Source of the DNA: Peptococcaceae bacterium
Lineage (GTDB): Bacteria > Bacillota > DSM-12270 > Thermacetogeniales > Thermacetogeniaceae
Reading direction: 5' to 3'
NCBI GenBank assembly: GCA_023249405.1
Contig: JAHFCR010000019.1
Location: forward strand, 1-49,002
Length of the DNA stretch: 49,002 nucleotides
Part shown: one piece after another, positions 1 to 49,002 of the stretch
Layout of the letters: each line of letters opens with the position of its first letter
Numbering within the stretch: the first letter of the stretch is position 1
Notes under the pieces: model-generated
Database searches by the model: none
What the model was told of the DNA's origin: nothing
Seen by the model: the letters and a program-made list of their open reading frames with translations, nothing else
Program-made: the position numbers and the translations under genes

Positions 1-28
1 ACCCCACCTGAATCAAGAATTTGTTTAT
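1..28 (-). repeat. Left-end fragment of a dispersed repeat (copy E)
   Basis: Positions 2-28 read on the minus strand match 36264-36290 at 25 of 27 bases, including the TTCAGG(C/T)GGGG core that opens the other copies of this family at 23274, 34599 and 36279. The rest of the element would lie left of the window. Bases 29-150 contain no gene I can support and no clear promoter. Confidence 0.6.
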
Positions 29-168
29 TAGGACGAGGGCAATGTTTTAATCAACCGGGGAATGCTAAATCTAGGGCCGCTGGCAGGATGAAAAGATGGT
101 TAGCGGTGCCAAACGCCTGGGTAGAATTAATCAGGTAGGGCAGCGATCAGAGAAAGGAGGTTGACACC

Positions 169-393
169 ATGCGGGAACAGATCGAAACTGCACTCGGCTG
201 GATCCGCCCCTTTCTGCAGTGCGATGGTGGGGATGTCGAACTGGTCGACGTGAGCGACAAGGGCGTGGTCCAGTTGCGCCTCAAGGGAGCCTGCGGCGGC
301 TGAGGCATGGCCAATACCACCCTCAAGCAGGGAATTGAGCGGTCGCTCAAGCAGCAGATACCAGGCGTGACCGAAGTGGTAGCAGTCAATTAG
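169..393 (+). CDS. Nfu/NifU C-terminal-domain protein, probable selenoprotein (UGA at codon 45)
   Basis: Read through an in-frame TGA at 301-303, this is a 74-residue protein that aligns along its whole length with the small NifU C-terminal (Nfu) family, which carries or transfers Fe-S clusters. The family signature is a CxxC followed by PMAxxTLK; here it reads Cys-Gly-Gly-UGA-Gly-Met-Ala-Asn-Thr-Thr-Leu-Lys, so UGA stands exactly where the second cluster-binding Cys belongs. The homology continues in frame after the UGA to a TAG stop. A strong AAAGGAGG (153-160) precedes the ATG. A hairpin with a GGUC loop lies 3' of the UGA (separate entry). A terminator follows directly, so the gene ends as a monocistron. 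Alternative: a pseudogene or a Cys-to-stop error, but the intact downstream frame and hairpin favour selenocysteine. Selenocysteine machinery is not in the window. Confidence 0.75.
335..350 (+). promoter_or_regulatory. Candidate bacterial SECIS hairpin
   Basis: Perfect 6-bp stem TTGAGC/GCTCAA closing a four-base GGTC loop. The loop starts 37 bases after the TGA at 301-303. Bacterial SECIS elements sit just 3' of the UGA with a G in the first two loop positions; the E. coli fdhF element also has a GGUC loop, but 18 bases after its UGA. The spacing here is at the long end of the range usually accepted for bacteria, so SelB recognition is inferred. A shorter stem (320-323 with 329-332) lies closer but its loop lacks an early G. 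Confidence 0.55.
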
Positions 394-396
394 AAT

Positions 397-430
397 AAGG
401 AAGGCGCCCTCCCTGTAGGGTGCCTTCCTT
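397..430. terminator. Bidirectional intrinsic terminator
   Basis: A 14-bp stem (397-410 with 417-430, one G-T pair) with a 6-base loop, A-rich on one side and T-rich on the other. It lies between the Nfu gene and the convergent minus-strand gene and can serve both. Confidence 0.8.
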
Positions 431-451
431 TGAGGTTTCGATCGCATAATG

Positions 452-1273
452 CTAAGAAAACAACTGGATGCGGTAACCGGCCAGATAGTGTTCTACCATA
501 TAATTGAGCGGTTTGCGTGCCAGGGTGAACTTGTCGGCCAGGAGAATCAGCACGTCTCTCAGCCCCTGGTTGCCGGCTTCATCATAGGTGGCAGCCAGGT
601 CGTAAAAGTGCCGGCCCTCTTCCTCCAGGTTCTGCAGGGTGCGCAGTTTCTTACCTGACAATCGGGCTGCAATCATGTTAGAGCCCGTTTCCTGGCCGCG
701 GCAATATTCCGAAAAGATCCCCGACACGAACAGGGCGATATCCGCCAGCCGCTTATAGAAGGGGAAGCGGTAGGACGGCTCGACCATTCCCGCCAGTTCC
801 TGCACATCGTCGAAATCCAATTCACTGAAATGCCGCTGATAAGTCATGCCCCGCGCCCGGTAGACCACGGTGGCGCTCTCCACTCTGGTGAACGATGCCA
901 GCATTCGGGCCAGATATTCGCGAACGTCTCTGTTGAGCAGCAATTTGGTAGTATTGCCGGCGTCGAAGACCGGTATGCGCATTCTCCGGTCAACGAACTC
1001 CATGGTGTAGGCCTGCTGGTCCATGTCCCTCTTGGCCTTGCGCAGCAGGATGCTGAATAGCAGGAAGGGAGACACTTTTAGAAAAATGTCCTTTTCTTCT
1101 TGAACACGGCCAAAGAGCTTCTCATCCTCCAGCATGATGTCTATGAAGTCTGGTTTATCCTTGAGGAAATTGCACAGGTAGTCATGGTCCTGCCTTTTAG
1201 TGACCACGGTCTTGACGATGAAGTTGAGGTCGGAGTCGGAAAGGTCTTGAAGATAACTCATTGCCACGCTCAT
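452..1273 (-). CDS. Uncharacterised conserved-type protein, 273 aa
   Basis: I do not recognise this family. The protein has no signal peptide or obvious membrane segment, is rich in charged and aromatic residues, and looks mostly alpha-helical. It has no convincing catalytic motif and only one Cys in the first 50 residues. The ATG chosen has a GGGGGG stretch about 8 bases upstream; a GTG three codons earlier (1282) is also open but sits inside that ribosome-binding stretch. The gene runs towards the Nfu gene and shares its terminator. Codon use matches the neighbours, so it is probably a real gene. Confidence 0.7.
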   Translation of the reverse strand: MSVAMSYLQDLSDSDLNFIVKTVVTKRQDHDYLCNFLKDKPDFIDIMLEDEKLFGRVQEEKDIFLKVSPFLLFSILLRKAKRDMDQQAYTMEFVDRRMRIPVFDAGNTTKLLLNRDVREYLARMLASFTRVESATVVYRARGMTYQRHFSELDFDDVQELAGMVEPSYRFPFYKRLADIALFVSGIFSEYCRGQETGSNMIAARLSGKKLRTLQNLEEEGRHFYDLAATYDEAGNQGLRDVLILLADKFTLARKPLNYMVEHYLAGYRIQLFS

Positions 1274-1458
1274 CTGTTCCACCCCCCATCGGAAACGGTA
1301 CCAATGCCATCTGTCAAAGCCCTTGGGCTAACGCGGGAGACGACGGAACTTCACAGCGGAGTTGCACAAGCCCTCTGAACGCCTGATCAGGTCTTCTATC
1401 TATTTTAGTTTATCATGCCGCCGGGCATGACAACAATGGTAATTGACTGGGTATGCGC

Positions 1459-1487
1459 TTGACAAAATGAGGCAGAAGTCTTATAAC
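1459..1487 (+). promoter_or_regulatory. Sigma-A-type promoter for the FmdB-family gene
   Basis: TTGACA (1459-1464), a 17-base spacer and TATAAC (1482-1487) make a near-consensus housekeeping promoter about 40 bases upstream of the start codon. The stretch between 1274 and 1458 shows no other feature I can support. Confidence 0.75.
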
Positions 1488-1527
1488 AGGTCTGTAGTAA
1501 AAATTATCTATGGAGGGGTGAACGAGC

Positions 1528-1854
1528 ATGCCGACCTATGAGTATCAATGTGGTCACTGCGGTCGCTTTCAAACCACGCAGCCCATTACCGAGCCGGCCC
1601 TGACGGTATGCCCGACCTGCGGACAGCCTGTACAGAGGCTGATCTCCCGCAACGTGGGGATCATCTTCAAGGGCTCGGGCTTCTACTGCACGGATCACCG
1701 AAGCAATACCTGCCTTAGCGGGTCTGGTGACGAGAACGGCAAACCGGCTGCTGGGAACGGCAAACCGGAAACCAAGGCGACGGAAACTAAGACAACGCCG
1801 GCCAAGGCGACGGAAGCCAAGAAGCAGACAGCGCCGGCTGCCGGCAAGGCATAG
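1528..1854 (+). CDS. FmdB-family zinc-ribbon protein
   Basis: The first 45 residues are a classic FmdB (CxxC_CXXC_SSSS) zinc ribbon: it begins Met-Pro-Thr-Tyr-Glu-Tyr, has CGHC near residue 8 and CPTC near residue 31, and then the typical GSGFYCTD segment near residue 50. The family takes its name from putative regulators next to formamidase and formate-dehydrogenase genes; the molecular role is unsettled. The last 45 residues are a low-complexity Lys/Ala/Thr/Glu tail made of near-repeats and are probably disordered. The gene has its own promoter and is followed by a terminator, so it appears monocistronic. Ribosome-binding site GGAGGGG. Confidence 0.85.
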   Translation: MPTYEYQCGHCGRFQTTQPITEPALTVCPTCGQPVQRLISRNVGIIFKGSGFYCTDHRSNTCLSGSGDENGKPAAGNGKPETKATETKTTPAKATEAKKQTAPAAGKA

Positions 1855-1886
1855 AGCAAAGCAACATTTAGGACAGTATTCGAGAC

Positions 1887-1911
1887 AACCACGCTGTTAG
1901 GCGTGGTTTTT
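1887..1911 (+). terminator. Intrinsic terminator after the FmdB-family gene
   Basis: An 8-bp perfect stem, AACCACGC (1887-1894) with GCGTGGTT (1901-1908), followed by more T residues. Confidence 0.8.
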
Positions 1912-2020
1912 CGCGTCCGGGACTGGACCAGATAGGGATAAAAAACAGTGTAAATGGCCATAATTTGGGATGTGGCTGACAAGACAGCCCAATTCCTAAA
2001 GGTGGAGTGGGTGTAATAGC

Positions 2021-2149
2021 ATGAGTAAGAAACAGGAACAGATCAGGCTGCAACGGATCCCGGGCAGAGAATCGCTCTTCGATCTCTTCCGGCAGGTTAG
2101 CGAGAAGGTCCGGCGCGATAAAACTGTTGCTTCTTTCAAAGAACGCTAA
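2021..2149 (+). CDS. Small basic protein, 42 aa, unknown
   Basis: ATG-initiated ORF preceded by AGGTGGAG and ending 23 bases before the next gene start. The product is strongly charged (many Lys, Arg, Glu), has no membrane segment, and is not recognised. Its close spacing to the YetF-type gene suggests a two-gene operon. It could be a real small protein or a leader peptide; the ribosome-binding site and codon use favour translation. Confidence 0.5.
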   Translation: MSKKQEQIRLQRIPGRESLFDLFRQVSEKVRRDKTVASFKER

Positions 2150-2172
2150 GGGCAGGGGGGAGTGTTAACCGC

Positions 2173-2907
2173 TTGTCTTATCCAATCTATTTCGACGTGG
2201 CACTGCGTACAGTCCTGGCATTCTTCGCCATTCTGCTGGTGACCAGGATCCTGGATAAGGAGCAGGTTGGCGAATTGACCTTCTATGAGTATGTGACGGG
2301 TATCACCATCGGGTCGCTGGCGGCGGATATGGCCACGATTACCATCATCAGCCCCTGGGTGATCCTCACCGCTCTGGTGGTGTTTGCCGCCCTGGCCTTC
2401 CTGATGGGATACGTGTCCCTGAAAAGCAGGGCCGCCCGCAAGCTACTGGAGGGAGAACCGACGGTGGTGATCCAGAACGGCAAGATCATGGCGAAAAACA
2501 TGGGCCGCTGCCGCTATAACATCGACGACCTGCTGCTGCAGCTTCGCACCCAGGGAGTATTCAACGTGGCCGACGTGGAGTTTGCGGTGCTGGAGTCCAA
2601 TGGACAGCTGAGCGTGCTGCCGAAATCCCAGAAAAAACCGGCTACCCGGGAAGACCTGCGCATCGCCTCTAATTATGAGGGGTTGTCCAGCGAACTAATC
2701 GTCGACGGCGAGGTGATCTACCAGAATCTGCAGCAGAACAACCTGGATGAATCCTGGCTGATCCACGAGATGGAGAAACAGGGGATCCATTCCCCCGGGG
2801 AGATCATGCTGGCCAGCCTGGATACTCAGGGCAACCTGTACGTGGACCGGAAAAAGGATGGACTGCAGATGGTTCAGGTATCTGACCAGAGTGGCCAAGG
2901 CAGTTAA
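2173..2907 (+). CDS. YetF/DUF421-family membrane protein
   Basis: 244 residues with three hydrophobic helices in the first about 80 residues, followed by a soluble domain beginning around residue 85 (a LEGEPTVVIQNGKI-like segment, then LLLQLRTQG-VFNVADVEFAVLE). This is the DUF421 arrangement seen in B. subtilis YetF/YdfS, spore- and membrane-associated proteins of unclear biochemical role. Start is TTG, chosen because AGGGGGGAG lies just upstream and the first residues match the family. A strong terminator follows. Confidence 0.85.
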   Translation: MSYPIYFDVALRTVLAFFAILLVTRILDKEQVGELTFYEYVTGITIGSLAADMATITIISPWVILTALVVFAALAFLMGYVSLKSRAARKLLEGEPTVVIQNGKIMAKNMGRCRYNIDDLLLQLRTQGVFNVADVEFAVLESNGQLSVLPKSQKKPATREDLRIASNYEGLSSELIVDGEVIYQNLQQNNLDESWLIHEMEKQGIHSPGEIMLASLDTQGNLYVDRKKDGLQMVQVSDQSGQGS

Positions 2908-2981
2908 TTTATGTTTTTATGACGGCTGATCGATTCCAAGGGATATCATCCTAATTGCATGCTCGACATCTTGTGCATCAG

Positions 2982-3010
2982 AGCGCCTCTAACCAAAAGG
3001 CGCTTTTTTA
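2982..3010 (+). terminator. Intrinsic terminator after the YetF-type gene
   Basis: AGCGCCT (2982-2988) pairs with AGGCGCT (2998-3004) and is followed by a run of T residues. Confidence 0.85.
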
Positions 3011-3085
3011 TTTGGGGATCGCAGCCCGTTTGTTGTAAAATATAGAAGCACGGGCCTCTGCCGGGGTAGGGTATGCGGCTCTCTG

Positions 3086-3111
3086 GTCCATGGAGATATG
3101 CCTCCATGGAC
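3086..3111 (+). promoter_or_regulatory. Perfect 10-bp inverted repeat upstream of the phosphohexomutase homologue
   Basis: GTCCATGGAG (3086-3095) and CTCCATGGAC (3102-3111) are exact reverse complements around a 6-base spacer. It ends 39 bases before the start codon. There is no T-run, so it is not a normal terminator. It could be a protein operator or a 5' mRNA hairpin; nothing in the sequence decides between them. Confidence 0.4.
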
Positions 3112-3150
3112 ACTGGTCGGCTGCTCATGATATGAAGGGAGTATTTATCC

Positions 3151-4587
3151 ATGAATGCCATCCGCTTTGGAACTGATGGCTGGAGCGCCATCATTGCAGA
3201 TGAATTTACCTCTGGCAACGTTCGTCTGGTGGCCCAGGCGATTGCCCGGTACGCCTTCAATTCCGGCAATGCCGGGTGCGGTCTGGTAATCGGGTACGAT
3301 AGCCGGTTCCTGTCGGAACGTTTTGCAGCCGTGGCAGCCGAGGTGATCTCCGGTAACGGAATCCCTGTTTTAATGACGGAAAAAGCTACCCCGACCCCGG
3401 TCGTTGCTTACGCTGTTAGAGAACTGGGGGCGGCGGGAGCGGTGATGATCACTGCCGGCCACCGCTCGCCTGAGCATAACGGAGTCAAGTTTATCCCGGG
3501 TGATACCGGATTCACAGCTGCAGAGAGCAACGCGAACATTGAGGATTATCTCAACCGGCTGACAGCTTCCGACGTGCGGTTATTACCGATCAAGACCGCC
3601 AGGGAACGTGGTCTGGTCCGGCTGATAGATCCTAAGCCAAACTACCTGGCACACCTGCACGGCATTATGAAATACAATACTGTCTGCCGCGGGCAACTGC
3701 GGGTGGTGATCGACCCGATGTGGGGCGCTGGTATCGGCTACCTGGATGACCTGCTGCGCGAGGGATGTAGCAAGATCGAAGTCATCCACGGTAACCGTGA
3801 CGTTCTCTGCGAGGGACAGCTCCCGGAGCCGGCGGAGTCGAATCTGGCTGATCTCAGGAAAGCCGTGATGAGGGAACAGGCTGACCTGGGCCTGGCCCTG
3901 GATGGGGATGCCGGCCGGTTCGGAGTGATCGACCGGGATGGCAGCTACCTGACCCCCAACGAGATCATCTATATGCTGCTGCACTACCTGACAGAATACC
4001 GGAACTGGCGGGGAGCGGTGGCGCGCACCGTGGCCACAACCCATATGATCGACCGGATTGCTGCGGAATACGGACTCCCCGTTGTGGAAACACCCGTGGG
4101 TTTCCAGTATGTCGGACAGTCCCTGATCAAACACCGCAGCATTCTGGGCGGGGAGGAGAACGGCGGGCTGAGTGTTCAGGGGCACGTTCCCGTGGGGGAC
4201 GGGATTCTGGCTCTAGCCCTGGTGGTGGAGATGGTGGCATCCTCACACGGTATGTCCCTGCGGGCCTACCAGGAGGAGATCCAGCAAAAGTTTGGCAAGC
4301 TGGTGAACGGCCGCCTGGATTTGCCATGCGATCCGGACCAGAAGAATGGCTACTTGTCCCGCCTGGAACAGTGGTCACCCCGGGAGATCAACGGTAGGCA
4401 GGTAATAGAACGCCACGTCAAAGATGGTGTCAAGCTGGTCCTGGATGATGGAAGCTGGGTCTTGGTCCGATCATCCAGCACCGAACCCCTGCTTCGGGTC
4501 TATAGTGAAGCACCCGATGTGGATAACCTGGACAGGCTGCAATTGAATGCCTGCCAGGCGCTGGGTCTGGATCCTGGAATTTTGTGA
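3151..4587 (+). CDS. Phosphohexomutase (PGM/PMM) superfamily homologue with altered active-site loops
   Basis: 478 residues with the four-domain alpha-D-phosphohexomutase architecture: RFGTDGWR-like start, phosphoserine loop near 100, metal loop near 251, sugar loop near 334 and phosphate loop near 440. Each loop deviates. The TASHNP loop reads TAGHRSP, with Gly103 in the catalytic Ser position. The DGDxDR metal loop reads DGDAGR, losing the third Asp at 255. GEESGG reads GEENGG. RPSGTEP reads RSSSTEP. The fold is probably intact because the framing residues are kept and the length is normal. By family knowledge a protein without phosphoserine should not do the standard 1,6-phosphate exchange, so this may be a pseudoenzyme, a regulator or a divergent enzyme. 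It precedes the DegS/DegU-type pair. Confidence 0.85.
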   Translation: MNAIRFGTDGWSAIIADEFTSGNVRLVAQAIARYAFNSGNAGCGLVIGYDSRFLSERFAAVAAEVISGNGIPVLMTEKATPTPVVAYAVRELGAAGAVMITAGHRSPEHNGVKFIPGDTGFTAAESNANIEDYLNRLTASDVRLLPIKTARERGLVRLIDPKPNYLAHLHGIMKYNTVCRGQLRVVIDPMWGAGIGYLDDLLREGCSKIEVIHGNRDVLCEGQLPEPAESNLADLRKAVMREQADLGLALDGDAGRFGVIDRDGSYLTPNEIIYMLLHYLTEYRNWRGAVARTVATTHMIDRIAAEYGLPVVETPVGFQYVGQSLIKHRSILGGEENGGLSVQGHVPVGDGILALALVVEMVASSHGMSLRAYQEEIQQKFGKLVNGRLDLPCDPDQKNGYLSRLEQWSPREINGRQVIERHVKDGVKLVLDDGSWVLVRSSSTEPLLRVYSEAPDVDNLDRLQLNACQALGLDPGIL

Positions 4588-4728
4588 AAAAAACGATCAA
4601 TATTGGACTTATTTCATATTTTGTGGCAGGATTATTACGCATGGTGTCGAAATGCACAAAATGTGTCTTAGTTTGCTGTTTTTTTTGGACAGTTGCAGCC
4701 CGGCTAGCTTAAGAGGTGGAAGTTAAAC

Positions 4729-5730
4729 ATGGCAGATTATAAATCGCTTGACCGGGTTGCTAGAAAGGCATTAGCAACAATCATAGAAGGGCAGGATGAA
4801 CTCTTCAGCATTGCCGAGTCGGGGCGCAGTGAGTTAGAACAGTTACAGCTGACATTGGATGCAGCCGTTGCAGAATCAGCGGCAATTCATGAAGCTGCAG
4901 CTACGTCTAACATTGAGCCCACCCGCTGGAAGCAACTGGAGCAAGATCGAAAAAGGCTGACGCAGATAATTGACCATGCCGGCCTCCTCATGACGAGGTT
5001 TGACGTGGCCTTACAATACTTGCAGGGCGTGCTTCCGGAGGTGGATCTGGCTGGGGATCGCTTGTCCCGGAAACAGGTAGGGCAACTGGTGGTCCGGATG
5101 CTGGACAACGAGAGACGACGCATCGCCCGGGAAATTCACGACGGGCCTGCCCAGGTACTGGCGAACCTGCTGCTCAAGACGGTGTTTTGCGAGCAGCAGT
5201 TGACCAAAGAACCGGCAGTTGTACAAAACGAACTGCTGGAGTTGAAGGAGACCATCCGTAGCAGCTTGAGGGATATTCGCAGGATCCTGTTCGACCTGCA
5301 GCCGAAGAACCTGGACCAGGGACTGATAGAATGCCTGCGTCATGTAACCGAGGATTATCAGGAGCGATATGGTTTGCAAGTGACGCTCACCTGCCTGGGG
5401 CAGGAGCGGCATCTGAGCGGTCCTGAGGCCAGCACCCTGATCCGGATCATCCAGGAAGCCCTGAACAATGTTTATAAGCACTCCTGTTCGGATCAAGCCG
5501 TGATCAAGCTGGAACTGGAAAGGTACCGGGTGACCGCTCATATTCGCGACGGCGGAAAGGGGTTTGACTTGCAGTCAGTGGTGCAGAACAATGGGCATTA
5601 TGGTTTGATGAACATGCGGGAACGGGCCTGCCTGGCAGGCGGGTCACTGCAGATCAGCACTGTTCCAGGGCAAGGTACGGAGATAAGCGTTACTATTCCG
5701 ATCGCGGAGGGAGATGGATGGATTGGATGA
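4729..5730 (+). CDS. DegS-type cytoplasmic sensor histidine kinase
   Basis: 333 residues without membrane helices. Residues about 5-105 are a coiled-coil DegS-like sensor. The HisKA_3 dimerisation helix follows, with the phosphoacceptor His137 in a RIAREIHDGPAQ motif, then a HATPase_c domain with an N box (EALNNVYKH), G1 (DGGKGF) and G2 (HYGLMNMRERA). The kinase phosphorylates the response regulator encoded next; the reading frames overlap by 17 bases, so they are surely co-expressed. The signal is not evident. In DegS relatives it is an internal or cytoplasmic cue affecting exoenzyme, motility or biofilm genes. Confidence 0.9.
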   Translation: MADYKSLDRVARKALATIIEGQDELFSIAESGRSELEQLQLTLDAAVAESAAIHEAAATSNIEPTRWKQLEQDRKRLTQIIDHAGLLMTRFDVALQYLQGVLPEVDLAGDRLSRKQVGQLVVRMLDNERRRIAREIHDGPAQVLANLLLKTVFCEQQLTKEPAVVQNELLELKETIRSSLRDIRRILFDLQPKNLDQGLIECLRHVTEDYQERYGLQVTLTCLGQERHLSGPEASTLIRIIQEALNNVYKHSCSDQAVIKLELERYRVTAHIRDGGKGFDLQSVVQNNGHYGLMNMRERACLAGGSLQISTVPGQGTEISVTIPIAEGDGWIG

Positions 5731-6373
5731 GATTCGGATCCTGATAGCGGATGATCATCCTCTTATCAGAGAGGGTTTGCGTCGGATCCTGGATTCGGAC
5801 TTACAGTTGCAGGTTGTCAGTGAGGCCGGAGACGGGCAGGGGGCCATTAATCAGGCGCGCCAGTTGACGCCCGATGTGATCCTGATGGACCTGAAAATGC
5901 CGGGTACCGATGGTGTTGAGGCCAGTCGTGTGATCAGGCGGGAGTTTCCGGAGATCAAGATCATCATCCTGACTGTGGCTGAAGATGATGACATGCTGGA
6001 GGCCATCCGGGCCGGCGCCTCCGGTTATCTGTTGAAAGATGTGGAGCCGGACGAGCTGCTAAAAGCGATTCATACTGTTTTCGAAGGCCGGCCGGCCTTT
6101 CATCCGCTGGTCACCAGCCGCCTGCTCGGGGAATATAACCGGTTGAGCATGCCGGTTCGCAAGGATGACGAGATCGGCCTGCTGACCGAGAGGGAAAAAG
6201 AGGTGCTCGGTCTGATCGCCCAGGGTGAATCTAATAAGAATATTGCCCACAAGCTATTTATTAGCGAGAAAACTGTGAAAAATCATATCACTAGCATTTT
6301 CAGGAAATTAAAGGTAGAGGACCGTACTCAGGCTGCCATATTTGCCATTAAAAAGCGGATGGTAGAGGTTTAA
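5714..6373 (+). CDS. NarL/DegU-type response regulator
   Basis: 219 residues: a receiver domain with acidic pair ADD (12-14), phosphoacceptor Asp59 in ILMDLKMPG and conserved Lys in YLLKD, then a LuxR/GerE helix-turn-helix near 152-215 (LTEREKEVLGLIAQG, NKNIAHKLFISEKTVKNHI). This is a DNA-binding partner for the overlapping DegS-type kinase. Its targets cannot be read from the window; the downstream glycosyltransferase-like and comF-like genes are possible because competence genes are classic DegU targets in Bacillus, but that is inference. Confidence 0.92.
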   Translation: MDGLDEIRILIADDHPLIREGLRRILDSDLQLQVVSEAGDGQGAINQARQLTPDVILMDLKMPGTDGVEASRVIRREFPEIKIIILTVAEDDDMLEAIRAGASGYLLKDVEPDELLKAIHTVFEGRPAFHPLVTSRLLGEYNRLSMPVRKDDEIGLLTEREKEVLGLIAQGESNKNIAHKLFISEKTVKNHITSIFRKLKVEDRTQAAIFAIKKRMVEV

Positions 6374-6422
6374 CCGCGGTTTTCCTTCCCGCATATATTG
6401 GATCAGGGAAGGGGATGTCAAC

Positions 6423-6923
6423 GTGGGTACGGTGCTATTTGTTTTAATCTATGGGTTAGCCCTTTACGGGCTAATTTTGCTTTTATGGAAGCTTGCCCTC
6501 CTGCTTTGCGGCCATACAGCGGCAAATCCATATTTGAGCCTGCTGTTTGTGGTTCGGAACCAGGCTGCGATCATAGAGGGTCTGATCAGGGAGATCCTGG
6601 CTGCATATAACACTTCCCGCTTGCACTTCGACCTGGTGATCGTTGACAATGGCTCCAGCGACGATACACCGGAGATCTTGAGGCGCCTTGACAAACATAA
6701 TGCCTTCGCTTTCATCGAGTGCCATGATCCGGATGGACAGCCGCTGGAAACCGGACTGCATGCCTGTCGCGGGGAAATGGTCTGCTATTTCAACCTTGTC
6801 GGCCAAGTCAACCCGCGGCTGGTGGCCCGTTTGGCGCGCAGACTGCTGAAGGGCGAGGAGATCCAGGCCCCACTGGAACACTGTGCGGTGACCCTGGTGC
6901 GCAGGAAAAATATTTCTCCTTAA
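6423..6923 (+). CDS. Small membrane-anchored glycosyltransferase-2-like protein
   Basis: 166 residues with one strong N-terminal transmembrane helix (about 3-28), then a GT2-like nucleotide-sugar fold start (LSLLFVVRNQAAIIEGLI, LVIVDNGSSDDTPEIL). The family Asp of the VDNGSSDDT motif is present, but the protein ends before the acceptor half of a full GT-A domain, so catalysis is doubtful. GTG start with GGGGATG upstream. It sits between the response regulator and the comFA-like gene, all on the same strand, with gaps of about 50 and 125 bases. Confidence 0.7.
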   Translation: MGTVLFVLIYGLALYGLILLLWKLALLLCGHTAANPYLSLLFVVRNQAAIIEGLIREILAAYNTSRLHFDLVIVDNGSSDDTPEILRRLDKHNAFAFIECHDPDGQPLETGLHACRGEMVCYFNLVGQVNPRLVARLARRLLKGEEIQAPLEHCAVTLVRRKNISP

Positions 6924-7047
6924 ATTCCCAGGCAGGTTTTTGGGGTCTCAGGGTGGAAATTAGAAGTTGGATAAAAGAGTCGGTGGGGCCGGTGGCTATG
7001 AACTGACCTACTTTTGAATTATGTGGCGCGGCTGGGGGGCCGGTTGG

Positions 7048-9201
7048 ATGAGTCTATTCTCGCTATACCTGGCTCACAATGAGATGAGCGGGCTAATCTA
7101 CCTCTCTCCGGACCTGTCTTTCGACAGGGCCTACCTTAACGCCATCCTGGGGCTTCAGAGCATGGTTCCCCTGACCGGGCCCCTCCCGGCAGGGATTGGC
7201 GCATCTCTCTTGGATGGCCTGAACATCCGTCTGGCCCGGTTTGCAACCCGGAGGAATCGTTGGAGCAGTGGCCGCCCAGCCTTCGAAGCGCTGGCGCAGC
7301 TCAGCCGGAGGGAACTACGCACCCTGGCGGGCAATCTCCAATTTACATCCCTCGATAAAGCGTATTTAAGTGATGATGTGCGTGAGTTGGCGGGACAGGT
7401 CATCCAGAACGGGCCGGGTCTGCCGGTCTCTTTCCCCGGACAGGGGGAACTGGCGGAACTGCAGAGGCTTCTGACTGGGCGTCTGTTGCGTCCGGTGGAG
7501 ATCGCCCGGACACTCGGCTGGAACGGGGAGGAGAGGCGCCTGAACTGGACGATCCAGGCCCTCTGCCTGGCTAGGCGTGTCCAGCTGATGCCGGCCCTAT
7601 TTCCTCTGAGAGGGAGTCTGGTGCGGTGCCAACGCTGCGGATGGGAGGGAATCCCCCGGCCGGTATCCTGCAAAAGCTGCGGATGGCCGGACTGCTGTGA
7701 GTGCCCCGAATGCGCCGTCATGGGGGGATTGAGCCTGTGCGAGACGCTCTATACCGCCGTGGTGTCCCGAGATGCCTCTGAAACTGCTGGCGGCGAAAAG
7801 CCAGCCAGCAGTCAAGGTCTGCTCTCGGGTCTGTTCAGACTGTTTCGGCCACCGGCGACTGGAATAGCTGCCGGTGGCCGCTCCGCTGCCTGCCGCCCCC
7901 TCTATTTGCAAGTTCACGATGATACGTTGACTTGGGCGCATCATCCCGAATACGGGTGGGACGATAGGGCAGGGGGGACGAAACTGACCGGATCGCTGGT
8001 GGGGCAATCCCGTCCATCCCGGCGCAGCGGAAGATTTCAGCTGGATGTGGAGTTCACCCCGCCGCAGCGGGCGGCAGTCGAAGCGTTGCTGAAGTTTGGC
8101 GTCAGTTCTGCCCCGGATAGCCGTTGCCTGGTCTGGGCAGCCTGTGGGGCGGGCAAGACAGAGGTCTCCTATCCGCTCATCGGACAGGCCCTGGGCCAGG
8201 GGTCAACGGTGCTTTTCGCCACTCCCAGACGGGATGTCGTTCTGGAGGTGGCGCCTCGTCTAGAGCGGGCCTTCGGTAAAGAGAAAGTGGCGGCCCTCTA
8301 TGGAGGCAGCGGCAACCGGGCGAGAGAGGCGCCGCTGGTGGTGGCGACTACCCACCAGACCCTGCGGTGGCACAGGCATTTTGACCTGGTGATCCTTGAT
8401 GAAGGAGATGCCTTTCCTTATCCGGGGAGCAGGATGCTGCACTATGGGGTGGAGCAGGCTCGCCGCAGTGGAGGCAAGCTGGTCTATCTCACTGCCACGC
8501 CCGCATCCTGGATGCTCGATCAGGTTGATCATGATGGAGTTGACATAATTAAGATACCGGCTCGCCCGCACGGTTTTCCCCTGCCGGAACCACGCTTTTT
8601 GAAGCTGCAGCCGTTTCTGGTTAGAGGCCGGGAGACGATCATTCATCCCGAGGTGCTCAACATGGTCAAGGCTACCGTCGAGCAGTTCCATGCCCCGCTG
8701 TTCCTGTTCGTACCCGGAGTGGAACAGACCGCCCTAGTCGGGCAGGCGTTGAGAAATGCAGCCGGCAAGCCGCCCTTGGATAGCTTCAAGCCATCCTGGA
8801 TTGAATGGAGCCATGCCGGCGATCAGCACCGGGACCGTAAGCGAGAACGTTTCTTCAACGGAGAGTATCCAGTACTCGTGACCACTACCATCATGGAGCG
8901 GGGAGTAACGCTGCCGCGGGCGCATGTGATCGTGTTGTGGGCCGACCAGATGGGCGTCTTTGCAACTCCGACCCTGGTGCAGATCGCCGGACGGTGCGGG
9001 CGCAACCCATCCTACCCTACTGGAGAGGTCTGGTTTATGGGCCCTGGTATCAGCCGGGAAATGGAGGAGGCCCTGGGGCAGATCCGGGCTATGAATGCTG
9101 AGGCGGCCAGGCTGGGTTATCTCCGCTCCGATTATCTGGAGGCGCTACGGGAGTTGATGAGGAATGAGGCTCAGGATCGTCCTGCCAGAAGGTTTAGCTG
9201 A
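7048..9201 (+). CDS. comFA: ComFA-like DEAD/DEAH-box helicase
   Basis: About 717 residues. An N-terminal region of about 190 residues is followed by a zinc finger with paired cysteines (CQRCGW, CKSCGW, then CCECPEC), then a superfamily-2 helicase core: Walker A ACGAGKT near residue 367, a DEGD box near 450, YLTATP, and a C-terminal helicase lobe ending in QIAGRCGRNP. ComFA is the cytoplasmic-face ATPase thought to drive DNA uptake in competence. ATG at 7048 is preferred because the G-rich stretch 7033-7040 lies just upstream; the first ATG after the stop is 7021 but has no ribosome-binding site. The comFC-type gene overlaps its end by 38 bases. Competence itself is not shown. Confidence 0.85.
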   Translation: MSLFSLYLAHNEMSGLIYLSPDLSFDRAYLNAILGLQSMVPLTGPLPAGIGASLLDGLNIRLARFATRRNRWSSGRPAFEALAQLSRRELRTLAGNLQFTSLDKAYLSDDVRELAGQVIQNGPGLPVSFPGQGELAELQRLLTGRLLRPVEIARTLGWNGEERRLNWTIQALCLARRVQLMPALFPLRGSLVRCQRCGWEGIPRPVSCKSCGWPDCCECPECAVMGGLSLCETLYTAVVSRDASETAGGEKPASSQGLLSGLFRLFRPPATGIAAGGRSAACRPLYLQVHDDTLTWAHHPEYGWDDRAGGTKLTGSLVGQSRPSRRSGRFQLDVEFTPPQRAAVEALLKFGVSSAPDSRCLVWAACGAGKTEVSYPLIGQALGQGSTVLFATPRRDVVLEVAPRLERAFGKEKVAALYGGSGNRAREAPLVVATTHQTLRWHRHFDLVILDEGDAFPYPGSRMLHYGVEQARRSGGKLVYLTATPASWMLDQVDHDGVDIIKIPARPHGFPLPEPRFLKLQPFLVRGRETIIHPEVLNMVKATVEQFHAPLFLFVPGVEQTALVGQALRNAAGKPPLDSFKPSWIEWSHAGDQHRDRKRERFFNGEYPVLVTTTIMERGVTLPRAHVIVLWADQMGVFATPTLVQIAGRCGRNPSYPTGEVWFMGPGISREMEEALGQIRAMNAEAARLGYLRSDYLEALRELMRNEAQDRPARRFS

Positions 9202-9949
9202 CGCGATCAGAGGACTGCTGTTCCCACAAGTGCCTGGTTGCCCTCTATGCGGCCGGGCCGGATCGGCGCGACATCTCTGTCGGGCTTGCCTGATATCCTG
9301 GTCCGAGCTGACCCGGAATCTGCAGATCTGCAAGCTGTGCGGGCGTTTTTACGGGTGTTTGGAGCCCGATGGAGTCTGCCGGGACTGCCGCCAGGCGCCA
9401 CCCCCCTTTGTATTTGCCCGGGGTGTGGCGCCCTACGAGGGCTTGGTCCGGGATGCTCTGTACCGCTATAAGTTTACCGCTGGCCGGGAATTGGCCGGAC
9501 CCCTGGGAGAGTTGTTGGCTGCCCTGATAGTAGAGCTGATCCCCTACCGCCAACTGGCCGGAGTGGTCTCAGTGCCGCTGCATCCCAACCGGGAGCGGGA
9601 ACGGCGCTTTGACCAGGCAGCCCTGCTGGCGGCGGAGGTGGCACGGTTGCTGCAGTTGCCCCTGATCACCGGCGCTCTTGTCCGGTTGCGGGACACTCCC
9701 AGTCAGACCGCCCTCTCCCGGGCAAACCGCAGGTTGAACATGGCCGGCGCCTTCCAATCCGGGTCTGAGGCGGCCGGTTTGGCGGGACGCGGCATGCTGC
9801 TGATTGACGACGTATTCACCACCGGTGCTACCACCGGGGAATGCAGCCGCACTCTTCTGGCAGCCGGCGTTGGCGGTGTCTACGTAGCGACACTGGCCAC
9901 CAGCGCCATCAGGGATCAGATCGAGAACGAGGCTTCCGAATCGGCTTGA
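9164..9949 (+). CDS. comFC: ComFC-type phosphoribosyltransferase-like protein
   Basis: 261 residues: an N-terminal zinc-binding region with repeated CxxC pairs (CPLC, CRAC, CKLC, CRDC) in the first 85 residues, then a type I phosphoribosyltransferase domain with the PRPP loop LLIDDVFTTGATTGE near residue 212. This is the ComFC/GntX family. ComFC works with ComFA in natural transformation in Gram-positive bacteria. It starts inside the 3' end of the comFA-like gene in another frame, the usual overlap for this pair. Confidence 0.88.
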   Translation: MRLRIVLPEGLADAIRGLLFPQVPGCPLCGRAGSARHLCRACLISWSELTRNLQICKLCGRFYGCLEPDGVCRDCRQAPPPFVFARGVAPYEGLVRDALYRYKFTAGRELAGPLGELLAALIVELIPYRQLAGVVSVPLHPNRERERRFDQAALLAAEVARLLQLPLITGALVRLRDTPSQTALSRANRRLNMAGAFQSGSEAAGLAGRGMLLIDDVFTTGATTGECSRTLLAAGVGGVYVATLATSAIRDQIENEASESA

Positions 9950-10043
9950 CAATCAAGGGCGTCCTTTTTTTGCGCCCGAGGCTTGTCCGGTCTTGTATTG
10001 ATACTTCATCGGGTGCAAAATAGGATTAGGAGGTTCTCCTGAG

Positions 10044-10697
10044 ATGCCCTTTTTTTTACTGATCCTACTGATCCCTCTGTTGCTCATGCTGCTGTTCTAC
10101 AACGTGGCAGCCTTTTCTTTCGCGCGTTTGGGACTGTCTTATAACGGCGCCTTCCTGTTTCTGACCGCCTGCGTGCTCGGGAGTCTGATCAATATACCTC
10201 TGTCGCGCCGCCGGACGGTTACCCGGGGGCGCAAGGCGACGCCCTTTTCCTTCCTGTTCTTTTACTATCCCCCGGTGGTGCAGGAGCAGATGATCTGCGT
10301 CAATGTCGGCGGCGCCGGGCTCCCGGCCCTCTTCTCCATCTATCTGCTGATAACGCGGGTGCCGCTGCTGCCCACCCTGATCGCCATGCTGCTGGTAACC
10401 ATTGTGGCAAAGCTGATGGCCAGACCCCAGCCGGGAGTGGGGATTGTCATGCCGGCCTTCATTCCGCCGCTGGTAGCGGCTGCCGCCGCTCTGCTAATGG
10501 AAATGACCGGCCTGGCCTATCCCGGCCAGGCCGCTTCCATAGCCTATGTGGCCGGCACCATCGGCACCCTGGTGGGGGCCGATCTTCTGAACTGGCGGGC
10601 GATTCAGAATCTGGGCCCCCAGATGGTCAGCATCGGAGGGGCCGGGGTATTCGACGGAATATTTTTAGTAGGCATTATCGCGGCTTTTCTGGGGTGA
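10044..10697 (+). CDS. DUF1614-family membrane protein
   Basis: 217 residues with about six hydrophobic segments covering most of the chain, and the DUF1614 features: a short first helix, CVNVGGAGLPALFSIYL near residue 88 and GADLLNWRAIQ and VSIGGAGVFDGIFLVG near the end. The function is unknown; the intramembrane Gly-rich and Asp-containing segments resemble those of transporters or intramembrane enzymes. AGGAGG lies 7 bases ahead of the ATG. Its last 23 bases overlap the convergent cyclodeaminase-family gene. Confidence 0.8.
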   Translation: MPFFLLILLIPLLLMLLFYNVAAFSFARLGLSYNGAFLFLTACVLGSLINIPLSRRRTVTRGRKATPFSFLFFYYPPVVQEQMICVNVGGAGLPALFSIYLLITRVPLLPTLIAMLLVTIVAKLMARPQPGVGIVMPAFIPPLVAAAAALLMEMTGLAYPGQAASIAYVAGTIGTLVGADLLNWRAIQNLGPQMVSIGGAGVFDGIFLVGIIAAFLG

Positions 10698-11289
10698 CCG
10701 TCTGGATTCCCCGAACGGGATCGAGCTCGGCCTTGAACTTCAGGGCATCAATCAAGTTGACATAATTATCCCGCTCGGACTGGCTCTTGAGCAGGGGCAG
10801 GTTGTACCGGGCTACCACCAGTCCGGCTCTGAAGCTGCCTCGCAGCAGCGCCAGGGCGGTTTCGGCATCTGCCTTGACAGGGGCGTAAGACTTGGGCAGC
10901 GCTGACCGGATCAGACCGGCGATCTGCAGCGAAAGCCGGGCGATCTCCAGCGGTACATCCATGGCGTGAACTGGCCCATGGGGGTCTCCTGCCACCACTT
11001 CCCGATAGGCGGCCCCGTCCTCCTGAGCAAGTTCCAGGCAGCGCCCAGTCAGTTCATCAGCTTGCTCCAGAATCTGTTTCCAGAAGGCCAATTGCTTGTC
11101 GTAGCCGGACTCACCTTCGGCCTTGTCCTCCAGCTTGCGCAGGTTGACCCGGCAGACCATGGCAAATAGGGCTGCCCCCTGGGCGGCGGTCAGCCCGGCG
11201 GAGGCCCCGGCGCTGGGAAAGAGGGAATCGTCAGCCAACTCTCTGAAATAATCAGTAATGGTCAGGTCCTTGATGATCGGCAAAGACAA
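10675..11289 (-). CDS. Formiminotransferase-cyclodeaminase (FTCD_C) family protein
   Basis: 204 residues of all-helical FTCD_C/FchA type: an early SAGASAGLTAAQGAALFAMVCRVNL segment, a middle helix pair and a conserved C-terminal NLPLLK. Members catalyse formimino-THF cyclodeamination or methenyl-THF cyclohydrolysis; FchA is used in the Wood-Ljungdahl/folate branch of anaerobes. Which reaction it does cannot be decided from sequence. Start is TTG: AAGGAAGAG lies 6 bases upstream and the in-frame upstream region has no better codon. Confidence 0.8.
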   Translation of the reverse strand: MSLPIIKDLTITDYFRELADDSLFPSAGASAGLTAAQGAALFAMVCRVNLRKLEDKAEGESGYDKQLAFWKQILEQADELTGRCLELAQEDGAAYREVVAGDPHGPVHAMDVPLEIARLSLQIAGLIRSALPKSYAPVKADAETALALLRGSFRAGLVVARYNLPLLKSQSERDNYVNLIDALKFKAELDPVRGIQTVTPEKPR

Positions 11290-11460
11290 ACGGCATCTCT
11301 TCCTTTGCGTCCATTATTATCCTTCTAGCTACCCAATAGTTCGATGCAACAAGCGATTTAACCTCTTTTCCCCTGACAGGAGAGAAATAATGAGGCCGTC
11401 TTGCTTTTTCAAACAGCTGTCAGAGTGCCGGTTGAGCCTGTTCCATAAATACTCCTGCAA

Positions 11461-11487
11461 GAAAAAGATGCGGTGAATTTCACCGCA
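11461..11487 (-). terminator. Terminator of the sigma/anti-sigma/DUF2953/gerW operon
   Basis: Perfect 8-bp stem TGCGGTGA/TCACCGCA with a 3-base loop; on the minus strand it is followed by TCTTTTTC. It lies just beyond the gerW stop. Confidence 0.8.
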
Positions 11488-11515
11488 CCAATCTGTCATG
11501 CAAGTATCGATCAGG

Positions 11516-11866
11516 TTATTCCTGTGGGGCCTCTTTCTTGCCGTGCTTGGATATGATCTCCGGCACCAGTTCGGCCAGCTTGTCGATCATGCCCTTCTTT
11601 CCCAGAGAGTACACCTGGGCCTCGCCGCCTTGCACCAGGATCAGAGCGGTCGGGGTGATTGACCCACCGGCCCCGCCACCGCTACCCGTGCCGCCACCCT
11701 TGCCCGGCTCGGTGCCTTCACCGGTACCGGTACCGTAGCCGAAGCTGGCGGACATGATCGGGATGATCTGGATATCGCCGGCGGTGATCGGTTCGCCCAC
11801 GATCGTCTTAGTGCTGATCAGGCGTTCCAGGTGATCGACCAGGGCATCGACATTCTCTTTAATCAT
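11516..11866 (-). CDS. gerW: GerW/YtfJ-family sporulation protein
   Basis: 116 residues matching the YtfJ/GerW family: N-terminal MIKENVDALVDHLERLIS, the TIVGEPITAGD strand pair, a Gly-rich stretch of about 20 residues and the C-terminal LILVQGGEAQVYSL followed by an amphipathic helix. GerW is a forespore/inner spore-membrane-associated protein needed for normal germination in B. subtilis. ATG chosen because AGGAGG lies 9 bases upstream; a TTG two codons earlier is too close to it. It overlaps the DUF2953 gene by 8 bases. Confidence 0.9.
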   Translation of the reverse strand: MIKENVDALVDHLERLISTKTIVGEPITAGDIQIIPIMSASFGYGTGTGEGTEPGKGGGTGSGGGAGGSITPTALILVQGGEAQVYSLGKKGMIDKLAELVPEIISKHGKKEAPQE

Positions 11867-12536
11867 TGACAACAGCCTCCTTTTGTTGACCTCGTTTTTT
11901 TAGTTTTCTCGTTATCAACTGCGACCACCAGATGCTCCTTACCGGGGCGCTGAGCAGCAGGAGTCCGGTCAGCCAGAGCAGTCTTGCTAATATTGCCCGC
12001 CCCTGCACCGAGCCCTGAAAGCGCAGCACCGCTTCTGCAAAGTTGGGCTGCAGGTGGCATTCCCACTGTCCGGGGTTCAGCGTGGCCAGCAGGCCTGCCA
12101 GGTAGCCGGTGAGGTCCGGGTCCTCGAAGCCGGCCTCGCCCTCGAAGCTCAGCCGGAGATCGAGCGAGCGTTCCAGCCGGAACAGGCAGCGGAACACCTC
12201 CCTCAGAACCTGTTTATCCAGATAAGACCGCGCCGTGCGAGTCCAGGCCAGATCGACTTTACCTGGGCGCCGCCGCTCCTGTTTTTTGGCTTTGATCCAT
12301 CGTAGTTGTCTCGTCCATCGGCCGAGCCGCAGGCTCATCTGTACCGGTTGGCCGCCGGTGGCGACCACCTGGAATTCGATCAGCCTGCCCGCCCAGGACA
12401 GCCTGCCCTCAAAGTTGGCTATTTCATCATTGAGGCCGGCCTGGGCGGAGAAGTTGAACGGCGTCAGGAGCAGAACTGCCAGAAGGATGACGATGCCGAG
12501 CAGGATCCAGAGGAGTACCCAAAATACCATCACCAT
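11859..12536 (-). CDS. DUF2953-family protein
   Basis: 225 residues: one N-terminal transmembrane helix (about 3-27), a FNFSAQAG beta strand and an FEGRLSWAGRLIEFQV motif typical of DUF2953, and a second hydrophobic segment near 185-200. DUF2953 genes usually stand next to gerW/ytfJ, as here, and are linked to sporulation; the biochemical role is unknown. It begins right after the anti-sigma stop and overlaps gerW, so all four minus-strand genes form one transcription unit. Confidence 0.82.
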   Translation of the reverse strand: MVMVFWVLLWILLGIVILLAVLLLTPFNFSAQAGLNDEIANFEGRLSWAGRLIEFQVVATGGQPVQMSLRLGRWTRQLRWIKAKKQERRRPGKVDLAWTRTARSYLDKQVLREVFRCLFRLERSLDLRLSFEGEAGFEDPDLTGYLAGLLATLNPGQWECHLQPNFAEAVLRFQGSVQGRAILARLLWLTGLLLLSAPVRSIWWSQLITRKLKKRGQQKEAVVND

Positions 12537-12980
12537 TTAGTGGCGTCCCTTCTTGCCCAATTGTGCCTGCAGCAACCAGCGTCCTCCACTGGACAGCGCA
12601 CCGGCCAACAGCCCCGGCAACTCTCTCACAGCTGTTCTCGTCAGGTTTTTCACTGCGCCCGTACCTGGTATGTAGGTGGTGGCCAGGCCCAACGGCGCCC
12701 AGGCCAGGCGCTGGGATTCCCAGAAACCGATTCTGACCGGCGGCTCAGCAGGTGCCAGGCGGCCCGCAGCGATCGCCTGCTGCCGGAGGTAGGGCAGTTC
12801 CGGAGGCGCCTCTACCGCCTCGGGTTGGGCCAGTTCCAGCCACAGGCGCCGCTGCCGGGAAAATTCCCGGCGGCAGTTACCGCAGAGCCTCAGGTGCTCC
12901 TGTAGGTGCCGTGCTGCTTCCGGGCTCAGCTCTCCATCCAAAAATTCCTGCAGCAACTCCTGATCGCACTCCACTGTCAT
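12537..12980 (-). CDS. Zinc-finger (zf-HC2) anti-sigma factor
   Basis: 147 residues starting MTVECDQ, with the anti-sigma zinc motif HLxxCxxC (HLRLCGNCRREF, residues about 30-41) preceded by a conserved LLxxFLDGELS. It should bind and hold the ECF sigma factor encoded immediately upstream. ATG overlaps the sigma stop as ATGA, the usual translational coupling. A membrane helix is not evident, so it may be cytoplasmic; the C-terminal half has a weakly hydrophobic Ala/Gly-rich stretch. Confidence 0.85.
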   Translation of the reverse strand: MTVECDQELLQEFLDGELSPEAARHLQEHLRLCGNCRREFSRQRRLWLELAQPEAVEAPPELPYLRQQAIAAGRLAPAEPPVRIGFWESQRLAWAPLGLATTYIPGTGAVKNLTRTAVRELPGLLAGALSSGGRWLLQAQLGKKGRH

Positions 12981-13555
12981 GCCTCCCAACCGTAATCTTG
13001 GCACAGAATCTGCCGGAGCAGGCGGCGCCCACGGAATAGGTAGGTCTTGACCGTACCCTCCGGTAACTCCAGAACTGTCGCGATCTCCTGGTAGGTCATT
13101 CCTTCCTGGTGCCGGAGCGCTATCACCAATCCCAGCAGAGGCGGCAGCCGTACCAGGGCCTGCTGGAGCGCCTGTTTGGTCTCCAGCCACTCCACCGCTG
13201 TTGGCGGGTCATCGCCGCCTCTGCTGGGAGATACCCTCCCCATGTTCCTGTCCAGGGCGTCGATCTGGTCAAGGAGCGGCAATTCCGGCCGGCGTTTCTT
13301 GATGAACTTGAGGCAGACATTGATCACCAGCCGCCTGAGCCAGGGTTTGAAGGGTCTATTGATCTGGTAGCCGGAGAGCCCGGTGACAACCCGCATCATG
13401 GACTCCTGGGCCAGGTCCAGAGCGTCCTCCCGGTGACCGGTCAACCGGTAGCACAGGCTGTAGATATAACCCTCATATCGTGAGAGCAATAGCCGGTAGG
13501 CCTCTTCCTGCCCCTGACGGCACCCTAGTACCAGTTGGCTGTCCTCCGTCTCCAT
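12977..13555 (-). CDS. ECF-family RNA polymerase sigma factor
   Basis: 192 residues: sigma region 2 (about 8-80: DALDLAQESMMRV and KPWLRRLVINVCLKFIKKRR) and region 4 (about 125-185: LPPLLGLVIALRHQEGMTYQEIATVLELPEGTVKTYLFRGRRLL). It directs transcription of its own regulon and is held in check by the overlapping downstream anti-sigma gene. The operon continues to DUF2953 and gerW, linking this stress-type sigma to sporulation or envelope genes. Confidence 0.92.
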   Translation of the reverse strand: METEDSQLVLGCRQGQEEAYRLLLSRYEGYIYSLCYRLTGHREDALDLAQESMMRVVTGLSGYQINRPFKPWLRRLVINVCLKFIKKRRPELPLLDQIDALDRNMGRVSPSRGGDDPPTAVEWLETKQALQQALVRLPPLLGLVIALRHQEGMTYQEIATVLELPEGTVKTYLFRGRRLLRQILCQDYGWEA

Positions 13556-13812
13556 CCCTGCCCATCCCTGCCCTTCATTAACCTATATCCTATTGCAGGC
13601 GGAAAAGTTTCAGGCCTCCTGGAAAATAGTTTGTGCTGTCCCGGGCCTTGGGACACTAGCTGCTGGCAGGCCGCCCCGCCCGTTGGCCGCCGGCGCTGGT
13701 TCCTGCGTCCGGTGATTATTAGCAGGATTTTCAGCGTGATTACTTAATTTATAACCGAAAAGAGCGGAATGTAAACAGCCTGTTCGCAGATCGCTGCATT
13801 AGAGGTGAGTTC

Positions 13813-15144
13813 ATGATGATTATCCTACTGACACTGTTGATGATTCTGAATATGATCACCCTGGCCCTATTGTTCTTGTTGTGGCGCCAGAGTCCATACG
13901 ACAGGATAGGGCGCCTGGAGGGCTACCTGACCGCCCTGGAGCGGGGTCAGACCCGGGGCGAGCAGGTGATCCGGGAGGAGCTTGCCCGGAGCCGGACCGA
14001 GGCCAGCCTCACCGCCAGGCAGGGCCGGGACGAGCAGGGCAGCACCCTGAATGCTTTCGGGGAATCGGTCTCCCGGCGCATGACAGAGATCGCCACCCTC
14101 CAGAAGAACCAGCTAGACAGCTTCGCCTGCCAGCTGACCGCTCTGACCGGGACTACCGAACAGAAGCTGGAGCAGGTGCGGGCGACCGTGGAGGCCAAGC
14201 TGACCCAGCTGCAGGCTGAAAATAGCGCCAAGCTGGAGCAGATGCGGGCGACCGTCGATGAAAAGCTGAACGCTACCCTGGAGCAGCGTCTGGGAGAGTC
14301 CTTCAAACTGGTGAGTGAGCGGCTGGAGCAGGTGCACAAGGGCCTGGGGGAGATGCAGTCCCTGGCTACCGGGGTGGGCGACCTGAAAAAGGTGCTGACA
14401 AATGTCAAGACCAGGGGCGTCTGGGGAGAGATTCAGCTCGGCAATATCCTGGATCAGATCCTGACCGGTGATCAGTATGCTTGCAATGTAGCCACCAGGC
14501 AAGGCAGCGCTGATCGGGTGGAGTTTGCCATCCGGCTACCGGGACGCGATCCTGACGGTCAGCAGGAGGTGCTGCTGCCGATCGACGCCAAGTTCCCCCA
14601 GGAAGACTACCAGCGGATGCTGGACGAGTATGAACGGGGCAATCCCACATTGGCCGAGGAGGCGGCAAAACAGCTGGAGACCCGGATCCGCCTGGAGGCC
14701 AAGAGCATCAAGGAAAAATACCTCGACCCGCCCCATACCACCGATTTTGCCATCATGTTTTTGCCGGTGGAGGGCCTGTACGCCGAGGTGCTGCGGCGGC
14801 CTGGTCTCTGCGAGGCATTGCAGCGGGAGCATCGCGTGGTGATCACCGGGCCGACCACGCTGGCCGCCATCCTGAACAGCCTGCAGATGGGTTTTCGCAC
14901 CCTGGCCATCGAGAGGCGCTCCAGCGAGGTCTGGTCGTTGCTCGGCGCCGTCAAGACCGAGTTTGGAAAGTTCGGCGACCTGCTGGACAAGACCCACAAG
15001 AAACTGGAGGAGGCGGCTGCCACAATCGACAACGCCAGCAAGAAGAGCCGCACGATCGAACGCCGGCTGAAAGACGTCCAGGCCCTGCCGGCGACGGATA
15101 CCCCCTCCCTCCTCGGTGAGCCAGCGGAACCGGATAACGATTAG
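13813..15144 (+). CDS. rmuC: RmuC-family DNA recombination protein
   Basis: 443 residues: one N-terminal membrane helix (about 3-24), a long coiled coil (about 30-190) with two near-repeats of a KLEQVRATVEAKL-type heptad block, then the RmuC nuclease-like domain (TNVKTRGVWGEIQLGNIL near 196, VLLPIDAKFP near 255, FLPVEGLYAEVL near 320). RmuC limits DNA inversion and rearrangement in E. coli and has a restriction-endonuclease-like fold. GAGGTGAG precedes the ATG. The 257 bases ahead of it (13556-13812) hold no gene I can support. Confidence 0.92.
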   Translation: MMIILLTLLMILNMITLALLFLLWRQSPYDRIGRLEGYLTALERGQTRGEQVIREELARSRTEASLTARQGRDEQGSTLNAFGESVSRRMTEIATLQKNQLDSFACQLTALTGTTEQKLEQVRATVEAKLTQLQAENSAKLEQMRATVDEKLNATLEQRLGESFKLVSERLEQVHKGLGEMQSLATGVGDLKKVLTNVKTRGVWGEIQLGNILDQILTGDQYACNVATRQGSADRVEFAIRLPGRDPDGQQEVLLPIDAKFPQEDYQRMLDEYERGNPTLAEEAAKQLETRIRLEAKSIKEKYLDPPHTTDFAIMFLPVEGLYAEVLRRPGLCEALQREHRVVITGPTTLAAILNSLQMGFRTLAIERRSSEVWSLLGAVKTEFGKFGDLLDKTHKKLEEAAATIDNASKKSRTIERRLKDVQALPATDTPSLLGEPAEPDND

Positions 15145-15200
15145 CCTGCCGGGTATATCAAAGGCGGTTCCGATCCTCATCATCCTGCATCATAAAAAAC

Positions 15201-15282
15201 AATACGGGAAAACTTTCACCGGGCGCGGCAGAAGCCGGTAGCAACTGCATAGCCGTATTTGCATTCAATCGAGGAAAGTTTT
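15201..15282 (+). promoter_or_regulatory. Pseudoknot-capable structured leader ahead of the cation ATPase
   Basis: Two long exact complements interleave: AATACGG (15201-15207) with CCGTATT (15253-15259), and AAAACTTTC (15209-15217) with GAAAGTTTT (15274-15282). Their order, A-B-A'-B', is that of an H-type pseudoknot. Inside the first loop ACCGG (15218-15222) can pair with CCGGT (15235-15239). The structure ends 43 bases before the TTG start and 28 bases before its ribosome-binding site. I do not recognise it as a yybP-ykoY, NiCo or ydaO element. A metal- or ion-sensing leader is an inference. Confidence 0.45.
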
Positions 15283-15325
15283 ACTATCGGAGGTAGAACC
15301 CGGCAGCCTACAGGAGGATCGGGTA

Positions 15326-18196
15326 TTGGAACTTACACAGGCCATCCCCGATAATTTGAAAGAGATCCCGCGCCTGGCGCCCCTTGATGTCTATGGCGCT
15401 TTGGGCACGACGTCCCAGGGATTGCAGGCGGAGCAGGTGGCGGAACTGCGGGGCCGCTACGGCTGGAACCGGCTGCAGAAGAAGCGGCGGCGCTCGTTGA
15501 TCGGCCGGTTTTTCGGGCAGTTCACCGACCTCTTCGCCATCTTGCTGATCCTCGCCTCCATCATCACCTTTGTGGTCTACCTGCTCGGAGGCCGCAACCC
15601 TAGCGACCTGCACCTGTCCATGGCTATTGTGGGAGTGGTGCTGCTCAACGCTATCATCGGTTTTGTCCAGGAATACCGGGCTGAGCGGGCGACCGATGCC
15701 TTGACGAAACTGGTTCCGGCCAAGGCCAGAGTCTACCGGGACGGCCAGGAGGCGTCCGTCGACGCCAGTGAACTGCTGCCGGGGGACGTTCTGCTCCTGG
15801 AGGAGGGAGACAGCATCCCGGCGGATGCCCGGCTGGTCCAGGCCTTCGAGATGACCACCAACAACATCACCCTCACCGGGGAATCGGAGCCGCAGCGCAA
15901 GACATCCACCGCCGTCTTCGAGGAGGAGTTGGGGTGGATCGAGATCCCCAACCTGGTCTTCATGGGGACCTCGGTGGCTGCGGGATCCGGGATTGCCGTT
16001 GTCCACTCCACCGGTGACCAGACCCAGTTCGGCAAGATCTTTCAGTTAACGGCGGGGGTGGCTGATGCGCCCAGTCCGCTGCAACTGGAGGTCCGCCGGA
16101 TGGCACGGCTGGTCGCCCAAGCCGCCCTGGTCATTGGGGCGATTCTGTTTGTCCTGGGCCGGTTGCTGGGGCTGGGCTGGATCGAGGATTTTCTGTTTGC
16201 CCTGGGGGTGATGGTGGCGGTGGTGCCCGAGGGCCTGCCGGCCACCATGTCGGTGTCGCTGGCGGTTGGGGTGCAGCGCATGGCCAGGCGCAACGCCCTG
16301 ATCAAGCGCCTCTCCGCCGTGGAGACCCTGGGTTCCACCAACGATATCTGTACCGATAAGACCGGGACCCTGACCAAAGGCGAGATGACTGTCAGGGAGA
16401 TCTGGCATCCCGGCCAGCAGGTGAAGGTCAACGGGGTGGGCTTCGAACCCCGGGGCGAGTTTGTCCTGGCGGAAAATAGCAGCCCCCGGGATGCAGCCAG
16501 TTCTGAACATGCTGATGCTGTTGGGACACAACCGGCCCTGTCGATCGAGCAGCTTCATGAGTGGGAGCCTCTGATCAGGGCTGCGGCCTTCTGCAATACT
16601 GCCCGCTTACTGCCGCCGGATGGCGAGCATCAGGGCTGGAGCGTACTGGGTGATCCTACCGAGGGGTCACTGTTGACCCTGGCCGGCAAGGCGGGCTTTA
16701 ACCTGGATGTGGCGCTCAAGCAGGAGCCCCGGGTCTATCTGTTGCCCTTCGATTCCCGGCGGAAGCGGATGAGTTCCCTGCACGGACAGAACGGGCGGGT
16801 CACTGCCTATGTGAAGGGCGCTCCACGGGAGGTGCTCGCCCTGTGCACCAGGCTGCAGAACCCGGAGACCTCCCTGGAGGAACCGGCCCGGGCGGAGATC
16901 CTGCAGCGTAACGATGCCATGGCCAGACAGGGGTTGCGGGTCCTGGCCATGGCCTGCCGGGTGCTCCCGGATGATCTGAAGGCATATACCAACGAGAACG
17001 TGGAGGTCGATCTGGCCTTCCTGGGCCTGGTGGGCATGATGGACCCACCCCGGCCGGAGGTGGCTGCAGCGGTGAAGATGGCCCGGGATGCCGGTATCAC
17101 CATCATTATGGTGACCGGGGACTATGGCCTCACCGCCGAGGCGATCGCTGAGCGCATCGGGATTACCGGAGGCGCCCGTGCCCGGATCATCACCGGGGTG
17201 GAGTTGGAGGGGATGGACGCCGGGCAGCTCAAGTCAACCCTGGGCGTCGATCAGCCGCTGGTCTTTGCCAGGGTCGCTCCCGAACACAAGATGCGGGTGG
17301 TGGCCGCCCTCCAGGACCTGGGCCAGGTGGTGGCTGTCACCGGCGACGGAGTCAACGACGCTCCGGCCTTGAAGCGGGCTGATATCGGGATTGCCATGGG
17401 CATCACCGGCACCGATGTCTCCCGGGAGGCGGCGGTGATGATCCTGCTGGATGACAGCTTTGCCTCCATTGTCCAAGCTGTCGAGTTGGGGCGGGCGGTC
17501 TACGCCAATATCAAGAAGTTCATTCTCTACCTGTTCTCCCATAACGTGGCCGAACTGCTGCCCTTCCTGTTTGCCACCGTCGCCGGCGTCAACCTGATAC
17601 CGCTGAACGCCCTCCAGGTGTTGGCCATCGACCTGGGCTCCGACGTCGCCTCGGCCCTGGCTCTGGGCACTGAAAGCCCGGAGCCAGGGCTGATGAAAAG
17701 GCCGCCGCGTCCCCGCACGGCCCGGCTGTTCGATCTTGCCCTGATCAAGCGGATGCTGTTTTTGGGCGGCATCCAGGGAGCGGGAGCGATCGCCGGCTTC
17801 ATGTTCGTGCTGCTCCAGGGTGGCTGGCACTGGGGAGCGGTGCTGCCGAAGACGAGCCTGCTCTATCGCCATGCCATCACCATGACCCAGGCGGCGATCG
17901 TGGTCTCCCAGGTGTTCAACGGCTTTGCGGTGCGCACCGAGAGCGTGTCTATATTCCGCATCGGCCTGCTATCCAACCGCTTCCTGATCCTGGGAGAGGC
18001 GATCGGCATCGGCATCATGTCGGCGATCAGCTATGTTCCCTTCATGCAGGGCCTGTTCGGCACGGCGCCGCTGCGGTTGGTTGACTGGGGCCTGCTGACG
18101 GCTTTCGGGGCGGTGCTGTTCATCGCGGAAGAGTTGCGCAAACTGGCGGCACGGCGCCGGGAGCGATCCGGCCAGAGCGCCGGCGAGCGGCAGTAA
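15326..18196 (+). CDS. P2-type cation-transporting ATPase
   Basis: 956 residues with the full P-type layout: cation-ATPase N domain, M1-M2, actuator loop with TGES (TGESEPQRK near 190), M4 PEGLPA, phosphorylation loop DKTGTLT with Asp near 344, nucleotide domain with KGAPREV, hinge TGDGVNDAP, and M5-M10. M4 PEGLPA fits Ca2+ pumps, but M6 reads AIDLGSDVASAL, nearer to the IDLGTD of Na+/K+-type P2C pumps than to the NLVTDG of SERCA, so the ion is uncertain. TTG start with AGGAGG 8 bases upstream. Two TrkA-like cation-channel regulators follow. Confidence 0.92.
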   Translation: MELTQAIPDNLKEIPRLAPLDVYGALGTTSQGLQAEQVAELRGRYGWNRLQKKRRRSLIGRFFGQFTDLFAILLILASIITFVVYLLGGRNPSDLHLSMAIVGVVLLNAIIGFVQEYRAERATDALTKLVPAKARVYRDGQEASVDASELLPGDVLLLEEGDSIPADARLVQAFEMTTNNITLTGESEPQRKTSTAVFEEELGWIEIPNLVFMGTSVAAGSGIAVVHSTGDQTQFGKIFQLTAGVADAPSPLQLEVRRMARLVAQAALVIGAILFVLGRLLGLGWIEDFLFALGVMVAVVPEGLPATMSVSLAVGVQRMARRNALIKRLSAVETLGSTNDICTDKTGTLTKGEMTVREIWHPGQQVKVNGVGFEPRGEFVLAENSSPRDAASSEHADAVGTQPALSIEQLHEWEPLIRAAAFCNTARLLPPDGEHQGWSVLGDPTEGSLLTLAGKAGFNLDVALKQEPRVYLLPFDSRRKRMSSLHGQNGRVTAYVKGAPREVLALCTRLQNPETSLEEPARAEILQRNDAMARQGLRVLAMACRVLPDDLKAYTNENVEVDLAFLGLVGMMDPPRPEVAAAVKMARDAGITIIMVTGDYGLTAEAIAERIGITGGARARIITGVELEGMDAGQLKSTLGVDQPLVFARVAPEHKMRVVAALQDLGQVVAVTGDGVNDAPALKRADIGIAMGITGTDVSREAAVMILLDDSFASIVQAVELGRAVYANIKKFILYLFSHNVAELLPFLFATVAGVNLIPLNALQVLAIDLGSDVASALALGTESPEPGLMKRPPRPRTARLFDLALIKRMLFLGGIQGAGAIAGFMFVLLQGGWHWGAVLPKTSLLYRHAITMTQAAIVVSQVFNGFAVRTESVSIFRIGLLSNRFLILGEAIGIGIMSAISYVPFMQGLFGTAPLRLVDWGLLTAFGAVLFIAEELRKLAARRRERSGQSAGERQ

Positions 18197-18237
18197 AATA
18201 AGGCGTTTATACAGGCGGTTGCTAAGGAGGTCTGAAG

Positions 18238-18882
18238 ATGCGCATTGTCGTCGTTGGTTGTGGGACACTGGGCTCGCAGTTGGCTGAAACACTGGCTCGC
18301 AGTGGTCACTCGGTGGCTGTAATCGATCCCGATCCCCTGGCGTTCCGGCGCCTGAGGCCAAACTTTGCCGGCAAAAAAGTAGAAGGCTTCGGTTTAGACC
18401 TCGCTGTCCTGGCAGAGGCGGGCGCCGAGCGGGCTGATGCCCTGGCTACGGTCACAGATGACGATAATACTAATTTTGTGGTGGCCACGCTGGCCCGGGA
18501 GCGGTTTGCCATTCCCAAGGTGGTGGCCCGGATCATCGACCCGATCCGGGCGGAGATCTATCAGCACCTGGGAATACCGGTGATTGCCCCGACCGCCTGG
18601 GGAGCCAGGCGCATTCATGAACTGCTGGTGGGGGAGCGGTTGCTGACTCTGCTGGCCTCCGGCAACGGGGAGGTCAGGATCATCGAGCTGGATGTGCCGC
18701 ACCGGCTCATCGGCAGGATGGTCCGGGATGTGGCGGTGCCGGGCGAGCTTATGGTTGTCTGTCTGATCCGCAACGGACAGGCCATGGTGCCCTTCATGGG
18801 CACAGTCTTCGACGATCATGACCTGATTCAGGTGGCGGTGAGCGATCAGGCCATGCCCAGGCTGGAAAGCCTGCTTGATTAG
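18238..18882 (+). CDS. TrkA-like (KTN/RCK) protein 1
   Basis: 214 residues: an N-terminal Rossmann RCK domain with dinucleotide motif GCGTLG (8-13) and acidic Asp at the end of strand 2 (VIDPDP), and a C-terminal TrkA_C domain from about 135. Such proteins gate K+ transporters (Trk/Ktr) or other cation antiporters in response to nucleotides such as NAD(H), ATP or c-di-AMP. No TrkH/KtrB membrane subunit is in the window. AGGAGG lies 7 bases upstream. It follows the ATPase by 41 bases and is followed at 27 bases by a paralogue. Confidence 0.88.
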   Translation: MRIVVVGCGTLGSQLAETLARSGHSVAVIDPDPLAFRRLRPNFAGKKVEGFGLDLAVLAEAGAERADALATVTDDDNTNFVVATLARERFAIPKVVARIIDPIRAEIYQHLGIPVIAPTAWGARRIHELLVGERLLTLLASGNGEVRIIELDVPHRLIGRMVRDVAVPGELMVVCLIRNGQAMVPFMGTVFDDHDLIQVAVSDQAMPRLESLLD

Positions 18883-18909
18883 CAATAACGTTCTCAAGGA
18901 GGAGTCAAG

Positions 18910-19569
18910 GTGTTGTATGTCCTGGTCATCGGTGCGGGCAAGGTGGGTTTTAATCTGGCGCAGGCCCTCGTCCTGGATGGGGTAGAGGTAGCTATAATTG
19001 ACAGAAAACAGTTAGTCCTGAACAAGTTCGACAAGCTGCCGGCGGTTAAAACAGTGCTGGGAGACGGTACCGATCCCCGTGTTCTGGAAGCCGTGGGGAT
19101 TACCAGGGCCCAGGCGGTAGTCGCTGTGACCGGGAGCGACGTGGACAACCTGGCTTTTGCAATGCTCGCCAAGAGGCAGTTCGGGGTGCAACGGGTGATT
19201 GCCCGGGTCAACAATCTTAACAACGAGTGGTTGTTCACCAAGGAACACGGGGTTGATTTCGCCGTCAACGGCGCCCTCTTTATTGCCAGGGTGATCCAGG
19301 AGGAGGTCAGCTTGGGTGAACTGATCACGTTGTTGAAGCTGGAGGGTGGGAGGGTATCTCTGGTGGAGGAGGAGGTGCTTCCAGCCTCCCGGGTGATCGG
19401 AAAAAATGTCGGAACCCTAAACCTGCCCGGGGGCATAGTCCTGACGGCGATCATGCGCCAGGGCGAGATTGTCATTCCCCGGGGGGACACTCTGATCGTC
19501 TCCGGCGACCGGGTCCTGGCCCTAGCAAGTACCGAGCAGGCTCACATTTTAGAAGAGGTTCTGGCCTGA
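18910..19569 (+). CDS. TrkA-like (KTN/RCK) protein 2
   Basis: 219 residues with the same two domains as its neighbour: GAGKVG nucleotide motif (8-13), Asp in IIDRKQ, the TxSD-type segment (VTGSDVDNLAFAMLAKRQF), and TrkA_C from about 135. The two paralogues differ enough that they probably form a hetero-pair or serve different transporters. TTG start; AAGGAGGAG precedes it. A terminator at 19589 ends the unit. Confidence 0.88.
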   Translation: MLYVLVIGAGKVGFNLAQALVLDGVEVAIIDRKQLVLNKFDKLPAVKTVLGDGTDPRVLEAVGITRAQAVVAVTGSDVDNLAFAMLAKRQFGVQRVIARVNNLNNEWLFTKEHGVDFAVNGALFIARVIQEEVSLGELITLLKLEGGRVSLVEEEVLPASRVIGKNVGTLNLPGGIVLTAIMRQGEIVIPRGDTLIVSGDRVLALASTEQAHILEEVLA

Positions 19570-19588
19570 TCCGGGTGTGTTATAAACT

Positions 19589-19618
19589 AAAGAACCCCAC
19601 CAGGTGGAGGGGTTCTTA
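19589..19618. terminator. Bidirectional terminator between the TrkA-like and glycosyltransferase genes
   Basis: AAGAACCCC pairs with GGGGTTCTT across a short loop that contains a further CCACC/GGTGG pairing. It lies between convergent genes and has A- and T-rich flanks. Confidence 0.75.
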
Positions 19619-19647
19619 CAAGGTTTTACAGACCAAAATGCTGCTGT

Positions 19648-20961
19648 TCAGGATGCCTCTTTACTCTTGGGGTTGTCCCCGGCCTGCCCGTCTAGGTTCA
19701 GACCATTTTCCCGGAGGTCGCAGCTGTCGGTCAACTGGCCCTGGTCGTTATGGATGGTGGTAACGGGCAACTCCTGGTAGGAGATGCTCCGGGTGTGCTG
19801 GGTGTGGTTCCAGTTCCGGTTGCTCTGCGTGGCAAAGCCGCTGTAGACCACCGGCAGCCAGGTCAGGCCGAAGATCGGGTAGTAGAGGAGCCAGGCGTAA
19901 ACATTGGGGTTGATCTCCTCGAGCAATAGGGCGATGCCGAAATACAGGAATTGTCCGACGAAGCCGATGATGATGATCGGATTGTGAATGAGCATTTGCA
20001 GGATCGGAAGCCCCTGGAATATCTGGTAGATTATCCCGAAACCGCAGAGCATCACGAAGTAGGGGTTGCAGCAATAGATGGCGCCATCCAGGAGGGCGGG
20101 GTTCCGCTGTTTTAAGCCCTGCCACAGCAGTTTCCCCAGGTAGTGGCTGGCGACAGTGCAGTGTCCCTGCATCCAGCGCTGGCGCTGGTTCATTGACTGT
20201 TTGAGGGTCAGGGGTTTCTCGTCAAAAACCTTGGCCTCATGCGCCCAGGAGACCTTGATGCCCACCAGCAGGGCCTTGATCTGGAACTCCAGGTCCTCGG
20301 TCAGGGAATTGGCGCCCCAGCCGAACTTCTTCAGCACATCGACTGCGATGCACATGCCGGTGCCGCCGAGAGCGCAACTCAGGCCGATGTTGTACTTGGC
20401 CAGTTGCCAGAAGCGGTTGGTGATCACGTAGCCCACGTGGATGCAACGGGTCACCCAGGTGTCGTCCGGGTTTTTGGAATCCAGATAACCCTGGATAATC
20501 TTCTCGCCCTGCAGCAGCCGGTTGTTCATGATCTTTAAGAAGTTGAGGGAGACCAGGTTGTCGGCATCGATGATCACTACGGCGTCATACTCCTTGGGAA
20601 GGGTGTAGAGGCGGTTGAATGCCCACTCCAGGGCATAACCCTTGCCCTGCTCCTGGTCGTTGGTTCTTCTCCAGACAGTTGCCCCAGCCTCTGTGGCCAC
20701 CTGCGCCGTGTTATCGGTGCAGTTATCGGCGATCACGAAGGTGTCGTACATTTCCCGGGGATAGTCCAATTGCTTGCAGTTGGCCACCAGGGCGCTGATC
20801 ACGCTCTCCTCATTATGGGCGGCGATGATGACAGCAAACCGGTTGGCCGGGTCGGCGATAGTGGTCTCTTTCTTATAGCTGAAGCCAAAGAAGGAGAGCG
20901 AGAAATAGTACACGGCAAAGAAAATCAGGAGATAACTCAAGGGAGCAATGATTTTTTCCAT
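19648..20961 (-). CDS. Membrane-bound family-2 glycosyltransferase
   Basis: 437 residues: N-terminal membrane helix (about 6-26), GT2 domain (VIIAAHNEE near 49; IDADN as the DxD-type motif near 133; EDLEF near 223; QRQRWMQGH as the QxxRW motif near 266), then three or four C-terminal membrane helices. This is the processive beta-glycosyltransferase type (BcsA/HasA/IcaA-like or poly-GlcNAc). It probably makes or elongates a surface polysaccharide from a UDP-sugar; the sugar is not readable. The C-terminal 45 residues after the last helix are polar. A possible -10 TATAAT (minus, 21071-21076) lies upstream. Confidence 0.87.
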   Translation of the reverse strand: MEKIIAPLSYLLIFFAVYYFSLSFFGFSYKKETTIADPANRFAVIIAAHNEESVISALVANCKQLDYPREMYDTFVIADNCTDNTAQVATEAGATVWRRTNDQEQGKGYALEWAFNRLYTLPKEYDAVVIIDADNLVSLNFLKIMNNRLLQGEKIIQGYLDSKNPDDTWVTRCIHVGYVITNRFWQLAKYNIGLSCALGGTGMCIAVDVLKKFGWGANSLTEDLEFQIKALLVGIKVSWAHEAKVFDEKPLTLKQSMNQRQRWMQGHCTVASHYLGKLLWQGLKQRNPALLDGAIYCCNPYFVMLCGFGIIYQIFQGLPILQMLIHNPIIIIGFVGQFLYFGIALLLEEINPNVYAWLLYYPIFGLTWLPVVYSGFATQSNRNWNHTQHTRSISYQELPVTTIHNDQGQLTDSCDLRENGLNLDGQAGDNPKSKEAS

Positions 20962-21515
20962 CTAGACCTTCCTAATGTAAGTTATTTCGAAAGATACTGC
21001 CTGGCGGGCCTGTCCGTTGCCAGCCCTCTTGTATCTGTCAACCCAGGCACAAATTCCCATACTAACATCTATTATAATATTTATCCCCTTAAAATAATAC
21101 CCTCGCTGGTTAATATTGTGCGTTTTTAATAACTAATTATGTCCTGCTGAAAAAAAGAGGCCCCACTCCTTCCGGTTACGGCCGGCAATCCGCCCGTGGC
21201 CCGGTTGCATGTTCTGCTAGACCGGCTCGATAATGACAACGGCCCATATAATATGGATGCTTTGTGCAACCTTATACATTTTAGTGAAAATATACGGCGG
21301 CGTAAAACTGCAAATATGTTTCTGTAATTCACCTGTTTCTCAGCCTGGGTTGTTGGGGACTATGGTTGAGGCAGTTTACTTCTTTTACTGAAGCTTTTGC
21401 GTCTTTACCAGGCGTATCTTTCTTACAAAAATATTTCTATAATATAGCTATAGGCAGGATGAGACTCCGTTCATCAGGGGCAGCATTCTGGCAGGTAGTT
21501 CCGGGGAGCGAATAG
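20962..21515. other. Intergenic region between divergent glycosyltransferase and recO genes
   Basis: No gene I can support. It is AT-richer than its surroundings and holds the control regions of both divergent genes. A TATAAT on the minus strand (21071-21076) suits the glycosyltransferase and a TATAAT on the plus strand (21438-21443) suits recO; neither has a convincing -35 box. Confidence 0.5.
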
Positions 21516-22328
21516 ATGGGCATTTATAAGGAAGAGGCAATCGTGCTGCGCAGCATGGCGTATGGCGAAACTGACCGGATTCTGACCCTGTTCACCAGGG
21601 GGGCGGGCAAAGTGGCAGCCATCGCCAAGGGTGTTCGCAAGCCATCCAGCCGCCTGCGGGGGGCTGTGCAGTTGTTCAGCCACACGCATCTCGTTCTCTA
21701 TGCCGGAAGGACTCTGGATACCATCACCCAGGGGGATGCCGATGAGACCTTCGGCTTTATCGAGCAGGACTTGGACCGGTTGGCTGCGGCCAGTTGTTTT
21801 ACGGAACTGATCGATCGCCTGACCATGGACAAGCAACCCCTGCCAAAGCTGTTCCAACTGTTGCTGGCCGCCCTGAGGAGCCTTGAGGGCGCGGATCCGG
21901 ATCTGCTCGGCCGTATATTTGAGGCCAAGCTCCTGGCGGCTTTGGGCTACCAGCCGCAGCTCGACGGGTGCGTGATGGGCCACCACGACGGCTGGCAGGC
22001 GCCGGCGTCGGGGGTTGTAGACGTAGGCCCGGTCTGGTTCAGCATTGAACGGGGCGGCGTCCTCTGCCCGGATTGCGCTGCCAGTTGTTCCGGAGCGCTG
22101 CCGCTCTCTCCCGCTACCGTGGCAGTACTGGCCTACTTCCTGCGAACTCCTCTGGACCGGGCGGTACGGGCCAGGGTCGAGCAAAGGAGCCGGTCGGAGC
22201 TGGCCTCCTTCCTGCGCTCCTTTATAACCTATCATGGAGATGTCAGGCCTCGTTCCTGGCAGTTTGCCGGAGCCTGTAAGGATAAGGCGAAACTTGCGAC
22301 AGATGGGGTTTTGACCCCGCCTGCTTAA
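21516..22328 (+). CDS. recO: DNA repair protein RecO
   Basis: 270 residues: N-terminal OB fold (MGIYKEEAIVLRSMAYGETDRILTLFT), helical middle, and the C-terminal zinc region. RecO loads RecA on gapped DNA with RecF/RecR. Two oddities are visible. The zinc motif reads CVMG then CPDC, so one of the four usual cysteines is Gly (GGC instead of TGC). The last approximately 18 residues, beyond the RPRSWQF that matches the normal family end, are encoded up to the stop by the left end of a dispersed repeat. It leads towards glyQS, its usual neighbour in Firmicutes. Confidence 0.9.
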   Translation: MGIYKEEAIVLRSMAYGETDRILTLFTRGAGKVAAIAKGVRKPSSRLRGAVQLFSHTHLVLYAGRTLDTITQGDADETFGFIEQDLDRLAAASCFTELIDRLTMDKQPLPKLFQLLLAALRSLEGADPDLLGRIFEAKLLAALGYQPQLDGCVMGHHDGWQAPASGVVDVGPVWFSIERGGVLCPDCAASCSGALPLSPATVAVLAYFLRTPLDRAVRARVEQRSRSELASFLRSFITYHGDVRPRSWQFAGACKDKAKLATDGVLTPPA

Positions 22329-22507
22329 CTGAGACGATCCCGCCAGAGGGTATCCACCCAGAGGGTACCCACCCAAGAGGGTACCCACCCAGAGGGTACC
22401 CGGAAGCTTCGTAGCCGGCAAAAATGTGACCAGGTTTTGCGCCTGCGCTCACAGCTTGGCGCAAACCAAGTCTTCGGGGGCATTGGGGCGGTTGGCTATC
22501 GGATAAT
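22303..22507 (+). repeat. Dispersed structured repeat, copy C
   Basis: Opens with GATGGGGTTTTGACCCCGCC inside the end of recO, continues with a GATCCCGCC and GAGGGTACCC segment shared with copy B, and ends with a GCATTGGGGCGG block and GGCTATCGGATAA, shared with copies A, B and D. The right side lacks the clear hairpin of A and D. Contains the tandem repeat at 22344-22403. Confidence 0.6.
22344..22403 (+). repeat. Four tandem 15-16-bp units
   Basis: CAGAGGGTAYCCACC occurs at 22344, 22359, 22374 (one extra A) and, with a changed end, at 22390. Each unit holds the GGGTACCC palindrome that appears once or twice in copy B at 36334-36349. Confidence 0.85.
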
Positions 22508-22561
22508 AAAGTATAAAAAGGTATGGCCAGGGTAAATTAACACTGATAAGGAGGCCAGAAC

Positions 22562-23047
22562 ATGGACAGCAACGAACTGCTCGAAAAGATCGACTTGATC
22601 CGGGACCGCCTGGGCGTTAGCTATAGGGAGGCCAGGGAGGCGCTGGAAAAGGCCGGGGGTGATCTGGTCGAGGCGCTGGTTCTATTGGAAGATGAATTGG
22701 AAGATGAATTGTCAGAGGAAGCAGAACCGGAGCGCCTGAAGGAAAGATGGACGCGGCGGTTCCAGGGCAAGAGCGAAGAGGTGCTGGGCCGGCTCAGAAC
22801 AATTATGGAGAAAGGCACGGCCACCAAGATCCGGATCAGACAGGGCGATAAGACCATCCTGGAGATCCCGGCCAGCATTGGCGTGCTCGGGGTGATCGGC
22901 ATGCTCATGAGCACGGAACTGGCGGTGCTCGGGGCTGTGGGCACGGCGACCGCCATGTTCAACCGGTGCACTCTGGAGGTTGAGGGTTTCGGCAAACCAC
23001 CGGATGGCGGGCCTGAAGGTGAGGCTGAGGACCTGCCGTCAGCCTGA
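22562..23047 (+). CDS. DUF4342-family protein
   Basis: 161 residues: an N-terminal UBA-like three-helix region (LLEKIDLIRDRLGVSYREAREALEKAGGDLVEALVLLE), a charged linker, and a DUF4342 domain from about residue 75 (VLGRLRTIMEKGTATKIRIRQGDKTILEIPASIGVLGVIG) with a hydrophobic segment near 105-130. The function is unknown; the UBA-like part resembles that of EF-Ts and may bind protein. AAGGAGG lies 7 bases ahead of the ATG. Confidence 0.85.
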   Translation: MDSNELLEKIDLIRDRLGVSYREAREALEKAGGDLVEALVLLEDELEDELSEEAEPERLKERWTRRFQGKSEEVLGRLRTIMEKGTATKIRIRQGDKTILEIPASIGVLGVIGMLMSTELAVLGAVGTATAMFNRCTLEVEGFGKPPDGGPEGEAEDLPSA

Positions 23048-23104
23048 GTTCACCGGTCATTGACCCTTGACAGAGAGTCTGAGAATTGGTAACATGAAAC
23101 AAAA

Positions 23105-23475
23105 ATATTAGCAATGATGGAGAAAAGTAGCCGTCGAGAGTGCATGGCAGCGAGCCGGGAGGGTGAGAACCGGCTGACTTGAGCGGCGAATGGCGCTTCG
23201 GAGCACGGTCGCCGTCTTTTTAAGACGGCAGGCTTGTAGTACTGAAAGAGAGGGCGCCTGTCAACGTGTTCTTAGCTTCAGGCGGGGGCTTGCTTTCCCC
23301 CCAACTAAAGCTTAGAAATCGTGATCCAGGGACGTAGCCGCTCTTATCCTACCGCTTCAGAGAAGCGGGGGCATTAGAGCGGGTAGTCATCGGGTCAAAG
23401 GCGCCAAGCAGGGTGGAACCGCGGTCAACACCGTCCCTGCAGCTATCACGGCTGCAGAGGCGGTGTTATTATTTT
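23105..23475 (+). promoter_or_regulatory. Glycine T-box riboswitch controlling glyQS
   Basis: Stem I can be read: AGTA (23126-23129), GCCGT (23130-23134) pairing with GCGGC (23183-23187), an apical GGGTGAGAAC, then the specifier loop GAAT-GGC with codon GGC (Gly) at 23192-23194. A second hairpin (23211-23218 with 23222-23229) follows. The T-box sequence AGGGTGGAACCGCG is at 23410-23423, followed by the terminator stem AACACCG...CGGTGTT (23427-23467) and a T-rich tail. Uncharged tRNA-Gly should favour antitermination. The leader is about 370 bases, much longer than the usual glycine T-box; a dispersed repeat (23274-23397) fills the excess. Confidence 0.9.
23274..23397 (+). repeat. Dispersed structured repeat, copy D, inside the T-box leader
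   Basis: Left end AGCTTCAGGCGGGGG matches copies A and B and folds on CCCCCC and AAGCTT; TTAGAA follows as in B. The right end is a CCGCTTC-AGA-GAAGCGG hairpin followed by ATTAGAGCGGGTAGTCATCGG, nearly the same as the right end of copy A. It lies between the second T-box hairpin and the antiterminator. Confidence 0.65.
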
Positions 23476-23544
23476 GAGGTAATTGGCAAATGCTTCTACG
23501 ACCGAATGCCAACGGCTAGCGACCAATTTTAGGGGGTTGAAGGG

Positions 23545-24561
23545 ATGGCTTGCTGGACTTTTCAAGAAATTATCCATGATCTGAACGAATACTGGGGCCG
23601 GTATTGCCTTTTGCAGCAGCCGTACGACATGGAGAAGGGGGCGGGCACTATGAACCCGGCCACTTTCCTGCGGGCATTGGGGCCCGAGCCCTGGAACGTG
23701 GCCTACGTGGAACCGTCACGCCGGCCAACCGACGGCCGGTACGGGGATAATCCCAACCGGCTGCAGCATTACTACCAGTATCAGGTGATCCTGAAGCCGT
23801 CGCCGGACGATGTGATCGACCGCTACCTGAACAGCTTGACCTATCTGGGTATCGACCTGCGCACCCACGATGTGCGCTTCGTGGAGGACAATTGGGAATC
23901 ACCGACCCTTGGCGCCTGGGGCCTGGGCTGGGAGGTCTGGCTGGACGGGAACGAGATCTCCCAGTTCACCTACTTCCAGCAGTGCGGCGGGGTTGACTGC
24001 CACCCCGTCAGCGCCGAGATCACCTACGGTATCGAACGGATTGCCACCTACATCCAGGGAGTCGACAGCATTTACGACCTGATCTGGAGCGGGAACACCA
24101 CCTATGGAGACGTTCACCATCAGGGAGAGGTAGATTACTCCCGCTATAACTTCGAGGTGGCGGATACCAAAATGCTGTTCACCCTGTTCGACATGTTCGA
24201 GCAGGAGGCCTCCAGGGTGGCCGCCGAGGGACTGGTGCAGCCTGCCTATGATTATACCCTGAAGTGCTCCCACACCTTCAACCTGCTGGATGCCCGCAGC
24301 GCTATCGGTGTCTCCGAGCGCACCTCCTACATCGGCCGGGTGCGGCACCTGGCCCGACTCTGCGCCGAGGCCTATCTCTCTCAGCGGGAGCGCCTGGGCT
24401 ACCCGCTGATCAAAGAGGATGCCGCCAGGGAAGCCCGGGGGCTGCCGCCTCTGGGAGTTGCAACCAGAGTGCGTCCGCCGGCGCCGGATGCCAAAAGCAA
24501 GAAGCGAGCAACCGGCGTGCGTGGCGGAGCTAACAGCGCACCCGTACTGAAGGGGGAGTAA
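23545..24561 (+). CDS. glyQ: Glycyl-tRNA synthetase alpha subunit
   Basis: 338 residues. The catalytic class II core starts [38 protein letters not shown] and carries the family motifs ([29 protein letters not shown] as motif 2 area; [18 protein letters not shown] as motif 3 area). The alpha subunit activates glycine; the beta subunit, encoded three bases downstream, supplies tRNA recognition. The chain is about 40 residues longer than usual; the extra tail is basic, Pro/Ala/Lys/Arg-rich and probably disordered. Expression is under the T-box upstream. Confidence 0.97.
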
Positions 24562-24564
24562 GAG

Positions 24565-26631
24565 ATGGACTTTCTACTGGAGATCGGGACCGAGGAACTG
24601 CCGGCTCGCTTTGTCACTCCGGCGATAGCCCAGTTCGAGGAACTTGGAGAGAGCGCCCTCCGGAGCAACCGGATTGCTTTCAAGCGGCTGGCCACTTTCG
24701 CTACACCCCGCAGGCTGGCCCTCTATGTGTGGGAGATTGGCAAGCAGCAGGCGGACCTGGTAGAAGAGGTCAAGGGGCCATCCCGCAAGGCTGCTTTTGA
24801 CGAACAGGGCCATCCCACCAGGGCGGCGGAGGGTTTTGCCCGCAGCCAGGGAGTGCCGGTCACAGAGTTGGTAGTGCAGATGACATCGGGTGGCGAGTAC
24901 GTGTTCGCCAAGAAGCGCCTGACTGGCCGGGAGACCAAGCAGGTACTGGCGGAACTGATCCCGGGACTCATCGGCAGCCTGTCTTTTCCCAAGCCGATGC
25001 GCTGGGGCGACCGGGAGATCAAGTTTGCCCGGCCAATCCGCTGGTTCGTATGCCTGCTGGGTCAGGATGTGGTCGATTTCGAGTTTGGACAGTTGCATCC
25101 AGACCGGCTCACCTACGGGATCCGTAATTTTTCCCGGTCACCGGTGGTGCTAGCCAGGCCTGCGGATTACTTTAAAAAGCTGTCACGGGTTGGAGTGATC
25201 GTCGAGCAGACCCAGCGCCGGCAGTTGATCTGGCAGCAGGCCCAGGATGCGGCTGCGGCGGTCGGTGGCAAGGTGCTGCCGAACGAATCGTTGCTGGAGG
25301 AGGTGGCCAACCTGGTGGAATACCCGACCCTGATCTGCGGCAGCTTTGACCCCCGCTTTCTCAAGCTGCCACCGGAGGTGGTGATCACTCCGATGCAGGA
25401 CCACCAGCGTTACTTCCCGGTCTGGAGCGAGGGTGGCCAACTGCTGCCCAGGTTCCTGGCCTTTGCCAATGGCCCGGTAAACCCGGATCTAGTCAGGTCC
25501 GGCAACGAGAAGGTACTGCGGGCGCGCCTGTACGATGCGGAATTCTTTTACCAGGAAGATATTAAGAGCCCTTTGGCGGACAAGGTGGAGAGGCTGCGGG
25601 AGATCGTCTTCCTGGAGGGTCTGGGGACGATCTACGATAAGGCACAGCGCATCCAGCTTTTAACCCATTATCTGGGTAATGCATTGAAGCTCACCGCCAA
25701 GCAGCGGCAGGATGCGGAGCGGGCAGCCCTGCTGGCCAAGGCCGACCTGGTGACCAGCATGGTCTATGAATTTCCTGAACTGCAGGGCGTCATGGGGGCC
25801 GCTTACGCCGCGGTGGACAAGGAGAAAAACGAAGTTTGCCAGGCGATCCGGGAGCACTATCAGCCCCGGTTTGCAGGGGACGAACCGCCGGCCGGCAATC
25901 CGGGGGCGTTACTGGCCATTGCCGACAAGATCGATAGCCTGGTGGGGTGTTTCGCCCTGAAGCTGGAGCCCACCAGTTCTCAGGATCCGTATGCTCTGCG
26001 GCGTCAGGCCCTGGGCATCTGCCACATCGTCATGGCTCACCGGTTCAACTTCTCCATGCAGAGGCTGATCGAACAGGCTTATCAGGGGTTCGGCCAGTAC
26101 CGGCTGCAGGCCTCCCTGGATGACGTTGCCGGCCACCTGGAGGAGTTCTTTCGAGCCCGGTTGCGAAATCTGTTCATGGACCAGGGCTACAGCTACGATC
26201 TGGTAGAGGCTGCCCTGGGCAGCAGCAGCGACCGGATCATCGCCGCAGATAAGCGTTTGCAAGCCCTCAAAGCGCAGCGCCACACTCCGGAGTTCGAGGC
26301 CCTGATGACAGCCTACACCCGGGCGGCGAACCTGGCCCGCCATGCTACTATCAGCAGGATCGATCAGGCCCTGTTTGTCGAGGACGGAGAACGCAGCCTT
26401 TATCAGACCTGGTCTCGCATTAAAAAGGAGATCACCCGTCTGGCTCAGCGCGATCAGATCGAGCGTGCTCTGCTGGTGGCTGCCGCCTTGCTGGAACCGA
26501 TGGGCCGTTTTTTCGAAGAGGTGCTGGTGATGGTCGATGATACTGCTGTTCGGGCCAACCGCCTGGCATTGTTGAAAGATATTTCTTCGACCTTGAGGTT
26601 ATTCGGCGACCTGGATAAAATCGTTCGTTAA
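24565..26631 (+). CDS. glyS: Glycyl-tRNA synthetase beta subunit
   Basis: 688 residues, normal length, beginning FLLEIGTEELPARFV, with an HD-like segment (RLREIVFLEGLGTIYDKAQRI) and a C-terminal DALR-type anticodon-binding region (residues about 575-688, ending in DISSTLRLFGDLDKI). It partners GlyQ in the alpha2-beta2 enzyme. AGGGGGAG overlaps the end of glyQ ahead of the ATG. Confidence 0.97.
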   Translation: MDFLLEIGTEELPARFVTPAIAQFEELGESALRSNRIAFKRLATFATPRRLALYVWEIGKQQADLVEEVKGPSRKAAFDEQGHPTRAAEGFARSQGVPVTELVVQMTSGGEYVFAKKRLTGRETKQVLAELIPGLIGSLSFPKPMRWGDREIKFARPIRWFVCLLGQDVVDFEFGQLHPDRLTYGIRNFSRSPVVLARPADYFKKLSRVGVIVEQTQRRQLIWQQAQDAAAAVGGKVLPNESLLEEVANLVEYPTLICGSFDPRFLKLPPEVVITPMQDHQRYFPVWSEGGQLLPRFLAFANGPVNPDLVRSGNEKVLRARLYDAEFFYQEDIKSPLADKVERLREIVFLEGLGTIYDKAQRIQLLTHYLGNALKLTAKQRQDAERAALLAKADLVTSMVYEFPELQGVMGAAYAAVDKEKNEVCQAIREHYQPRFAGDEPPAGNPGALLAIADKIDSLVGCFALKLEPTSSQDPYALRRQALGICHIVMAHRFNFSMQRLIEQAYQGFGQYRLQASLDDVAGHLEEFFRARLRNLFMDQGYSYDLVEAALGSSSDRIIAADKRLQALKAQRHTPEFEALMTAYTRAANLARHATISRIDQALFVEDGERSLYQTWSRIKKEITRLAQRDQIERALLVAAALLEPMGRFFEEVLVMVDDTAVRANRLALLKDISSTLRLFGDLDKIVR

Positions 26632-26755
26632 AACCCTTGTTGCTGTTGACAATACGCTCAATCAAGAGCCGGACAGTATTTAAAAATATTTTGCCTGACC
26701 AGGGAGATGTAAAAATAAGCAGCAGGAAAATCTACAATAAAAAAGAATATAATAC

Positions 26756-26769
26756 ACACTTTATAGTGT
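26756..26769 (+). promoter_or_regulatory. Short inverted repeat upstream of ccpN
   Basis: ACACT-TTAT-AGTGT, perfect 5-bp arms, about 70 bases ahead of the ribosome-binding site and overlapping a TATAGTGTAAAAT stretch that could serve as a -10 region. It may be an operator, but it does not match a CcpN site I know. Confidence 0.25.
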
Positions 26770-26837
26770 AAAATGGTTAATAGTATAGCACATTGAATGA
26801 CGATGATAAAAGCTCCCCGGGAAGAGGATGATCGACT

Positions 26838-27482
26838 ATCGAACTTACAGCGCGCCAGGAGCAGATTATTCGGATCGTCGAGAGCAATTCTCCGATTACC
26901 GGAGAGCGTATTGCTGCTCTGCTCAATGTGCGGCGGGCTACGTTGCGGCCGGACCTGGCCGTGCTGACGATGTCGGGACTGCTGGATGCACGCCCCCGGG
27001 TGGGATATTTCTGCAGTGGCAGGAAACCAGGCCTGATGGCGGTTGAGGAGGCTCACCGCCTGACTGTTGACACCGTGAAGGCGGTGCCGGTGGTGGTCAA
27101 GGGAGATACAAGTATTTACGATTGCATCGTGGCCATGTTCACGGAGGACACCGGAACCCTGTTTATCGTCAGTGAGGCCAGCTACTTGGAAGGAGTGGTC
27201 TCCCGGAAAGACCTGCTCAAGGTGGCCATGGGCAAGGGCGATCTTTACAAGATCCCGGTCCGCGTGGTGATGACCCGCGTGCCAAACATCGTCACTATCA
27301 GGGGCGATGAATCTGTCTATGAAGCGGCACACCGGCTGATGGAGCACGAGATCGATTCGCTGCCTGTTGTCGAGCCGGAGACAATGAACGGTAAAGAATT
27401 GCTGAAGGTTTCCGGGCGGTTCACCAAGACCACGGTGACTCGCATTTTTGTAGAATTAGGGGAGTCAAGCAAGCCCTTCTGA
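26838..27482 (+). CDS. ccpN: CcpN-type transcriptional repressor (HTH + two CBS domains)
   Basis: The reading frame encodes a helix-turn-helix domain (from [14 protein letters not shown] to [11 protein letters not shown], about 55 residues) and two CBS domains (about 75-205), as in B. subtilis CcpN, a repressor of gluconeogenic genes. Initiation is the problem: there is no ATG, GTG or TTG between the in-frame TGA at 26829-26831 and GTG 26928, and GTG 26928 would remove half the DNA-binding domain. I place the start at ATC 26838, 10 bases after GAAGAGG. The family N-terminus (Met-Ser-Thr-Ile-Glu-Leu) suggests an alternative: ATG 26828 followed by one extra A at 26831 breaks ATG-TCG-ACT-ATC. 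The PPDK regulatory protein gene follows at 13 bases. Confidence 0.8.
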
Positions 27483-27495
27483 GAGGAGATTATCC

Positions 27496-28311
27496 GTGAA
27501 CCCTGTGATATTTATCATCTCCGATTCCCTCGGAGAAACCGCGGAATTTGTGGCTCGTGCGGCAGCCAGCCAGTTCAACCACGGACGGTTCGATGTCCGG
27601 AGGATCCCCTACGTGAGCGACCACAGTGTGCTTGAACAGGTGATCGCCGAGGCGAGCACCATTCCCTGCATTATTGCCTACACCCTGGTGGTCTCGGGCC
27701 TGCGTGACGATCTGGAGGCGTTGGCCGCTGCCAAGGGGATACCCACCGTGGACATCCTGGGGCCCCTGATGGATGTGCTGAGCAAGGTTACAGGCACGCC
27801 GCCGAAGATGCAGGCCGGCCTGATCCACCGCCTGGACGAGCAGTATTTCAACCGGATCGAGGCGATCGAGTTTGCCATCAAGTATGACGACGGCAAGGAC
27901 CCCCGGGGGTTGCTGCATGCGGACGTGGTGCTGATCGGCGTTTCCCGGACCTCCAAGACTCCGGTCAGTATGTACCTGGCCAACAAGCGGCTCAAAGCCG
28001 CCAATGTGCCGATCGTACCCGAGGTAGAGCCGCCGGCCGAGTTGTTCAAGATCCCGCAGCGCAAGATCATCGGCCTGAACATCAGGCCGCAGCCACTGAC
28101 CCATATCCGCCAGGAGCGCCTGAAAACCCTGGGCCTGACCACCGATGCCGAATATGCCAGCCTGGAGCGGATCAATAAGGAGATCCAGTATGCCGACCGG
28201 CTGATGGCCCAGATCGGCTGCCCGGTCATCGATGTGACGAATAAGGCTGTCGAAGAGACGGCCAGCAAGGTGCTAGAGATCTACTACAAGAAGACGCGCG
28301 AGGCTGAATAG
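27496..28311 (+). CDS. PPDK regulatory protein (PRP; bifunctional ADP-dependent kinase/phosphorylase, YqfL)
   Basis: 271 residues matching the DUF299/PRP family: [18 protein letters not shown] start, a P-loop-like [17 protein letters not shown] near residue 150, and [19 protein letters not shown] at the end. These proteins inactivate PPDK (or PEP synthase) by ADP-dependent phosphorylation of the catalytic-site Thr and reverse this by phosphorolysis. GTG start with GAGAGGAG upstream. It lies between ccpN and ppdK, its target, as expected. Confidence 0.93.
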
Positions 28312-28370
28312 CAAGGCATTGGGGAGCAGGGAGAGCTTGATCATAATCTAGGTTCGAGGGGGAGGAGACT

Positions 28371-31031
<2,661 letters not shown>

Positions 31032-31060
31032 CTTAAAAACTGATCTTTTGTTGCAAAGAA

Positions 31061-31090
31061 GAGAGATGCCGGCTAAAGCCGGCAGCTCTC
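31061..31090. terminator. Hairpin between ppdK and the HD-GYP gene
   Basis: GAGAG...CTCTC flanks GCCGGC-TAAA-GCCGGC. It lies between convergent genes. On the minus strand a CTCTCTTCTTT stretch follows it, a weak terminator tail; on the plus strand there is none. Confidence 0.5.
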
Positions 31091-31176
31091 GCGATAAGGA
31101 CATGTATTGACTGGCTTTAACGGCTTTTGTACGACTGTTTCTCGCCATACGGATTATGGGCATGGAAAGAGTGGAT

Positions 31177-33459
31177 TTAGTTATTTAAATTGAAACGTTT
31201 TTCTGCAAATATTTTTAAACATACATCCACAGCTTCGGGGTCGTAAAGGACGCCCCTGTTTTGCCGTATTTCGTTTAACGCCTCATCGATCGGCATTGCC
31301 GGGCGGTAGGGACGATGCGACGCCATCGCTTCGACGACATCGGCGACCGCAATAATTTTTGCCTCCTTTAAAATGTTTTCTCCCGACAACCCTTGTGGAT
31401 ATCCTGATCCATTCAGCCTCTCGTGGTGTTGCAAGATGATCTCTGCAATGGGCGATTGGAATTCTATAGCCTTGACAATATCGTAGCCGGCCTGCACATG
31501 CACCTTCACGAAAGCCCGTTCAATATCATTCAGTTCTCCCGGTTTGCTCAGCACTTCCGAGGGAATGGCGGTTTTTCCGATATCATGAATTAGCGCCGAA
31601 GTTCTGATGACGTTTATTAGCGCCGCTGGCATTTCGAGGCCGGCTGCTATTGCGCATGCCAGATTGGCTACTCTGTTTTGATGCTCGGCGGTATAGGGGT
31701 CTCTCAGCCCTGCCATGTGCGACAGGGACTTTACTGTTTGTTCGAGGGTTATCTCGAGCCTTGCGTGGCTCAGGCGCAGCTTTTCCTCGGTTTGCTTGAC
31801 TCCCGAAATGTCGCTGATAAACAATACGACAAGCGTGACACCGGATAAATCGATGCTGGAGATCTCCATAAAGATCGGAAAACTTGAACCATCTCTTTTC
31901 AGCCCAATCGTTTCGAACAGCCTTGGCACGACCTCCCCGTCCGCATGTCTGGCGATCATTTCCAAGATATTTTTTCTCAGATGAGGCACGATATACTCTG
32001 TGCAGTTTCGATCATATAATTCTGAATTGGTACGCCCGAACATGGACAGGCATGTTTGATTGGCAAGCAGTATTTTACCATCATGCCGGCACATGACAAT
32101 ACCCATCGGGGCATTCTCAAACAGGGCTCGAAAGCGCTCCTCGCTCTGTTGCAAAGCTATGCCCAGCTGCCTCTTTTTGGTGATATCCTGGCCGGTGGCG
32201 ATCACGTATTCGATAGCCGATGCTTCGTTAAGCAGGACGGTCTGCCGCCACGCTATCAGGCGGTGGTCACCTTGCTTGGTAATCCAATGGTTCTCGCCGC
32301 TGCTGGGAAAGTTGCTGGCGCATAGCTGCAGATAGGCCTTTCTGATCTTTACCGCTTCTTCGGATGGGAGAAGAAAATCCCAGAATATTTTTCCTTGCAC
32401 CTCTTGGAAGCTGTACCCGGACGCCGATTCGCAGGCATGGTTGAAGCGGATGATATGCCCGGCGGGGTCGACCACCGCCACCAGCGTTCCTGCCGTATCG
32501 AGTACTGCATTGGAGAAATCCCGCTCTCGCTCCAGCGCCTGCTCTGCCTGCTTGCGCCTGGTGATGTCCCGGGCTGCGCTTAGGATCATCTGCCTATTCC
32601 CCGTCCGTATGACCCGGGATTTGACCTCGGCCGATAGCCAGGCGCCATTCCGGGATGCAGTGGCCTCAAATATACAGTATCCCTGTTTCTTCAGCTCCTC
32701 TATCTTGGATCGCTTATAACCTGGCGATTCCCCGATGGGCAGGTTAAAAATGTTTATTTGCATCATCTCTTCCTTGGTGTAGCCAAAGAAGCTGCAGACC
32801 ACCTCATTGGCATAGTATAGATTGCCATCAAAGTCGTGGAGAACTATGGCATCGTTGGCGCTGTCCAAGAGCAATGCCCTGAGAGCCAGTTCTTGCTCCG
32901 CTCGTCTGTGTTCGGTGATATCCTTGGAGACAGTAATTACGGCAACAGGATTTCCATGCCTGTCTTTAATGAGACCGCCAGTAAGCTCGAACTCGTATTC
33001 CCGCCCCTCTTTGTTTACCAGAGTGAACTCATATGCCCTCATTGCATCCTGCTTGATGATCTTTTTCATGTTTTCAGAAGCCATCCGGCGGTCCCGGGGA
33101 GCGATCAGACCGTAGGCGCTCTTGCCCAGTATCTCCTCTTTTGTAAGACCGGCCACATCAAGGGATGACTGGCTGCAATCAATTATTGCTCCCGAAAGAT
33201 CGGTTAACACAATGCAGTGCGGGGAGTATTCCAGGATCATGCGCAGTTTTTCTTCTGATTCGTAAAGGGAGTTTTCATCCTGCCTACGCTTGGCGATCTC
33301 CTCCGTAAAGCTGATGCTGGCAGGACTGTCGGGCGAGTCAGGGCGGGCCGTGTTTTGCTGTTTGCCTGCTCCCTCAGGCCCCGTGAATGCGTTTAATTGT
33401 TGCCGCAATCTTACAACCTCGTCTATAAGTTGCTCCCTCGTTTTATTCTGGTCCTTCAT
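31177..33459 (-). CDS. Multi-PAS HD-GYP protein, probable c-di-GMP phosphodiesterase
   Basis: 760 residues, no membrane segment: four PAS/PAC domains (about 70-185, 192-305, 312-430, 437-565; each ends in an ISVxDIT-like segment) and an HD-GYP domain (about 575-755). The HD-GYP core has the HD pair in ALIHDIGKTAIPSEVL, a later His in HVQAGYDIV, HHERLNGSGYP with the GYP signature, and VADVVEAMASHRPYRP. This family hydrolyses c-di-GMP. A c-di-GMP-I riboswitch lies upstream in the same direction, ahead of the DUF2225 gene, which ends 120 bases before this start. PAS ligands are not readable. Confidence 0.93.
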   Translation of the reverse strand: MKDQNKTREQLIDEVVRLRQQLNAFTGPEGAGKQQNTARPDSPDSPASISFTEEIAKRRQDENSLYESEEKLRMILEYSPHCIVLTDLSGAIIDCSQSSLDVAGLTKEEILGKSAYGLIAPRDRRMASENMKKIIKQDAMRAYEFTLVNKEGREYEFELTGGLIKDRHGNPVAVITVSKDITEHRRAEQELALRALLLDSANDAIVLHDFDGNLYYANEVVCSFFGYTKEEMMQINIFNLPIGESPGYKRSKIEELKKQGYCIFEATASRNGAWLSAEVKSRVIRTGNRQMILSAARDITRRKQAEQALERERDFSNAVLDTAGTLVAVVDPAGHIIRFNHACESASGYSFQEVQGKIFWDFLLPSEEAVKIRKAYLQLCASNFPSSGENHWITKQGDHRLIAWRQTVLLNEASAIEYVIATGQDITKKRQLGIALQQSEERFRALFENAPMGIVMCRHDGKILLANQTCLSMFGRTNSELYDRNCTEYIVPHLRKNILEMIARHADGEVVPRLFETIGLKRDGSSFPIFMEISSIDLSGVTLVVLFISDISGVKQTEEKLRLSHARLEITLEQTVKSLSHMAGLRDPYTAEHQNRVANLACAIAAGLEMPAALINVIRTSALIHDIGKTAIPSEVLSKPGELNDIERAFVKVHVQAGYDIVKAIEFQSPIAEIILQHHERLNGSGYPQGLSGENILKEAKIIAVADVVEAMASHRPYRPAMPIDEALNEIRQNRGVLYDPEAVDVCLKIFAEKRFNLNN

Positions 33460-33579
33460 CGAATGCCTCCATAACCTCCATAATTGAAATAGAATTATCA
33501 GGGATCCGCGTGGCGTCTTGAACAGGAATTTGAGATGACTGTTGGGCCCTGCGATCTTTAAGTTGTATAGTTGAGCTGG

Positions 33580-34563
33580 TTACCTGGCAGCGGCTCTGAT
33601 CTCTTGGATGCCATCCCGGGCAAAATCTTTGAGAATACTATTGCTGTTTTCTTTATGATGAGCAACCTTGAAAAAATATTGGTGAGCCTTCTTGAGGTCG
33701 CCGAGCCGCTTGCTGAGTTCGCCAATGATGTACATAACCTGGATCTCCATCGCCGGGCTCATAGAGCGCGATTCGAGGTAGAATTGCTCATAGAGCGCGG
33801 CCGACTTATTTCGGGCCATGTTCGCTGTCTCTGTGTCTTCTATGCTTTCATAGATCCAGGCCAGGTTCAACCAGGCCCGGCCTAGCATATCAAGGGAGAA
33901 CTGGCCCCGCTCCAGGACCTCGGCGGCAAGACGGTATCTGGTTATGGCGGTCTGGGCCTCACTTTTCAGGTTGTTTTGACCGGCCAGCAACTTGATTCTG
34001 TCTGCTATGGCCTCCTTGAGAATCGCCTTCTGATTGTCGGTGATCTCCGAAAAGCGATGGCCACTGAAATTGGCATACAGGCATTTTGGGCACACCCAGA
34101 TCCGGTAATAAGCCGGTTCGATATCTTTGAAGTGCTTTCTCGTATCCCTGTCCATGCTGATCTGCTGAAGTTTACTCTCGAACAGCTTGATGCCTTTGAA
34201 GGTCTGGCCGCAGACAGGGCAGACGGCATCAACCTCGAAGAAATATTTGGGGCCGCCATGACCTTCAACCGGAATAGCCTGAAGTTCCGCCAGACGGGTC
34301 TCACATACGATCTGGTCTGCAATCTCGGGTCGTATCCGTCTCAGTTTTTCCAGAGGGATGAAGGCTATCTGAGCATCCTTATCGACGCAGGCCTGCGAAC
34401 CGTAGGCAATAACCGCTCCGGGACCCAATGCCTGCTTTCCTGCCTGAGAGGTGACCAGCACCCGGCCCTGCAATACCAGGCAGCACTGGTCGGGGCTGTC
34501 AAACACTATCTCGCTTCCGGCTCTGATCTCGATAATTTCTTCGCTTTCCATACCAAGCATCAT
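33580..34563 (-). CDS. DUF2225-family zinc-ribbon/TPR-like protein with N-terminal cNMP-binding-like region
   Basis: 327 residues. Residues about 100-180 carry the DUF2225 zinc motifs CPVCGQTFKGIK and VWVCPKCLYANF (here IWVCPKCLYANF). The C-terminal half is helical with TPR-like features (AEVLERGQFSLDMLGRAWLNLAWIYESI; IIGELSKRLGDLKKAHQYFF). The first about 80 residues (IIEIRAGSEIVFDS, CCLVLQGRVLVTSQ, LGPGAVI) resemble the beta-roll of cyclic-nucleotide-binding domains, which DUF2225 proteins do not always have. Start region is preceded by GGGAGATG. The riboswitch terminator lies 260 bases upstream with a dispersed repeat between. Confidence 0.8.
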   Translation of the reverse strand: MMLGMESEEIIEIRAGSEIVFDSPDQCCLVLQGRVLVTSQAGKQALGPGAVIAYGSQACVDKDAQIAFIPLEKLRRIRPEIADQIVCETRLAELQAIPVEGHGGPKYFFEVDAVCPVCGQTFKGIKLFESKLQQISMDRDTRKHFKDIEPAYYRIWVCPKCLYANFSGHRFSEITDNQKAILKEAIADRIKLLAGQNNLKSEAQTAITRYRLAAEVLERGQFSLDMLGRAWLNLAWIYESIEDTETANMARNKSAALYEQFYLESRSMSPAMEIQVMYIIGELSKRLGDLKKAHQYFFKVAHHKENSNSILKDFARDGIQEIRAAAR

Positions 34564-34598
34564 CTCCCTTAGTCAGTCCTGGCCCATAAAGAAAACTT

Positions 34599-34826
34599 AC
34601 TTCAGGCGTGGTTTTAACTCTAACTGAAGTTTAATTGACTTACCCCGCCGGGGTACCAGAACGGGGCACCCGGCTTAGCGCCACTTACCTGTGCCGTTTT
34701 CCACGTGCAGGCGGCTTTCAGCCTGAAGCGAAGCTTCAGAGCCTGCCTTCAGGCCGGGCGTTAGCCCGGATACGGCGCTCCCGCCTAAGAGGTGGGAGTA
34801 TTAGTGCCGGTTAGTCATCGGATAAA
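34599..34826 (+). repeat. Dispersed structured repeat, copy A
   Basis: Left end ACTTCAGGCGTGG folds on CTGAAGT (34599-34632). The middle is dense in short hairpins (GGCTTTCAGCC, TGAAGCGAAGCTTCA, CCGGGCGTTAGCCCGG). The right end is a CTCCCGCCT-AAG-AGGTGGGAG hairpin followed by TATTAGTGCCGGTTAGTCATCGGAT. No ORF inside. Hairpin-bearing ends of this kind are typical of IS200/IS605-group elements, so this may be a non-autonomous relative. It separates the riboswitch terminator from the gene it should control; the terminator's T-run overlaps its right edge. Confidence 0.65.
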
Positions 34827-34865
34827 AAACAAACCCCCATTCCGAGATGCCGCAATAGGGGTTGC
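34822..34865 (-). terminator. Riboswitch expression-platform terminator
   Basis: Minus strand: AACCCCTATT pairs with AATGGGGGTT and is followed by TGTTTTTT. It directly follows the c-di-GMP aptamer. The CAACCC of its 5' arm is complementary to GGGTTG in the aptamer's 3' strand, so the two can compete. Confidence 0.85.
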
Positions 34866-34975
34866 GTGTTCACGCTCCGCTGGCAACCCGACCGTCATGG
34901 CTTGGCAGCTTTAGACTCGTTGGCTTTGCGTCCCCGGCTTTCACCGGGTTTGCCCTTTGCTATTTCTACTGATTG
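34866..34975 (-). promoter_or_regulatory. c-di-GMP-I (GEMM-I) riboswitch aptamer
   Basis: On the minus strand the conserved blocks occur in order: GGGCAAACC, a CCGG-TGAAAG-CCGG stem with GAAA-type tetraloop, GACGCAAAGCC, a second stem with a TCTAAAG...CCATGA internal loop like the 11-nt tetraloop receptor, and CGGGTTGCC closing P1. These match Vc2 and other GEMM-I aptamers. A terminator follows, whose 5' arm can pair with the aptamer's GGGTTG. Stabilising the aptamer should free the terminator, so c-di-GMP probably turns downstream genes (DUF2225, HD-GYP) off; that direction is inference. A TATTATATATT stretch near 35014-35025 may be its promoter -10 region. Confidence 0.9.
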
Positions 34976-35048
34976 TCTGTTCATTCTACACAAAGCGATT
35001 AATTCCTGCATTATTGTGAATATATAATACCGTAGTCCTATAGTGAGT

Positions 35049-36164
35049 TCATGCTGAGGCGCTGGATATGGCTCTGACTCCGAGAAAGCGGGCCACATCC
35101 TCGATTTCTGCTTCCAGACCCGGGCGTGTATCGGGGGCAAGGCTGCTGAATGGCTCGATGGCCACTTCCAGGTGATCCTTATGCCACTTGGTGCTCCACG
35201 TTCCCTGTACAAAGCCGTCCACCAACAGCGTCGGGCGGATCGCTCCGCCGCCGGAGTTGATGCGTTTGGCATGCTGCGGAGCGGAGATTAAATCGCGGTT
35301 GGCATACCCCAGCAGATAGGTGTCATAGGCAGGCAGCAGGCGTACGCTGGGAGAGTGGGCGGGTAGTTCGTCCAGCCATGAGATCTGCGTTTTGAGCATC
35401 CAGGCAGGCAATTCACCGATCGACACTGCGGTCAATTCGCCTGCGACGAGATTCCACGCTCTGCGTACCTTGCTGGCGTTAAGCCCGGACCAGGCGGCCA
35501 GGTCTTCAGGACCTGCCGGTCCGTAGGCGCTAAGATAACGGCGGGCGATAGCGGCCAGGGCGCCATCCTGCGTCAGGGAACGTCCCCGGTCAGTCCAATC
35601 ATCAATCAGTACGTAGGCCGGTTCATCGCCCCGATGCGGCCCCAGGCAGAGCACTCCTTCGAGCGCCGCCCTGCTGATGAGGTGGTAGAGCGCCTGGCCT
35701 TCGGCCACGATGTCATGGTCGCTCAAGTACCGGGCGATCTCGCTGCGGGTCAGGGGGCCATGGCTGGCCAGCGCCTCCCGGATTGCCTGGATGGCGGCAG
35801 CGCTGAAATTCTCATCCAGTCCTAGCTGTACATATCTCCGGCGGTTGGTCGCGATCCGGTCGGGGCCCAACAGCGGCAGCAGCCACCCGATGTCGTCCGC
35901 AGCCAGCAAATGCAGGGCGCCGCGCTGGCACCAGGTTCGTATCACAGAGCGCTCTTGCCAGAGGGCGCTCTCGACGCTGGCAGAGGTCGGCTCTACACTG
36001 CGGACCCGTACTGCGAGCATGGCTGCAGATAGATCCTGGGCCTGCAGCCCGCACACTTTCTGCACAACCTGTTCTACGGAAGAGGCAGCCTTCCGCCGGC
36101 ATTCCAGCCCCTGGGCGCGGGTCCGCAGCTGGCGCGCCTGATTATCGGATAGTGAAATGGTCAT
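35049..36164 (-). CDS. Winged-helix DNA-binding domain protein (AlkZ/HTH_42 family)
   Basis: 371 residues of the PF06224 type: N-terminal LQAQDLSAAMLAVRVR, a middle CQRGALHLLAADDIGWLLPLLGP, SEIARYLSDHDI wing segment, and C-terminal LLVDGFVQGTWS. Family members include AlkZ-like DNA glycosylases that unhook crosslinks (Streptomyces AlkZ, E. coli YcaQ/AlkX). Whether this protein keeps glycosylase activity depends on a QxQ/QxD catalytic motif that I cannot place confidently. The c-di-GMP riboswitch begins about 75 bases after its stop. Confidence 0.82.
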   Translation of the reverse strand: MTISLSDNQARQLRTRAQGLECRRKAASSVEQVVQKVCGLQAQDLSAAMLAVRVRSVEPTSASVESALWQERSVIRTWCQRGALHLLAADDIGWLLPLLGPDRIATNRRRYVQLGLDENFSAAAIQAIREALASHGPLTRSEIARYLSDHDIVAEGQALYHLISRAALEGVLCLGPHRGDEPAYVLIDDWTDRGRSLTQDGALAAIARRYLSAYGPAGPEDLAAWSGLNASKVRRAWNLVAGELTAVSIGELPAWMLKTQISWLDELPAHSPSVRLLPAYDTYLLGYANRDLISAPQHAKRINSGGGAIRPTLLVDGFVQGTWSTKWHKDHLEVAIEPFSSLAPDTRPGLEAEIEDVARFLGVRAISSASA

Positions 36165-36278
36165 CGGGTTGCTCCTTTATTTCTCGATCTTGATGCACAA
36201 GATTCGGGGATTGACTCAATCAGATAGCAATATTAAGCCTTTCCATTTTGATTCCATTGTAACATAAACATATTCTTG

Positions 36279-36407
36279 ATTCAGGCGGGGGTTTAATCTC
36301 ACCTGAATTTTAGAAGATGCCATCCCGCCCAAAGGGTACCCGGGTACCCAGTCCAGCGGAGGTTAGCTATCGGATAGTGCCGTCGGCACTATCCGATAGC
36401 TAACCTC
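36279..36407 (+). repeat. Dispersed structured repeat, copy B
   Basis: GATTCAGGCGGGGG folds on CACCTGAAT; TTAGAAGATG, ATCCCGCC and two GGGTACCC palindromes follow; it ends in GGTTAGCTATCGGAT. It lies between divergent genes (winged helix, flavin reductase). The remaining bases of this 380-base gap (36165-36278 and 36408-36546) contain no gene I can support. Confidence 0.6.
36359..36407. repeat. Perfect 23-bp palindrome with 3-base loop
   Basis: Left arm 36359-36381 (GAGGTTAGCTATCGGATAGTGCC) and right arm 36385-36407 are exact reverse complements separated by GTC. The arm contains the GGTTAGCTATCGGAT end motif of the dispersed repeat, so the palindrome looks like two element ends joined head to head. 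It could also act as a strong bidirectional hairpin. Confidence 0.9.
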
Positions 36408-36546
36408 ATCCAATACATGCCGGACTCCGTCAAATCTTTTTTAACATTGAAGGAACCTGATGGCGGGAAGCAGTATATAAATAATGAGTATTGATTGACT
36501 TGGCAGAGCATCCAAATCAATCTGGCGCCGGTCGCGCCGAAAGGTA

Positions 36547-37155
36547 GTGGTATCATTGCTAATAACAGCAATTAATGGCAGCCCTAATCATGACGGCAAT
36601 ACCTCCCTGCTGCTGCGGGAGGCGCTGGCAGCAGCCCGGGAGTTGGGGGCGGAGACCCGGCTGCTCAACGTGGCGGAGGTGCTGGCTGACCTTGATCAGC
36701 CTTTCTGCGAAGTCTGCTCCAACCCCTGTAATGCTGCCTGCGCCGAGGGCAACAGGCTGGGCGAGGCGCTTGACCTGTTGCGACAGGTAGATGGCCTGAT
36801 CATCGGCAGTCCGGTTTACTTCGGCACTATTACCGGCCAACTGGCTGCCTTCTGGGACAAGACCAGGACGATCCGCCGGGACCGGGCCCTGCTCAACGTG
36901 GTGGGCGGCGCGGTGTCGGTGGCCGGTTCCCGCTTCGGCGGACAGGAGACCACGATCAAAGCAGTCCATGACTTGATGCTGGTACAGGGACTGATCATCG
37001 TCGGGGACGGGCACCGGGAGTTTGATTGCGGCCACCAGGGCGTCTGCTCTCAGCAGCCATCCGGAAGCGACGTCAATGCCATTGACCGGACACGGATTCT
37101 CGCCAGGCGCATCGTCGAAGTGGCCCGGGCGACCGAGGGCTTGAGACACCGCTAA
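36547..37155 (+). CDS. NADPH-dependent FMN reductase / flavodoxin-fold protein
   Basis: 202 residues: NGSPNHDGNTSLLLREAL phosphate-binding loop near residue 10, an EVCSNPCNAACAE cysteine cluster near 55-66, IIGSPVYFGTITGQLAAFWDKT near 87, and VGGAVSVAGSRFGGQETT near 120. This is the iron-sulfur flavoprotein/NADPH-dependent FMN reductase group common in anaerobes, which reduces quinones or other acceptors with FMN. The Cys cluster could hold an Fe-S centre, as in archaeal Isf, though the spacing is not the strict motif. GTG start with AAAGG close upstream. Confidence 0.85.
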   Translation: MVSLLITAINGSPNHDGNTSLLLREALAAARELGAETRLLNVAEVLADLDQPFCEVCSNPCNAACAEGNRLGEALDLLRQVDGLIIGSPVYFGTITGQLAAFWDKTRTIRRDRALLNVVGGAVSVAGSRFGGQETTIKAVHDLMLVQGLIIVGDGHREFDCGHQGVCSQQPSGSDVNAIDRTRILARRIVEVARATEGLRHR

Positions 37156-37248
37156 AATGGTGGTTGGTTCCGCGCCTGCCCTTGGGGCAGTAATTGCCTT
37201 CCAACGACCAACGACCTATGTCCCACGACCATCATGGGAGGCGATTTT

Positions 37249-38295
37249 GTGTCTTATCCGAATATCAGGCAGGAGATTGAAGAGCGGGAGAAGACATACT
37301 TCTCCCGCTATGCGGCCCTGAGCGCCAATTCTCGCGGGCGCCTCATCTATGAGGAGCCCTGCCTGGTGAGGACAGACTACCAGCGCGACCGGGACCGGAT
37401 CATCCATTCCAAATCCTTTCGCCGCCTGAAGCATAAGACCCAGGTCTTCATCGCCCCGGAGGGCGACCACTACCGGACGCGCCTGACCCATACCCTGGAG
37501 GTGGCCCAGATCTCCCGGACCATCGCCCGGGCGCTACGGTTGAATGAGGACCTGACCGAGGCGATTGCCCTGGGACACGATCTCGGCCACACTCCCTTCG
37601 GGCATGCCGGGGAGGAGGCCCTGGGCGAGGTCTACCCGGCCGGTTTTCATCACAACGAGCAGAGCCTGCGCATCGTCGACCGGCTGGAGGGGGAGGGTGG
37701 CCTCAACCTGACCTGGGAGGTGCGGGACGGTATTCTGCATCATACAGGGCACGGCTTGCCGTTCACTCAGGAAGGGCAGATCGTCAGGATTGCCGATCGG
37801 ATCGCCTATATCAACCACGACATCGATGATGCACTGAGGGCGGGAGTCATCCAACATGAGGATCTGCCGCCGGAATGCATAATGGTACTTGGCGATCGCC
37901 ACCGTTCCCGAATCAATGCCATGGTTATGAGTATGGTGGAGCACAGCCTGGACCAGCCGGAGATCCGGATGGGTGTGGAGGCCCAGCGGGCAACGGACGC
38001 CCTGCGCAGCTTCCTGTTCGATCGGGTCTACATCGGTTCTCTGGCCAAGAAGGAGGAACAGAAGGCCCGTAGGATTATCAAGATTCTCTACCAGTATTAC
38101 GTGCAGGATCCGTCTGCCCTTCCCGAGGATCAGCGCCAGAAGATTCCGGACGAGGGCGTGGAACGGTGCGTGGTGGATTACGTGGCAGGGATGACTGACC
38201 ACTTTGCCATCAAGATGTTTGAGGTCTATTTCTTGCCCTTCTCCTGGCCATTTACCGAGGATGAACTCAGCCTCAAACAGTTCTATCCCCGGTAG
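37249..38295 (+). CDS. dgt: dGTPase-like HD-domain triphosphohydrolase
   Basis: 348 residues: RDRDRIIHSKSFRRLKHKTQVFIAPEGDHYRTRLTHTLEVAQISRTIARAL, with the HD metal ligands in RLTHTLE and LGHDLGHTPFGHAGE, and later HHNEQSLR. It hydrolyses dGTP or other dNTPs to nucleoside and triphosphate. GTG start at 37249 has GGGAGGCG 5 bases upstream; an ATG five codons earlier overlaps that site. It precedes dnaG and sigA, as often in Peptococcaceae. Confidence 0.9.
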   Translation: MSYPNIRQEIEEREKTYFSRYAALSANSRGRLIYEEPCLVRTDYQRDRDRIIHSKSFRRLKHKTQVFIAPEGDHYRTRLTHTLEVAQISRTIARALRLNEDLTEAIALGHDLGHTPFGHAGEEALGEVYPAGFHHNEQSLRIVDRLEGEGGLNLTWEVRDGILHHTGHGLPFTQEGQIVRIADRIAYINHDIDDALRAGVIQHEDLPPECIMVLGDRHRSRINAMVMSMVEHSLDQPEIRMGVEAQRATDALRSFLFDRVYIGSLAKKEEQKARRIIKILYQYYVQDPSALPEDQRQKIPDEGVERCVVDYVAGMTDHFAIKMFEVYFLPFSWPFTEDELSLKQFYPR

Positions 38296-38412
38296 TTGGA
38301 ATAAGCAGGAACTGTCGGAAAAAATGGCGAATTGATCATCTGCCTGTCCTTAACCGGCCGGGACGATGACCGGCAGCTTGGATAATCATGACTGGCATGA
38401 GGTGGTTTGTAG

Positions 38413-40233
38413 ATGGCGGGCCTGGTGCCTACGGATTTTATAGAGACGGTCCGGAGCCGGACCGACATCGTCGAACTGATCAGCGAGTACGTGATGCTGA
38501 AGCGGACTGGCCAGAACTACCTGGGATTGTGTCCCTTCCACCAGGAGAAGACACCGTCCTTCACGGTGTCGCCGTCCAAGCAGATCTTCTACTGTTTTGG
38601 CTGCAGCGCAGGTGGCAGCGCCTTCAACTTTTTGATGAAGCGGGACCACCTCACCTTCCACGAGGCGGTAGAGGTGCTGGCACGCCGTCTTGGCCTGGAG
38701 TTGCCGGAACCGGTGGGTACTCACTCTGGCGGGCGGCTGCAGTCAGAGCGTGACCGTCGTGAAAGCTATGACCTGAATGCGCAGGCGGCGGCCTATTATC
38801 ATCAAACTCTGATCGGGGACCGGGGGTCCGACCAGGCCCGTGCCTACCTGTCCAAACGGGGGTTGCGCCCACAGACCTGGGACCAGTTTATGCTGGGGTT
38901 TGCCCCGGCTTCCGGCCAAGCTCTGCTGGATGCTTTCACTAAAAAGGGTTTGGAGACGCAGGCTCTGTCAACGGCAGGCCTGCTGGTCAGCAGGCAGAAT
39001 GGTGTGCAGGACCGCTTTCGTGGCCGGATCATCTTTCCGATCTATGACGCTCAAGGGCGTTGCCTGGGCTTCGGCGGCCGTGCCCTGGGGGATGAGCAGC
39101 CGAAATACCTGAACTCCCCCGAGACCAGCACATTCAGCAAGAGTCACAGCCTTTACGGCCTGAACTTTGCGCTGGCGGGCATCAGGGAACAGGGCCAGGC
39201 CCTGGTGGTAGAGGGCTACATGGACTGTATCACCGCCCATCAGCATGGCTTCACCAACGCCGTAGCCTCCCTTGGCACCGCCTTCACCCACGATCAGGCG
39301 AGGCTCCTGGTGCGTTACACCAAGGAAGTAGCGCTCTCCTTTGACCGCGATGCTGCCGGTTCGGCAGCTTCTCTGAGGGGCGCCGAATACCTCCAGGAGC
39401 TAGGAGCACATGTTTACGTCCTGGACTTTCCAGATGCCAAGGACCCGGATGAATTTCTGCGGGAGCGTGGCCGGGAGGCTTTTGCCGCCGTACTGCGGGA
39501 CCATAGGCTGCCCTTTTTCGAGTTTCGGCTGGAGCAGTTGCTGCAACAACATGACCCGGCCACGGTCTACGGAAAGGCGGAGATCGTCGGCAGCATCCTG
39601 GAGGAGCTGGCCCGCTTTGACAATATCGTCGAGCGTAACGGGTATATCAGGCTGGTGGCGGAGCGCCTGAGCGTCTCAGAGGAGACAATCTGGAAAGAAC
39701 TGCTCCGCAACCCGAATAAAAGGGCAAGAAAGGATAGAATTGCAAAAAATAGATATAATATGGAACAGGGCAAACAGGCTTTCGCCTCACCCGACGGTTC
39801 TGCTGCTGAGATTGCCAGGCGCGGTCTCTTCCGGTTCATGTGCCAGGACCGGGATGTGTGGGAGCGGGTGCGGCAGGAGTTGGGCTTTGCTGTTTTTGAG
39901 GGCAATTTGGGACGATTCGTGAAAGCTATTGCAGAGAGCGGTTGGGGTAGCCCTGCCGCTATCTTGGAGAATATGCCGGAGGGTGACCAGGCGGAACTGG
40001 CTGCCCTGCTGATGACCGGTGATGACCAGGAGATTCCGCCTCAGCAACAGGAACGATTGATGTTGGACTACCTGGTGGCAATAAAGCGGGAACAGTTGAA
40101 CAAGGAGATAGCTGTAAGAAGTTCCGAACTGCAAGAGTATAGAAAGAATGAAGATAAAGCAGGAATTATGGGTGTCCTGGCAGAATTAGATAGACTATAT
40201 AAAGATCTTCAGGCCCTGAAAAATACAGGGTAA
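38413..40233 (+). CDS. dnaG: DNA primase
   Basis: 606 residues: CHC2 zinc domain (CPFHQEKTPSF and CFGCSAGG, residues 38-66), RNA polymerase core with TOPRIM (VVEGYMDCITAHQHG near 270; FDRDAAG near 315), and a C-terminal DnaB-interacting region. It makes RNA primers at the replication fork. AGGTGG precedes the ATG. It leads into sigA 65 bases later, the classic macromolecular-synthesis operon order. Confidence 0.97.
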   Translation: MAGLVPTDFIETVRSRTDIVELISEYVMLKRTGQNYLGLCPFHQEKTPSFTVSPSKQIFYCFGCSAGGSAFNFLMKRDHLTFHEAVEVLARRLGLELPEPVGTHSGGRLQSERDRRESYDLNAQAAAYYHQTLIGDRGSDQARAYLSKRGLRPQTWDQFMLGFAPASGQALLDAFTKKGLETQALSTAGLLVSRQNGVQDRFRGRIIFPIYDAQGRCLGFGGRALGDEQPKYLNSPETSTFSKSHSLYGLNFALAGIREQGQALVVEGYMDCITAHQHGFTNAVASLGTAFTHDQARLLVRYTKEVALSFDRDAAGSAASLRGAEYLQELGAHVYVLDFPDAKDPDEFLRERGREAFAAVLRDHRLPFFEFRLEQLLQQHDPATVYGKAEIVGSILEELARFDNIVERNGYIRLVAERLSVSEETIWKELLRNPNKRARKDRIAKNRYNMEQGKQAFASPDGSAAEIARRGLFRFMCQDRDVWERVRQELGFAVFEGNLGRFVKAIAESGWGSPAAILENMPEGDQAELAALLMTGDDQEIPPQQQERLMLDYLVAIKREQLNKEIAVRSSELQEYRKNEDKAGIMGVLAELDRLYKDLQALKNTG

Positions 40234-40298
40234 TCAGAAAGGCACTGCCAGCGGGGCTGGGAATTATGGTTCACATCGAGTGAAAGGAGGGAAGACCA

Positions 40299-41399
40299 TT
40301 GAAAGATGAAGAACTAAAGATTGATGCTGTAAAAGACTTGATCCAGCGCGGCAAGAAGAAAGGCAATCTGTCCTATCAGGAAATTATGGATGCGTTGCAG
40401 GGGTTTGAACTGACCCCCGACCAGATAGATGATATTTACGAGCAATTCGGGTCGCTGGGCATCGAGATTCTGCAGGAAGGCGATGGTCAGGCCCTCACAA
40501 AAGACACGGAGGCTGCCCCTGCGGAGGAGGATGCCGAGATCGAGATCGATCTCTCTATTCCAGAGGGGATCGCCATTGATGATCCGGTCCGCATGTACCT
40601 CAAGGAGATCGGGCGTATCCCCCTGCTCACCGCTGAGGAGGAGATCCAGCTAGCCAAGCTGATCGAGGATGGCGACGAAGATGCCAAGCGACGTCTGGCT
40701 GAGGCCAATCTGCGGCTGGTAGTGAGTATCGCCAAGCGTTACGTCGGCCGCGGCATGCTATTCCTGGACCTGATCCAGGAGGGCAACCTTGGCCTGATCA
40801 AGGCAGTGGAAAAGTTCGACTTTCGCAAGGGATTCAAGTTCAGCACTTACGCTACCTGGTGGATCCGCCAGGCGATCACCAGAGCGATCGCCGACCAGGC
40901 TCGCACCATTCGCATTCCGGTGCACATGGTGGAGACGATCAACAAGCTGGTTCGTGTCTCCAGACAACTGCTGCAGGAGCAAGGGCGCGACCCCACTCCC
41001 GAGGAGATCGCCTGGGAGATGGATATGTCCGTTGACCGGGTGCGGGAGATCATGAAGATCGCCCAGGAACCGGTATCTCTGGAGACCCCCATCGGAGAGG
41101 AAGAGGACAGCCACCTGGGAGACTTTATCGAGGACGAGGATGCCCTGGCGCCGGCGGAGGCCGCATCCTTTATCCTGCTTAAAGAGCAGTTGGAAGAGGT
41201 TCTGGAGACCCTGACACCCAGAGAAAAGGAAGTGCTCAGGCTGCGCTTCGGGTTGGACGATGGCAAGGCGCGTACCCTGGAGGAGGTCGGACAGCGGTTC
41301 CGGGTCACCAGGGAGCGGATCAGGCAGATCGAAGCCAAGGCCTTGCGCAAGCTGCGACACCCCAGCCGCAGCAAGAAACTGAAGGATTACCTGGAATAA
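40299..41399 (+). CDS. sigA: Primary sigma factor SigA/RpoD
   Basis: 366 residues with region 1.1 ([25 protein letters not shown]), 1.2 ([18 protein letters not shown]), 2 ([62 protein letters not shown]), 3 and 4.2 ([33 protein letters not shown]). It directs RNA polymerase to housekeeping promoters. TTG start with AAAGGAGG 9 bases upstream, so low-rate initiation may be part of its control. A terminator follows. Confidence 0.98.
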
Positions 41400-41436
41400 A
41401 AAGGCCCCCGCTCCGAAGCCGGAAGGGGGGCTTTTA
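41398..41436 (+). terminator. Terminator after sigA
   Basis: AAAGGCCCCC pairs with GGGGGGCTTT (one mismatch) followed by TTACTT. The 268 bases after it, up to the SGNH gene, are AT-rich and hold nothing else I can support beyond probable promoter sequence. Confidence 0.8.
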
Positions 41437-41704
41437 CTTAACGTGTCTGCTTGCACGGTCACGGCTGTCATCTGCGCCTGCAACCATGAACAGCCCGCTG
41501 ACAAATTTTACAGAATAATTTTATCAAATTGTAAGATCTGTTGATGCGGGAACAGTATTATAATCAGATCGTTAGAGAAAAACGCGGCTTCAGAACAGCA
41601 TCAGTGAAATATATTGGCAAATCATGCCATGTTAGTCGCCTTGTCGAAATAAACTGTTATTAGCTGTTTATTATCTCTGAATTTAAGGTTAGGTCGTTGC
41701 CAAA

Positions 41705-42439
41705 ATGATCGGTCCCAGAGCATTTGCCGCATCGTCGGTTTTGGTTATATTGACGCTAGTGATAGGCACCCTAGTGGTTGTTGACCCCGGCCGCAACGTT
41801 CATGAAAACCCGGCTTTATCGAGCGTTTCCGGAGCCCCCGCCGCTGATCGCCAGGTCGGTCCGGCGCCGGTCTCTTCCGACGATCAAAATACAGCCGACC
41901 CAGCGCCCGGTGATTATAAAAAGATCTTCAGGCGCGACCTATTCATGGGTGATTCCGTGACCCAGGGTCTGGTCTTTTTCGATTTTTTAGATGACTCCAC
42001 GGTGCTTGCCAAGTTAGGCCTCAATCTGGTGACGGCCAGGGATGAGCTTGGTAAAGTGGGCCTGGCCCAGCCCGACAAGATTTTTATCCTGTTCGGGGAG
42101 AACGATCTCAACTATTATCCCGATAATCACCAGCTTATCGATAGCTATGCAGGGTTTATCCGGGCAGTCAAAGAAAGGTCGCCTCGCTCCGATATCTATG
42201 TCCAATCCGTGCTGCCGATCGCTGCCAAGGCAGAAGCCGGCAATCCAAACCTCAATAACGCCCGTATTGATGAGGTCGACATCGCTCTGAGAGGGATGGC
42301 CCGTGATGAGGGCGCTCATTACCTCGATCTGACAGCAATCTTGAAAAACAGGGATGATCTTTATCAGCCTGACGGCAAACACTTCGAGGAACAATTCTAT
42401 AAGCTGTGGCTGGATTACCTGGTAAAAAACGTGAAGTAG
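41705..42439 (+). CDS. SGNH/GDSL-type hydrolase, membrane-anchored
   Basis: 244 residues: N-terminal signal/anchor (about 8-27), a Pro/Ala-rich linker, then an SGNH fold with block I GDS (Ser84), block III GEND near 125 and block V DGKH (Asp223, His226), a complete Ser-His-Asp triad with an Asn in the oxyanion position. Acting outside the membrane, it should add or remove acetyl groups on a polysaccharide. It opens a four-gene set with DUF4358, MBOAT and DHHW genes. No clear ribosome-binding site; the ATG was chosen by the signal sequence. Confidence 0.82.
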   Translation: MIGPRAFAASSVLVILTLVIGTLVVVDPGRNVHENPALSSVSGAPAADRQVGPAPVSSDDQNTADPAPGDYKKIFRRDLFMGDSVTQGLVFFDFLDDSTVLAKLGLNLVTARDELGKVGLAQPDKIFILFGENDLNYYPDNHQLIDSYAGFIRAVKERSPRSDIYVQSVLPIAAKAEAGNPNLNNARIDEVDIALRGMARDEGAHYLDLTAILKNRDDLYQPDGKHFEEQFYKLWLDYLVKNVK

Positions 42440-42469
42440 ACATAATTATTGCTGGAGAGGATGCTGCAA

Positions 42470-42979
42470 ATGCCCAAGATACCTGATAGAATGCACGAAA
42501 GATCTATGACGAATATTGCCGTCCTAGTCTTGTCGGCAGTTTTTATAGCCGCCGTGGCCGCTGGCTGCTCCACTCCCAGAACGGTATCCCACCAGCCGCC
42601 GGTCAGCGAGATCAGCGACAAGATCGCTCAGGCTGTTGATCTATCGGCTATGAAAGCAGGAGACAGCAGCAAGCTGCAAAAATTATACGGCATCAATGCG
42701 GACAAGCTGGACGGTTTTGCGCTCTATACCGCACCCTCCAATGTCAAGGCTGACGAGCTGGTCGTGCTGAAAGTGAAAGACGCCGGCGATGTCGATGCTA
42801 TCAAAGACAACATAGCCAAGAAAGTTGACAGCCAGGCCGCCAGTTTTAAAGACTATCTTCCGGAGCAGTACTATCTGATCGAACAGCATGTTCTAAAATC
42901 TAGCGGCAACTATGTTCTTCTGGCGATCTCCAAGGATACCGCCGGAATTGAAGCCGCTTTTGACGATTCCCTAAAATAG
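42470..42979 (+). CDS. DUF4358-family lipoprotein
   Basis: 169 residues with a lipoprotein signal peptide and lipobox AAGC (Cys33), so probably tethered on the outer face of the membrane. The DUF4358 domain follows (LYGINADKLDGFALYTAPSNVKADELVVLKVKD; KDYLPEQYYLIEQHVLKSSGNYVLLAIS). DUF4358 genes are typically beside MBOAT/DHHW genes in Clostridia, as here; a role in secretion or acetylation is inferred from that. ATG 42470 has GGAGAGG 9 bases upstream; an upstream ATG and TTG sit on that site. Confidence 0.78.
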   Translation: MPKIPDRMHERSMTNIAVLVLSAVFIAAVAAGCSTPRTVSHQPPVSEISDKIAQAVDLSAMKAGDSSKLQKLYGINADKLDGFALYTAPSNVKADELVVLKVKDAGDVDAIKDNIAKKVDSQAASFKDYLPEQYYLIEQHVLKSSGNYVLLAISKDTAGIEAAFDDSLK

Positions 42980-43018
42980 AGAAAATGCCTTACATCAACT
43001 TCTAATGGGGCTTGAGAC

Positions 43019-44425
43019 GTGGTTTTTAGCAGCCTGGTCTTCATTTTTGTTTTTTTGCCGATCACCATCGCCGCCTACTATATAGCGCCGAAGTCTCTGA
43101 GAAACGTTTTCCTGCTTATCGCCAGCCTGGTTTTCTATGCCTGGGGTGAGCCGGTATATATAGTATTGATGGTCTTCAGCATTCTGGTCAGCTATACCGG
43201 TGGTCTGCTGATCGACAGCTATAGGAAACGGCGGCTGATAGCCCAGATATTTTTTATTACCGCCATGGTGATCAATCTGGGATTGCTGTGCTTCTTCAAG
43301 TATTACGGTTTCATCCTGGCCAATATCAATCACTTGACCAGCCTCCACATGGCTTCGGCGGCTCTTCCCCTGCCCCTGGGGATTTCTTTTTACACCTTCC
43401 AGAGCATTTCCTACCTCATCGATATCTATCGGGGAAAGGTGCCGGTACAAAAAAATATCATCACCTTCGGCATGTACAAGAGTATGTTTCCTCAACTGGT
43501 GGCCGGTCCGATAGTAAAGTACGTCGATATTTTTCAGGAATTGGACCGCCGCAATGAAAGCCTGGGGTTATTCGGCGAGGGCGCCGAACTTTTTATCATT
43601 GGCCTGGCTAAGAAAGTGCTGCTCGCAAACAATATCGCCCTGCTCTGGAAAACGATCAACGCCATGCCCATGGGAGAGCTGTCGGTGCTCTCCGCCTGGC
43701 TGGGGATCGTTGCCTTCACCTTTCAGATCTACTTCGATTTCAGCGGCTATACAGATATGGCCCTTGGCCTGGGAAAAATGCTGGGCTTCCATCTCCCGCA
43801 AAATTTTAACTACCCTTACGTATCCAGAACGGTAACAGAGTTCTGGCGCCGGTGGCATATCTCACTCGGATCCTGGTTTCGGGAATATGTCTACATTCCA
43901 CTTGGCGGCAACCGGGAAGGTCTAGTCAAACAATTGAGGAACCTGATCGTGGTCTGGTTCTTAACCGGACTCTGGCATGGCGCCAGCTGGAATTTCGTGT
44001 TGTGGGGGCTGTATTTCGGAGCCTTCGTGACGGCGGAAAAGCTGTTCCTGATCAGGTGGCTGGAACACAGGCCGCGGTGGCTCGGCCATATCTACACCAT
44101 GCTGGTGGTTATGGTGGGCTGGGTATTGTTCGAGTATGAGAGCCTGGGGCAGGCCGCCCGCTTTATCGGCAGGCTGTTCGGATATGGCTCTCCTGCGCTG
44201 TGGGATGGCAATGGACTGTATTATCTGTATACCAACGGAGTGCTGTTGTTGGTGCTGGCGCTCTGCTCAACGCCGCTGGCCGGCGCCCTGTCCCGTACCG
44301 TGGCCAGGCGGCTGGGCACGGCTAGCGCTGTGGTGATACCCGTAGTGTATATGGGGCTCCTGCTTCTCTGCACCGCCTATCTGGTCAATGAAAGCTACAA
44401 CCCCTTTTTGTACTTCCGGTTTTAG
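43019..44425 (+). CDS. MBOAT-family O-acyltransferase (AlgI-like)
   Basis: 468 residues, about ten membrane helices. AlgI-type hallmarks: FQSISYLIDIYRG near 125, FDFSGYTDMALGLGKMLGF near 240, FWRRWHISLGSWFREYVYIPLGGNREG near 280, and LTGLWHGASWNFVLWGLYFG with the presumed catalytic His near 320. It moves acetyl groups across the membrane for O-acetylation of an exopolysaccharide, working with the DHHW and SGNH partners encoded next to it. GTG start. Confidence 0.93.
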   Translation: MVFSSLVFIFVFLPITIAAYYIAPKSLRNVFLLIASLVFYAWGEPVYIVLMVFSILVSYTGGLLIDSYRKRRLIAQIFFITAMVINLGLLCFFKYYGFILANINHLTSLHMASAALPLPLGISFYTFQSISYLIDIYRGKVPVQKNIITFGMYKSMFPQLVAGPIVKYVDIFQELDRRNESLGLFGEGAELFIIGLAKKVLLANNIALLWKTINAMPMGELSVLSAWLGIVAFTFQIYFDFSGYTDMALGLGKMLGFHLPQNFNYPYVSRTVTEFWRRWHISLGSWFREYVYIPLGGNREGLVKQLRNLIVVWFLTGLWHGASWNFVLWGLYFGAFVTAEKLFLIRWLEHRPRWLGHIYTMLVVMVGWVLFEYESLGQAARFIGRLFGYGSPALWDGNGLYYLYTNGVLLLVLALCSTPLAGALSRTVARRLGTASAVVIPVVYMGLLLLCTAYLVNESYNPFLYFRF

Positions 44426-44467
44426 TCATCCCGGGTGGGGTATTTTACACAATTGAGCGGGGGAACT

Positions 44468-45604
44468 ATGGTGGATGGAGATCGCGGTTCATATCAATAC
44501 GTGTTAGCGATTTTACTGATACTCTATATCGGCGTCATGGCAATAATCAACATGGTGACTCCCAGCAGGGTGTTTTCAGAATCGGAGAATCGCATGTTGG
44601 AGCAGGCGCCGCACTTCTCCCTGGCTAACTTGATCCAAGGCAAGTACACCTCGGCTTATGAAAAATATATCGCGGACCAGTTTCCCTGGCGGGATGGCTG
44701 GATCGGAGTCCGATCGGAAGCCGAGCGGGTGTTGGGCCGAAACGAGAGCAACGGCGTTTACCTGGGTAGAGACGGCTACCTGCTGCAAAAATTCACTGAG
44801 CCGAGCGATGAGGTTTTTCAGAGCAAGGTGGCCGACCTCAACGCTATAGCCGCTTCCCTGCCCGGGCTGCGCAAGTACCTGCTGCTGGCGCCCACCTCGG
44901 TCAAGATACTGGCCGACAAACTGCCGGCGAATGCTCCCGTGGATGATGAACTGGTCTGTTTGAACAGGGTCCGGAGATCGCTCGACAAGAGCATCACCTG
45001 CGTGGATGTCTACGATGCCCTATACTCCAGAAAGGAAGAGGATATCTACTATAAGACTGACCACCACTGGACGACCAGGGGCGCATACTACGCCTACCAG
45101 CGGCTCGGTGAGGTGATGGGGTTCACGCCGCACGATCAGAGCTACTTTCGGATCGCCAGGGTTACGGACAGCTTCTATGGGTCGTTGTATTCAACGGGAG
45201 GTTTCAGGAATCTGCAACCAGATGCCATCGATCTGTATCTGCCCAGGGTTCCGGAACAGTATCAGGTCTACTACTACGATGATCAGAAGGCCACTGATTC
45301 TCTCTATGCACTGGAGAATCTCGATAAAAAAGATAAATATGCCGTGTTTCTGGATGGTAACAAATCGCTGATCAAAATCACCACCAACGCCGACAGCCAG
45401 AGAAAATTGCTGTTGCTGAAGGATTCTTACGCTAACTGCCTGATTCCATTTTTAACAGGCCATTTCCGGGAGATCTATGTGGTGGATCCGCGGTATTACA
45501 GCGATAGCCTGAGCGATCTGGCAAAGACCAGCGGGGTCACCGATCTGCTCATGCTCTACAACGTCAATACCTTTTTCGGAGATGCATCTGATAATGTCTC
45601 TTGA
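44468..45604 (+). CDS. DHHW-family protein (AlgX/AlgJ-like O-acetyltransferase partner)
   Basis: 378 residues: N-terminal signal anchor, then SGNH-like/ALGX fold with SENRMLEQAPHFS near 25, FTEPSDE, the KTDHHWTTRGAYYAYQRLG motif (DHHW, catalytic Asp/His) near 197, and LLLKDSYANCLIPFL near 320 carrying the nucleophile Ser. Such proteins take acetyl from the MBOAT partner and place it on the polymer. ATG 44468 chosen for GGGGGA 5 bases upstream; GTG 44435 is an alternative. Past the stop the sequence changes abruptly (see the remnant entry). Confidence 0.87.
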   Translation: MVDGDRGSYQYVLAILLILYIGVMAIINMVTPSRVFSESENRMLEQAPHFSLANLIQGKYTSAYEKYIADQFPWRDGWIGVRSEAERVLGRNESNGVYLGRDGYLLQKFTEPSDEVFQSKVADLNAIAASLPGLRKYLLLAPTSVKILADKLPANAPVDDELVCLNRVRRSLDKSITCVDVYDALYSRKEEDIYYKTDHHWTTRGAYYAYQRLGEVMGFTPHDQSYFRIARVTDSFYGSLYSTGGFRNLQPDAIDLYLPRVPEQYQVYYYDDQKATDSLYALENLDKKDKYAVFLDGNKSLIKITTNADSQRKLLLLKDSYANCLIPFLTGHFREIYVVDPRYYSDSLSDLAKTSGVTDLLMLYNVNTFFGDASDNVS

Positions 45605-45787
45605 CTGCTCCTGATATGAGCTACGGGTGCCCCTGGCCGCATCCGGATGGCAGTCCGCAGATGGGGGGATGTGTCTCGCTGGTGCCACTTGAGCAGCAGC
45701 GTTCCAGGCAGTTCGATCCCCGGGCATATGGCCACCGCTGCTGCTGCCAGGATGATCGTGCAGCAGGCGCGGAAACGCCTAAGGCGG
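45605..45787 (-). pseudogene. Possible remnant of an ABC-importer permease gene
   Basis: Just after the substrate-binding protein stop, a minus-strand frame reads RLRRFRACCTIILAAAAVAIC, like the first membrane helix of a permease, and stays open to the edge of the DHHW gene with no start or full domain. In intact NitT/TauT/SsuA-type operons a permease and an ATPase gene follow the binding protein; none is here. I infer a truncated permease. The match is short, so it may be chance in GC-rich DNA. Confidence 0.3.
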
Positions 45788-46801
45788 TTACTTCATACCC
45801 GCTACTGCTGCCCGGGCAAATTGCTGATTCACCAGTATGGCCGGGTCTACGGGCTGATCGATCATCCCGGACTGCATCATGATCTCCTCCATACGGGCGA
45901 AGTCCTGATACTCCAGGATTGGAGTGGCTTTCCAGATTTCCTGACTCTTATAGCGGGCCGTCACCTTGATCAGCAGGTCCAGGTCCGAGTCCGGGAAGAA
46001 CTGCTGGATCGCCGTGGCGATCTCCTTTGGGGAATGGCTAACCACCCACTGCTGACCCATATAGAGGCCGTTGGCCATGCGCTGGACAGCATCCGGATGT
46101 CGCTCGACAAAGCTCTTGCTGGCTATTAACCCGGTGCAGGGAACCTCGCCGCCGTCCTGGCCCAGAGAGGTGATGGCGCAGCCTTCTCTCTGACTTTCCA
46201 TCAGGCTGACGGCGGGCTCTGGCAGAACTGCGTAGTCTCCGGCGCCGTTGACGAAGGATGCGGCAGTAGCGGTGGGCTGCAGGCCGGTGATAATGGTGAC
46301 GTCCTTGCCGGGCTGCAGGCCATGTTGTCTGAGAGCATACTCCAGCACCATCTCCGGCATCCCGCCGGGCTGGCTGCAGATGATAGTCTTGCCCTTCAGA
46401 CCCTCCCACTTAAAATCCCCCTCTGGTTTGCGGCCAACCAGGAACGAGCCGTCCCGCCCAGTCACTGCCGCAAAGTTGATGACGTAGTTGTCCCGGCCCT
46501 GTTTGTAGATATAGACAGTAGGATCGGGGCTGCACAGGCTGATGTCTGCGGCGTTGGACAGCAGGGCGGTCATGGCTCGATCGGTATCCTGCACCGTAGA
46601 GATCTCCAGGTCCAGCCCCTGATCCCGGAAAAACCCCTGTGTCATTGCCACATAGACGGGCGCGTTGAAGATAGAATGCACCGTCTCACGATAGCGCACC
46701 CTGATAACGGGCGGCCCTGCCTGCCTGCCTGTACACCCGGTCAATCCAGACAGCAGAATCAGCATCAGGGCGATACCGCCAACAAGCTTAAACCTTTTCA
46801 C
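45788..46801 (-). CDS. ABC-transporter substrate-binding lipoprotein (SsuA/THI5-like)
   Basis: 337 residues: lipoprotein signal with lipobox LTGC near residue 22, then an NMT1/THI5-like fold (FNAPVYVAMTQGFFRDQGLDLEIST; GKTIICSQPGGMPEMVLEYALRQHGLQPGKDVTII; VNGAGDYAVLPEPAVSLM). It binds a small solute (nitrate/sulfonate/taurine or pyrimidine-type) outside the membrane. No permease or ATPase gene follows, so import would need partners elsewhere. GTG start chosen because AGGAGGGG lies 5-9 bases upstream; the longer frame to 46834 lacks a site. Confidence 0.85.
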   Translation of the reverse strand: MKRFKLVGGIALMLILLSGLTGCTGRQAGPPVIRVRYRETVHSIFNAPVYVAMTQGFFRDQGLDLEISTVQDTDRAMTALLSNAADISLCSPDPTVYIYKQGRDNYVINFAAVTGRDGSFLVGRKPEGDFKWEGLKGKTIICSQPGGMPEMVLEYALRQHGLQPGKDVTIITGLQPTATAASFVNGAGDYAVLPEPAVSLMESQREGCAITSLGQDGGEVPCTGLIASKSFVERHPDAVQRMANGLYMGQQWVVSHSPKEIATAIQQFFPDSDLDLLIKVTARYKSQEIWKATPILEYQDFARMEEIMMQSGMIDQPVDPAILVNQQFARAAVAGMK

Positions 46802-46971
46802 CCCAACCCCTCCTAGTTGAAACTGCTGTAACATTCTATGACTCGACCGGGAGGGGTGTTATTATTGGGCAGCGGCAATTATTAGCTGATCAGGAGGGGG
46901 AATTGGAAAATTCTCTGCAGGAGCCTGGTGCCAGGAAGAGGGACGGGCAATCGCCCGGTGGAATAGATGGT

Positions 46972-47445
46972 TCACTTACAGACCAGCAGCATGGGGATAT
47001 AGCGGATGCCGTCCTGCAACTGTTCTTTGTCAGTCTGGACGAATCCTAATCTGGCGTAGACGGGCACTGCAAAGGGGCTGGCATTAACCGACAGATACTC
47101 GAACCCCCTGCGTTTGCTGCATTTGACGATGGCCCGCCGGATCAACTCCCGGGCAATTCCTCTGCGCTGGTATTCCTTGTCCACAAAGAGCAGGCAGATG
47201 TGCTCATGGCCTCTGACCTCGATCGCTCCCACGATCAGGCCTCCGGCCTTGGCCGTCAGGACGAAATTATGGCCGAGCAGGGAGCGCAGATCGATGGCGT
47301 CCGGCTCGGTATAGGCCATGAAGGTGTCGATGCCCTCGCTTGTATAGCCTGGGGCCACGAACTCGCTGAACACCCGTGACACCAGATCGGAGATGGCTTT
47401 CTCCTCGCCATCCCTCATCATACCGTAGACGATCTTAGCGCTCAT
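46972..47445 (-). CDS. GNAT-family N-acetyltransferase
   Basis: 157 residues with the GNAT acetyl-CoA loop in VDKEYQRRGIARELIRRAI near residue 92-110 (Q/R-x-x-G-x-G/A form) and a later YLSVNASPFAVPVYARLGFVQTD. The acceptor is unknown. It ends 137 bases from the substrate-binding gene and starts 8 bases after the nucleotidyltransferase stop, so the two are probably co-transcribed. Confidence 0.88.
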   Translation of the reverse strand: MSAKIVYGMMRDGEEKAISDLVSRVFSEFVAPGYTSEGIDTFMAYTEPDAIDLRSLLGHNFVLTAKAGGLIVGAIEVRGHEHICLLFVDKEYQRRGIARELIRRAIVKCSKRRGFEYLSVNASPFAVPVYARLGFVQTDKEQLQDGIRYIPMLLVCK

Positions 47446-47453
47446 CGGACTTC

Positions 47454-47897
47454 CTAGAGGGCCTCCTCGATCACTTCGTCCAGATATTTTTCCAGAAAAG
47501 GCCTGAAATCGGCCGTCCGTCGCATGACCTCTTCCTCGTAGGATTCCTTAAATTCTGGGCTGCTGCAATAGATGCACTCTCCGCAGACGGCGTTGGCCTG
47601 AAAAACGGAGTGGGTCTCCTGGAGCAAAACCAGATCCAATGAAAATGGGGAGAATATTTCAGCCAATGCGATATAAAGGTCGCCATATAGATTGGGGCGC
47701 TCTTTAGGGCTTGGCAGGCAGCCCTTGAATACAACCCCCAGATCCAGGTCGGACATGGGGTCGCTGGCCTCAGGTTGTTGGCCGTCCAGCAGATGCCATC
47801 CGGCTTCGGCCTGGGACCCGAAAAGGTACATCAGGGCTACACCATAGCTATCTGCAATTTTTATGATGCTGTTATGCCTATCTGCTTTACTATGCAT
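47454..47897 (-). CDS. MNT-type nucleotidyltransferase-fold protein
   Basis: 147 residues with the minimal nucleotidyltransferase motif GSQ...DLDLGV (GSQAEAG near residue 27, then SDLDLGVV near 48), a long insert between the two halves, and a CxxC-like pair (CGECIYC near 104). This is the MNT family of AMP-transferring antitoxins, usually paired with HEPN; no HEPN gene is adjacent, and the neighbour is a GNAT gene instead. A role as antitoxin is therefore not supported. Confidence 0.75.
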   Translation of the reverse strand: MHSKADRHNSIIKIADSYGVALMYLFGSQAEAGWHLLDGQQPEASDPMSDLDLGVVFKGCLPSPKERPNLYGDLYIALAEIFSPFSLDLVLLQETHSVFQANAVCGECIYCSSPEFKESYEEEVMRRTADFRPFLEKYLDEVIEEAL

Positions 47898-47976
47898 TGC
47901 GCATTCACCTGATTATCAGTATACCATTATTTAACATGATTGGGGAGCGCGGTCGCTTCCGGTGCTTTTTTTACGT

Positions 47977-48636
47977 TCAGCGATGTTGTGCTACGTAAAT
48001 ATAGTCCGGCTCCCCGCGGCTGCACTCCACTCGATACTCTTTGACATGATCAAAGAACCTGGCGAGGCGGTTATGAAACTCGATCGACCGGGCGGCGCTC
48101 CAGAAGGCGGCAATGCCAGACGGATTGAGAATCTTGGCAATAGATTGCAGGCCATCCTCTGTGTATAGATGATCATTTGATTCCGTGACAGTCCATTCCG
48201 GGCCATTATCAATGTCTAAACAGATGGCATCAAACGTCTCCTTCGTATGATCGAGCCATGTCAGTAAATCGCCTGGTATAATTCGAATTCGGGAATCGCT
48301 CAGGTAATTGCCCATGAGCCGTGAAATGTGGGCATAGTTCCATTCAATTATCTTCGGTTCGATCTCCAGTACGACAACTTCACCGAGACGAGGCTCTCGA
48401 AGTGCTTCCTGCAGGGAAAATCCGGCCCCCAATCCGCCGATCAGAACCTTTCTGGGATTCTCCGACAAGCTCAAAGGGATGGAAACCAATTGCCGTTCCG
48501 ATTTGCCGTTGTATGTCGCTACCAGAAATGTCCCGTTGCTGATGATTTCGTAGTCGTGGCCGCGGCGCTGCAATTGCAACTCTCCCCTATTGGTCGAGCA
48601 CCGTTCAACGACCTCCACGCTGGTCTGCATAAGCAT
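47977..48636 (-). CDS. Spermidine-synthase-like methyltransferase-fold protein
   Basis: 219 residues with a Rossmann-fold SAM/dcSAM site: IGGLGAGFSLQEAL near 68 (motif I), VVVLEIEPKIIEW near 86, and CLDIDNGPEW near 137. Such proteins are spermidine synthases or related aminopropyl- or methyltransferases; a strict D-D pair as in SpeE is present as LDIDNG, but the N-terminal SpeE beta domain is short. The start is uncertain: a longer frame to 48699 crosses a TATAAT-like -10 box on the minus strand (48673-48678), so the ATG at 48636 is preferred. Confidence 0.75.
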   Translation of the reverse strand: MLMQTSVEVVERCSTNRGELQLQRRGHDYEIISNGTFLVATYNGKSERQLVSIPLSLSENPRKVLIGGLGAGFSLQEALREPRLGEVVVLEIEPKIIEWNYAHISRLMGNYLSDSRIRIIPGDLLTWLDHTKETFDAICLDIDNGPEWTVTESNDHLYTEDGLQSIAKILNPSGIAAFWSAARSIEFHNRLARFFDHVKEYRVECSRGEPDYIYVAQHR

Positions 48637-48851
48637 GAAGAAAGCGCCCCATTCTATAAACCTTTTTCTTCCATTATACCACCTGCGCCGCTTTATCAAG
48701 ATGGCCTGCCAGGGGAATTGCCAGGTATCCTGGCCGTCTGATTTAAAAAAGTTTTAACATATGCCATGCAACTGCTCTGATTTTAAGAGAACTGTGGTCG
48801 GACTCATCAGCCCCACTCCTCATTTTCTATGGTTGAACGATATCGAATTGT

Positions 48852-49002
48852 TCACTCGCCCCAGACAACCAGAATAACCTTGGAGATTTTTGACATCAGC
48901 GCTTCCGGTCTGGTCCAGTACTTCTCGGGGCAGTTGTTGATAACCTCAAACATATCTAGCAGGAACTTGTAATATATTGTCGAAGTACCCATTAAAACCA
49001 TA
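48852..49002 (-). CDS. C-terminal part of an unidentified protein
   Basis: A minus-strand frame that ends at TGA 48852-48854 and runs off the window edge. The 49 visible residues include YYKFLLDMFEVINNCPEKYWTR and end in KVILVVWGE; no family is certain. An ATG lies at the very edge, so it is either a truncated longer gene or a 49-residue ORF. Confidence 0.55.
   Translation of the reverse strand, partial: MVLMGTSTIYYKFLLDMFEVINNCPEKYWTRPEALMSKISKVILVVWGE

Follow-up and report, generated by a model that had tools for sequence, protein, structure and literature searches.

The class I c-di-GMP switches of C. difficile are subject to negative control by c-di-GMP (PMC3649979), and in one of them, Cd1 (Cdi1_3, of the flgB operon), the ligand stabilises the aptamer together with the terminator, the switching being reported as kinetic (PMC9262584). 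GEMM aptamers upstream of DGC and PDE genes are described in a review (PMC3971182, citing Sudarsan et al. 2008), so an arrangement such as the one reported here is already known in kind. Binding alone does not guarantee regulation, as the conserved GEMM-I aptamer Bc1 of B. thuringiensis binds c-di-GMP and leaves expression unchanged (PMC11218506). As to ligand choice, binding of cGAMP by class I GEMM aptamers goes with the substitution G20A (PMC6274999), and the rule that a G at position 20 denotes c-di-GMP rather than cGAMP is given in PMC11218506 as well.

The locus described here shares with Cd1 a GEMM-I aptamer, a separate downstream terminator and an antiterminator that engages an aptamer strand (PMC9262584, PMC3649979). 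It differs in the genes behind the switch, which are flagellar for Cd1 and here encode a DUF2225 protein and a PDE, as well as in its weaker P1, in a repeat element lying behind the terminator and in the folding, where the antiterminator preferentially draws on the aptamer's 5′ strand. Like the GEMM aptamers upstream of DGC and PDE genes (PMC3971182), the predicted c-di-GMP switch precedes a turnover gene, but here the PDE comes second, behind DUF2225. We consider it likely that the locus carries a Cd1-type transcriptional OFF c-di-GMP-I riboswitch acting on a two-gene unit, DUF2225 followed by a 4×PAS-HD-GYP gene.

Locus layout and the competing pairings

The window, i.e. the whole 49-kb stretch of DNA that was analysed, is contig 164 of a draft genome of 3.57 Mb. 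On its minus strand an AlkZ-like gene, the GEMM-I aptamer, an intrinsic terminator, the DUF2225 gene and the 4×PAS-HD-GYP gene follow one another (Table 1), and the profile matches of the last two bear out the earlier assignment, made by a sequence-only reading of this DNA, of DUF2225 and PAS/HD-GYP genes on the same strand behind the switch.

Table 1. Coordinates of the riboswitch leader, its competing strands and the adjoining genes in the window
Feature	Position	Strand	Remarks
AlkZ-like gene	35049-36164	(-)	upstream of the aptamer
c-di-GMP-I (GEMM-I) aptamer	34879-34964	(-)	Rfam match RF01051; G20, GAAA tetraloop, weak P1
Aptamer 5′ strand GCAAAGGG, spanning the G19-G20-G21 region	34953-34960	(-)	partner CCCUaUUGC; predicted ligand-free antiterminator
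Aptamer 3′ strand GGGTTGC	34883-34889	(-)	pairs with GCAACCC (34865-34859); antiterminator half of the sequence-only reading
Switching strand GCAACCCCUAUUGC	34852-34865	(-)	used by the terminator 5′ arm as well as by either antiterminator
Intrinsic terminator	34822-34863	(-)	arms AACCCCUAUU (34863-34854) / AAUGGGGGUU (34841-34832)
End of terminator U-tract TTTTTTAT	34829-34822	(-)	
MITE-like dispersed repeat	34586-34821	(-)	TTTAT at 34826-34822 and 34590-34586
DUF2225 gene, 327 aa	33580-34563	(-)	profile match, E 2e-43
Ribosome site AAGGGAG		(-)	directly upstream of DUF2225
4×PAS-HD-GYP gene, 760 aa	31177-33459	(-)	HD_5, E 3e-39

The terminator proposed earlier behind the aptamer is confirmed by folding, with the two arms and the following GUUUUUUAU reaching -18.9 kcal/mol (z -4.1 versus shuffles); it does not overlap the aptamer, and the two can coexist. 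Two antiterminators compete for its 5′ arm, and both occupy ligand-binding strands of the aptamer. One is the exact 7-bp complement GGGTTGC/GCAACCC; an exact complement of this length appeared in 1.2% of shuffles, its duplex energy alone being unremarkable (reached by 10% of shuffles); the other joins the aptamer 5′ strand to CCCUaUUGC on the switching strand. In partition-function folding the latter had a probability of about 0.86-0.93 for RNA 3′ ends from 34852 to 34840, and the former stayed at ≤0.15 at any transcript length. The aptamer-terminator pairing GGGTTG/CAACCC singled out in the sequence-only reading is thus real, at 7 bp, but it is neither the sole nor the best-folding antiterminator. 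In this genome, 5-10% of shuffles reached antiterminator duplex energies as good, which speaks against the proposed OFF reading. When the core pairs of the aptamer were forced, the antiterminator probability dropped from about 0.9 to ≤0.3 and the terminator then formed. With the 3′ arm complete, the terminator reached about 0.9 or more at equilibrium with or without ligand, a further point against the reading, and switching would therefore have to be kinetic, as is reported for Cd1.

Two features of an OFF switch were thus seen, a terminator compatible with the folded aptamer and an antiterminator built from aptamer strands, with modest statistical support. The earlier claim that ligand favours termination holds in so far as terminator and aptamer coexist and the ligand-free folds break the aptamer, as they do in Cd1 (PMC9262584), while the hairpin on which it had been built is not the best antiterminator; the direction in which c-di-GMP leads to termination is supported by these folding models. 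The same-genus genome G014 carries an aptamer 89% identical over 81 nt, whose flanks gave no DNA match, and there an 8-bp complement between the A-strand and the T-strand is kept (GGGTTGCC/GGCAACCC), the loop between them being unrelated. Its contig stops inside the expression platform, and an empty insertion site is therefore not readable there.

In the absence of c-di-GMP, the 5′ strand of the aptamer (and/or its 3′ strand) would hold the switching strand and the polymerase would read through, while bound c-di-GMP would lock both aptamer strands in the ligand fold and free the switching strand, so that the terminator could form and transcription would end at about 34822. DUF2225 would be the proximal and most certain target and the PDE would be reached by read-through, the outcome being that c-di-GMP would repress one of its likely degraders. 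A MITE-like element has since entered the U-tract at TTTAT; the terminator survived the insertion, and the leader grew by about 240 nt.

A repeat element in the leader and the proposed read-through to the genes

Most of the 260-nt gap between the terminator and DUF2225 is taken up by a dispersed repeat that has about 50 matches in the genome. The element is 236 nt long, palindromic and highly structured (-93.7 kcal/mol), and has no ORF of at least 60 aa on the leader strand. Alignment of about 15 copies displayed sharp ends (TTTAT-CCGATRGCTAACCGCC... and ...AACTTCAGGTGGGGTTAAAACCCCACCTGAAGCAAGTTTCCTTTAT), subterminal palindromes without terminal inverted repeats and a fixed TTTAT-type target at the ends, which at this locus coincides with the end of the terminator U-tract, the tract itself staying intact. 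Judged by these sequence features the element resembles the IS200/IS605-type MITEs (PATE); it is termed MITE-like only, because a Y1 transposase partner was sought as the mobiliser and no PF01797 match was found in the assembly. Across the family search set of 20 genomes (a class-level set gave the same 20), further matches were confined to two same-genus genomes. Removing the element in silico brought the terminator to 22 nt from the DUF2225 start codon, beside the ribosome site, and this spacing suggests that the leader was probably made for DUF2225 before the element arrived.

A related copy of the element lies in a loop of the glyQS T-box in the same window, and this T-box scores below the Rfam threshold. 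The element at the terminator, together with the related copy inside the glyQS T-box, is the most unusual feature observed. We would regard it as rather improbable that the matter reaches as far as a repeat family of this lineage which repeatedly settles in leader RNAs, leaving them unbroken and lengthening them, combined with repression by c-di-GMP of one of its own PDEs and of an uncharacterised cNMP-like/DUF2225 signalling protein.

The element also bears on how far the switch may reach. Aptamer and terminator might work while the element or an internal promoter uncouples the PDE, and perhaps DUF2225, so that no feedback arises; we consider this unlikely. In its favour, the structured element stands between the terminator and the first gene; the PDE comes only second, at 1.4 kb from the switch, beyond this mobile element and across a 120-nt gap that carries a weak -10-like GATAAT; and the search of relatives brought up no orthologous switch-DUF2225-PDE order. 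Against it, a promoter scan of positions 33400-35200 yielded no match at 9 of 12 positions, promoter scores inside the element were no better than those of shuffles, and a simple scan reported no terminator-like site on the minus strand downstream of the switch, the DUF2225-PDE gap included. The silence of the simple scan on terminators and promoters is weak evidence, because it also failed to pick up the riboswitch terminator. Ahead of the aptamer, too, the search met no convincing promoter, the best score there being equalled by 34% of shuffles, which speaks against the proposed switch. Control of the PDE by the proposed OFF switch is plausible.

Aptamer integrity, polarity and ligand

The aptamer matched RF01051 over its full length (1-87) with 75.4 bits against a cut-off of 35 (E 4e-13 for the whole window), being the sole Rfam match in the window at the gathering threshold and the sole GEMM-I in the genome. 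Its core fits the consensus, with the GAAA tetraloop, the receptor, a G at Vc2 position 20 and the GCC that holds C92. The description of the aptamer as near-textbook therefore applies to score and core but not to P1, which in the standard register comprises one Watson-Crick pair and one G-U pair and is the only departure from the consensus. The weak P1, which ranks among the weakest of 41 compared aptamers, would suit a decaying switch that has lost P1 and its ligand response and whose leader has been invaded by a repeat, as would the facts that it is the only copy in the genome and that its leader carries an insertion; the near absence of P1 also speaks against the proposed reading. We find such a relic improbable, since the score is high, the ligand-contacting core and the terminator are intact, the same-genus aptamer is conserved between flanks without DNA match, and P1 in the standard register is likewise missing from other high-scoring aptamers.

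Still less likely is the opposite polarity, in which c-di-GMP would promote read-through and negative feedback (homeostasis) would result. Precedents are pilM, a cGAMP ON switch (PMC9262584), and Vc1, which promotes expression (PMC4744006), but aptamer and terminator are mutually exclusive in pilM, whereas here they are free of overlap, and the competing folds here break the aptamer.

Since position 20 of the aptamer is G, c-di-GMP rather than cGAMP is its expected ligand. That the cyclic dinucleotide of the feedback loop is instead cGAMP, sensed and/or hydrolysed here, is very hard to credit given this G20, even though the alignment of the HD-GYP domain is as good with the cGAMP-specific V-cGAP3 (5z7c) as with PmGH and an A20 aptamer occurs in G016, a member of the family.

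The encoded proteins and the family context

In the 4×PAS-HD-GYP protein, a probable c-di-GMP-degrading enzyme, alignment with PmGH (4mcw) shows the catalytic motifs to be intact (HDIGK, residue 625; HHERLNGSGYP, residue 678), with a Tyr replacing the third-metal Glu of PmGH. The genome possesses c-di-GMP machinery, with 7 GGDEF and 11 HD-GYP domains, which fits the riboswitch reading. Should the HD-GYP domain hydrolyse c-di-GMP, positive feedback through the OFF switch would follow formally and is a reasonable inference, weakened by the 10 other HD-GYP domains and 7 GGDEF domains of the genome, by a cGAMP-specific enzyme among the nearest solved relatives of the domain, by how far the PDE lies from the switch and by the Bc1 precedent. 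The bistable high c-di-GMP state suggested earlier is not supported, the enzyme being one among 11 HD-GYP beside these GGDEF domains, and bistability is speculation.

The DUF2225 protein has four invariant zinc-ribbon cysteines (C115/C118/C158/C161) and TPR-like helices, behind a degenerate N-domain that is weakly cyclic-nucleotide-binding-like. Foldseek searches with its model placed cyclic-nucleotide-binding domains on top, all at E > 0.001 and with low TM-scores, and the cNMP-like character of the N-domain is therefore no more than a lead. Relatives of the protein bear clear cNMP_binding or receiver domains, and these together with its own architecture make DUF2225 look like a signalling output module; our literature search met mentions of the family but found no paper about its function. 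Rfam scans detected GEMM-I at none of 60 other DUF2225 loci from a phylum search of 398 genomes, nor at any of 17 named DUF2225 loci partly overlapping these 60, and among the loci examined GEMM-I ahead of DUF2225 was found only in this genome, a point against the proposed reading. No DUF2225 was found in the same-genus genomes G013 and G014, whose related HD-GYP genes were considered as orthologues and rejected, being not orthologous or cut by contig ends.

Elsewhere in the family, G010 and G011 carry GEMM-I directly before a GAF-HD-GYP gene (loci L033/L034; L044, L045). As at our locus, a class I aptamer and a terminator lie upstream of an HD-GYP gene, but the sensor domain there is GAF instead of PAS, the aptamer is directly upstream without DUF2225, and the terminator sequence is different. 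In G016 (L041) a GEMM-I-like aptamer is followed by a small ORF, an HD-GYP gene and a chemotaxis cluster. Two other genera of the family thus repeat the order of GEMM-I ahead of HD-GYP, though with enzymes that are not orthologous, and in a wider phylum sample none of 29 GEMM-I loci lay within 1.5 kb of an HD-GYP gene. A cNMP-DUF2225 gene overlaps a GAF-HD-GYP gene in G330 (L168), which, like our locus, encodes a DUF2225 protein right before an HD-GYP protein; it differs in the overlap and in its sensor domain, and no riboswitch was found there.

Under the proposed reading, the family to which the syntrophic acetate oxidiser Thermacetogenium phaeum belongs would gain an OFF-type c-di-GMP switch acting on a PDE, and DUF2225, itself an uncharacterised family, would in one genome be linked to control by c-di-GMP. 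The leader also illustrates how an inserted repeat can stretch a riboswitch leader or hide it; the T-box of this window carries such an insert and falls below the Rfam threshold. That three genera of a single family place GEMM-I before HD-GYP genes which are not orthologous is a sign that control by c-di-GMP of its own breakdown recurs.

T-box leaders

Ahead of glyQ and glyS in the window, a T-box leader was recognized that scored 73 bits, below the Rfam threshold of 93. It carries a 139-nt insert (about 23258-23399), which resembles, in reversed orientation, the ends of the MITE-like riboswitch-leader element. Two further T-box leaders, from genomes G034 and G150, have a tRNA-Ala(GGC) gene inside, complete at L123:4214-4289 and closely followed by the T-box antiterminator motif; the sequence downstream of the leader resembles the beginning of a gene for leucyl-tRNA synthetase.

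Coordinates of leaders, aptamer and genes
Feature	Location	Strand	Remark
T-box leader	window 23105-23441	+	ahead of glyQ and glyS
glyQ	window 23545-24561		downstream of T-box leader
glyS	window 24565-26631		downstream of T-box leader, after glyQ
T-box leader	L123:4059-4344 (G034)		tRNA-Ala(GGC) gene inside
T-box leader	L124:1983-2268 (G150)		tRNA-Ala(GGC) gene inside
GEMM-I aptamer	L052, G016:C82:40733-40821	-	A at position 20

DUF2225 partners and GEMM-I targets

In genome G330 (L168:2578-5233), a GAF-HD-GYP gene is overlapped by a cNMP-binding-DUF2225 gene, and this overlap suggests a functional link of DUF2225 with HD-GYP proteins. At two Desulfosporosinus loci (L191, L194), a response-regulator receiver domain is fused to DUF2225.

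The GEMM-I aptamer of G016, which stands before chemotaxis genes with a small ORF and an HD-GYP gene in between, bears A20, the state associated with cGAMP binding (PMC6274999); similar switches, with G20, lie ahead of chemotaxis genes in G008 and G009. In G010 and G011, a GAF-HD-GYP gene directly follows GEMM-I and a terminator (L044/L045), making these loci cleaner candidates than the window's for c-di-GMP control of a phosphodiesterase.
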